41,932 nt of DNA. It comes from Muribaculaceae bacterium (GTDB lineage: Bacteria; Bacteroidota; Bacteroidia; Bacteroidales; Muribaculaceae). Under the pieces are notes generated by a model, which saw only the letters and a list, made by a program, of their open reading frames with translations, did not search any database and was not told the origin of the DNA. A program made the position numbers and the translations under genes. The stretch spans positions 1 to 41,932 of the forward strand of contig JAFTRI010000012.1 in NCBI GenBank assembly GCA_017462345.1, written 5' to 3'. Below, one piece after another: positions 1 to 41,932 of the stretch (the first letter of the stretch is position 1; each line of letters opens with the position of its first letter).

Positions 1-1002
1 ACAATCAACACTTCACACGTAGAGTATGAAACTGAAAACCGTCACTATGCTCACGTAGACTGTCCGGGTCACGCCGACTACGTTAAGAACATGGTAACAG
101 GTGCTGCCCAGATGGACGGTGCTATCATCGTTTGTGCTGCAACTGACGGTCCTATGCCCCAGACTCGCGAACACATCCTCCTCGCTCGTCAGGTGAACGT
201 TCCCCGTATCGTTGTGTTCCTGAACAAGTGTGACATGGTTGACGATGAAGAAATGTTCGACCTTGTAGAGATGGAAATGCGTGATCTTCTTTCGGCATAC
301 GAATACGACGGAGACAATACTCCTATCATCCGCGGTTCTGCTCTTGGTGCTCTTAACGGTGAACCCCAGTGGGAAGCTAAGGTTATGGAGCTCATGGCTG
401 CTGTTGACGAATGGATTCCTCTGCCTCCCCGCGATATCGACAAGCCTTTCTTGATGCCTGTTGAAGACGTGTTCTCAATCACCGGTCGTGGTACTGTAGC
501 AACCGGACGTATTGAAACCGGTATCGTTAAGGTTGGTGATGAAGTGCAGATTATGGGTCTCGGTGCAGACTTGAAGTCGGTTGTTACTGGTGTGGAAATG
601 TTCCGCAAGCTTCTTGATCAGGGTGAAGCCGGTGATAACGTAGGTCTTCTTCTCCGTGGTATCGACAAGAATGAAATCAAGCGTGGTATGGTGATCTGCC
701 ACCCGGGAGTTGTTAAGCCCCACAGCAAATTCAAAGCTTCGGTTTATATCCTGAAGAAAGAAGAAGGTGGCCGTCACACTCCGTTCCACAACCACTACCG
801 TCCTCAGTTCTACATCCGTACTCTTGACGTGACCGGCGAAATCACTCTTCCGGAAGGTGTAGAAATGGTAATGCCCGGTGATAATGTTGAGATCGTTGTT
901 GAACTCATTAACCCGGTAGCATGTGACCAGGGTCTTCGTTTCGCAATCCGCGAAGGTGGACGTACTGTAGGTTCAGGTCAGATTACTGAAATCCTCGACT
1001 AA
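1..1002 (+). CDS. tuf: Elongation factor Tu, 5'-truncated by the window edge
   Basis: EF-Tu is the GTPase that delivers aminoacyl-tRNA to the ribosomal A site. The reading frame is open from base 1, so the gene starts upstream of the window. 333 residues remain, and the family is usually about 395, so roughly 60 N-terminal residues are missing, including the P-loop and switch I. Visible motifs are the G3 DCPGH (bases 58-72), G4 NKCD (residues 75-78 of the fragment) and G5 GSA (about residue 112), followed by the two beta-barrel domains. The C-terminus ends in TEILD. It is the first gene of the tuf-trnW-secE-nusG-rplKAJL-rpoBC cluster, an order common in bacteria. Identity is certain; only the start is unseen. 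Confidence 0.98.
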
Positions 1003-1027
1003 TAGCGGGGTATACAATAAATCCTAA

Positions 1028-1073
1028 AAATCAGCTCCGGTAGTCCGGGCGTCCCTGATGACGGGGCTGATTT
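1028..1073 (+). terminator. Hairpin between tuf and tRNA-Trp
   Basis: Two 12-base arms (1028-1039 and 1062-1073) pair with one G-U wobble around a 22-base loop. The hairpin sits directly between the tuf stop codon and the tRNA. It is followed by ATTTACG, which is not a real U-tract. It may be a weak terminator or a processing signal that separates tuf mRNA from the tRNA. Confidence 0.45.
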
Positions 1074-1077
1074 ATTT

Positions 1078-1150
1078 ACGGGACTAGCTCAGTTGGTAGA
1101 GCACCGGTCTCCAAAACCGGGTGTCGGGAGTTCGAGTCTCTCGTCCCGTG
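1078..1150 (+). tRNA. tRNA-Trp (anticodon CCA)
   Basis: A full cloverleaf can be drawn. The acceptor stem is 1078-1084 with 1143-1149, the D stem 1087-1090 with 1099-1102, the anticodon stem 1104-1108 with 1116-1120, and the T stem 1126-1130 with 1138-1142 (one G-U pair). The anticodon CCA is at 1111-1113 in the loop CTCCAAA. The discriminator is G1150, and the 3' CCA is not encoded. The secE start lies 16 bases downstream, so the tRNA is probably processed from the same transcript. tRNA-Trp before secE is a frequent bacterial arrangement. Confidence 0.97.
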
Positions 1151-1166
1151 CAAAGAAAGAGAATAA

Positions 1167-1367
1167 ATGAAAAAATTGAAACTACTTACGGATTTAGAGG
1201 AGTCTTATACCGAGTTGCGTTATAAGACTTCTTGGCCTACAAAAGGCCAGTTGATCAAGAGCGGTATTATCGTGCTGATCGCTTCCATTATAATATCACT
1301 GATAATACTGGTCATGGATCAAGTGATCAATAATTTGATGCACTTCATTTACGGCTTGGGCAGTTAA
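1167..1367 (+). CDS. secE: Preprotein translocase subunit SecE
   Basis: SecE is the small membrane subunit that holds the SecYEG translocon together. The protein is 66 residues, the short single-span form typical of Bacteroidota. It has a charged N-terminal amphipathic stretch with the TSWP signature (about residues 21-24) and one hydrophobic membrane segment at about residues 31-52. It sits between tRNA-Trp and nusG, its usual place. The gap to nusG is 20 bases and the two genes should be co-transcribed. Confidence 0.95.
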   Translation: MKKLKLLTDLEESYTELRYKTSWPTKGQLIKSGIIVLIASIIISLIILVMDQVINNLMHFIYGLGS

Positions 1368-1387
1368 TTCTAAAAACGCGGAATCCA

Positions 1388-1939
1388 ATGGCTGAAGGAA
1401 AGAGAGCATGGTACGTGTTGCGTGCCATTTCAGGTAAGGAAGCTAAGGTTAAGGAGGTTCTTGATGCTGCTATCAGGAATACTGATCTTGGTAATTACGT
1501 ATTTCAAGTATTGATTCCAACGGAGAAAGTGTTGACTATGCGTAACGGGAAGAAGGTTGTCAAGGAAAAGAACCTTTATTCCGGTTATGTGTTTGTCGAG
1601 GCCAATCTTCAGGGTGAGGTGATGCATGAGCTTCGCAATACCACCAATGTGATAGACTTTCTCGGAGGCAAGGGGAAGGGTGCCCAGCCCGAGCCTTTGC
1701 GCCAGAGTGAGGTTATGCGCATGTTGGGAACCGCCGACGAATTCATCGATATGACCGATGAAGGAGTGAACGATTACATTGTAGGGGAAACCGTAAAGGT
1801 CAACTATGGACCATTCAACGGTTTTACCGGTGTAATAGAGGAGGTAAATCCTGAAAAGAAGAAATTGAAAGTGATGGTCAAGATATTTGGTCGCAAGACT
1901 CCTCTTGAACTCGAAAATTCGCAGGTAGAGCGGGAATAA
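1388..1939 (+). CDS. nusG: Transcription termination/antitermination protein NusG
   Basis: NusG binds RNA polymerase, affects pausing and Rho-dependent termination, and can couple transcription to translation. The protein is 183 residues. The N-terminal NGN domain (about residues 5-110) opens with WYVLRAISGKE, the usual NusG start. A KOW motif lies at about residues 128-155, within GETVKVNYGPFNGFTG. It is 20 bases after secE and 68 bases before rplK, the standard order. Nothing unusual is seen. Confidence 0.98.
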   Translation: MAEGKRAWYVLRAISGKEAKVKEVLDAAIRNTDLGNYVFQVLIPTEKVLTMRNGKKVVKEKNLYSGYVFVEANLQGEVMHELRNTTNVIDFLGGKGKGAQPEPLRQSEVMRMLGTADEFIDMTDEGVNDYIVGETVKVNYGPFNGFTGVIEEVNPEKKKLKVMVKIFGRKTPLELENSQVERE

Positions 1940-2007
1940 CAGGATAGTGGTTACGCACTTGAGGGGATGTTTCCGCACATGTACAATATCTAAATTTAAG
2001 ATTAAAA

Positions 2008-2451
2008 ATGGCTAAAGAAATTGCTGGACAGATCAAATTGCAGATTAAGGGTGGAGCAGCAAATCCATCACAGCCAGTAGGTCCCGCCTTGGGTTCTAAG
2101 GGCAATAATATCATGGAGTTTTGCAAGCAATTCAATGCCCGTACCCAGGACAAGGCAGGCAAAGTGCTTCCGGTAGTAATTACTTATTACTCAGACAAGA
2201 GCTTTGATTTCGTTGTCAAGACTCCTCCTGTGGCAATTCAGCTTCTTGAGGTTAGCAAGCAGAAGAGTGGTTCTGCAGAGCCTAACCGTAAGAAAGTTGC
2301 GGAGATCACATGGGAGCAGGTAAAGGCTATTGCTGAAGACAAAATGCCGGATTTGAACTGTTTTACTGTGGAATCGGCGATGAGAATGGTTGCCGGAACA
2401 GCCAGAAGTATGGGTATCACCGTAAAAGGGGCGTTCCCTGAAAATAACTAA
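2008..2451 (+). CDS. rplK: 50S ribosomal protein L11
   Basis: L11 forms part of the GTPase-associated centre at the base of the L7/L12 stalk and binds 23S rRNA with L10. The protein is 147 residues, a normal length. The N-terminal domain carries the proline-rich [15 protein letters not shown] stretch (about residues 20-34), the thiostrepton-contact region. The C-terminal rRNA-binding half ends with the SMGI signature. rplA follows after 15 bases, so these are one operon. Confidence 0.98.
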
Positions 2452-2466
2452 TAAACTTCAATTGAA

Positions 2467-3162
2467 ATGAGTAAACTTACAAAGAATCAAAAGTTGGCTT
2501 TAGAGAAGATTGAAGCTGGGAAGACTTACACTCTTGCGGAAGCGGCTCAAAAGGTGAAAGAAATCACTTTCACAAAATTTGATGCCTCGCTTGATATTGA
2601 TGTGCGTCTTGGCGTAGATCCACGTAAGGCTAATCAAATGGTGCGCGGTGTCGTAACATTGCCTCACGGAACCGGAAAGCAGGTTCGCGTGCTTGTGCTC
2701 TGTAACCCTGATGCCGAAGCAGCAGCTAAGGCTGCCGGAGCCGACTATGTCGGACTCGATGAATACATCGAAAAGATCAAAGGTGGCTGGACAGATATCG
2801 ACGTTATTATCACTCAGCCCGCTATCATGGGTAAGATCGGAGCCCTCGGCCGTGTACTCGGTCCCCGTGGCCTGATGCCTAACCCCAAGAGCGGTACAGT
2901 GACAATGTATGTTGCAAAGGCTGTAGAAGAAGTGAAAAAAGGTAAGATCGACTTTAAGGTTGACAAGAATGGTATCGTTCACTCGTCAATCGGTAAAGTA
3001 TCATTTACTCCCGAACAGATGAAGGAGAATGCACAGGAGTTCATCAACACTCTTATCAAGCTGAAACCTGCAACTGCCAAGGGTACCTATATCAAGAGTA
3101 TTTATCTTTCAAGTACCATGAGTCCCGGTATTAAGGTTGACTCCAAGTCGATTGACGCATAA
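2467..3162 (+). CDS. rplA: 50S ribosomal protein L1
   Basis: L1 forms the mobile L1 stalk near the ribosomal E site and in many bacteria represses its own operon by binding the mRNA. The protein is 231 residues, the expected length. The family signature [16 protein letters not shown] is at about residues 125-140, followed by the KSGTVT stretch. It lies between rplK and rplJ with short gaps (15 and 17 bases), consistent with a single transcript. I did not identify a clear L1-binding mRNA site. Confidence 0.98.
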
Positions 3163-3179
3163 TTTAAAAAATTAAGAAA

Positions 3180-3710
3180 ATGAGAAAGGAAGATAAAGCT
3201 TTAATTATAGAACAGATAGCCAATACTCTTAAAGAGTACAGCTGCTTTTACCTTACCGAAACCGCGGGATTGAATGCGGAGAAGACCAGCGAGTTGCGCC
3301 GTGCCTGCAATAAGGCTGACATAAAACTGATGGTCGTAAAGAACACCTTGTTGCGCAAGGCTCTCGAATCACTCGACGGTGACTATTCCGAATTGTATCC
3401 TTCTCTTAAGGAATCGACTTCAATCATGTTCTCCAATACCGGTAACGCTCCGGCCAAGCTGATCAAGGAGGTTCTTAAGAATGACAAGGATGCTACTCTA
3501 CCCCGTTTCAAGGCTGCATACGTTGAAGAGACTGTATATGTAGGTGCTGATCAGCTCGACACTCTTGCAAACATCAAGAGCAAGAACGAACTTATCGCCG
3601 ATGTCATCGCTCTTCTTCAGTCTCCTGCCAAGAATGTTGTTTCAGCCCTTACATCAGGCGGAACCAAGCTTCATGGCATACTTGAAACATTATCAAAAAA
3701 AGAAGATTAA
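3180..3710 (+). CDS. rplJ: 50S ribosomal protein L10
   Basis: L10 anchors the L7/L12 dimers to the ribosome. The protein is 176 residues and begins MRKEDKALIIEQI. The conserved K-N-T-L-L-R segment that contacts 23S rRNA is at about residues 54-59. The C-terminal helix expected to bind L7/L12 dimers follows. The gene starts only 17 bases after rplA, so there is no room for the long L10-binding leader known in Escherichia coli. It is followed after 37 bases by rplL. Confidence 0.97.
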   Translation: MRKEDKALIIEQIANTLKEYSCFYLTETAGLNAEKTSELRRACNKADIKLMVVKNTLLRKALESLDGDYSELYPSLKESTSIMFSNTGNAPAKLIKEVLKNDKDATLPRFKAAYVEETVYVGADQLDTLANIKSKNELIADVIALLQSPAKNVVSALTSGGTKLHGILETLSKKED

Positions 3711-3747
3711 AACCAAATTAGTAAATAATCAATAAAATCATAAAAAA

Positions 3748-4125
3748 ATGGCAGATTTAAAAGCTTTTGCAGAACAATTAGTTAACCTCTCAGTTAAGGA
3801 AGTAAACGAACTTGCTCAGATCCTTAAGGACGAATATGGCATTGAGCCCGCAGCTGCAGCTGTTGCAGTTGCTGCAGGTCCCGCAGCCGCAGGTGCAGCT
3901 GCTGCTGAAGAAAAGTCATCTTTTGACGTAGTGCTTAAGAATGCAGGTGCAAGCAAGCTCGCTATCGTTAAGCTTGTTAAGGAACTTACCGGTCTTGGCT
4001 TGAAGGAAGCTAAAGAAATGGTTGACGGCGCACCCAGCGTAATCAAAGAAGGTCTTGCTAAGGCAGACGCTGAAGGTCTCAAGAAACAATTGGAAGAAGC
4101 TGGCGCTGAAGTTGAACTTAAATAA
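3748..4125 (+). CDS. rplL: 50S ribosomal protein L7/L12
   Basis: L7/L12 is the multi-copy stalk protein that recruits translation factors. It is 125 residues with the three usual parts. An N-terminal dimerisation domain spans about residues 1-32. A flexible alanine-rich hinge of Ala, Val, Gly and Pro runs from about 34 to 54. The compact C-terminal domain has the conserved [20 protein letters not shown] stretch. A terminator-like hairpin follows the stop codon, which fits the need for far more L7/L12 than RNA polymerase subunits. Confidence 0.98.
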
Positions 4126-4148
4126 TATTGCCTGAGTTGCAGGTAATT

Positions 4149-4188
4149 AGGTTAAGAATCCTCCTGACCGATGATTCTTAACCTTTTT
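4149..4188 (+). terminator. Terminator-like hairpin between rplL and rpoB
   Basis: A 12-bp perfect stem (4149-4160 with 4173-4184) around a 12-base loop is followed by a short run of T (to 4188). This is a classic intrinsic terminator shape, placed between ribosomal protein genes and rpoB. In Escherichia coli the same gap holds an attenuator that lets only part of the transcripts through. I see no strong promoter between this hairpin and rpoB, so partial read-through is the likeliest role. Confidence 0.75.
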
Positions 4189-4229
4189 GTGTTATATTTT
4201 AATTTGAGTTCCCTTTAACGTTATTTTAG

Positions 4230-7200
4230 ATGTCAGTTTCATTTGATAAACCCCGTGTTAACTTCGCGTCGGTAAAGAATCCTCTTCCTTACCCCGACTT
4301 TCTTGAGGTGCAATTGAAGTCGTTCAAGGACTTCCTCCAGCTTGATACTCCTCCGGAAAAAAGAAATAATGAGGGTCTTTATAAGGTTTTTGCCGAGAAC
4401 TTCCCCATTGCGGATACCCGTAACAACTTTGTGCTGGAATTTCTTGACTACTATATCGATCCTCCCCGTTACACTATTGACGAATGTCTTGAAAGAGGTC
4501 TGACTTATAGTGTACCCCTCAAAGCAAAACTTAAACTTTACTGTACCGATCCTGATCACGAAGATTTTGCGACGGAAGTTCAGGATGTGTATCTCGGCCC
4601 TATCCCATATATGACCGAGAAAGGGACGTTTGTAATCAACGGCGCCGAGCGTGTCGTTGTGTCACAGTTGCACCGTTCGCCCGGAGTGTTCTTCGGACAG
4701 AGCACACATGCCAACGGGACCAAGCTGTATTCGGCCCGTATCATCCCGTTCCGCGGTTCATGGATAGAGTTTGCCACTGACATAAACAATGTCATGTATG
4801 CTTACATCGACCGTAAGAAGAAGCTCCCTGTGACTACCCTGTTGCGTGCGATAGGTCTTGAAAGTGATAAGGACATCATCGAGATATTCGGTCTCGCTGA
4901 GGAACTCAAGGTAACCAAAACCAATCTTAAAAAGGCGGTAGGACGGAAATTCGCCGCCCGTGTCCTTAAGACATGGGTTGAAGACTTTGTCGACGAGGAT
5001 ACCGGCGAAGTTGTATCGATTGAACGCAATGATGTGGTCATCGACCGTGAAACCGTACTTGAAGAGGAACATATCCAGGATATACTCGACTCGGGTGTCA
5101 GCACAATACTCCTTCACAAGGAGGATGTCAACACGAGCGACTATTCCATAATATTCAATACACTCCAGAAGGATACAAGTAATTCGGAGAAGGAGGCTAT
5201 CCAGTATATCTACCGCCAGCTCCGCAACGCCGAGCCACCGGATGACGCCAGTGCCCGTGAGGTGATCACCAACCTGTTCTTCTCGGAGAAGCGTTATGAC
5301 CTCGGCGAGGTGGGACGCTACCGTATCAACAAGAAATTGAATCTGGGTACTTCGATGGATGTCAAGGTCCTCACCAAGGAGGATATAATTGCCATCATCA
5401 AGTATCTGATCGAACTTATCAATTCTAAAACCGATGTCGATGATATCGACCATTTGAGCAACCGTCGTGTACGTACTGTCGGCGAGCAGCTGTATAACCA
5501 GTTTGGTGTGGGACTTGCCCGCATGTCGCGTACGATACGTGAACGCATGACTGTGCGTGACAACGAGGTGTTCACCCCGATCGACCTTATCAATGCCAAG
5601 ACGATTTCGTCGGTAATCAACACGTTTTTCGGGACTAATGCGCTTTCGCAGTTCATGGATCAGACCAACCCGCTTGCCGAAATGACACACAAGCGCCGTA
5701 TGTCGGCACTCGGTCCCGGCGGTCTGTCACGTGAACGTGCCGGATTTGAGGTGCGAGACGTGCACTATACCCATTATGGACGTCTGTGTCCTATCGAGAC
5801 TCCTGAAGGACCTAACATCGGTCTTATCTCTTCACTCTGTGTGTATGCCAAAATCAATGACCTCGGCTTTATCGAGACTCCTTACCGCAAGGTGGAGGAT
5901 GCCAAGGTCAATCTCAATAATGACGAGGTGATATATCTTGCTGCCGAAATCGAGGAGGGCAAGGTGATAGCCCAGGGGAATGCTCCGCTTAATGATGACG
6001 GAACATTCATACGTGAGCGTGTAAAGGCCCGTCTTGACGCCGATTTCCCGATTGTGGCACCCGGAGAGGTGGAATTGATGGATGTGTCGCCGACACAGAT
6101 CGCATCAATTGCCGCATCGCTTATCCCGTTCCTTGAACATGATGACGCCAACCGTGCACTCATGGGTTCAAACATGATGCGTCAGGCTGTTCCGTTGTTG
6201 CGTTCGGAAGCTCCTATCGTTGGAACCGGTCTTGAAGGCCAGCTGATACGTGATTCACGTACACAGATTACCGCCGAGGGGGCTGGTGTCATCGAGTATG
6301 TGGATGCAAGGGTAATCCGCATACGTTATGACCGTACCGAGGATGAAGAGTTCGTTTCATTTGAAGATTCTGTAAAAGAATACAATATACCCAAGTTCCG
6401 TAAGACCAACCAGAGCACGACAATCGATTTGCGTCCGATATGTGAAAAGGGTCAGCGTGTGACAGCCGGAGAAATCCTTACCGAGGGTTATTCGACTGAA
6501 AACGGGGAGCTTGCTCTCGGCCGCAACCTCAAGGTGGCATTCATGCCTTGGAAGGGTTACAACTATGAGGATGCTATCGTGCTTAATGAAAAGGTTGTGC
6601 GCGAGGATATCCTGACTTCGGTTCATGTCGACGAATATTCACTCGAAGTCCGCGAGACCAAGCGTGGTATGGAAGAACTGACTTCGGACATCCCCAATGT
6701 GAGTGAGGATGCAACCAAGGATCTTGACGAGCGCGGTATCATACGTATCGGAGCGCATGTAGTTCCGGGTGATATCATGATCGGTAAGATCACTCCCAAG
6801 GGCGAGTCAGATCCCACTCCTGAAGAAAAGCTGCTCCGTGCCATCTTCGGTGACAAGGCCGGCGATGTCAAGGATGCATCATTGAAGGCGTCACCGTCGT
6901 TGAAGGGTGTGGTTATCGGAACAAACCTGTTCTCCCGCGCAGTCAAGAAAAAGAAGTCGAAGAGTGCGAACGCCCAGCTTCCGAAGCTTGACGAAGAGTA
7001 TGAAGAAAAGCTTAATGCACTTAAGGATGTTCTTGTAGGCAAGCTATTGACCCTTACTTCGGGCAAGACCTCACAGGGAGTCAAAGATTTCCTCGGCTCG
7101 GAAATAATCCCCAAGGGCGTGAAATTCTCGGCTGACACGCTCAAGGGTATCAATTACGATACCGTGAACCTGAGCAAGTGGACTGCCGATGCCCACAAGA

Positions 7201-8042
7201 ATGACATGATACGTGCGACTATCGTCAACTATCTGCGCAAGTCAAAGGAGATAGATGCCGAATTGCGCCGCAAGAAGTTTGACATCTCTATAGGAGACGA
7301 GTTACCTTCGGGTATCATGCAGATGGCCAAGGTGTACATTGCCAAGAAGCGTAAAATCAGTGTGGGTGACAAGATGGCAGGCCGTCACGGAAATAAGGGT
7401 ATCGTGTCGCGTATTGTCCGTCAGGAGGATATGCCGTTCCTTGCCGACGGTACACCTGTCGATATTGTACTTAACCCGCTCGGTGTGCCTTCCCGTATGA
7501 ACCTCGGGCAGATATTCGAGACCGTACTCGGCTGGGCCGGACGTGAACTCGGTGAGAAATTCGCAACACCAATCTTTGACGGTGCGACTCTTGAGGATCT
7601 TAACGAGTGGACAGACAAAGCCGGATTGCCTCGCTACGGTAAGACTTACCTGTATGACGGAGGTACCGGAGAACGTTTTGACCAGCCTGCAACCGTGGGT
7701 GTCATCTACATGCTTAAGCTCGGTCACATGGTTGAAGACAAGATGCATGCGCGAAGCATAGGTCCGTACTCGCTTATCACCCAGCAGCCGCTTGGCGGTA
7801 AGGCTCAGTTCGGAGGCCAGCGTTTCGGAGAAATGGAGGTTTGGGCGCTTGAAGCGTTCGGCGCCGCCCACATTCTTCAGGAAATACTGACCGTCAAGAG
7901 TGATGACGTTACCGGCCGCAGCAAGGCTTACGAGGCTATCGTCAAGGGCGATCCCATGCCCCCGGCAGGAATCCCCGAGTCGCTCAATGTGCTTCTCCAT
8001 GAACTTCGCGGTCTTGGATTAAGTATCAACTTAGAACAATAA
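4230..8042 (+). CDS. rpoB: DNA-directed RNA polymerase subunit beta
   Basis: This is the beta subunit of RNA polymerase, which with beta' forms the catalytic cleft. The protein is 1270 residues, normal for Bacteroidota. The rifampicin pocket is at about residues 468-500 ([10 protein letters not shown] ... [14 protein letters not shown]). The positions equivalent to E. coli Q513, D516, H526, R529 and S531 carry the usual sensitive residues. The C-terminal half has the conserved [10 protein letters not shown] stretch (about 1049-1058) and the [15 protein letters not shown] clamp motif near the end. It is followed after 82 bases by rpoC. Confidence 0.99.
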
Positions 8043-8063
8043 AAATTACAACGTCGACCATTA

Positions 8064-8087
8064 CCGGGCTGTATCAGCGCAGCCCGG
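8064..8087 (+). other. GC-rich hairpin in the rpoB-rpoC spacer
   Basis: Two 8-base arms (8064-8071 and 8080-8087) pair perfectly around an 8-base loop. No T-run follows, so it is unlikely to be an intrinsic terminator. It could be a transcript-processing or stability element between the two polymerase subunit genes. Confidence 0.4.
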
Positions 8088-8124
8088 CAACGGCGGCAAC
8101 TAAATAATCTTTTTAAACAAATCT

Positions 8125-11100
8125 ATGGCTTTTAGAAAAGATAACAAGATAAAGACCGGATTTTCAAAGATCTCCATCGGACTTGCTTCTCCGGAGGAAA
8201 TCCTTGAAAAGTCCAGCGGTGAGGTGCTCAAGCCTGAAACCATAAACTATCGTACCTACAAGCCCGAGCGTGACGGTCTGTTCTGCGAACGCATCTTCGG
8301 TCCGGTAAAGGATTACGAATGCCATTGCGGAAAGTACAAGCGTATACGTTACAAAGGCATTGTGTGCGACCGTTGCGGTGTGGAAGTAACCGAGAAGAAA
8401 GTGCGTCGTGAGCGTATGGGACACATCAAGCTCGTCGTTCCTGTCGCCCACATCTGGTACTTCCGTTCACTTCCCAACAAGATAGGCTATCTCCTCGGTC
8501 TGCCCTCGAAGAAACTCGACGCTGTGATTTACTATGAACGCTATGTCGTTATCCAGCCCGGTAATGTGGAGAATGTGCAGGAATTCGATCTCCTTTCGGA
8601 AGAGGAATATTTCGATATCGTAGAAAAGTTGCCCAAGGAAAATCAGCTTCTTGAGGATACCGATCCCAATAAGTTTATCGCCAAGATGGGTGCAGAGGCA
8701 ATCTATGACCTGCTCAAGCGTATAGATCTTGACGATCTCTCCTATAAGTTGCGTCATCAGGCCAATACCGACGGTTCGCAGCAGCGCAAGACCGAGGCTC
8801 TCAAGCGCCTCCAGGTGGTGGAATCGTTCCGTGCATCACGCAACCGCAACAAACCCGAATGGATGATACTCCAGGCTCTGCCCGTGATTCCGCCAGAATT
8901 GCGTCCGCTTGTGCCTCTGGATGGCGGCCGTTTCGCGACCAGCGACCTGAACGACCTTTACCGTCGAGTAATCATCCGTAACAACCGACTCAAACGTCTC
9001 ATTGAAATAAAGGCTCCCGAGGTGATTCTACGCAACGAAAAGCGTATGCTTCAGGAGGCTGTGGATTCTCTTCTGGACAACTCGCGTAAGTCATCGGCAG
9101 TCAAGACCGATGCCAACCGTCCCCTGAAATCACTCTCTGACAGCCTGAAGGGCAAGCAGGGGCGTTTCCGCCAGAACCTTCTCGGTAAACGTGTGGACTA
9201 TTCAGCCCGTTCGGTTATTGTCGTAGGTCCAGAACTGAAGATGCATGAGTGCGGTCTTCCCAAGAATATGGCTGCAGAGCTTTACAAGCCGTTCGTAATA
9301 CGTAAGCTCATCGAGCGTGGTATTGTAAAGACCGTGAAGTCGGCCAAAAAGATCGTCGACCGTAAAGAACCGGTGGTGTGGGATATCCTTGAGTACGTCA
9401 TGAAGGGTCATCCGGTGTTGCTTAACCGCGCCCCGACACTTCACCGTCTCGGTATCCAGGCATTCCAGCCCAAGATGATCGAGGGTAAGGCAATCCAGTT
9501 GCACCCGCTTGCATGTACGGCATTCAACGCCGACTTTGACGGTGACCAGATGGCTGTTCACCTTCCTCTCGGCAACGAGGCTATCCTTGAAGCCCAGATG
9601 CTCATGCTCGGTGCCCACAATATTCTTAACCCTGCCAACGGTGCTCCTATCACCGTGCCTTCACAGGACATGGTGCTCGGTCTCTACTATATCACCAAGT
9701 TGCGTAAGGGGGACAAGGGCGAGGGATTAAAGTTCTATGGGCCTGAAGAGGCTGAAATCGCCTATAATGAGGGCCGTGTAACACTTCATGCACCTGTTTC
9801 GGTGGTAGTGGAGGATGTCGATGCCGAAGGTAATCCTATCACACATCTTGTGGAAAATACTTCGGTGGGCCGTGTGCTCGTGAACCAGTATGTCCCGAAA
9901 GAGATTGGCTACGTGAACGAAATCCTTTCAAAGAAATCGTTACGCAATATTATCGGTAAGGTGATCAAGAAATGCGGTATTCCGCGTTCGGCCCAGTTCC
10001 TCGATGACATCAAGAACCTCGGTTACAAGATGGCGTTCAAGGGCGGATTGTCGTTCAACCTCGGTGACGTGATCATCCCAGCAGAGAAGGAACAGCTTGT
10101 AAAAGAGGGTAACGAGCAGGTACAGGAGGTGATGAACAACTACGCAATGGGATTCATTACCAACAACGAGCGTTACAACCAGATTATCGATATATGGACG
10201 CACGTCAACTCCCGTCTGTCGGATACTCTCATGAAACAGCTGACCGCTGACCAGCAGGGATTCAATCCTGTGTTCATGATGCTCGACTCCGGAGCCCGTG
10301 GTTCAAAGGATCAGATACGTCAGCTTTCAGGTATGCGTGGTCTTATGGCCAAGCCGCAGAAGGCAGGTGCCGAGGGCGGGCAGATTATCGAAAACCCGAT
10401 TCTCGCCAACTTCAAGGAGGGTCTGTCGGTGCTTGAATACTTTATCTCTACCCACGGTGCGCGCAAGGGTCTTGCCGATACCGCGTTGAAGACCGCCGAT
10501 GCCGGTTATCTGACACGCCGTCTTGTGGATGTTGCCCATGACGTGATTATCCATGAGGAGGACTGTGGAACGCTGCGCGGACTCGTATGTACTGAAATCA
10601 AGGCCAATGACGAGGTTGTCGCTTCGCTTGGCGAACGTATCCTTGGCCGCGTGTCGGTTCATGATATCGTAGATCCCACAACCGGTGAGGTTATAGTGAA
10701 TGCGGGAGAGGAGATCAACGAGGCTTCCGCCGACCGGATCAGTGCGTCGCCTATCGAATCGGTTGAAATACGCTCAGTGCTCACCTGTGAGTCCAAGAAG
10801 GGTGTGTGTGCCAAGTGTTACGGACGTAACCTGTCGAATAACCGTCTCGTGCAGAAGGGTGAGGCTGTGGGTGTGATTGCCGCACAGTCGATCGGTGAGC
10901 CAGGAACACAGCTGACATTGCGTACATTCCACGTGGGTGGTGTCGCGTCGAATATCGCAGCTGTTTCTTCGGTGACTTCACGTTACGAGGGTACGCTCGA
11001 AATCGATGAATTGCGTACTGTAACGACTGATGAACTCGATGCCAACGGACGACAGGTAGAGGTTGTCATAGGACGTCTTGCCGAGATGCGTATCATCGAT

Positions 11101-12372
11101 CCCAAGACCAAGATGATGCTTACCAATGCCAATATCCCATACGGTTCAAAATTGTACTTCGGAAACGGGGATACCGTGAAGAAGGGCGATGTAATATGCG
11201 AATGGGACCCGTTCAATGCAGTAATCGTATCGGAAGCCGGCGGTAAGGTAAGTTTCGAGAATGTAATAGAGAATGTAACTTACCGTGTGGACTCGGACGA
11301 ACAGTCGGGTCTCCGCGAGAAGATTATTATAGAATCCAAGGATCGTGCAAAGGTTCCGGAAGCCAATATCATCGATGCCAACGGTCAGATCGTGAAGACA
11401 TACGCTCTTCCCGTGGGTGCTCACCTGATGATCGAGGACGGTGAAGAGGTGAAACCGGGTGAAATCTTTGTCAAGATACCCCGTGCTACCGGTGGCGCCG
11501 GTGACATCACCGGTGGTCTTCCCCGTGTTACCGAGCTGTTCGAGGCACGTAACCCGTCCAATCCCGCAATCGTGTCGGAAATCGACGGAGAGGTCAAGTT
11601 CGGCAAGGTTAAGCGCGGTAACCGTGAAATATCGGTTACATCGAAGCTGGGTGAGGTCAAGAAGTATCTTGTCCCGCTGTCTAAGCAGATACTTGTACAG
11701 GAGAATGACTATGTGCGTGCCGGTACTCCGTTGTCGGATGGTGCGATCACTCCTGCCGATATCCTTAACATCATGGGCCCGACTGCCGTCCAGGAGTATA
11801 TCGTGAATGAGGTTCAGGACGTTTACCGTATGCAGGGTGTGAAGATCAATGACAAGCACTTTGAGGTAATCGTTCGCCAGATGATGCGTAAGGTGAATAT
11901 CCTTGATCCGGGTGACACTTGTTTCCTTGAACAGCAGGTTGTCGACAAGCGTGACTTCATGGATGAGAATGACCGTATCTGGGGCAAGAAGGTTGTTGTG
12001 GATGCCGGAGACTCGGAGGTGGTCAAGCCGGGGCAGATTATCACTGCGCGCAAGCTTCGTGACGAGAACTCGGCATTGAAACGCCGTGACCTCAAACCTA
12101 TCGAGGTGCGCGATGCCGTGCCTGCGACATCAGAGCAGATTCTCCAGGGTATCACGCGTGCTGCGCTGCAGACTTCGAGCTTCATGTCGGCCGCTTCGTT
12201 CCAGGAAACAACCAAGGTACTCAATGAGGCTGCAATCAACGGCAAGACCGACTCGTTAGAGGGCATGAAGGAGAATGTGATATGCGGTCACCTTATCCCT
12301 GCCGGTACCGGCTTGCGTGACTATGACCGTCTTGTGGTCGGCGGCAAGGAGGATATCGATGGCGTATTCTAA
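8125..12372 (+). CDS. rpoC: DNA-directed RNA polymerase subunit beta'
   Basis: This is the beta' subunit, which carries the catalytic magnesium of RNA polymerase. The protein is 1415 residues. The N-terminal zinc site is C-H-C-G ... C-D-R-C at about residues 66-85. The absolutely conserved NADFDGD catalytic loop is at residues 468-474. The second zinc site, with the last pair in C-A-K-C-Y-G, lies near residue 895. The bridge-helix/trigger-loop region ([17 protein letters not shown]) is at about 922-938. It is the last gene of the cluster; a very strong hairpin lies just after it. Confidence 0.99.
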
Positions 12373-12389
12373 TAAACAGTAAATCCTAT

Positions 12390-12434
12390 AACAGACAACG
12401 GCGTGTTTCCTATGGGGACACGCCGTTGTCTGTT
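12390..12434 (+). terminator. Strong hairpin terminating the rpoBC cluster
   Basis: A 17-bp perfect inverted repeat (12390-12406 with 12418-12434) has an 11-base loop and begins 17 bases after the rpoC stop codon. There is no long T-run, so it may act with Rho or as a 3' end stabiliser. Its position and strength make it the obvious end of the operon. Confidence 0.75.
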
Positions 12435-12483
12435 GAATGTGGACTCATGGCGTTTCGAGAGAGACATTCTGCGGCTGCGGTTG

Positions 12484-12775
12484 AGACCCCCTCAGTCGCC
12501 GGAAGCGACAGCTCCCCCTTGTAGGGGGAGCACTTGTCGGGATGCTCAACGCCCATATATTGCTGTCTCTTGTTGGAGACCCCCTCAGTCGCCGGAGGCG
12601 ACAGCTCCCCCTTGGAGGGGGAGCACTGTCCTTGCTTTGATGCGCCCTTGTAGGGAGAGCACTTTCCTTGCATTGATGCGTCATGGTAGGGGGAGCACTT
12701 GTGGATGCTGTAAAGACCCTCTCCGCCCTACGGGCACCTCTCCCTTGTAGGGAGAGGACTTGTGGGGAGTTTTGT
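12484..12775. repeat. Left array of palindromic intergenic repeats
   Basis: Most of the 570-base gap between rpoC and the next gene is repetitive. Unit A (12484-12534 and 12577-12626) is a double palindrome: a short hairpin built on GTCGC...GCGAC, then a GCTCCCCCT/AGGGGGAGC hairpin. Unit B (12714-12759) has CCGCCCTACGGG and CTCTCCCT/AGGGAGAG hairpins. Partial AGGGGGAGC-type copies lie at about 12650-12700. The same parts reappear in another order at 14702-14957. Frames reading through these repeats (for example 12403-12750) are not believable proteins. There is no transposase and no CRISPR-like regular spacing. Confidence 0.85.
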
Positions 12776-12892
12776 GGGAGGGGCAGTGGTAGAGAACTTT
12801 TTTGGGGGCGGGGTTGTTGGAAAAATGGATGTAAATGTTTGTGGAAATGTTAAATAAACGCGGAACGATTAGGCGTTTAACACGAATTTTTG

Positions 12893-12900
12893 TAAATTTG
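12893..12900 (+). promoter_or_regulatory. Bacteroidota -7 box before the PCMD/calycin-like gene
   Basis: TAAATTTG matches the Bacteroidota TAnnTTTG consensus. It lies about 43 bases before the chosen ATG. A clear TTTG at -33 is not seen at the ideal distance, so the promoter is only half supported. Confidence 0.55.
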
Positions 12901-12942
12901 TGGCTGATTTGTCTATGTAAAAACCATAAAACGAAAATAATT

Positions 12943-14622
12943 ATGAAACATCTTTACAAAATGATTAGCGGAGCATTGCTGCTCGCAGTATGCGGCATGA
13001 ATGCAACCGCACAGCAACTGCCCAACGTGGGTTTTGACTCGGATTGGGTGGATTGTGTGCCTTGGACAAGTAATGGCAATACCAAAACAAAAGGGACGCA
13101 GCCGGCAAGTTGGACGGTGTCCAATGTGATAGGAATGAGCGGCACGGGCGCTACTCAGGTTGCAAATCAGGTGGACGGTTATAACGGTTCTACTTATGCT
13201 GTGGAGCTGGTTAATACTGCTAATCAGTTTAAACCTTCTGAAATTGTTCCGTCCTATATGTCCTTAGGGACAACCTGGGCGACATCTACCGGACTTCTTA
13301 CGGTTAAGAATAAGGATGGCGGAACATTCGGCGGTATAAGTTTCACTTATAAGCCTGATGCCATCTCTTTCTATTACAAACGTTCACACGGTACGGGAAA
13401 TGCAACGGAGCAGGCAACAGTGGTGGCTTACCTGTGGAAAGGCACATGGTCACAGGCCGATGTGCCCGGGAATAATGCCAGCAGCTCTGCCACAAAGGTT
13501 GAAATGACCGATCGCGAGCGTAATATTCTCGGAATGGCGACCGATCAGGGCGGAGAAGTGACAAAGACTGATGATGCCGAGCTTATCGCCAGCCTCAATT
13601 ATGCGATAACGGGTGATGCTTCAGACTGGACTCGCTTCTTGCAGCCTTTGGAATATGTGTCGGAGTCAACCCCTGCCAAGTTCAATGTCATTATCGCTGC
13701 CAACAACTATTTCAGCAGTACCGGTATGGGTGCAGGTAATAGTATTACGGTTGACAATGTTGAGTTAATATATTATTCACGCTTGTCGGCACTGAGCGTT
13801 AACGGGACAGCGGTAGAAGGATTTGCATCGGATGTGTACAGCTATACAATGAGCGGAACGACACTTCCCACGGAGGAGCAGATAGAGGCTACCGTTATGG
13901 GACGCTCGGCAGTGAAGTCGGTTGCAATCGACAGCGATGCCGCAACTGTTACCATTACGGTGACAAATTCGGATGTGGATGTCGACGGGCTGAAGTCTCA
14001 TAGCTATGTGCTCCAATATGAGAAAGCTCCGGCAAAAGAGGGCGTCGATACCAACTATGACGGTTATCTCAATATAACAATGCAGGAAGACCCTGAAACT
14101 TTGAGTACTATAGCCGAAAATGATCCTGCAACCATCACGATTACCGACTATAATGACGGGACATGTGATTTCTTGCTTCCGAACCTTGTGCTTACAACTC
14201 TTGAGATGGAGCTTGGTGATATAAAGGTGGAAAATGCTACGGTAGTGAAGGACGGTGACGGAAATGCAACTTATTCAGGGACGGTTGAAAAAATGCCGTT
14301 GCTTGACGGTGGAATTATTGCCGACGTAGAGCTGTCCGGAACAATAAGTGCTGCGGGCAAGGTGAATATGAATATCAATGTGATGTGGATTCTTGATGAG
14401 GCTGACCGTTCGGCAGATGTACCCATCTATGTTACTTTCACTACCGACAAGGTATCGGGGGTAAACGGTGTGTCGGTGGCAACGAGCGATACCGATGCCA
14501 AGGTGGATGTATATACCATTACCGGTGTCAAGATGATGAGCGGTGTCGCTGCCGCTGATGCCGTGAAGTCTCTTGATAAGGGCTTCTATATCATGGGCAA
14601 TAAGAAGGTGGTAATACGATAA
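12943..14622 (+). CDS. Secreted PCMD/calycin-like protein with T9SS-type C-terminus
   Basis: This is a 559-residue exported protein of unknown exact function. The ATG at 12943 is chosen over an in-frame start at 12835 because it gives a clean signal peptide (about residues 1-23, ending in NATAQ) and lies just after a -7 box. Residues 25-260 resemble the Bacteroidota putative carbohydrate metabolism domain (PCMD, PF13201), a beta-sandwich. Residues about 280-365 look like another small beta domain. Residues about 370-486 (TITDYNDGTCDFLLPN onward) resemble the calycin-like family PF13944. The last 55 residues, ending in KKVVIR, look like a type A sorting domain of the type IX secretion system. 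Family names come from pattern memory, so substrate and role stay open. Confidence 0.75.
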   Translation: MKHLYKMISGALLLAVCGMNATAQQLPNVGFDSDWVDCVPWTSNGNTKTKGTQPASWTVSNVIGMSGTGATQVANQVDGYNGSTYAVELVNTANQFKPSEIVPSYMSLGTTWATSTGLLTVKNKDGGTFGGISFTYKPDAISFYYKRSHGTGNATEQATVVAYLWKGTWSQADVPGNNASSSATKVEMTDRERNILGMATDQGGEVTKTDDAELIASLNYAITGDASDWTRFLQPLEYVSESTPAKFNVIIAANNYFSSTGMGAGNSITVDNVELIYYSRLSALSVNGTAVEGFASDVYSYTMSGTTLPTEEQIEATVMGRSAVKSVAIDSDAATVTITVTNSDVDVDGLKSHSYVLQYEKAPAKEGVDTNYDGYLNITMQEDPETLSTIAENDPATITITDYNDGTCDFLLPNLVLTTLEMELGDIKVENATVVKDGDGNATYSGTVEKMPLLDGGIIADVELSGTISAAGKVNMNINVMWILDEADRSADVPIYVTFTTDKVSGVNGVSVATSDTDAKVDVYTITGVKMMSGVAAADAVKSLDKGFYIMGNKKVVIR

Positions 14623-14646
14623 TAGCAGTTGTCGAATGGATAGATG

Positions 14647-14678
14647 GCGCGCGGGAGCAATCCTGTGCGCTTTTTTTT
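14647..14678 (+). terminator. Intrinsic terminator after the PCMD/calycin-like gene
   Basis: A 10-bp stem with two G-U pairs (14647-14656 with 14661-14670) closes on a GCAA tetraloop and is followed by eight T (14671-14678). It lies 24 bases after the stop codon. This is a textbook rho-independent terminator. Confidence 0.9.
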
Positions 14679-14701
14679 GTGGGTTGGTGAGTTTTTGCGT
14701 G

Positions 14702-14957
14702 GAGACCCCCTCAGTCGCCGGAAGCGACAGCTCCCCCTTGTAGGGGGAGCACTTCCCTTGCATTGATGCGTCATGGTAGGGGAGGACTTGTGGATGCTGT
14801 GAAAGACCCTCTCCGCCCTACGGGCACCTCTCCCTCGTAGGGAGAGGACTTGTCGGGAGGCTCGACGCCCATATATTTCTGTCTCTTGGTGGAGACCCCC
14901 TCAGTCGCCGGAGGCGACAGCTCCCCTCCCTTGTAGGGGGAGCATTTCCTTTGCTTT
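14702..14957. repeat. Right array of palindromic intergenic repeats
   Basis: This array holds unit A (14702-14753), unit B (14814-14859) and a slightly longer unit A (14892-14945). The linkers are the same sequences found in the left array: a TTGCATTGATGCGTCATGG segment, and one containing ACGCCCATATATT next to CTGTCTCTTG. The order is changed: left array A-A-B, right array A-B-A. The array starts just after the terminator of the upstream gene. The rest of the 494-base gap (14958-15116) holds only the promoter of the following gene. Confidence 0.85.
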
Positions 14958-15045
14958 ATCGGGAGGGTTGTGGAGTGGAAAAATGGCGGGGTATTGCTCT
15001 GGAATGGGTGTTTGTCGATTGAGAACTGTTAACAATATTTCGGAT

Positions 15046-15076
15046 TTTGAAAATGCTTTTTTTTGTAGTAAATTTG
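15046..15076 (+). promoter_or_regulatory. Promoter of the first GHL10 gene
   Basis: TTTG (15046-15049), a 19-base spacer and TAAATTTG (15069-15076) match the primary Bacteroidota promoter exactly. The predicted start of transcription is about 35 bases before the GTG start codon at 15117. Confidence 0.85.
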
Positions 15077-15116
15077 CACGAATTATATAAAATAACGAAC
15101 TTGTAATAAGACTGTA

Positions 15117-18100
15117 GTGCAAAAAAAATCATACAACCGGTTAGCTTTTAGCTTATTGCTGCTTCTGAGCATGTCATTAACCCTCAATGCCGACAACTAT
15201 CCCAAGCGCGAGATGCGCTCGGCATGGGTTGCAACCGTTTTCAATCTTGACTGGCCCCGCTCCGGTTCCGGTTCTTCGGATTATACGCGTGGAACGACTT
15301 CGGCAATAATGAACACACAGAAGGCGCAGCTTGAAAGCCTTATTACCAACCTTAAGGCAGCCGGGTTCAATGCCGTGAATTTCCAGATACGTTCATTCTG
15401 CGATGCAATGTACAAGTCGAGCTATGAACCGTGGTCGGTGTATCTGACAAATAAGCGCGGAACAGCACCTTATAACAGTTGGGACCCGCTTGCCTATTGC
15501 ATAGAGTTGTGCCATGCCAACGGTATGGAGTGCCATGCATGGGTCAACCCGTTCAGGTTCAGCACAGCCTCGTCGACATCGTCCTCATATCCGTCGACCG
15601 CACTCGACCAGGAAAGGATAAACAACGGATGGATCCTCGAATATGTCGCTACAAGTGATACAGGGACAAAAAGCTATACGTCGGTGTTGAATCCCGGGCT
15701 TGAGGCTGTGCGTGACTATATTGTAGAGAGTGTCTGCAAGGAGATTGTTCAGAATTATGATATCGACGGAATGGTGTGGGATGACTATTTCTATCCCAAC
15801 GGTATCCCGACAACCGAGGAGGCCGGGGACTATGACCTGTATACAGCGTACACCCAGTCGGGTGGAACGATGTCGATGGCTGACTGGCGTCGTGAAAACG
15901 TGAATACCACAGTGAAACAGGCCTACGACATGATACAGTCGCTGAAACCGTATGTGAAATTCGGTATTTCCCCTGCCGGTGTCGCCAATCAGGGCGCAAA
16001 AGCCAATGGACTGGAGATTGCCGAAGTCAGTTCATGGGGGTATCAGTATAACGGAATATTCGCCGACCCTTGTAAGTGGATTATCAACGGATATATAGAC
16101 TATATCTCACCGCAGCTGTATTGGACGACGTCTAATGCGAGCGCGCCGTTCGAGCCGCTGAGCAAGTGGTGGAACAACTTGGCAAAGACCTACGGTGTGG
16201 GATGTTACGTGAGCCATGACATTGCCGGAAGTACAAGCACGTGGTCAAACAGTGCAGAAGACTATGCCGAGCGAAACACTCAGATAAGCTATAACCGTCA
16301 GGCGGCTATCGACAACAACCCCGGTAGCGTATTCTACTCGTCGAGTTACATATCAGGCCCGCGTACAAGCGGATTCGGCACATATCTGAAGACTAATTTC
16401 TACCAATACCCGTCACTCACGCCGCGCATAGTGCGGGATGGGGAGGATGCCAAGCTGACTGACCCCGGAAAAGTGGCTAACCTGAGCCTTAGCAGCAGCA
16501 CGCTGTCATGGACTGCAATCAGCGGGTTCTATAATATGCGCTATGCCGTCTATGCCATTCCGACGACCGTCGGCAGGACCGATGCCGCATCGGATGTCCA
16601 CACCAACGACGGCGGATTCAAGGCCGAATATCTTATCGACGTGACATACGGCAGCACAATGACGGGAGTCCCGACGGGAGATTACTGGTATGCGGTGACA
16701 GCTGTGGACTGCTACGGTAACGAGTGGGCTGCCGCGACAATCAACGAGCCGTCGCTCGGCGATGCGCAAATCTCGCTCTCAGAGCCGGCTGACAACAGTA
16801 CGCTGACATTCTCCGACAACAGTTTCAGCTGGACGAGTGACGGCGAGTCATTCAAGTTCCAGATAAGCACAAGCAGTGATTTCCAGACAACGGTAACCGA
16901 GCAGGAAACCACGGGAAAGAGTGTCACCGTGTCACCGGATGACTTTACCGACGGCACGACCTACTACTGGAGAGTGCAGGCGTCAAAATCGGGCTATAAC
17001 TCGGTGTGGAGCGAGGTGCGGACGTTCACGATGGAAACCCGTCCGTCGATAGGGCTTGCACTGGTGAGTCCGGCCGCATCGGCAACCACCGGTGCCGAAA
17101 GCGAGACATTCACGTGGAACGGCGTGGACGGCGCTACGTACACGTTTGAGATTGCGGAATACACGACATTTGCCAATCCGATAATCACACAAACGTCGAC
17201 CGACAAGAGCTATACGCTCGATGTCACAAGCCTTGCGGCAAACAAGGATTATTACTGGAGAGTATCGGCAACAAAAGAGGGATATATCCCGGCGACATCA
17301 GTTGCCAGGAAATTCACAACCCCCAAGAAGCAGAGCGTGAGCGTGGACGGTATCACGATAGAGGAGCTGTGGGTGCAATCGCTTAACAACGGTAACTTCC
17401 CGTCGCAGCTGAGCAGCTGTACCAGTGCCCGCTCGATGGCGGCCTACGAAGGCAACGTGTATGTGCTTGAACGTACGAGCGATACCGAGTGCTCGCTGTT
17501 GATGTTTAACGGGGAGACCGGGGCTTACGTCAAAACCATAGCCCTTACCGGTGACATATATACCTGTACTGACGGGACAGCGATATCGGGATGGGCATAC
17601 AAGCCCGGCAACTGCGTGTTCACTGACGGCGCAGGCAATCTCTGTATCAGCTGTCTGAATGTCACTTCCGAGCTGAAACCCCTTACGGTATGTACAGTTG
17701 ATGTCAGCACCGGTGTAACCACAAGTGTATTTGAATCGGCATTGACATCCTCCCGTTACCGTATCGACTATGCCAACGCATCAGGCGATGTAACCGCAAC
17801 AGGGGGGCAAATATGGGCTGCGACAAATACAGACCAAGTGCTGAGATGGACCCGTACATCTTCAGGAACGTGGACAATGGAGTCGACGACAATAGCCGAA
17901 TTCTACCCTGCCGCCAATTCGTCCGGGACAGCGGTTACGGCATTGGGAACTGCACCATCCATCCAGCCGGTCTCTTCTTCACAGTTTGTTGTCGATGGGG
18001 CAAATACCCATCCGACATTCTATACGTTCAGCAGCGGGTCAACGGCGACATTAAACAGCAGCTTTGCCGCCAATCCCACGATACAGCCTGCGGAAGCGTC

Positions 18101-20339
18101 TTTCAACGGAACATATTCCATTACCATAGGCAACACCCCCCTGTTCATCTATGTCGATGACAATAACCAGAGTTCGGGACACAGTTTCTCGATAGTGGCA
18201 AACAAGGGAGACTTTGATTTCTCACAGCTGGAGTTCATGCAATCAATCCCCGAGAACAAATTAGGTAACGTCAACCATGCGTTTGCACTTGACCAACCGG
18301 TAGCGATCAACAATGCCGACGGCAGTGTCACAGTGTTCATCTACGCACCGTCGAACGGGCTTGCCGCGTACAGGCTGAGGCTACCCGAGCTGGAGGCGGT
18401 GACCCTTGTGTCACCTGACGATGCTGCCAAACTCGAATCATCGGAGAATGGCGGGACGGATTTCACCTGGAGCGCGGTCGAAGGTGCGACATATACGATA
18501 GAGTTCTCGACAACATCAGCGTTTGCTACAATAGCAGCTTCTGTAACCACCGAATCCAATTCCGTTAACTCAACCAGCGTGAGCCTTGAGTCCGAGACGT
18601 TGTACTATTGGAGGGTCAAAGCCTCAAAACCGGGGTATTCCGAATCGACATCGGCAGTGAGGAGCTTCACTTCGGCCGACAAGCCGACATGGGCGAAACC
18701 TGAACTGGGTTATCCTGCCGACAATGCCGAAATAAGCAGCGACACGCCGTTTACGGCAACAAAGACATCGGATGTCCAGTATATCGAGATTGCCACCGAT
18801 GCCAATTTCAGTGACATCTATCTTGCGGTGGAACTGTCGGCGACCGAATATATCTTTGAAAAGACGTGGTATGAGTACACGATGCCTATCTCGTTGCTTG
18901 CCAACGGGACTTACTACTGGCGTTCACGTGCGGTGAGCAGCGACATCTCGCTCGGAGACGGAATATCGGCGGTGCGTGCGTTTACGGTCTATGACTCGTT
19001 CGATACATCGACAGACTACAAAATGGTCCGGGAAAACTACAATTATGATTCAAAGACAATCAACAGCACGTCGGTGAGCATGACCAATAACTGGATACGC
19101 TCGGCGACATACGGTAACGGCCTTACGCAGGCCAATGGCGGTAACTTTGCGCGCGGATTCTGCGTGCGTCCAGATATAGACGGGGATCAGGACGGACTTG
19201 ACATCATCTATATCACATGTGACGACAACACGTCGCCGTTCCGCCTCGAGCGGTTCAATGCCGCGACCGGCGAGCAGTTGGAGAGCCTGAAACTGTCGAC
19301 CAATGTGGCTACAAGCACTTACGGCTGTATCGGGTGTTTCCTGGATGATGCCTGCAATGTGTGTGTCCATAATCTTTCATTAGCGAACGGGACATTGCAG
19401 ATATGCTCGGTAGATCCCTCGACCGGAACGGCTACCGAGGTGTTCAGCAAGACAGTGCCTGCACGTGTGGATCACTGCCGTGTGGTGGGAGATGTTACAA
19501 GCGGGAACTTCTTTGTGTTTGCCGCATCGGGCAGTGTTGTCTACCGCTGGTCGGTCGATTTGGGGACTGCAGGCGATCCGGAGGCGACAACGATAGGTAC
19601 ATATTATCCGACAAGTGCAACCTCATTCGGTTCCAATGCGATGGTGTTCCCTGTGGATGACTCCTACTATTATGCCGACGGCCTATATACGGACTTTACG
19701 CTGTACAGTTTCGGGGAAAGCAGCCCTGTCGGGACATTTGCCGGAGCGACAGCCGCAGTTCCATCGATACACGATACAAACGGAGGAGCGTTCTTCACCC
19801 ATAACAGCAAGCCGTTCATCATCTATCCCTATCAGGGACGCAATACAGAACACCGGTATAATATAACCGCAGTGACATCGCATACCGGCAGTTTCTCGGG
19901 GGCAAGCGTGAAATGGACCGTTCCCGGAGAGGAGAACGCGTTGCCGGCATCGGAACCGTCGGGGAAAGCCTATTGCGCCCTTGCCGACTACCTGCCCAAG
20001 GCCGGGGTGGCATCGAGAAGTGTCGACCCTAATTCCACAACCGTGTTCATGTATGTCCCGGGTAGCGGATTGGCATCATACACGCTGACAAACTATATAT
20101 ACACGGGAGCAGCCGGTGCCGAGATGAAACCGGCAGAGATTGACGTGACGGTAACCGGCGGTGTGGTGAATTTCGGCGCAAGAGCCGAGCGTGCCACTCT
20201 CTACACGGTGTCGGGCGTCGCTGTGGCTTATGCCGAGGGTGAGGTTTCATCAATAGCGGCCCCGCAGAGCAGCGGCGTCTACATCCTACAGCTGACGGTT
20301 GACGGAGAGGTGTCGAACCATAAACTGGTAATCAAATAA
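15117..20339 (+). CDS. Giant secreted GHL10-domain protein A
   Basis: This 1740-residue protein starts with GTG and has a signal peptide of about 25 residues. Residues 29-345 form a glycosyl-hydrolase-like 10 domain (PF02638), beginning with KREMRSAWVATV and with a WDDYF motif at 221-225. GHL10 includes E. coli DigH, which cleaves peptidoglycan glycans stripped of peptides, so a carbohydrate polymer substrate is likely. After a linker domain come FN3-like modules at about 554-640 and 650-735, a propeller-like module at about 745-1088, FN3-like modules at 1095-1187 and 1192-1292, and a second propeller-like module at 1300-1658. A T9SS type A-like sorting domain ends the protein (about 1665-1740, ending LVIK). 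It is followed after 27 bases by a related gene, so the two are probably one transcript. Substrate unknown. Confidence 0.85.
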   Translation: MQKKSYNRLAFSLLLLLSMSLTLNADNYPKREMRSAWVATVFNLDWPRSGSGSSDYTRGTTSAIMNTQKAQLESLITNLKAAGFNAVNFQIRSFCDAMYKSSYEPWSVYLTNKRGTAPYNSWDPLAYCIELCHANGMECHAWVNPFRFSTASSTSSSYPSTALDQERINNGWILEYVATSDTGTKSYTSVLNPGLEAVRDYIVESVCKEIVQNYDIDGMVWDDYFYPNGIPTTEEAGDYDLYTAYTQSGGTMSMADWRRENVNTTVKQAYDMIQSLKPYVKFGISPAGVANQGAKANGLEIAEVSSWGYQYNGIFADPCKWIINGYIDYISPQLYWTTSNASAPFEPLSKWWNNLAKTYGVGCYVSHDIAGSTSTWSNSAEDYAERNTQISYNRQAAIDNNPGSVFYSSSYISGPRTSGFGTYLKTNFYQYPSLTPRIVRDGEDAKLTDPGKVANLSLSSSTLSWTAISGFYNMRYAVYAIPTTVGRTDAASDVHTNDGGFKAEYLIDVTYGSTMTGVPTGDYWYAVTAVDCYGNEWAAATINEPSLGDAQISLSEPADNSTLTFSDNSFSWTSDGESFKFQISTSSDFQTTVTEQETTGKSVTVSPDDFTDGTTYYWRVQASKSGYNSVWSEVRTFTMETRPSIGLALVSPAASATTGAESETFTWNGVDGATYTFEIAEYTTFANPIITQTSTDKSYTLDVTSLAANKDYYWRVSATKEGYIPATSVARKFTTPKKQSVSVDGITIEELWVQSLNNGNFPSQLSSCTSARSMAAYEGNVYVLERTSDTECSLLMFNGETGAYVKTIALTGDIYTCTDGTAISGWAYKPGNCVFTDGAGNLCISCLNVTSELKPLTVCTVDVSTGVTTSVFESALTSSRYRIDYANASGDVTATGGQIWAATNTDQVLRWTRTSSGTWTMESTTIAEFYPAANSSGTAVTALGTAPSIQPVSSSQFVVDGANTHPTFYTFSSGSTATLNSSFAANPTIQPAEASFNGTYSITIGNTPLFIYVDDNNQSSGHSFSIVANKGDFDFSQLEFMQSIPENKLGNVNHAFALDQPVAINNADGSVTVFIYAPSNGLAAYRLRLPELEAVTLVSPDDAAKLESSENGGTDFTWSAVEGATYTIEFSTTSAFATIAASVTTESNSVNSTSVSLESETLYYWRVKASKPGYSESTSAVRSFTSADKPTWAKPELGYPADNAEISSDTPFTATKTSDVQYIEIATDANFSDIYLAVELSATEYIFEKTWYEYTMPISLLANGTYYWRSRAVSSDISLGDGISAVRAFTVYDSFDTSTDYKMVRENYNYDSKTINSTSVSMTNNWIRSATYGNGLTQANGGNFARGFCVRPDIDGDQDGLDIIYITCDDNTSPFRLERFNAATGEQLESLKLSTNVATSTYGCIGCFLDDACNVCVHNLSLANGTLQICSVDPSTGTATEVFSKTVPARVDHCRVVGDVTSGNFFVFAASGSVVYRWSVDLGTAGDPEATTIGTYYPTSATSFGSNAMVFPVDDSYYYADGLYTDFTLYSFGESSPVGTFAGATAAVPSIHDTNGGAFFTHNSKPFIIYPYQGRNTEHRYNITAVTSHTGSFSGASVKWTVPGEENALPASEPSGKAYCALADYLPKAGVASRSVDPNSTTVFMYVPGSGLASYTLTNYIYTGAAGAEMKPAEIDVTVTGGVVNFGARAERATLYTVSGVAVAYAEGEVSSIAAPQSSGVYILQLTVDGEVSNHKLVIK

Positions 20340-20366
20340 TATCATTATAAACCAATCACATTCTAA

Positions 20367-23300
20367 ATGAAAAAAAATCTTCTTAACCTGACAATCGTGG
20401 TATTCGCCATTCTGATGGCGATACCGGTACAGGCTGTGTCACCGAAGCGCGAGCACCGCTCGGCATGGGTGACGACATGCTGGGGTAACGGATGGCCCAC
20501 CGACCGAGGTACAACATCCACAGTGGCTGCATCACAGCAGGAGGAGGCCTCGACCTATCTTGACCTGATGCAGGAGAACGGTTTCAATGCCGTGTATCTG
20601 CAGGTCCGCGGAATGAGTGACGCGTTCTACAAATCAGACTATGAACCGTGGTCCTATTATATGACCGGAGACGCGAGCCGTTCGTCCGAACCGACATACG
20701 ACCCTCTTGAATTCTGGATTGAAGAGTGTCACAAGCGAGGTATGGAACTTTATGCGTGGATTAACCCTTACCGAATAGAGTCGGCTACAACCGGTTCTCC
20801 ATGGGATATAAATGCAACCGGTATCCGAAAGGATCACCCTTCCTGGGTAATGGTGAATGATGCCGGTTCAGCGAGTATACTGAATCCCGGTATCGAGGCG
20901 GTACAGGACTATATCGCGACAATAGTCAAGGATATCGTGACAAGATATGATGTAGACGGTGTCGTATTCGATGACTATTTCTATCTCCAAAACACCTCGA
21001 TGAACACTGATGCCACGCTGTACAGCAACTCCGGGTCATCGTTGTCACAGGCCGATTGGCGCCGCGAGAATGTGAACACAATGGTACGTAAGGTGTATGC
21101 CGCAATCCAGGAGACCAAGCCATACGTGAAATTCGGTATATCTCCGGCGGGTATGGCTCATAAATCAGCTTCAAAATATGGTGTGGATACAAGTCTGGTA
21201 AGTTCAATGAGTGACTGGCAGTACGACGGTATCTACAGTGACCCTCTTGCATGGTTGGCAGAAGCTATTGTCGACTTTATTTCTCCACAGATATATTGGA
21301 AGGTAGGAGCCACCACTAATCCATACGAAAAATGTTCCAAGTATTGGAGCGATGCTTGTGCCGATGTATTCAAACGTCACTTCTATTCAAGCCACTCCAT
21401 CTCGTTCTTAGCCACGGAGGGAAATACAACGGCCAACTGGGCGGAAGTGGCAGACCAGATACAGTGTAACCGTGACTATGATGGTCTCGATGCCCCGGGT
21501 TGCGTAATGTATGCTTCGGAAAATTTCACGGGGAAAAAGAATGAGGGTCTTGCCTCTTACCTGAAAGCGAACAAGTTTACCCAGATGGCATTGCAGCCCA
21601 AGATGTCATGGAAGAGCTCGACCGATCCGGGAAAGGTTACGGGTCTTGCCTTGTCAAGCTCGACCCTTTCATGGACGGGATATGACAACGTACGCTATGC
21701 CGTATATGCCGTGCCTACCGGTACGACTGTCGACGAGAGCGATGTTTCCTGCGAGTACCTTATAGGTAACCCGTACGAGACGAGCTATGACGTGTCGGGG
21801 TATACATCAGGCTACCGTCTCGGAGTGTCGGTGGTTGACCGTATGGGATATGAATATGCAGTGGCATGGCTCGGCGGAGATGAGGAAGAAACCGAGACAT
21901 TGGAACAGGTTACAATCAACACGCCTACCGACGGCTCGACCGTTACAGGCGAATTCAACTTCGGGTGGACTGCGATAAGCAATACCGACGTGACCTATAC
22001 GCTTGAGGTGTCGACGTCATCGACATTCTCAACCGTCGCATTCTCGGCAAGCACAACCGGGACATCATACGCTTCAAGCAATTTTGCCCTTGTGGAAGGG
22101 ACAACCTACTATTGGCGTGTAAAGGCATCCAAGACCGGATGTACAACCACCACATCGTGGATAGGCTCGTTCACTTACGGTACGACATCAAGCGGTGGCG
22201 GCAGTACAACTACCGATGTGGTAAAAGATCCTGCCAGTTACAGCAGCGTGGGCAGCTATTCGATAGAGAGCAAGTGGATCTATTCGGTCAATACAAACAA
22301 TTTCCCGTCGCAGCTCGGCGGAGACCAGCGCGGTATGGCGGCTCTTCACGGGAAGGTGTATGTGATACAACGTGATGCCACACTGCTTGTGTTTAACGGG
22401 GAAACCGGCGCATACGAGTCATCCATCACGCTGACCGGCGACTGCCTCACCTCATCGGACGGCACGTCACTCGGCTACAAGTGCCAGGACTTGTTTGTCG
22501 ACGGAGCAGGTAACCTGTGTGTAAGTAACATGACACTGAATGTCTCTACGACACCGTTGACCGTGTGTACAATCGACGTGTCGACCGGAGCTACAACACG
22601 AGTGTTCGAGGCTACGCACTCATCGGCCACCCGTATCGACTTTGCCGCCGCTTACGGTGACGTGACCACATCGGGAGGACAGATATGGGCCGCCGGCTCA
22701 AGCTCCAACTATGTGCTTCGCTGGACACGCGGTTCAAGTTCATGGACAGCCGCCTATACCACTGCCGATACCTACTATTCATCGGGAGCAACCACTGCCA
22801 CGAACAACAGTACAGCCCCGCGCATCATGCCGATTTCGACCACCCAGTTCATACTCGACGGACACAACTCGGCTCCGGCACTGCATACTTTCAACGCATC
22901 GGGGACATCGACATACGTAGACGGGTTCGGCAGTAATACAGATATTGCGCCGACAGCCGATAATTGGAACGGGACATGCACCGCAACGCTTGGCGGAATG
23001 CCCATATTCGTGTATGTTTCAGCTATCGCGCCCAATACGTTCACTATCGTGACCAACCCGTCAAACTTTGACTTTGCCGAGATGGAAGAGCTGTGGACCG
23101 TGCCTGAAAGCGGTTTAGGTTCGGCATCAAACAGCTATGTGACCTCCAAACCGGTAGCAGTGAGCAACAGTGACGGCTCGGTTACGCTCTATATCTACAC
23201 CCCGAATAACGGTATCGCCTGTTACCGGCTCACTTCATCGACGACAATACTCCCGACATTGGGGACTGTGACATTGACCAGCCCGACAGGCGGGGCAACC

Positions 23301-25220
23301 GTTGCCGACGGGTTCAATTTCTCATGGAGTGCTATATCAGGCGCGACCTATACGCTTGAGGTGTCGACATCATCGACATTCGCGAGCGGTGTGATGTCGG
23401 CAACAACCACGACCAACAGCTACCCGTCAAGCAATTTCACCCTTGCCGCCGGAACGACATACTATTGGCGCGTGAAAGCCGAGATGGACGGGTATACCGG
23501 CTCGACATCGGCCGCAGCATCTTTTGTCACTCCGCTTCCTGTCCTTGATACGGTGACGCTCAGCAGCCCTGTGGGCGGAGTAACCGTAAGTGACGGATTT
23601 GACTTTACATGGAGCTCGGTTACAGGTGCAACCTATACGCTTGAGGTGTCGACATTAGCTTCATTTGCAACGGTGATGTATTCGGCAACAACGACGACTG
23701 CAATGTATTCGTCGACCAACTTAGACCTTGCCGCCGGAACGACATACCACTGGCGAGTAAAGGCCGAAAAGAGCGGCTACCAGAGTTCGACATCGGCAAG
23801 TGCCACATTTGTCACTCCGCAGGCGACCGTAGATCCCGGTGAAGGGGATGAGGAAGAACCGAGCGAAAACCCCGACGGAGGAACGTATGCCAACAGTCAT
23901 GACCTGAAGATCGAGAACCTGTGGATCTACTCGGTAAATACGGGCAACTTCCCGTCGCAGCTCGGCGGAGACCAGCGCGGTATGGCCGCCTACAACGGAA
24001 ATGTGTACGTCAGTGAACGTATCTACAGCGAAGGTGCAGGATACCTGCTTGAGTTTGACGGTGCAACCGGAGAATATCTCCGCAAGATAACCCTCACCGG
24101 AGATTGTCTGGAACTCTCGAACGGCACATCGTTGGGCTACACGACCAATGACGTGTTTGTGGACGGTGGAGGCAACCTGTGCGTGAGCAACATGGTTTCT
24201 TCGTTCCATAGCGGAGGGCAGCTGACAATATGTACAGTGAACGTATCGACCGGAGCTACCACGCGGGTTTTCGAGTCGGCGATTGCATCCAACTATGCTT
24301 CAGGTACAAACAACGCAGTAGTGTCACGTCTTGACTACTGCCATGTGTATGGTGACTTGACCAAACCGGGAGCAAAGGTCTATGCCGCAACAGCCGGTAG
24401 CAGCTATAAAACTACGGGATGGCCACGGTATGACTACCGCAAGAGGGTTTATTGCTGGACTCTCGGCACGTCGGGCAGCTGGACGGCAGAATATGCCAAT
24501 GTAGACGGGTTCTATCTGTCAAGCGCAACATCGTTCGGTAACGCACCGCGTGTGCTGCCTATCGATGAGACAAGACTGTACATAGACGGAGCTGCGACTT
24601 ATCCCACGTTGTATGAGTTCAGTTCAGACGAAGTGACGTTGCTCGATGACTTCGGTTCAAATACCGGTATACGTCCGAACGGCATGCTGAGCGCGGGAAT
24701 GTGTACGGGAGAGGTTGCCGGGAAGCCTCTGTTCATATATGCATACGATGACAATGAAATAGATTTCCATGACTTTGCCATCGCATACAATCCGTCGGAC
24801 TTCGACTATGCCGACATGGAGATTCTGTGGATCGTGCCGCAGAATGGTCTCGGTAATCTTGGTCACGGTTATGTATCGTCAATTCCTGCAACGGTGAACA
24901 ATGCCGACGGCTCGATGACGTTGTATATCTATACCCCGAACAACGGTATTGCAGCGTACAAGATTTCGGATGCAACAGATACCGGTATCGAGGGTGCTGA
25001 AGCCGGAATCAGCGGCAAGCAGTATATCACGGTCAAGAACCGTGTGGCCCGTGTGTCGGTAACTGCACGCAAGATCGAGGTGTTCTCGGCTTCGGGTGCG
25101 CTTGTCGCAACAGCCGGCAATACCGATTCAATTGATCTGTCGGCTCTCGCTGACGGCGTGTATGTGATCAATGCTGTCACTGACGGCTGCTCGATTGCTG
25201 AGCGTGTTGTGCTCAAGTAG
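20367..25220 (+). CDS. Giant secreted GHL10-domain protein B
   Basis: This 1617-residue protein has a signal peptide of about 24 residues. The GHL10 domain spans about 27-345 (KREHRSAWVTTCW at the start; FDDYF at 201-205). An FN3-like module lies at about 513-603, a propeller-like module at 631-955, two nearly identical FN3-like modules at 962-1055 and 1058-1150, and a second propeller-like module at 1172-1535. The T9SS-type C-terminus is at about 1545-1617 (ending ERVVLK). It is clearly a paralogue of protein A, with the same parts in a slightly different order. No promoter is seen in the 27-base gap. A likely role is binding and cutting an extracellular glycan at or beyond the cell surface; this is inference. 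Confidence 0.85.
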   Translation: MKKNLLNLTIVVFAILMAIPVQAVSPKREHRSAWVTTCWGNGWPTDRGTTSTVAASQQEEASTYLDLMQENGFNAVYLQVRGMSDAFYKSDYEPWSYYMTGDASRSSEPTYDPLEFWIEECHKRGMELYAWINPYRIESATTGSPWDINATGIRKDHPSWVMVNDAGSASILNPGIEAVQDYIATIVKDIVTRYDVDGVVFDDYFYLQNTSMNTDATLYSNSGSSLSQADWRRENVNTMVRKVYAAIQETKPYVKFGISPAGMAHKSASKYGVDTSLVSSMSDWQYDGIYSDPLAWLAEAIVDFISPQIYWKVGATTNPYEKCSKYWSDACADVFKRHFYSSHSISFLATEGNTTANWAEVADQIQCNRDYDGLDAPGCVMYASENFTGKKNEGLASYLKANKFTQMALQPKMSWKSSTDPGKVTGLALSSSTLSWTGYDNVRYAVYAVPTGTTVDESDVSCEYLIGNPYETSYDVSGYTSGYRLGVSVVDRMGYEYAVAWLGGDEEETETLEQVTINTPTDGSTVTGEFNFGWTAISNTDVTYTLEVSTSSTFSTVAFSASTTGTSYASSNFALVEGTTYYWRVKASKTGCTTTTSWIGSFTYGTTSSGGGSTTTDVVKDPASYSSVGSYSIESKWIYSVNTNNFPSQLGGDQRGMAALHGKVYVIQRDATLLVFNGETGAYESSITLTGDCLTSSDGTSLGYKCQDLFVDGAGNLCVSNMTLNVSTTPLTVCTIDVSTGATTRVFEATHSSATRIDFAAAYGDVTTSGGQIWAAGSSSNYVLRWTRGSSSWTAAYTTADTYYSSGATTATNNSTAPRIMPISTTQFILDGHNSAPALHTFNASGTSTYVDGFGSNTDIAPTADNWNGTCTATLGGMPIFVYVSAIAPNTFTIVTNPSNFDFAEMEELWTVPESGLGSASNSYVTSKPVAVSNSDGSVTLYIYTPNNGIACYRLTSSTTILPTLGTVTLTSPTGGATVADGFNFSWSAISGATYTLEVSTSSTFASGVMSATTTTNSYPSSNFTLAAGTTYYWRVKAEMDGYTGSTSAAASFVTPLPVLDTVTLSSPVGGVTVSDGFDFTWSSVTGATYTLEVSTLASFATVMYSATTTTAMYSSTNLDLAAGTTYHWRVKAEKSGYQSSTSASATFVTPQATVDPGEGDEEEPSENPDGGTYANSHDLKIENLWIYSVNTGNFPSQLGGDQRGMAAYNGNVYVSERIYSEGAGYLLEFDGATGEYLRKITLTGDCLELSNGTSLGYTTNDVFVDGGGNLCVSNMVSSFHSGGQLTICTVNVSTGATTRVFESAIASNYASGTNNAVVSRLDYCHVYGDLTKPGAKVYAATAGSSYKTTGWPRYDYRKRVYCWTLGTSGSWTAEYANVDGFYLSSATSFGNAPRVLPIDETRLYIDGAATYPTLYEFSSDEVTLLDDFGSNTGIRPNGMLSAGMCTGEVAGKPLFIYAYDDNEIDFHDFAIAYNPSDFDYADMEILWIVPQNGLGNLGHGYVSSIPATVNNADGSMTLYIYTPNNGIAAYKISDATDTGIEGAEAGISGKQYITVKNRVARVSVTARKIEVFSASGALVATAGNTDSIDLSALADGVYVINAVTDGCSIAERVVLK

Positions 25221-25253
25221 TGTCAATATCTAATCCTCATTTATAATGTGATG

Positions 25254-25287
25254 GAGGCTGCCGGCATCAGTGCCGGCAGCCTCTTTT
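25254..25287 (+). terminator. Intrinsic terminator after GHL10 protein B
   Basis: A 13-bp perfect stem (25254-25266 with 25271-25283), a TCAG tetraloop and four T follow the stop codon by 33 bases. It ends the two-gene GHL10 transcript. Confidence 0.9.
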
Positions 25288-25293
25288 AGTGTC

Positions 25294-25365
25294 GGAGACC
25301 CCCTCAATCACAGTGTGACAGGTCGAGAGCCTCGACGCGCAACCTGCGAAGGGGAGCAGTTGGGG
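25294..25365. repeat. Decayed copy of the palindromic intergenic repeat
   Basis: The segment begins with the same GGAGACCCCCTCA start as unit A, then diverges (CACAGTGTGACAGGTCGAGAG) and ends with GAAGGGGAGCAGTT. It looks like an eroded or variant member of the family. As with the other arrays, it lies directly after a terminator. Confidence 0.6.
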
Positions 25366-25384
25366 AGAGTTTTGTCGGGATTTT

Positions 25385-25416
25385 TTTGGATTATCAGATG
25401 AGTAGCCGTATCTTTG
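25385..25416 (+). promoter_or_regulatory. Promoter of the YitT-family gene
   Basis: TTTG (25385-25388), a 20-base spacer and TATCTTTG (25409-25416) match the Bacteroidota consensus. The start codon lies 25 bases further on. Confidence 0.8.
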
Positions 25417-25440
25417 GAAACGTAAAACAATATTGTTATT

Positions 25441-26388
25441 ATGTCCTCTTTTGAGAAACAGTTATGGCTCAGTACCAAGGATTATGTGTTTATAATTCTT
25501 GGAATCGCGCTCTATGCGTTCGGTTTCACTGCGTTCATCTATCCGAATCATGTGGTTATCGGGGGGTTGACTGGTATAGGTACGATTGTCGACTATACAA
25601 CTGGAATCCCTGTGGCCATCACCCAGTATGTGCTGAACCTGGTGTTGCTCGCAGTGGCTTATAAGGTTGTCGGCAAGACGTTTGTGATTCGTACCATATT
25701 CGGGGCAACGGCAATATCGTTGCTGATAGGGGTATTCCAGCCGATAAAGATGTCATTGTTTGGCGCGGCTCCGCTGTTGCACGGCGATCCGTTCATAAGC
25801 GTGGTATTAGGCGGATTGTGCTGCGGAGTGGGTATCGGGATGGCGTTTACCCATAACGGAAGCACAGGCGGAACGGATATTGTGGCGGCTATGGTGTCGA
25901 AACACACGAATGTGAGTGTGGGACGCACGATGCTGTACACTGACTTTGTGATAATCTCGTCGTCGATTTTCATCGAAGGTAGCTCGATAGAGACGATAAC
26001 CTACGGTTTTGTTGTGCTTTTCCTCGCATCGTGGACGGCAGACCAGATTATAAATACCAACCGTCAGGCCGTGCAGTTCACGATATTCTCCCCATATTGG
26101 GAGGAGATTGCAACGGCGATCAATAATGAGGCTAACCGCGGATGCACGGTGATTGAGGGAACGGGGTGGTACAGCAAGCAGAGTGTTAAGGTGCTGCTGG
26201 TGATGTGCCGTAAGATAGAGTCGGTGACCATTTTCCGTATCATCAAGTCGATAGACAAGGATGCGTTCATAACGCAGGCTAATGTGAACGGGGTTTACGG
26301 GAAGGGCTTTGACGAACTTAAGATGAAGATGAAACCGAAGACCCGCCAAGATAATGCTGATGATAGTGAGACGGTAAAGCGCGGTTAA
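25441..26388 (+). CDS. YitT-family membrane protein (DUF161/DUF2179)
   Basis: This 315-residue integral membrane protein has about five to six hydrophobic spans in residues 13-210. Conserved YitT-type stretches are GGLTGIGTIVDYTTGIP (about 42-58) and THNGSTGGTDIVA (about 137-149). The C-terminal soluble domain, about 225-285 (GCTVIEGTGWYS onward), is the DUF2179 domain. The family is widespread and has been proposed to act in transport, but no substrate is established. The gene has its own promoter and a 115-base gap follows before the outer-membrane protein genes. Confidence 0.9.
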   Translation: MSSFEKQLWLSTKDYVFIILGIALYAFGFTAFIYPNHVVIGGLTGIGTIVDYTTGIPVAITQYVLNLVLLAVAYKVVGKTFVIRTIFGATAISLLIGVFQPIKMSLFGAAPLLHGDPFISVVLGGLCCGVGIGMAFTHNGSTGGTDIVAAMVSKHTNVSVGRTMLYTDFVIISSSIFIEGSSIETITYGFVVLFLASWTADQIINTNRQAVQFTIFSPYWEEIATAINNEANRGCTVIEGTGWYSKQSVKVLLVMCRKIESVTIFRIIKSIDKDAFITQANVNGVYGKGFDELKMKMKPKTRQDNADDSETVKRG

Positions 26389-26503
26389 AGGTTATTCGTA
26401 ATGTCGCAAAATCTGTTCGATTTGATGTATGCGGTGGCGCAGTGTTATGAAAATACGGATTAAAATCGTTATTTTGCAGTCTGTTGCTATTTAAAAAGTG
26501 AAA

Positions 26504-27253
26504 ATGAAAAGATGTCCGATACTGATAATTCTTGTTGCAGTCATGGCTGTCAAGGCGATGGCCGGCGAAAAACCGTTCTTTGATACCACGCGAAGCGATG
26601 ACTTTATCGAGGTGGAACTCCATGCGATGGTGGGGGCTACAACGGTGGGGGAGAATTATGCCGATTGTATAGATGCCCTTAACGAGTTGCATGTAACTCC
26701 GGGCTGCGGTATCGGGTTAGGCGCGTCGGTGAGGTTTGTCATACGTGATTTTCTCGCGTTGGGTACGCAGATGGATTTCCGTATCAACAACAGCCGCTAT
26801 GACATGACGCTGGTGACTCCGTCGGAACGAATGAGTACCGTCTATCTGAGCAATCATTCCTATGACGTGAATCTTCCCATATTCATGTCATTCCGTTTCA
26901 ATGTCGCCGATAATGTCAGGTGGTATGCGGATGGCGGTGTGTTCTTTGCGTTGGGTTTCGGGGGGTATCAGAAGGCCGATATCTATAATACCTACAATAA
27001 CAGCCTCGGCCAGATGGTGACTTCGCATGTCCATGAGAAGCATGAATATTTCCGGGACGAGTTCCCCGTGATCCATAATGTCGCAGACTTTGACATAGGG
27101 TTGCATTTCGCAACCGGGCTTGTGTTTAACCGTCATTATACGGCCGGGGTGGCAATGCAGATAGGCTTGCGTGATCTTGCCGACGACACTCCGGTGTTTG
27201 CTCCTGAAATGCGTAACCGTTCCTGCATGTTGAAAATAGGATATATTTTTTAG
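26504..27253 (+). CDS. Outer-membrane beta-barrel protein (PorT/OMP_b-brl type), first of pair
   Basis: This 249-residue protein has a short signal peptide (about 1-21, ending KAMAG). The rest alternates polar and hydrophobic residues as in small outer-membrane beta-barrels. It ends in aromatic MLKIGYIF, a typical barrel C-terminus for BamA insertion. An in-frame GTG two codons upstream (26498) is also possible and would make the start MKMKR, like the next gene. The two genes share layout (an LPIFMSFR or IPLVMSFR strand, a FALGFGG or FQFGLGG strand), so they are distant tandem duplicates. The gap between them is 16 bases. Ligand or function is unknown. Confidence 0.8.
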   Translation: MKRCPILIILVAVMAVKAMAGEKPFFDTTRSDDFIEVELHAMVGATTVGENYADCIDALNELHVTPGCGIGLGASVRFVIRDFLALGTQMDFRINNSRYDMTLVTPSERMSTVYLSNHSYDVNLPIFMSFRFNVADNVRWYADGGVFFALGFGGYQKADIYNTYNNSLGQMVTSHVHEKHEYFRDEFPVIHNVADFDIGLHFATGLVFNRHYTAGVAMQIGLRDLADDTPVFAPEMRNRSCMLKIGYIF

Positions 27254-27269
27254 AAACGAATAAACTGGT

Positions 27270-28040
27270 ATGAAAATGAAAAGAATATTGTGGGCGGTTG
27301 CCTTGATGCTTGTAGCCGCTGTTCCCGAATCAAAGGCGATAGAGCTTGATACGGGAAATCCTGAAAAGCCGTTTGCCCTGGGAGTACGTGTAGGTGCGAA
27401 CTGTTCCAATCTGTCAAACAACTATACGTCATCAATGTATAACGTGACGTCGTCAGATAACCAGTGGAAGGCCGGCTTTATGGCCGGTGTGGTGTTTGAC
27501 CTTAATATCAAGAAATATCTTGTGCTGCAACCGGGTTTCTTTTTTGAGACGCGTGCCAATGACTACCGGTTGACGATGGTTGACAGGGATATGCCGTCGG
27601 TAACGGATGTCAATGGCAGTTATTCAAGTACTTATTTCAAGATCCCGTTGGTGATGTCGTTCCGTCTGCAATTTACTCCCAAGGTGGAGTGGCAGGTTGA
27701 TTTCGGCCCTTATTTCCAGTTCGGTCTCGGCGGAAGCGAGAAGTTCAATGTGTACTCCCTGTCAGCTCCCGAGAGAACGGATGATGCGGGATTCCCCTAT
27801 GTGGAGGTCAATACGGTAGACGGACGATACAAGCGTGACTATTTCGGCGGTGACGGCTTTGTTCGCGACTATGACTGGGGTTTCAAGATGGGAACCGGAA
27901 TGCTGCTGATGGAGCATTACTATGTGGGTATCCACTATGAGGCCGGTTGCCGTAATGTCATGAAGCCGGTAGAGGGTTCACGCCGTGATGTCAACGGTCA
28001 CAACAAGGCGTGGGATTTTACTGTGGGGTATGTGTTCTAA
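27270..28040 (+). CDS. Outer-membrane beta-barrel protein (PorT/OMP_b-brl type), second of pair
   Basis: This 256-residue protein has a signal peptide of about 23 residues (cleavage near ESKA). It resembles the PorT-family outer-membrane beta-barrel group (PF13568): FALGVRVGANCSNL at the start, GFMAGVVFDLNIKKYLVLQPGFFFE in the middle, and a final aromatic strand ending TVGYVF. It follows the first barrel gene by 16 bases and should share its transcript. Its stop codon lies only four bases from the stop codon of the opposing phosphatase gene. PorT-like proteins include T9SS accessory factors, but this one is too generic to assign to that role. Confidence 0.8.
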   Translation: MKMKRILWAVALMLVAAVPESKAIELDTGNPEKPFALGVRVGANCSNLSNNYTSSMYNVTSSDNQWKAGFMAGVVFDLNIKKYLVLQPGFFFETRANDYRLTMVDRDMPSVTDVNGSYSSTYFKIPLVMSFRLQFTPKVEWQVDFGPYFQFGLGGSEKFNVYSLSAPERTDDAGFPYVEVNTVDGRYKRDYFGGDGFVRDYDWGFKMGTGMLLMEHYYVGIHYEAGCRNVMKPVEGSRRDVNGHNKAWDFTVGYVF

Positions 28041-28044
28041 ACGA

Positions 28045-28815
28045 TTATGAGACGAGTTGGCGCAGGCGGTCGTGGATGACCGGTGTCCCTGCGACAATCG
28101 AGATATTGCGGTCGGAGCGGAATCGGGAACATTCTGCTCCGGCTTCTTTCAGTATGAGCATTGCGGCACTCACGTCCCACAGGTGCAGGTTGGTTTCCCA
28201 ATAACCGTCAAGGAATCCGGCTGCGATGTAGCACAGGTCGAGCGATGCCGCACCAAGGGAACGGAGCCCGCGCACGAGAGGCATGACTCGAGCGATGTTG
28301 TCGAGGTTGGATGCTTCCGCCCCGGAGGCTTTGTCGACCGGATAGCCTGTCGAGATGACCGCGCCGGCGATGTCGGTCTTGGCTGAGTGCCTGACGGGAG
28401 AACCGTTAAGGAATGCGCCCTGACCTTTTACGGCATGGAACAGCTCGTTGATGTAGGGGGCGAACACGACTCCGGCAATAGTCTCTCCGTGATGTTCAAT
28501 GCCTATCGATACGGCAAACCCCGGCAGTCCTGCGCTGAAATTGGTGGTGCCGTCAAGGGGGTCTATGACCCAACGGTATTCGTTGCCGTGACGTATGTCT
28601 CCCGATTCTTCCGTGAGGATGGAGTGGGATGGGTATGCGTCAAGAATGCGGCCGATAAGCAACCGCTCTGAGGCTTTGTCGGCAGCGGTCACGATGTCGC
28701 TGTCGTTGAGCTTGGTCCGGATGTCAAGGTTGTTGCCCCTGAAATAGTGCAACTGAACAGCTCCGGCCTCGCGCGCCCATGAAATGGCGTTGAGTAGAAG
28801 CGTGTTGTAAAACAT
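28045..28815 (-). CDS. Inositol monophosphatase family protein
   Basis: This 256-residue magnesium-dependent phosphatase belongs to the IMPase/SuhB/CysQ superfamily. All metal-site motifs are present: E70 in LTEESGD, DPLDGTTNF at residues 85-93 (D85, D88), and WDVSAAM at about 213-219 (D214). Family members act on inositol phosphates, PAP/PAPS or related sugar phosphates. I cannot choose between SuhB-like and CysQ-like activity from sequence alone. It lies downstream of the Lrp-type regulator by 32 bases on the same strand, so the two are probably co-transcribed. Confidence 0.9.
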   Translation of the reverse strand: MFYNTLLLNAISWAREAGAVQLHYFRGNNLDIRTKLNDSDIVTAADKASERLLIGRILDAYPSHSILTEESGDIRHGNEYRWVIDPLDGTTNFSAGLPGFAVSIGIEHHGETIAGVVFAPYINELFHAVKGQGAFLNGSPVRHSAKTDIAGAVISTGYPVDKASGAEASNLDNIARVMPLVRGLRSLGAASLDLCYIAAGFLDGYWETNLHLWDVSAAMLILKEAGAECSRFRSDRNISIVAGTPVIHDRLRQLVS

Positions 28816-28847
28816 TTTGGTTATGAGTCAGATGAATTTAATGATTT

Positions 28848-29318
28848 CTAATCGTTGGGCATCATAATGGGTATTTGCCGCTTGAATACCTCCTTGAACG
28901 AGATGAGGGATTCGGTGCGGGCTAACCCCAACTGCTGCAGACGGTTGTGGATGATGTGCAACAGATGGTCGTTGTTGTGGGCATACAGTTTTATGAACAT
29001 GTCATATTGCCCTGTAGTGAAGTAGCATTCAACCACTTCGGGTATTTTCTTCAATTCCTCAACCACGTGGTCAAAGTCGGAGGGGTCTTTCAGAAAGAAA
29101 CCGATGTAGGCACATGTCTCATATCCTACCGCTGCCGGGTCAATGAGCGATTCCGAGCCTTTGATTACGCCCGCGGCTGTAAGTTTCTGAATGCGCTGAT
29201 GTATTGCCGCACCTGAGACATTGCATTCGCGTGCGATTTCAAGGAAAGGCTTGCGTGCGCTGGATGAGAGCATTTGCAGGATTCTGATGTCTAAAGAGTC
29301 AAGTTGTGGTCGTCCCAT
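28848..29318 (-). CDS. Lrp/AsnC-family transcriptional regulator
   Basis: This 156-residue protein has an N-terminal winged helix-turn-helix (about residues 5-62, LDSLDIRILQML ... VSGAAIHQRIQKL) and a C-terminal RAM ligand-binding domain (about 68-145, with FTTGQYDMFIKLYA). Lrp/AsnC regulators form octamers that bind amino acids and control amino-acid metabolism genes. It starts in the 105-base gap shared with the divergent GNAT gene and may control that gene, the phosphatase behind it, and itself. Targets are not shown by the sequence. Confidence 0.93.
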   Translation of the reverse strand: MGRPQLDSLDIRILQMLSSSARKPFLEIARECNVSGAAIHQRIQKLTAAGVIKGSESLIDPAAVGYETCAYIGFFLKDPSDFDHVVEELKKIPEVVECYFTTGQYDMFIKLYAHNNDHLLHIIHNRLQQLGLARTESLISFKEVFKRQIPIMMPND

Positions 29319-29348
29319 GGAATTGATATTGTTTTATAATTATATACG

Positions 29349-29356
29349 CAAAGGTA
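29349..29356 (-). promoter_or_regulatory. -7 box for the Lrp/AsnC gene
   Basis: Read on the - strand this is TACCTTTG, matching TAnnTTTG, about 31 bases before the ATG. A -33 element is not clear in the AT-rich sequence upstream. Confidence 0.6.
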
Positions 29357-29411
29357 TAAAAAATTGTTTTTGAATGAATAAAAATAAAGTTATACATTAC
29401 ATTTTTTATGG

Positions 29412-29419
29412 TATATTTG
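29412..29419 (+). promoter_or_regulatory. -7 box directly before the GNAT gene
   Basis: TATATTTG matches TAnnTTTG perfectly. Its last base is only five bases before the GTG taken as the start codon, so transcription would start on or beside the codon. No clear TTTG lies 19-21 bases upstream. Confidence 0.55.
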
Positions 29420-29423
29420 TAAA

Positions 29424-29969
29424 GTGGACTTGCGATTTGAGAAAGTAACATTGGAAAATCCTAATAGGCTGTTGCAGCTGCGGAGGCTCTATGAGGCGTC
29501 TTTCCCGGTAGAGGAACGGCGCAGTTGGGAGAGTATATGCCGTAAACTTGCCGATGGTGAGCGGGAATATTCGATGTCGGCCGTAATAATGCCGTCAGGA
29601 TGTTTTGCCGGACTTATTTCAATGTGGAGGTTCCCGGAATGTGTCTATGTCGAGCATTTTGCCATAGGCGAGGAATTACGTGGTAGCGGTATCGGGGGGC
29701 ATGTCATGGATGAAGTGGTGCGCTCGGCCGGAAATTTACCGGTTGTGCTGGAGGCCGAGATGCCGGAAACCGGGGAAATGGCCCGCAGGCGCATAGGTTT
29801 CTATCGCCGGCACGGGTTCGTTGCATGTGAGGATTTTGCATATGTGCAACCGTCATACGAGACGGGGCTTCCGCTGATGCCGCTGATGCTGATGGTGAGC
29901 GGTCAGGTGGCGTCTGTCGAAAATATTGCCCTTAGGATACATCGGAGGGTATATGGAGCGGAGTGGTGA
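29424..29969 (+). CDS. GNAT-family N-acetyltransferase
   Basis: This 181-residue protein carries the acetyl-CoA-binding loop R-G-S-G-I-G at residues 86-91, preceded by the VEHFAIGEELRG strand and followed by the usual helix. GNAT enzymes move an acetyl group from acetyl-CoA to an amine on a small molecule or protein; the acceptor is unknown. The GTG at 29424 is chosen because homology-like sequence (DLRFEKVTL) begins right there and there is no later suitable start before the core fold. A promoter -7 box ends five bases upstream, so the mRNA may be leaderless. It faces the Lrp-type regulator divergently. Confidence 0.82.
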   Translation: MDLRFEKVTLENPNRLLQLRRLYEASFPVEERRSWESICRKLADGEREYSMSAVIMPSGCFAGLISMWRFPECVYVEHFAIGEELRGSGIGGHVMDEVVRSAGNLPVVLEAEMPETGEMARRRIGFYRRHGFVACEDFAYVQPSYETGLPLMPLMLMVSGQVASVENIALRIHRRVYGAEW

Positions 29970-29976
29970 AAAATAT

Positions 29977-30007
29977 TTTGAAAATCAGAATATAGGTTGT
30001 AAATTTG
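29977..30007 (+). promoter_or_regulatory. Promoter of the cobalamin riboswitch transcript
   Basis: TTTG (29977-29980), a 19-base spacer and TAAATTTG (30000-30007) form an exact Bacteroidota promoter. Transcription should begin near 30012, right at the start of the aptamer. Confidence 0.85.
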
Positions 30008-30009
30008 TC

Positions 30010-30170
30010 GCACTAACGGGAAACACGTGAGAATCGTGTACTGTCGCGCAACTGTGAATGTTATCGTGAGTGTGCGGTAATAAAGTCAGGAACCGTGGCT
30101 GTTGAAATACAGCCGATTAGTCGCTTTCGCATGAAGAGCCTGGCTAAACCGTGGATTGGACGGAATTTTC
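30010..30170 (+). promoter_or_regulatory. Cobalamin (vitamin B12) riboswitch aptamer
   Basis: The leader contains the conserved cobalamin core. GGGAA is followed by a hairpin (ACACG, loop TGAGAAT, CGTGT), then ACTGTCGCGCAACTGTGA at about 30040-30057, the hallmark CGCAACTGT segment. The B12 box with AGTCAGGAACCG follows at about 30084-30095. A hairpin at 30097-30114 and a segment (30139-30144) able to pair with the B12 box complete the fold. Cobalamin riboswitches usually turn expression off when B12 is plentiful. The 3' boundary is approximate. Confidence 0.9.
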
Positions 30171-30185
30171 CCGATAATAGGTGAT

Positions 30186-30238
30186 TGTCAACATCCTTTG
30201 TGCAATATTACGGCTGATAGGATGGTTGGCATTTTTTT
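30186..30238 (+). terminator. Terminator (expression platform) of the cobalamin riboswitch
   Basis: An imperfect 11-bp stem (30186-30196 with 30220-30231, one bulge and one G-U) is followed by seven T (30232-30238). It lies between the aptamer and the ATG at 30264. This placement supports control by premature termination when the aptamer is bound. Confidence 0.8.
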
Positions 30239-30263
30239 ATTATTAACCAAATAACGTTTTAAA

Positions 30264-31103
30264 ATGAAAACATTCAGATTATTGGGAAATTTAGGAATTG
30301 CATCATGTCTTGTGATGTCGATGTGTGTCACGTTGTCATCTTGTTCGGATGATGAAGAGGATGAACCGCAACCGGTCGGAACAGGTCAGCAGGGTGGTTC
30401 GGGAGAGGATGACATTGTCCTTGATGTCACTTCTGCCGGTTTAAACTACGGTGAAAACGGAGCATGGAGCTCGGTCTATGATACAGAAACGGGTAATTTT
30501 AACGTGCAGGATTTCAGTTTTTCTCATTTGGCGACTGCAAGTGAATGGGACGGATATGTCTATTATGCCTGGAAAGGATTCTGCCCGACGGTGTCGGTGG
30601 ATAATGCCGACCATCCGGATGGCTATTGGACCGACTACCAGTGGGGGGCAATCACCGGCGGTGGTTATGACGGTGCCGGAAAAGCGTATGTACTTGGCAT
30701 GTGGGATGTTTATGAGAGTCTTGAAACTCTTCCCGATGTCCCGTCTTGCGCAATCAGCTATAAGTCAGGTGCGGTATTTGATCCGGAGGAAATATATGTG
30801 ACTAATAGCGCATGGGGGTATTATGGCATGAAAAACGGTTCGGCCTATAATAAGGCTTTCGGTGAAGGTGACTGGTGCAAGCTCTATATCAGAGGCTCCA
30901 AGGATGGAGTGATAACCGGAACGGTTGAGGTGAATCTTGCACAAGGGACGGACATATTGAACACATGGAAGCGTGTCGATCTTGAAGCATTGGGAGATGT
31001 GGATGTGATTTATTTCCAGATGGCATCGTCCGATACAGGACAGTGGGGCATGAATAATCCTGCCTACTTCTGTCTCGATCGCCTTGTCATTGATGGGGAA
31101 TAA
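30264..31103 (+). CDS. Surface lipoprotein, DUF4465 type, probable BtuH-like B12-binding protein
   Basis: This 279-residue lipoprotein has a lipobox L24-S-S-C27. The acidic run directly after the cysteine (SDDEEDE) matches the Bacteroidota lipoprotein export signal, so surface display is expected. Residues about 50-279 fit DUF4465 (PF14717): GAWSSVYD, WGAITGGGYDG, FDPEEIYVTNSAWGYYGM and FGEGDWCKLYIRG are typical. I recall that Bacteroides BtuH vitamin B12-binding surface lipoproteins are of this domain type; I am moderately sure. The cobalamin riboswitch just upstream independently points to a B12 role. No btuB, btuG or corrinoid transport gene lies beside it in this window. Confidence 0.8.
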   Translation: MKTFRLLGNLGIASCLVMSMCVTLSSCSDDEEDEPQPVGTGQQGGSGEDDIVLDVTSAGLNYGENGAWSSVYDTETGNFNVQDFSFSHLATASEWDGYVYYAWKGFCPTVSVDNADHPDGYWTDYQWGAITGGGYDGAGKAYVLGMWDVYESLETLPDVPSCAISYKSGAVFDPEEIYVTNSAWGYYGMKNGSAYNKAFGEGDWCKLYIRGSKDGVITGTVEVNLAQGTDILNTWKRVDLEALGDVDVIYFQMASSDTGQWGMNNPAYFCLDRLVIDGE

Positions 31104-31124
31104 TCCCGGCTCAGTACAAAAAAA

Positions 31125-31308
31125 GAGGATGCCTCAAAACTCAATTTCTGAGAATATGGACTCATAATTTGAAATTTGAGAATCCTAAAAGATAAAATAA
31201 AGGGTGGTCGTATCAAGCTCTGTGTTGAGTAGGATACGACCCTTTTAATGCTTATTAGTTATAATCTATTACTTTTTTGAGTGACCCTTTTAGTTTTTAG
31301 ACACCCTC
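31125..31308. mobile_element. 184-bp element with imperfect terminal inverted repeats (MITE-like or insertion-sequence remnant)
   Basis: The left end (31125-31144, GAGGATGCCTCAAAACT...) and the reverse complement of the right end (31289-31308, GAGGGTGTCTAAAAACT...) agree at 16 of 20 positions. Inside lies a hairpin with a perfect GGTCGTATC/GATACGACC stem (about 31206-31247) flanked by AAAGGG and CCCTTT. No coding frame and no clear target-site duplication are seen. It fills most of the 296-base gap before the toxin-antitoxin locus. The shape suggests a non-autonomous element or two fused ends of a lost insertion sequence. Confidence 0.5.
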
Positions 31309-31356
31309 ATGCTGTTATTTTAAACTTTTGTCTCGAAATTTTGTTTATGTGATATG

Positions 31357-31369
31357 ATTGTTATACAAT
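31357..31369. promoter_or_regulatory. Possible antitoxin operator palindrome
   Basis: ATTGT-TAT-ACAAT is a 13-base palindrome about 30 bases before the antitoxin start codon. Ribbon-helix-helix antitoxins commonly bind such short inverted repeats to repress their own operon. In AT-rich DNA this could also be chance. Confidence 0.35.
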
Positions 31370-31399
31370 TGAACTACTAATATTATATAACATATAACT

Positions 31400-31645
31400 A
31401 TGGCTATGGTAATAGAAAGAAAACAAACTGCTTTTAGACTAAGTACAAGTTTACTAAATAAATTAAGAGAAGCCGCGGATAGAGAAAATCGCAGTCTGAA
31501 CAACTATGTCGAAAGTGTTTTGATGGATGCTGTATCCAGCAATCCAAACAAATTGACTTTGGCGGCAATGAAAGAAGCTCGTGAAAATCGCGACTTGGAA
31601 ACTTTAGATGTAAACAACCTCAAATCGGTAATTGCGTCATTATAG
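31400..31645 (+). CDS. Ribbon-helix-helix antitoxin
   Basis: This 81-residue protein has an N-terminal ribbon-helix-helix fold at about residues 5-48 (RKQTAFRLSTSLLNKLREAADRENRSL with NNYVESVL after it), the DNA-binding part of many type II antitoxins. The C-terminal tail (about 50-81) would wrap the toxin. The stop codon lies five bases before the ATG of the toxin remnant, and a strong AGGAG sequence overlaps it, a typical toxin-antitoxin layout. The reading frame is intact although its partner is broken. The region is AT-rich compared with its neighbours, which suggests acquisition by transfer. Confidence 0.82.
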   Translation: MAMVIERKQTAFRLSTSLLNKLREAADRENRSLNNYVESVLMDAVSSNPNKLTLAAMKEARENRDLETLDVNNLKSVIASL

Positions 31646-31649
31646 GAGT

Positions 31650-31920
31650 ATGTACACCCTTAAAATGTCCGGGCAGTTTAAGAAAGACCTTAAGCGCATT
31701 CAAAATAAACCGAAGAAAATTGAACATCTTGAAGTGGTACTCTCTTTCCTGCAAGAAACCGGTGTAGTCCCTGATATTTATAGCCCTCATAAATTAACAG
31801 GTAATGATGATGGATTTATGGAATGTCATGTGAAAATGACTTTCTGTTAGTTTGGCTCGACGAGGAAGAAAATGTTATCAAACTCGTTTGGGTAGCCATT
31901 CCGAATTGTTCGGGAAATAA
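31650..31920 (+). pseudogene. YafQ/RelE-family mRNA interferase toxin, disrupted by two frameshifts
   Basis: The frame from ATG 31650 (AGGAG at 31644-31648) is open to a stop at 31848-31850, giving a 66-residue protein that ends too early. Adding one A in the AAAA at 31833-31836 restores DFLLVWLDEEENVIKLVW. Adding one G near 31895 restores V-G-H-S-E-L-F-G-K and a stop at 31918-31920. The repaired protein would be about 90 residues and keep the YafQ catalytic histidines and aspartate (HKL, ECHV-K-x-D, and H in GHSELF). The last of these is lost in the real frame, so the toxin should be inactive. Sequencing error at two homopolymer-like sites is an alternative. Confidence 0.78.
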
Positions 31921-31964
31921 TAATTGGTATATTTTGACCAATAAGCCTGGTTGTGTAATATAGA

Positions 31965-31997
31965 CAAAAAAGGAGACTCGTTGAGTCTCCTTTTTTT
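31965..31997. terminator. Bidirectional terminator between toxin remnant and tRNA-Lys
   Basis: An 8-bp perfect stem (31972-31979 with 31983-31990) is flanked by seven A on the left (31965-31971) and seven T on the right (31991-31997). It can end the + strand toxin-antitoxin transcript and also the - strand tRNA-Lys transcript. Confidence 0.85.
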
Positions 31998-31998
31998 G

Positions 31999-32071
31999 TG
32001 ATCCGCCTGGGGCTCGAACCCAGGACCCCAACATTAAAAGTGTTGTGCTCTACCTGCTGAGCTAGCGAATC
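31999..32071 (-). tRNA. tRNA-Lys (anticodon TTT)
   Basis: On the - strand a full cloverleaf forms. The acceptor stem GATTCGC pairs with GCGGATC (one G-U pair), the anticodon stem is CAACA/TGTTG, and the loop CTTTTAA carries anticodon TTT. The T arm is CCTGG-GTTCGAG-CCAGG-like. The discriminator is A and the CCA end is not encoded. It is transcribed from its own promoter (32112-32142). Confidence 0.96.
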
Positions 32072-32111
32072 TCCTTATATGTATGCCCCGGCTGAATTGC
32101 CAAAAGCGATG

Positions 32112-32142
32112 CAAAGGTAGGGCATTTTTTTTATCTGTGCAA
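32112..32142 (-). promoter_or_regulatory. Promoter of tRNA-Lys
   Basis: On the - strand: TTG (32140-32142), a 20-base spacer, and TACCTTTG (32112-32119). The start of transcription would be about 35 bases before the mature tRNA 5' end. Confidence 0.75.
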
Positions 32143-32218
32143 GTTTTGACGGGAATATTTTGAGACAATAATTGCTGTTGCCGAGTGATATTGTTGAACA
32201 GTAGGTGTTTATGTGAAA

Positions 32219-32257
32219 ATAAAGTCATCTGAAACGGGTGCAATCAGATGACTTTAT
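32219..32257 (-). terminator. Terminator of the nfo-transporter transcript
   Basis: A 14-bp perfect stem (32219-32232 with 32244-32257) around an 11-base loop lies 24 bases beyond the transporter stop codon. On the - strand it is followed by TTTTC, a short U-tract. Confidence 0.75.
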
Positions 32258-32281
32258 AATTGGGAGCGTGTCCTGTGAAAA

Positions 32282-33607
32282 TTATTTTTTCTCGGCGTAG
32301 GTCTCTTTAATGAAGAATACCGACAGGGCTCCGGCTGCAAGCAGTACGCCTGCAAGGACAAGCATGTAAACTTGAGATCCGCCTACGAGGCTGAGAAGCA
32401 GTCCGCCAATTGATGCGGCTACGATCTGAGGCAGACATATTGTGCCGTTGAACAACCCGAGGTATGTCCCCATGTTTTTCCCTGAAATGGAGTTGGTGAG
32501 GATGGTGAATGGAAGTGCGAGCATCGCAGCCCATGCGCATCCGATGAGAAGGTATGAGACAAACAGCAGATATTGGTCATGAATGAACATTGTGGAAACA
32601 AAGCCTACGGCCCCGAGAAGCAGACTGAGTGAGTAGACCAGTTTGCGGTCCTTGAACTGGGGAATGACCATTGCCCATATAACCGAGCCTATTGCCTGAA
32701 CTGCAAACAGCACACCGACCCAGTTGCCGGCTTCCTGGTATGCGGCAGATGAGGTATCGTGGGTGTCCCATACGGTATCGGCGATTGCTCCGTTGGTGTA
32801 GGTCCACATGTACATGAATGCGCACCAGCAGAAGAATTGTACCAGACCAACAGTCCAGAATACTTTGGGTGCGTGGATGAGCAGTGACAGCATGGATTCT
32901 TTCCTGGCGGGCTTGTCATCCTTTACTTCATCGGCAAATCCGTGGAATTCGGCATATTCTTTCGGCGGCATTTCCTTTACTTTCCAGAATGTGTAGAGTA
33001 CACAGAGGATCAATATCGCGGCACCTACATAGAATGCGTATGTGACAGATGCGGGTATCTCTCCTTTGGGGGCAATGTTGCTGATACCTATTGCAGTGAA
33101 GATGATGGGCGCAAGGTAGCCAACAAGGCTTCCGGCATTGCAAAGGAAACTCTGGATGGAGTAGGCGAGGCCTTTCTGCCTTTCGTTTACCATGTCGCCA
33201 ACAAGCATTTTGAACGGCTGCATTGCCATGTTGATGGATGTATCGAGGAACATCAAGGCGATGAATCCGAATATCATGGCTCCTGCTACGGTGAGACCGA
33301 AGCTGCCGGCATTGGGCAACAGGCACATTACGATTACAGCAATAGCGGCTCCGAGGATGAGGTAGGGCAGACGGCGTCCGAAACGGCACCATGTCTTGTC
33401 GCTCATAGATCCGATGATGGGTTGTACGATAATTCCCATGAGCGGAGGCAGAATCCAGAAGTAGCTGAGGCTGTGGGGGTCAGCGCCAAGTGTAGCGAAT
33501 ATTCGCGAGATATTGGCACTCTGGAGGGCATAGGCAATCTGGACACCGAAAAATCCGAAACTCAGATTCCACAGTTTCCAGAAGCTTAAATCGGGTTTTG
33601 TTTTCAT
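32282..33607 (-). CDS. MFS sugar transporter, SLC45/GPH-like (probable alpha-glucoside transporter)
   Basis: This 441-residue membrane protein has about 12 hydrophobic spans. It opens with KPDLSFWKLWNLSFGFFGVQ and carries PIIGSMSDKTWCRFGRRLPY (about residues 63-82), a loop typical of the SLC45/sucrose-maltose branch of the glycoside-pentoside-hexuronide transporters. Bacteroidota relatives are usually annotated as maltose or other alpha-glucoside carriers, probably proton-coupled. Substrate cannot be read from the sequence. It starts 39 bases after the endonuclease IV gene on the same strand, with no clear promoter between, so co-transcription is likely despite unrelated roles. Confidence 0.85.
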   Translation of the reverse strand: MKTKPDLSFWKLWNLSFGFFGVQIAYALQSANISRIFATLGADPHSLSYFWILPPLMGIIVQPIIGSMSDKTWCRFGRRLPYLILGAAIAVIVMCLLPNAGSFGLTVAGAMIFGFIALMFLDTSINMAMQPFKMLVGDMVNERQKGLAYSIQSFLCNAGSLVGYLAPIIFTAIGISNIAPKGEIPASVTYAFYVGAAILILCVLYTFWKVKEMPPKEYAEFHGFADEVKDDKPARKESMLSLLIHAPKVFWTVGLVQFFCWCAFMYMWTYTNGAIADTVWDTHDTSSAAYQEAGNWVGVLFAVQAIGSVIWAMVIPQFKDRKLVYSLSLLLGAVGFVSTMFIHDQYLLFVSYLLIGCAWAAMLALPFTILTNSISGKNMGTYLGLFNGTICLPQIVAASIGGLLLSLVGGSQVYMLVLAGVLLAAGALSVFFIKETYAEKK

Positions 33608-33646
33608 GTCTTTAAGTTATAGATGATTAGTTTTGTGATTGTTGTC

Positions 33647-34486
33647 TTATTCTTGTGAGTATAGCCATGCAATCTCCTCAGCCCACAGCCCTTCATCGGG
33701 GGTTTCAAGAATGAGGGGGATGTTGTCCATGCGCGGGTCTTTCATGAGCATTGAGAAAAACAGGCTGCCGAGTACGCCCTTTCCGAGGCTTTCATGACGA
33801 TCCACTTTGGATGCAAGTCCTTTCTTGGTGTCATTGAGGTGCATTGCGCTCAGGTATCCGAGTCCGATGGTTTCGTCAAATTCTTTCCATGTCGCTTCAT
33901 AACCTTCCGGTGTCGAAAGGTCGTAACCTGCTGCGAATGCGTGGCATGAATCGATGCATACCCCTATCCGGCTCTTATCCTCTATCCGGTCAATAATCCG
34001 GGCTATCTGTGCAAAGGAATATCCGAGGTTGCTGCCCTGTCCGGCGGTGTTCTCTATGACGGCTTTTACCCCTGTAGTCTTGTCGAGTGTCAGGTTTATG
34101 GAGTCAGCGATAAGGTCAAGGCAATCGTCGGCCGGTATCATTTTCAGGTGGCTTCCGGGATGGAAGTTCAGCATTGTCAGTCCTAATTGTTCGCAACGCT
34201 GCATCTCGTCGAGGAATGCGTCACGTGACATCTGCAGTTTTTCGGAATCGGGTGCGCCAAGGTTGATGAGATAGCTGTCATGCGGAAGTATCTGTGACGG
34301 GGCGTATCCAAGCCGTGCACAATTGGACTTGAATGCTTCGGCTTCTTTGACTGATATGGGCTTGGATTGCCAGCGGGACGGATTGCGAGTGAACAAGGCA
34401 AATGCACGGGCTCCTATCTCATGGGCATTGACAGGCGCATTGCTTACTCCGGCTCCTGCCGAAACATGGGCTCCAACAAATTTCAT
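33647..34486 (-). CDS. nfo: Endonuclease IV (AP endonuclease)
   Basis: Endonuclease IV cuts DNA at abasic sites using a trinuclear zinc centre. The protein is 279 residues, the usual length. The zinc ligands can be placed: H in LPHDSY, H in NFHPGSH, E in VIENTAG, D and H in CIDSCHA, H in SAMHLND, D and H in KVDRHESLG, and E in LILETP. I chose the ATG at 34486 ([11 protein letters not shown]) over an upstream in-frame ATG at 34504, because the promoter -7 box at 34517-34524 would leave the upstream codon almost no leader, and the family starts at this point. The sugar transporter gene follows. Confidence 0.96.
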
Positions 34487-34516
34487 ATCAGATATTTTAC
34501 GCATGAATTAGTATTG

Positions 34517-34546
34517 CAAATATAGTAAACAGTTTTGTGCCAACAA
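34517..34546 (-). promoter_or_regulatory. Promoter of nfo
   Basis: On the - strand: TTG (34544-34546), a 19-base spacer, and TATATTTG (34517-34524). It is divergent from the RNA methyltransferase promoter. Confidence 0.7.
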
Positions 34547-34567
34547 TGGATAATCGGGAATTTTAGT

Positions 34568-34575
34568 TACCTTTG
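34568..34575 (+). promoter_or_regulatory. -7 box of the RNA methyltransferase gene
   Basis: TACCTTTG matches TAnnTTTG and lies 18 bases before the ATG at 34594. It overlaps the in-frame TTG at 34573, which therefore cannot be the start. No clear -33 element is seen at the ideal distance. Confidence 0.6.
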
Positions 34576-34593
34576 TCATATAACCGCGGGATT

Positions 34594-35352
34594 ATGGAAC
34601 TGACTAATAGAATAAGGAAAATGGTGGCTTCGCTCGGCAGTGCCCGTTCGCGAAAAGAGGAAGGCTGTTTTGTTGCCGAGGGGACTAAATGCGTTGCCGA
34701 TACATGGGGGCATTTCCGGTGCCGTTATCTGATCGCTGTCGATGAGTGGGTGAAACAGTATGAGGGGATGTGCAGCGGGGCGGACGTGTGTGTCGCCAAG
34801 CGTGCCGATATGGAGCGCATGACGCAGCTGACGACTCCGCCTCAGGTTATCGCGGTGTATGATATTCCGGAACCGGTATCGGACGGGACGGAGCCAGTCA
34901 ACGGACTTGTTATTGCACTTGACCGAGTCCAGGACCCGGGTAATCTCGGAACAATCATCAGGGTTGCCGACTGGTTTGGCGTTACGACATTGCTCTGTAG
35001 CCGTGATACGGTAGACGTGTTCAATCCGAAAGTGGTGCAGGCTACGATGGGGGCGATAGCTCGGGTTAATGTGGTATATTGTGATCTGGTTGATGCCATA
35101 TCGCGAAACCACGATGTCCCGGTTTATGGGACATTCCTTGACGGAGACAGTATATACAGCACATCACTTTCGGGCCGTGGCATTGTGGTAATGGGAAATG
35201 AAGGTCAGGGTATTTCAGATGAGGTAGGGCGGCTTGTCACTCACAGGTTGCTGATTCCGTCATTCCCGCCAGACCGCCCTACATCAGAGTCCCTTAATGT
35301 GGGGATGGCAACGGCTATAACCATAGCCGAGTTCCGCCGCCGTCAATCCTGA
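34594..35352 (+). CDS. RNA 2'-O-methyltransferase, SpoU/TrmH family
   Basis: This 252-residue protein transfers a methyl group from S-adenosylmethionine to a ribose 2'-OH in tRNA or rRNA. The knotted SPOUT domain is clear. Motif 1, DRVQDPGNLGTI, is at 110-121. Motif 2, VVMGNEGQGIS, is at 198-208. Motif 3, SLNVGMATAI, is at 233-242. The N-terminal part (about 1-95) is the substrate-binding domain of the RlmB/TrmH-like proteins. The ATG at 34594 is used because an upstream TTG lies inside the promoter. The RNA target is not determined. radA follows on the same strand after 108 bases. Confidence 0.92.
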   Translation: MELTNRIRKMVASLGSARSRKEEGCFVAEGTKCVADTWGHFRCRYLIAVDEWVKQYEGMCSGADVCVAKRADMERMTQLTTPPQVIAVYDIPEPVSDGTEPVNGLVIALDRVQDPGNLGTIIRVADWFGVTTLLCSRDTVDVFNPKVVQATMGAIARVNVVYCDLVDAISRNHDVPVYGTFLDGDSIYSTSLSGRGIVVMGNEGQGISDEVGRLVTHRLLIPSFPPDRPTSESLNVGMATAITIAEFRRRQS

Positions 35353-35428
35353 CAAAACATAAAAGTAATTATTGATCTGTGGCTGTAGATCATAAATTTA
35401 GGGTTAATGAGATTTGTGGGATGTTTAT

Positions 35429-35436
35429 TAATTTTG
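35429..35436 (+). promoter_or_regulatory. Possible -7 box of radA
   Basis: TAATTTTG fits TAnnTTTG and lies 24 bases before the radA ATG. The expected TTTG at about 35406 is not present, so this is tentative. Confidence 0.45.
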
Positions 35437-35460
35437 TGGTGTGAAAAATGATAATGGGTT

Positions 35461-36831
35461 ATGGCTAAAGTAAAGACGTTGTGGTATTGCAGCAGTTGTG
35501 GGGCTGATTCACCGAAATGGGAGGGTCGCTGCCCGGCATGTGGAGAGTGGAACACGATGGTTGAGGAGCGAGTGCCGACGAAGGGATTGCGGGGTGGCTC
35601 ACCGGTGACCGGACGGCAGGCCGTAAAGAGTGTGCCGCAGCGGGTATCGGAGATTAAGAGCTTGAATGAGCCTCGTATCCACATGCCGAGTGAGGAGCTT
35701 AACCGGGTGCTCGGCGGCGGTCTTGTCGCGGGTTCGCTTGTGCTTATCGGAGGAGAGCCCGGTATAGGTAAATCTACTCTTGTGCTGCAAAATATACTGT
35801 CGATAAAAACGAAAAAAATACTGTATGTGTCAGGAGAGGAAAGTGCACGCCAGCTGAAGTTGCGTGCCGACCGTATCGGACGCATGAGTGACAATTGCTA
35901 TATCGTGTGTGAGACTTCGTTGGAAAGTATATTTGAACATATCGATGATGTGAAGCCTGAGATGGTGATTGTCGATTCGATACAGACGATCGCTTCTGAT
36001 GCAGTTGAGTCATCGGCGGGTAGTGTGAGCCAGGTGCGTGAATGCTCGGCACGGTTACTGATGTATGCCAAGGAAAGCGGTGTACCGGTTATCCTTATAG
36101 GGCATATAAACAAGGAGGGGAGTATTGCAGGGCCCAAGGTGCTGGAGCATATTGTAGATGCGGTGTTGCAGTTTGAGGGTGACCGGCATTATATGTACAG
36201 GATATTGCGTTCGATAAAGAACCGTTTTGGCAGTACGTCGGAATTGGGCATATACGAAATGTGCCAGCGCGGACTGCGTGAGGTTACCAATCCGTCGGAG
36301 ATGCTGCTGACGCAGAATGATGAGGAACTGTCGGGTATTGCCATAGGTGTGACTCTCGAAGGGATACGTCCGTTCCTTATCGAGGCTCAGGCACTTGTGA
36401 GTACGGCAGCGTACGGAACACCGCAGCGGTCGGTTACGGGTTTTGACTCCCGGAGGATGAATATGCTTCTTGCCGTGCTTGAAAAACGTGTCGGGTTCAA
36501 GATCGCACAAAAGGATGTGTTCCTGAATATCGCCGGGGGACTGAAGGTGAATGATCCGGCTCTCGACCTTAGTGTAATATGCGCGATACTTTCATCCAAT
36601 GTCGACATGGCTATCCCCCGTGGAGTGTGTATGTCGGGAGAGGTGGGGCTGTCGGGGGAGATACGTCCGATAACACGTATCGAACAGCGGATAAGCGAGG
36701 CGGAAAAACCGGGGATGAATACGATAATCGTTCCACGTAACAATCTCAAGGGGATCGATGTCTCCCGATTGAAGATAAGGGTGGAGGAGGTGGCAAAGGT
36801 AGAGGAGGCTTTCCGCACATTGTTTGCCTGA
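35461..36831 (+). CDS. radA: DNA repair protein RadA (Sms)
   Basis: RadA is a RecA-related ATPase that helps process recombination intermediates by branch migration. The protein is 456 residues, the standard length. The N-terminal zinc finger is C10-C13-C24-C27. The Walker A motif GEPGIGKS is at residues 98-105. The RadA-specific KNRFG motif is at 253-257. The C-terminal third is the Lon-protease-like domain (GLKVNDPALDLSV and the SGEVGLSGEIRPI stretch). The gene is isolated between the RNA methyltransferase and a convergent Sel1-repeat gene, with a hairpin terminator after it. Confidence 0.98.
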   Translation: MAKVKTLWYCSSCGADSPKWEGRCPACGEWNTMVEERVPTKGLRGGSPVTGRQAVKSVPQRVSEIKSLNEPRIHMPSEELNRVLGGGLVAGSLVLIGGEPGIGKSTLVLQNILSIKTKKILYVSGEESARQLKLRADRIGRMSDNCYIVCETSLESIFEHIDDVKPEMVIVDSIQTIASDAVESSAGSVSQVRECSARLLMYAKESGVPVILIGHINKEGSIAGPKVLEHIVDAVLQFEGDRHYMYRILRSIKNRFGSTSELGIYEMCQRGLREVTNPSEMLLTQNDEELSGIAIGVTLEGIRPFLIEAQALVSTAAYGTPQRSVTGFDSRRMNMLLAVLEKRVGFKIAQKDVFLNIAGGLKVNDPALDLSVICAILSSNVDMAIPRGVCMSGEVGLSGEIRPITRIEQRISEAEKPGMNTIIVPRNNLKGIDVSRLKIRVEEVAKVEEAFRTLFA

Positions 36832-36850
36832 GTTCCCCCCCGATAAAATT

Positions 36851-36902
36851 AACGGTGCAGCTTGTGTGTCTTGTCGATTCAGGTTGCACCGTTGTCTTTT
36901 TC
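36851..36902 (+). terminator. Terminator after radA
   Basis: A 9-bp perfect stem (36851-36859 with 36885-36893) is followed by GTCTTTTTC. It sits in the 90-base gap between the convergent radA and Sel1-repeat genes. On the - strand the flank TTAATTTTA is also T-rich, so it may serve both. Confidence 0.7.
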
Positions 36903-36921
36903 GGGGAGTGAGGATTTCACG

Positions 36922-37539
36922 CTAATCGGTAATGCTGTGTTCCTTTAGCTTTTCCTTTGCTTTGCGATTGCCTTTGTCGGCGGCTTTACCCCAATATCTT
37001 ATGGCAAGTTGCCGGTCGCGTTCCACGCCTGTCCCATCGTAATAACATGTCCCCAGCATGTATAGTGCCGGGGCGTTACCTGTATCGGCGCTTTTAGAAA
37101 ACAGCTCGATGGCTCTGGTGTAGTTGCGCTTGACGCCGTCCCCTTTGTAGTACAGGTATCCAAGTTCATATTGGGCTTCGGCACAACCGGCATCGGCTGA
37201 CTGCTGCCAATATTCAGCTGCTTTCTTTTTGTCAATCTTGACACCGTTTCCATACCGGTAACAGTTGCCCAATTGGTATAGTGCGAGTCTGTTGCCTTGA
37301 GCTGCGGCTTCATTTAGAAGTGTAATCGCTTTTTTCTCGTCCCGGTCATAACCGTTGGTGCCGTTGTAATAGTTCATTGCATTGCGGTATATGTCCTGAG
37401 CGGGGCTGTTATCGGTTTTGTATCCTGATTTGTTGCCGCGTTCGATTTTCCATTCTCCGCGTACTGCCTGAGGTCGGGCGATACAAGGATTGGCGGAAGA
37501 TAGCAGCAAAAGGGCTGTTATGAGTAGCAACGGTTTCAT
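36922..37539 (-). CDS. Exported Sel1-like repeat protein
   Basis: This 205-residue protein has a signal peptide (about 1-21: KPLLLITALLLLSSANPCIA). Residues about 50-195 contain about four Sel1-type TPR units, each with the pattern A-x-x-x-L-G-x-x-Y-x-x-G-x-G-V (for example ALYQLGNCYRYGNGV and AQYELGYLYYKGDGV). Such helical repeats bind other proteins and in exported form may scaffold envelope complexes. It follows trxA by 32 bases on the same strand and is likely in its transcript. No partner is evident from the sequence. Confidence 0.85.
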   Translation of the reverse strand: MKPLLLITALLLLSSANPCIARPQAVRGEWKIERGNKSGYKTDNSPAQDIYRNAMNYYNGTNGYDRDEKKAITLLNEAAAQGNRLALYQLGNCYRYGNGVKIDKKKAAEYWQQSADAGCAEAQYELGYLYYKGDGVKRNYTRAIELFSKSADTGNAPALYMLGTCYYDGTGVERDRQLAIRYWGKAADKGNRKAKEKLKEHSITD

Positions 37540-37571
37540 GTTGAGGATTGAGCTATAACGGCGTCAGTTTT

Positions 37572-37895
37572 TTATAAAGCTATCAACTCCTTGATTTTTT
37601 CTTCCAAGGTTGACTTTGGCTGTGAGCCGGCAAGACGGATGTCGGTCTTTTCCCCGTTCTTGAAAAAAAGTATTGTAGGGATTGACATGATACGGTATTT
37701 TGCGCTGAGGTCTCCCTCTTCGTCTACATTGTATTTCCCTATCACAACCTCGTCGCCAAACTGCTCGGCCAATTCGTCGACAATTGGGGACATGCGCATA
37801 CAGGGCCCGCACCAAGTTGCCCAAAAGTCAATAACTACGGGCTTCCCCGATGCTATAATCTCGTCTACGTTTTCGTCGGTAAATGTAAATGCCAT
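37572..37895 (-). CDS. trxA: Thioredoxin
   Basis: This 107-residue cytoplasmic thioredoxin reduces protein disulfides. The active site WCGPC is at residues 28-32 and the cis-proline at P73 (SIPT). There is no signal peptide. It has its own strong promoter in the 87-base gap after dnaE and is followed by the Sel1-repeat gene. A trxA-dnaE neighbourhood is familiar from Bacteroidales genomes as far as I recall. Confidence 0.96.
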   Translation of the reverse strand: MAFTFTDENVDEIIASGKPVVIDFWATWCGPCMRMSPIVDELAEQFGDEVVIGKYNVDEEGDLSAKYRIMSIPTILFFKNGEKTDIRLAGSQPKSTLEEKIKELIAL

Positions 37896-37939
37896 ATTAA
37901 TATTGTCTTTAGGTTAAAAGTTCGGGTTTATCTGTGCTA

Positions 37940-37970
37940 CAAATTTAGTGAAGATTGAACAAATGCCAAA
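37940..37970 (-). promoter_or_regulatory. Promoter of trxA
   Basis: On the - strand: TTTG (37967-37970), a 19-base spacer, and TAAATTTG (37940-37947), an exact consensus match. The leader would be about 40 bases. Confidence 0.85.
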
Positions 37971-37982
37971 ATGCGGGAACGG

Positions 37983-40900
37983 TTATTTGTCGACGGTATA
38001 TTCGATGGACATGCCGTTGAGCATTTCAACCAGATTGCGGTTAATAGGGATCTTCACGCCGGAGACAAGCCGGAGTGAACGGTTCAGCTCCGGGTCGAAA
38101 ATGCGGAAATAAAGGTCACCGCGGTTTTCGGTGGTGGACTTGATGTGCTCGGAAAGCAGGCTGTGTACCGTTTCGTTCAATTCTTCTTTTTTGAGGGTTA
38201 TTGTTATGCCGCGAATCAGTTGTCCCTTGACATCGTGTAAAAGGCGTATGCCGGTGACGTTGAAGTTTATTTCATCGGACTTGAAGCGTTTTTGGAATTT
38301 ACCGGTTACAAGAACAGGAGTTCCGGGTACACCGTATTTGCTGAAATCGATGTATGTCTGTCCGAACAGCCGTAGTTCGGTGCTGCCCGTGTAGTCCTCG
38401 ATTTTAAGTATGCCGAAGTTCCCGCCGTTGCGTGCCGGGCGGCTGACAAAACTGATGACCATTCCGCCGAAAGTCAGTTCTTTGCCATCAACCGGAATCT
38501 CCTCGTCTTTGGCTTTTATGCTTGAATTGCATCCGAAATTCAGCTCCATGTAAAACGGGTCGAGTGGATGGGCTGACAAGTACATGCCCACAAGTTCGCG
38601 CTCTTTTTCCAACCGTTCGGCGGCAACCCATTCCACTGCCGGTTTTATTGCGGGACGGCCGGCTGTGTTAAGTGTGGCATCGTCGTCTCCGAATAGGGAG
38701 TTGCTGCTTTGCTGCTTGTCGTTTTGGAACATCTGTCCGTATCGGATAAGCTGCTCGGATAGGCTTTCGTCTTTGTTGTTTTTTTCAAAAAAATCTTCTC
38801 GTTTAATTTCCTCGAAGCAGTCAAATGCCCCTGCCAGTGCGAGTGATTCGAGTGTGCGGCGGTTGAGGGATGACAGGTTGACGCGTTCGACAAAGTCATA
38901 GATTGATTCAAATGGCCCGCCCTCGTTGCGTGCGGTAATTATGTCATTGACAACATTGACTCCGACACCTTTTATTGCAGCAAGCCCGAAACGGATGTCT
39001 CCTTTTTTGTTGACACCGAATTTTGTGAAGCTTTCGTTTACATCGGGACCTTTGACTTGTATATGCATCGACTTGCATTCGTCCATGAAACCGGTGAGTT
39101 TTGTGATGTCGGCAAGATTCCGGCTAAGTACCGCTGCCATGTATTCGGCCGGGTAGTTGGCTTTGAGGTAGGCAGTCTGGAATGCGACCCAGCTATAGCA
39201 GGTGGCGTGACTCTTGTTGAATGCGTATGATGCGAATTTTTCCCAGTCACTCCATATTTTTTCGAGGACGGCAGTGTCGTATCCGTTTTTCTGCCCGCCT
39301 TCAAGGAACAGCTCTTTCAACGCATTCATCTTGTCGATGAGTTTTTTCCCCATCGCTTTGCGCAGGGTATCGCTCTGTCCGCGGGTAAAGTTGGCGAGCA
39401 GGCGGGACAGGAGCATCACCTGTTCCTGATAGACAGTGACCCCGTAGGTGTCTTTGAGGTATTTCTCCATTACGGGGATGTCATAGACGATCGGGGACTT
39501 GCCGTGTTTGCGGGCAATGAAATCGGGGATGTAATCCATTGGCCCCGGGCGGTAGAGCGCGTTCATTGCAATGAGATCCTCGAATGTGCTCGGCTGGAGT
39601 TCTCGCAGATATTTTTGCATTCCTGCCGACTCAAACTGGAATGTGCCGGTAGTGCGCCCTTCGCAGTATAGCTGGTAGGTCTTCGGGTCGTCGATCGGAA
39701 CATTGTCGATGTCGACGTCGATGCCGCGTGTCAGTTTGATGTTGGCCAGGGCCTCCTTGATTATCGAGAGGGTTTTCAGCCCGAGGAAGTCCATCTTGAT
39801 AAGACCGGTGTCTTCAATAACCGATCCTTCATATTGTGTGACCAACAACTTTGTCCCATCCTTATCATAGGCAGTACTTACCGGAACCCAGTCGGTGATG
39901 TCGTCGCGACCGATGATTACCCCACAGGCGTGAACACCGGTGTTGCGAACGTTACCTTCGAGTTCCTTGGCATATTTCAGGGTATCGGTAATCAAAGTGT
40001 TCTGGCTTGCGAGTTCGGTCTTGAACTCTGGGACGTGTTCGTAGCAGTTTTTGAGTGTAGGTTTCAGTTCCTTGCCGTTGACCTCGGGCATGTGGCGCGG
40101 GATGAGCTTGGTGAGCCTCTCGCTTTCTGAAAGCGGAAGCTGTTGCACTCGTGCGACATCTTTTATTGATGACTTGGCAGCCATTGTGCCGTAGGTGATG
40201 ATGCGTGCAACTTTTTCTGCGCCGTATTTCTCGGTAACATATTTCAATACGTCGGCTCGTCCATCATCGTCAAAGTCGATGTCGATATCGGGAAGCGATA
40301 TGCGGTCGGGGTTGAGGAAGCGTTCAAAAAGAAGGTCGTATTTAATGGGGTCAATCTGAGTGATGTCGAGACAGTAGGCCACAGCCGAACCGGCAGCCGA
40401 ACCACGTCCGGGTCCGACTGAAACGCCAAGCCGCCGTCCTGCGGCAATGAAGTCCTGTACGATTAGGAAGTAACCCGGGAACCCCATATTCTTGATCGTT
40501 TCAAGTTCAAAGTCGATGCGCTCACGTTGTTCCTCGGTGGGTGTACCCCATCGTCGCTTTGCCCCTTCGTATGTGAGATACCGGAGGTATTCGTCGTTGT
40601 TGGTGAATCCTTCGGGGAGTGGGAAGTTGGGAAGGATGGGCCCGTGGTCGATTGAGTATGTCTCTACCTTATCAAGTATCTCGATGGTATTTGTCAACGC
40701 TTCCGGTAGGTCGGCGAATATTTCGTTCATCTCCTCTTGCGTTTTCATCCATTCCTGCTTTGTGTAGAGCATCCGTTTCTCGTCGTTGAGATTCTTATTG
40801 GTGGAAACGCATATGAGCCGGTCATGAGCTTCGGCGTCCTCTTCATTTACAAAGTGGACGTCATTGGTGCACACGAGTTTTATGTCAAACTTGCGCGCGA

Positions 40901-41621
40901 TTCTTATCAGTTCTTCGTTTACAGCCTGTTGAACTTCATAAACCCGGTGATTGGCTCGTGGCACTGTGGCTTTGTGGCGTTGCAGTTCGATATAGTAATC
41001 GTCGCCGAATGTGTCCTTGAACCACTGTACCTGTTTTTCGGCCTCCTCGATTTCCCCTACTTGTATGAGTCTGGGGATTTCTCCGCCAAGGCAAGCCGAA
41101 CATACGATGAGACCCTCGCTGTGCTTGGCGAGGTCTTCTTTGTCTGTCCGCGGGTGGGAGTAGAACCCTTCGGTCCATGCGCGTGACACGATTTTGATGA
41201 GGTTGTGGTATCCTTTCTCGTTCTTGGCGAGAACAACAAGATGCCGTCCTGTGTCTTTTTTGTCGGTGTGTTCGAGCAGGGATTTGTTGGCGACATACAT
41301 TTCGCATCCGAAAATGGGCTTGAACAGTTTCTCTTTCAGAGCGTTTATCTCGGCTGTGAGACGCTCAGCCTCTTGGGAGTTGCCTGTCTCATTGGCGGCG
41401 TCAAGAGCTTTTTTTGCGCTTTTGATGGCATCGTTTGTCTTGGAGTTTTTCTTCTTGACATAATTGTAGTATTCTTTTATGCCAAACATGTTGCCATGGT
41501 CGGTTATGGCCAGGCCTTTCATGCCGTTGGCTATTGCCTTGTCGACCAATGCCGGAACGGAAGCCTGTCCGTCGAGGACTGAGAATTGGGTGTGGACGTG
41601 CAGATGTATGAATGGGTGCAT
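37983..41621 (-). CDS. dnaE: DNA polymerase III subunit alpha
   Basis: This is the replicative DNA polymerase catalytic subunit. The protein is 1212 residues. The N-terminal PHP domain starts FIHLHVHTQFSVLDG and runs to about residue 300. The catalytic PDIDIDFDDD motif lies at about 443-452. The helix-hairpin-helix region (AAIKGVGVNVVND) is at about 885-897. The OB-fold domain is at about 1020-1110. I chose the ATG at 41621 (MHPFIHLHVH). The frame is open to a TTG at 41657, but that TTG lies inside the promoter -7 box, so it cannot be translated. Confidence 0.97.
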   Translation of the reverse strand: MHPFIHLHVHTQFSVLDGQASVPALVDKAIANGMKGLAITDHGNMFGIKEYYNYVKKKNSKTNDAIKSAKKALDAANETGNSQEAERLTAEINALKEKLFKPIFGCEMYVANKSLLEHTDKKDTGRHLVVLAKNEKGYHNLIKIVSRAWTEGFYSHPRTDKEDLAKHSEGLIVCSACLGGEIPRLIQVGEIEEAEKQVQWFKDTFGDDYYIELQRHKATVPRANHRVYEVQQAVNEELIRIARKFDIKLVCTNDVHFVNEEDAEAHDRLICVSTNKNLNDEKRMLYTKQEWMKTQEEMNEIFADLPEALTNTIEILDKVETYSIDHGPILPNFPLPEGFTNNDEYLRYLTYEGAKRRWGTPTEEQRERIDFELETIKNMGFPGYFLIVQDFIAAGRRLGVSVGPGRGSAAGSAVAYCLDITQIDPIKYDLLFERFLNPDRISLPDIDIDFDDDGRADVLKYVTEKYGAEKVARIITYGTMAAKSSIKDVARVQQLPLSESERLTKLIPRHMPEVNGKELKPTLKNCYEHVPEFKTELASQNTLITDTLKYAKELEGNVRNTGVHACGVIIGRDDITDWVPVSTAYDKDGTKLLVTQYEGSVIEDTGLIKMDFLGLKTLSIIKEALANIKLTRGIDVDIDNVPIDDPKTYQLYCEGRTTGTFQFESAGMQKYLRELQPSTFEDLIAMNALYRPGPMDYIPDFIARKHGKSPIVYDIPVMEKYLKDTYGVTVYQEQVMLLSRLLANFTRGQSDTLRKAMGKKLIDKMNALKELFLEGGQKNGYDTAVLEKIWSDWEKFASYAFNKSHATCYSWVAFQTAYLKANYPAEYMAAVLSRNLADITKLTGFMDECKSMHIQVKGPDVNESFTKFGVNKKGDIRFGLAAIKGVGVNVVNDIITARNEGGPFESIYDFVERVNLSSLNRRTLESLALAGAFDCFEEIKREDFFEKNNKDESLSEQLIRYGQMFQNDKQQSSNSLFGDDDATLNTAGRPAIKPAVEWVAAERLEKERELVGMYLSAHPLDPFYMELNFGCNSSIKAKDEEIPVDGKELTFGGMVISFVSRPARNGGNFGILKIEDYTGSTELRLFGQTYIDFSKYGVPGTPVLVTGKFQKRFKSDEINFNVTGIRLLHDVKGQLIRGITITLKKEELNETVHSLLSEHIKSTTENRGDLYFRIFDPELNRSLRLVSGVKIPINRNLVEMLNGMSIEYTVDK

Positions 41622-41654
41622 TGTTGTCTTTTTTCGTAAAAAATATTTCTTTTC

Positions 41655-41662
41655 CAAAGATA
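41655..41662 (-). promoter_or_regulatory. -7 box of dnaE
   Basis: Read on the - strand this is TATCTTTG. The start of transcription would fall near 41648, about 27 bases before the ATG. No clear -33 TTTG is found at the right spacing. Confidence 0.6.
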
Positions 41663-41810
41663 CGATAAATATTTCAGAGATAGCCTTAGTTGCAAAACTA
41701 TGTTTTAGGGCATAAAAATTTTGTGTATGTTAGGCTGGTGGCTTTCAGGGTGTTGTGATGTGTTTGCCGGGAGCCGGGCGGAAAACGTGTAAAAAAAAGA
41801 TGCAAAAAAA

Positions 41811-41843
41811 TTTGGAGATAATGGGTCGGAGGTTGTACCTTTG
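41811..41843 (+). promoter_or_regulatory. Promoter reading out of the right edge
   Basis: TTTG (41811-41814), a 21-base spacer and TACCTTTG (41836-41843) fit the Bacteroidota consensus. The transcript would begin near 41850 and its gene lies beyond the window. The rest of 41663-41932 holds no supportable gene; 41850-41900 is unusually GC-rich (GGGGCGGAGCC, GGCGGTGGCGGC). Confidence 0.7.
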
Positions 41844-41932
41844 CACCCGCTTTTGGGGCGGAGCCACGGCGGTGGCGGCTGGGCCGGAAGTTAAATTCCG
41901 TTAAATATGCTGATAGGATTTTGGTGGTTCAA

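What the first reader, a model, noticed from the sequence alone, without database searches (positions are those of the whole stretch)
29977..31103. Stand-alone cobalamin riboswitch controlling one BtuH-like surface lipoprotein
A consensus promoter, cobalamin aptamer and terminator precede a single gene for a DUF4465 lipoprotein with a surface-export signal (CSDDEEDE). In Bacteroides, B12 capture lipoproteins usually sit in loci with the transporter btuB. Here the gene stands alone, next to a GNAT gene and a broken toxin-antitoxin. It may be a satellite B12 scavenger that feeds a transporter encoded elsewhere, or may bind a different corrinoid.
Basis: partly seen in the sequence, partly recalled or inferred. 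Interest (0 to 1): 0.7.

Follow-up and report, generated by a model that had tools for sequence, protein, structure and literature searches.

The report
Stand-alone B12-controlled B12-scavenger lipoprotein gene
A gut bacterium of the Muribaculaceae carries, away from its vitamin B12 transporter genes, a single gene for a probable B12-grabbing surface protein of the known BtuJ (DUF4465) family, preceded by an unusually short B12-sensing RNA switch that begins right at the promoter.

Summary
In detail: promoter 29977-30007, cobalamin aptamer, terminator 30186-30238 and a one-gene DUF4465 lipoprotein unit. Rfam scores the aptamer 31.4 bits against a cut-off of 31.5, so a default scan misses it. 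Nineteen sequences of the genus show strong compensatory changes, and 9 of 9 DUF4465 genes found in 12 genus genomes have a cobalamin hit just upstream.

The name needs correcting: DUF4465 proteins are BtuJ, not BtuH. The genome's BtuH homologue lies in a btuB-btuH-btuG operon on another contig, behind a sister riboswitch. A btuFCD-like operon and B12-dependent enzymes are present; CobS was not found (84% complete MAG). 'Satellite scavenger for a transporter encoded elsewhere' is well supported; 'different corrinoid' is not.

Beyond the finding: the aptamer is a shortened form without room for P1/P2 (GGGAA 10-14 nt after the promoter box in 17 of 20 genus copies). Two output modes occur: btuJ copies carry terminators (9 of 9), while three btuB copies, this genome's included, have the start codon in the P13 loop and no terminator found. 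Stand-alone btuJ is common in the family; a riboswitch on it is not. New variant of a known kind; moderate interest.

The parts
29977..30007 (+). promoter: TTTG (29977-29980), 19 nt, TAAATTTG (30000-30007)
   Evidence: sequence; a TAnnTTTG box within 70 nt before the core in 20 of 20 short-type leaders of the genus; consensus recalled
30016..30096 (+). minimal cobalamin aptamer P3-P6 with B12 box (AAGTCAGGAACC 30083-30094); no room for P1/P2
   Evidence: RF00174 31.4 bits; genus model R1 145 bits, but the sequence was in its training set; covariation
30097..30114 (+). hairpin after P3 (GGCTGT...ACAGCC)
   Evidence: compensatory changes; 75% of cells paired, partly because rows are misaligned there
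30118..30146 (+). P13-like stem-loop; loop CGCATG holds an ATG (30131) that opens a 17-codon frame ending at 30184
   Evidence: outer stem kept in 19 of 19 sequences; the ATG is in 3 of 9 btuJ leaders only
30186..30238 (+). intrinsic terminator (expression platform)
   Evidence: -15.2 kcal/mol stem then T7; hairpins in 9 of 9 btuJ leaders; shuffle control
30264..31103 (+). btuJ-like gene: DUF4465 lipoprotein, 279 aa
   Evidence: PF14717 129.4 bits; profile of 13 homologues matches BtuJ1 structure 9FCT, E 8.1e-36
31200..31246 (+). strong terminator-like hairpin after the gene, 3' arm ending in TTTT
   Evidence: -24.4 kcal/mol, z -5.8

Best explanation
This is a one-gene B12-starvation unit. Transcription starts a few bases upstream of the aptamer core. 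When the cell has enough cobalamin, the leader binds it and the terminator at 30186-30238 stops transcription; when cobalamin is scarce, the gene is read. The product is a lipoprotein of the BtuJ (DUF4465) family, carried on the cell surface and perhaps on outer-membrane vesicles, that binds B12 tightly and hands it to the BtuB-BtuG-BtuH system encoded on another contig. Shown here: sequence parts, family membership, covariation, terminator hairpins in 9 of 9 genus btuJ leaders, partner genes in the genome. Inferred: ligand binding, direction of control, start site, surface or vesicle location, hand-over.
For: Aptamer. A cobalamin hit lies 383-451 nt before the DUF4465 match on the same strand in 9 of the 9 genus genomes that have one (12 searched). 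Terminators. BtuJ family; Asn241 and Tyr245 of BtuJ1 are N264 and Y268 here (residues from PMC12751083). Partners: btuB (BtuB1 chain of 8BLW, E 3.2e-138), btuG, BtuH homologue, Peripla_BP_2-FecCD-ABC operon. Need for B12: methylmalonyl-CoA mutase and two more B12-binding-domain proteins, one in a 1198-aa frame as expected for MetH (MetH size recalled); no CobS. Published: eight distantly related DUF4465 proteins bind B12 (PMC13398666, parts 1-3 of 5 read); B. theta BtuJ proteins bind tightly and BtuJ-bearing vesicles deliver B12, and reporters of B. theta cobamide operons shut off with B12 and pseudo-B12 (PMC12751083, sections 5, 7, 10 and passages read).
Against: No binding, expression or localisation data for this organism. 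The Rfam score is just under the cut-off. Two of the four residues that hydrogen-bond cobalamin in BtuJ1/J2 differ here (Tyr146 to W184, Thr242 to N265). The antiterminator that I tested failed, so how ligand binding reaches the terminator is open. Structure prediction never ran (nine tries). The GNAT gene upstream is on the same strand and the scan shows no terminator between, so read-through is possible. The genome is 84% complete, so missing genes (CobS, further btu genes) may be artefacts.
Confidence: 0.86

Rival explanations
1. The protein serves a cobamide or corrinoid other than B12 (for example pseudo-B12 or cobinamide), and that is why it has its own switch.
For: W184 and N265 replace Tyr146 and Thr242 of BtuJ1; two relatives even have Phe for the key HI-loop Tyr.
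Against: Tyr146 and Tyr245 of BtuJ1 touch corrin side chains, and the lower ligand points outward in BtuJ1/J2 (PMC12751083, section 7). The riboswitch core is nearly the same as on this genome's btuB, so both would be expected to answer to the same ligand. Not tested: the residue matching BtuJ1 Trp78, which touches the lower ligand.
Confidence: 0.08
2. Control runs through translation of the leader frame 30131-30184, which starts in the P13 loop and ends 1 nt before the terminator stem: B12 hides the loop ATG, and ribosome position sets termination.
For: ATG in the P13 loop and its stop next to the terminator. In three sister leaders the same loop ATG is the btuB start.
Against: The leader frame is not kept: ATG in the P13 loop of 3 of 9 btuJ leaders, TTG in 2, neither in 4, while terminator hairpins are in 9 of 9.
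Confidence: 0.1
3. The RNA is a decayed cobalamin riboswitch and the gene is now constitutive, as riboswitch-less stand-alone copies in other genera may be.
For: Sub-threshold Rfam score; of 21 sampled loci in other genera without transporter homologues nearby, 15 have no RF00174 hit at the gathering score.
Against: Core motifs are invariant and stems covary in 19 sequences; terminator hairpins are kept with differing sequences.
Confidence: 0.06

Closest known systems
BtuJ1 / BtuJ2 of Bacteroides thetaiotaomicron (DUF4465, IPR027828; PDB 9FCT, 9I2L)
   Same: DUF4465 lipoprotein, HI loop with Asn and Tyr, under cobalamin riboswitch control
   Different: B. theta copies sit in B12 transport operons; this one is a single-gene unit on another contig than btuB; HI loop MNNPAY instead of MNTPSY, Trp in place of Tyr146
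Cobalamin riboswitch RF00174 (Bacteroidales forms)
   Same: GGGAA, L5 CTGTCGCGCAACTG, B12 box, P13 loop with CTTTCGC
   Different: core begins 10 nt after the promoter box (10-14 nt in 17 of 20 genus copies) against 48-72 nt in 6 order-level relatives where a box was found (two of these were counted to an earlier GGAA and are 8-10 nt longer); no room for P1/P2
Class II cobalamin riboswitches (env8, M. tuberculosis ppe2)
   Same: small forms around the P3-P6 junction
   Different: best Rfam match here is RF00174; two lower-scoring matches of the same clan were left out without names. env8 keeps a P1 (recalled)
BtuH1/BtuH2
   Same: accessory B12-binding surface lipoproteins of Bacteroidetes
   Different: different domain; this genome's BtuH homologue is in the btuB operon

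Membership tests
BtuJ / DUF4465 | DUF4465 domain above the curated cut-off | tested here: met
   129.4 bits against 25
BtuJ / DUF4465 | conserved HI-loop motif with B12-binding Tyr | tested here: met
   MNNPAYF, Y268 aligned with Tyr245 of BtuJ1
BtuJ / DUF4465 | DE-loop Tyr146 and HI-loop Thr242 (shared contacts, not strictly defining) | tested here: not met
   W184 and N265; the published B12 binders also differ in many contact residues (PMC13398666)
BtuJ / DUF4465 | augmented beta-jellyroll fold | not tested
   structure machine busy at all nine tries; profile match to 9FCT covers chain residues 5-253 of 256
BtuJ / DUF4465 | binds B12 | not testable with these tools
   needs purified protein
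BtuH | sequence match to BtuH2 (7BIZ) | tested here: not met
   not among the matches; met by the protein at L004:8074-9000
Cobalamin riboswitch RF00174 | covariance score at or above gathering | tested here: not met
   31.4 against 31.5; of the 9 genus btuJ leaders 6 pass the cut-off and 3 do not
Cobalamin riboswitch RF00174 | P3-P6 junction, GGGAA, B12 box | tested here: met
Cobalamin riboswitch RF00174 | P1 (and P2) closing the aptamer | tested here: not met
   10 nt between promoter box and core; the strand after P3 folds into its own hairpin. The start site itself is inferred, not mapped
Cobalamin riboswitch RF00174 | L5-L13 kissing | tested here: inconclusive
   L5 GCG and L13 CGC could form 3 G-C pairs but are invariant, so covariation cannot show it

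The most novel reading that the evidence does not exclude
In this Muribaculaceae genus the cobalamin riboswitch has shrunk to the P3-P6 core plus P13, placed directly behind the promoter so that the RNA starts within a few bases of P3. The same mini-aptamer drives two kinds of output in one genome: a terminator in front of a wandering one-gene btuJ unit, and a btuB start codon buried in the P13 loop. Outside the genus the strong hits to the mini-aptamer (3 of 3) all lie in front of btuJ, so it may have spread with btuJ and then been taken over by btuB.
Probability: 0.45. Interest if true: 0.58.

Novelty: new variant of a known kind. Interest (0 to 1): 0.42.

Why it matters
It suggests that a cobalamin riboswitch can do without P1/P2, in a form that standard annotation scores near or below its cut-off (4 of 28 genus hits fall under it). 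PMC12751083 reports a B. theta operon that is B12-regulated without a recognised riboswitch and names sequence divergence as one possible reason; shortened forms like this are a concrete thing to look for. PMC10404256 (passages seen) asks whether B12-binding lipoproteins can serve transporters of another locus; a btuJ unit on a different contig from btuB is a natural test.

Tried and rejected
Antiterminator between the hairpin after P3 and the terminator 5' arm: convincing by eye in some species, but matched pairs were no better than swapped ones (11 leaders, permutation 0.44; four one-per-group sets 0.18-0.67). Rejected. L5-L13 kissing: cannot be tested by covariation here. Leader reading frame as a general control element: not conserved. 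BtuH identity: rejected. Terminators of two btuB leaders (G005, G001): the hairpins found are no better than shuffles, so not claimed. Structure prediction: nine tries, machine busy each time. Literature: one paper holds the words Muribaculaceae, cobalamin and riboswitch (listing only). In the listings I saw no title or abstract start that describes a P1-less form; four papers from those listings were opened for this question, as found passages only (PMC9600662, PMC11260477, PMC2258182, PMC2211319). The library holds open-licence papers only, so this is no proof of absence from print.

Full report
WHAT IS THERE. The window is contig C32 of a 2.09-Mb, 84%-complete genome; the nearest named relatives of the protein are in Muribaculaceae MAGs from goat and sheep rectum (55% and 53% identity). 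A promoter (TTTG 29977-29980, 19 nt, TAAATTTG 30000-30007), a cobalamin aptamer, a terminator (30186-30238) and a 279-aa DUF4465 lipoprotein gene (30264-31103) follow one another. A strong hairpin follows the gene (31200-31246). The unit looks one gene long, although read-through from the GNAT gene upstream is not excluded.

IS THE RIBOSWITCH REAL? A default Rfam scan of the window lists two tRNAs only. With an E-value threshold RF00174 appears at 31.4 bits, 0.1 under its cut-off. I therefore tested it by comparison. In the genus, 9 of 12 genomes have a DUF4465 gene, and in 9 of these 9 a cobalamin hit lies 383-451 nt before the DUF4465 domain match on the same strand (3 of the 9 are under the cut-off). 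Of the 28 cobalamin hits in the genus, 20 are of a short form and 8 of a long form (spans of 204-207 nt, 99.9-116.3 bits). I aligned 19 of the 20 short ones (the twentieth repeats another row). A 32-pair structure (P3, P4, P6, the next hairpin, P13) has 92.7% of cells paired and 14 pairs with changes on both sides; 0 of 500 shuffles reach either; sliding one strand by 1-3 bases gives 28-44% paired. I wrote the structure by eye from these sequences, so the slid control favours it, and the shuffles ignore relatedness; the double changes in P4 (A-U, G-C, C-G) and P6 are the strongest part. Against: two pairs at the P3 end are broken in 6 and 2 of 19 sequences, P6 is 82.5% paired, and the hairpin after P3 is misaligned in some rows (75.4% paired).

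A SHORTENED APTAMER. Between the promoter box and GGGAA there are 10-14 nt in 17 of 20 short leaders and 22-23 nt in the other 3. With the start site expected a few bases after the box (recalled for Bacteroides), the RNA begins within a few bases of P3; P1 and P2 have no room, and the strand after P3 folds on itself. Of 11 order-level loci fetched with the genus model, 8 could be read; they share the L5 and L13 motifs, and the 6 with a box have 48-72 nt there (two counted to an earlier GGAA, so 8-10 nt more). Among 149 family genomes 52 match the genus model at E 0.001, mostly weakly; outside the genus only three matches exceed 70 bits (G025 105.1, G125 96.4, G015 70.5), each directly before a DUF4465 gene; in G015 the 5' part is longer. 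Among 295 order-level genomes (an even sample) the best match outside the own genome is 57.2 bits.

TWO OUTPUT MODES. Of 19 short leaders, 16 gave a hairpin before a T run: 9 of 9 btuJ and 7 of 10 btuB leaders. Against 300 dinucleotide shuffles each, 14 of the 16 stand out (z -2.5 to -5.7) and two btuB ones (G005, G001) do not (z 0.7 and 0.2). The three without a hairpin are the btuB leaders of G000, G002 and G010. In these the P13 loop reads CGCATGAAAAGT and that ATG opens the BtuB signal peptide (MKSKIIRILSLS... in this genome); they are also the three with 22-23 nt before the core. In G025 and G125 the btuJ frame opens at the loop ATG too, with a second Met ten codons on as an alternative start. 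One aptamer form thus appears to serve termination on btuJ and start-codon burial on btuB in the same genome. This is inference from sequence.

THE PROTEIN. It belongs to DUF4465, for which the published name is BtuJ (PMC12751083: sections 5, 7, 10 and passages read; PMC13398666: parts 1-3 of 5 read). BtuH (PMC8941943: abstract, outline and passages seen) is another domain, solved as 7BIZ. The profile of 13 homologues matches BtuJ1 9FCT at E 8.1e-36 and D5EK51 9HMU at 5.3e-35. Of the four residues that hydrogen-bond cobalamin in both BtuJ1 and BtuJ2, Asn241 and Tyr245 are kept (N264, Y268); Tyr146 is W184 and Thr242 is N265.

ITS PARTNERS. A second cobalamin riboswitch in the genome precedes btuB, a BtuH homologue and btuG on contig C20. 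I did not search the genome for further BtuB copies. A binding-protein, FecCD-permease and ATPase operon lies on C26; the genome-wide RF00174 search shows no hit there. Methylmalonyl-CoA mutase is present, plus two further B12-binding-domain proteins. CobS was not found, with the incompleteness of the genome in mind. All this fits a B12 scavenger that feeds a transporter encoded elsewhere.

HOW UNUSUAL IS 'ALONE'? Within the genus the btuJ unit sits in several settings: beside obgE and/or rpoN (Pfam-tested in G007; by eye in G002, G009, G010), about 5-7 kb from the btuB riboswitch (G004, G005, G006), and elsewhere in G000 and G001. From 149 family genomes (95 with DUF4465) I fetched 28 loci from 27 other genera (one genus twice), choosing one per genus and preferring short reading frames. 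Seven have a btuB, btuG or BtuH homologue in the stretch; 21 do not (stretches 3.2-12.6 kb, several cut by contig ends). Of those 21, 6 have an RF00174 hit at the gathering score before the gene and 15 have none (L144, one of the seven, was not scanned). In several of the 15 the gene follows a glutamate-racemase-like gene (Pfam Asp_Glu_race in 4 of 4 tested). So stand-alone btuJ is ordinary in this family; stand-alone btuJ under its own riboswitch is found in this genus and a few others. PMC13398666 reports 40-55% co-location with TonB-receptor domains in its larger DUF4465 cluster, which agrees.

VERDICT. Observation confirmed, name corrected from BtuH to BtuJ, satellite reading supported, different-corrinoid reading unsupported. 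The gene is a new member of a known family; the leader is a shortened variant of a known riboswitch.

Noticed in passing
L004 (G000:C20:60000-79500) 5900-6070: The genome's btuB leader has the btuB start codon in the P13 loop of a short cobalamin riboswitch and no terminator found; same in G002 and G010.
   Followed up: partly
L043 and L045 (G004, G005), btuJ genes: The HI-loop Tyr, reported as kept in 97% of homologues (PMC13398666), is Phe in these two relatives (MNNPAFF).
   Followed up: no
window 30131-30184: A 17-codon reading frame starts in the P13 loop and stops 1 nt before the terminator stem.
   Followed up: partly
L124, L132, L134, L135, L136, L141: In other Muribaculaceae genera btuJ directly follows a glutamate-racemase-like gene and lacks a recognised riboswitch (racemase domain confirmed in 4 of 4 tested; L132 and L134 by eye).
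   Followed up: partly
window 31400-31964: A small ribbon-helix-helix-like protein (weak HicB/FitA matches below cut-offs) is followed by a YafQ/RelE-like reading frame (label recalled) that stops after 66 codons.
   Followed up: no
L059, L060, L061, L063, L064, L065 and others: Several Muribaculaceae carry a DUF4465 domain inside open frames of about 2050-2350 aa.
   Followed up: no
window 27270-28040: Outer-membrane beta-barrel protein with a sub-threshold match to the PorT/SprT model of type IX secretion (42.9 against 125 bits).
   Followed up: no
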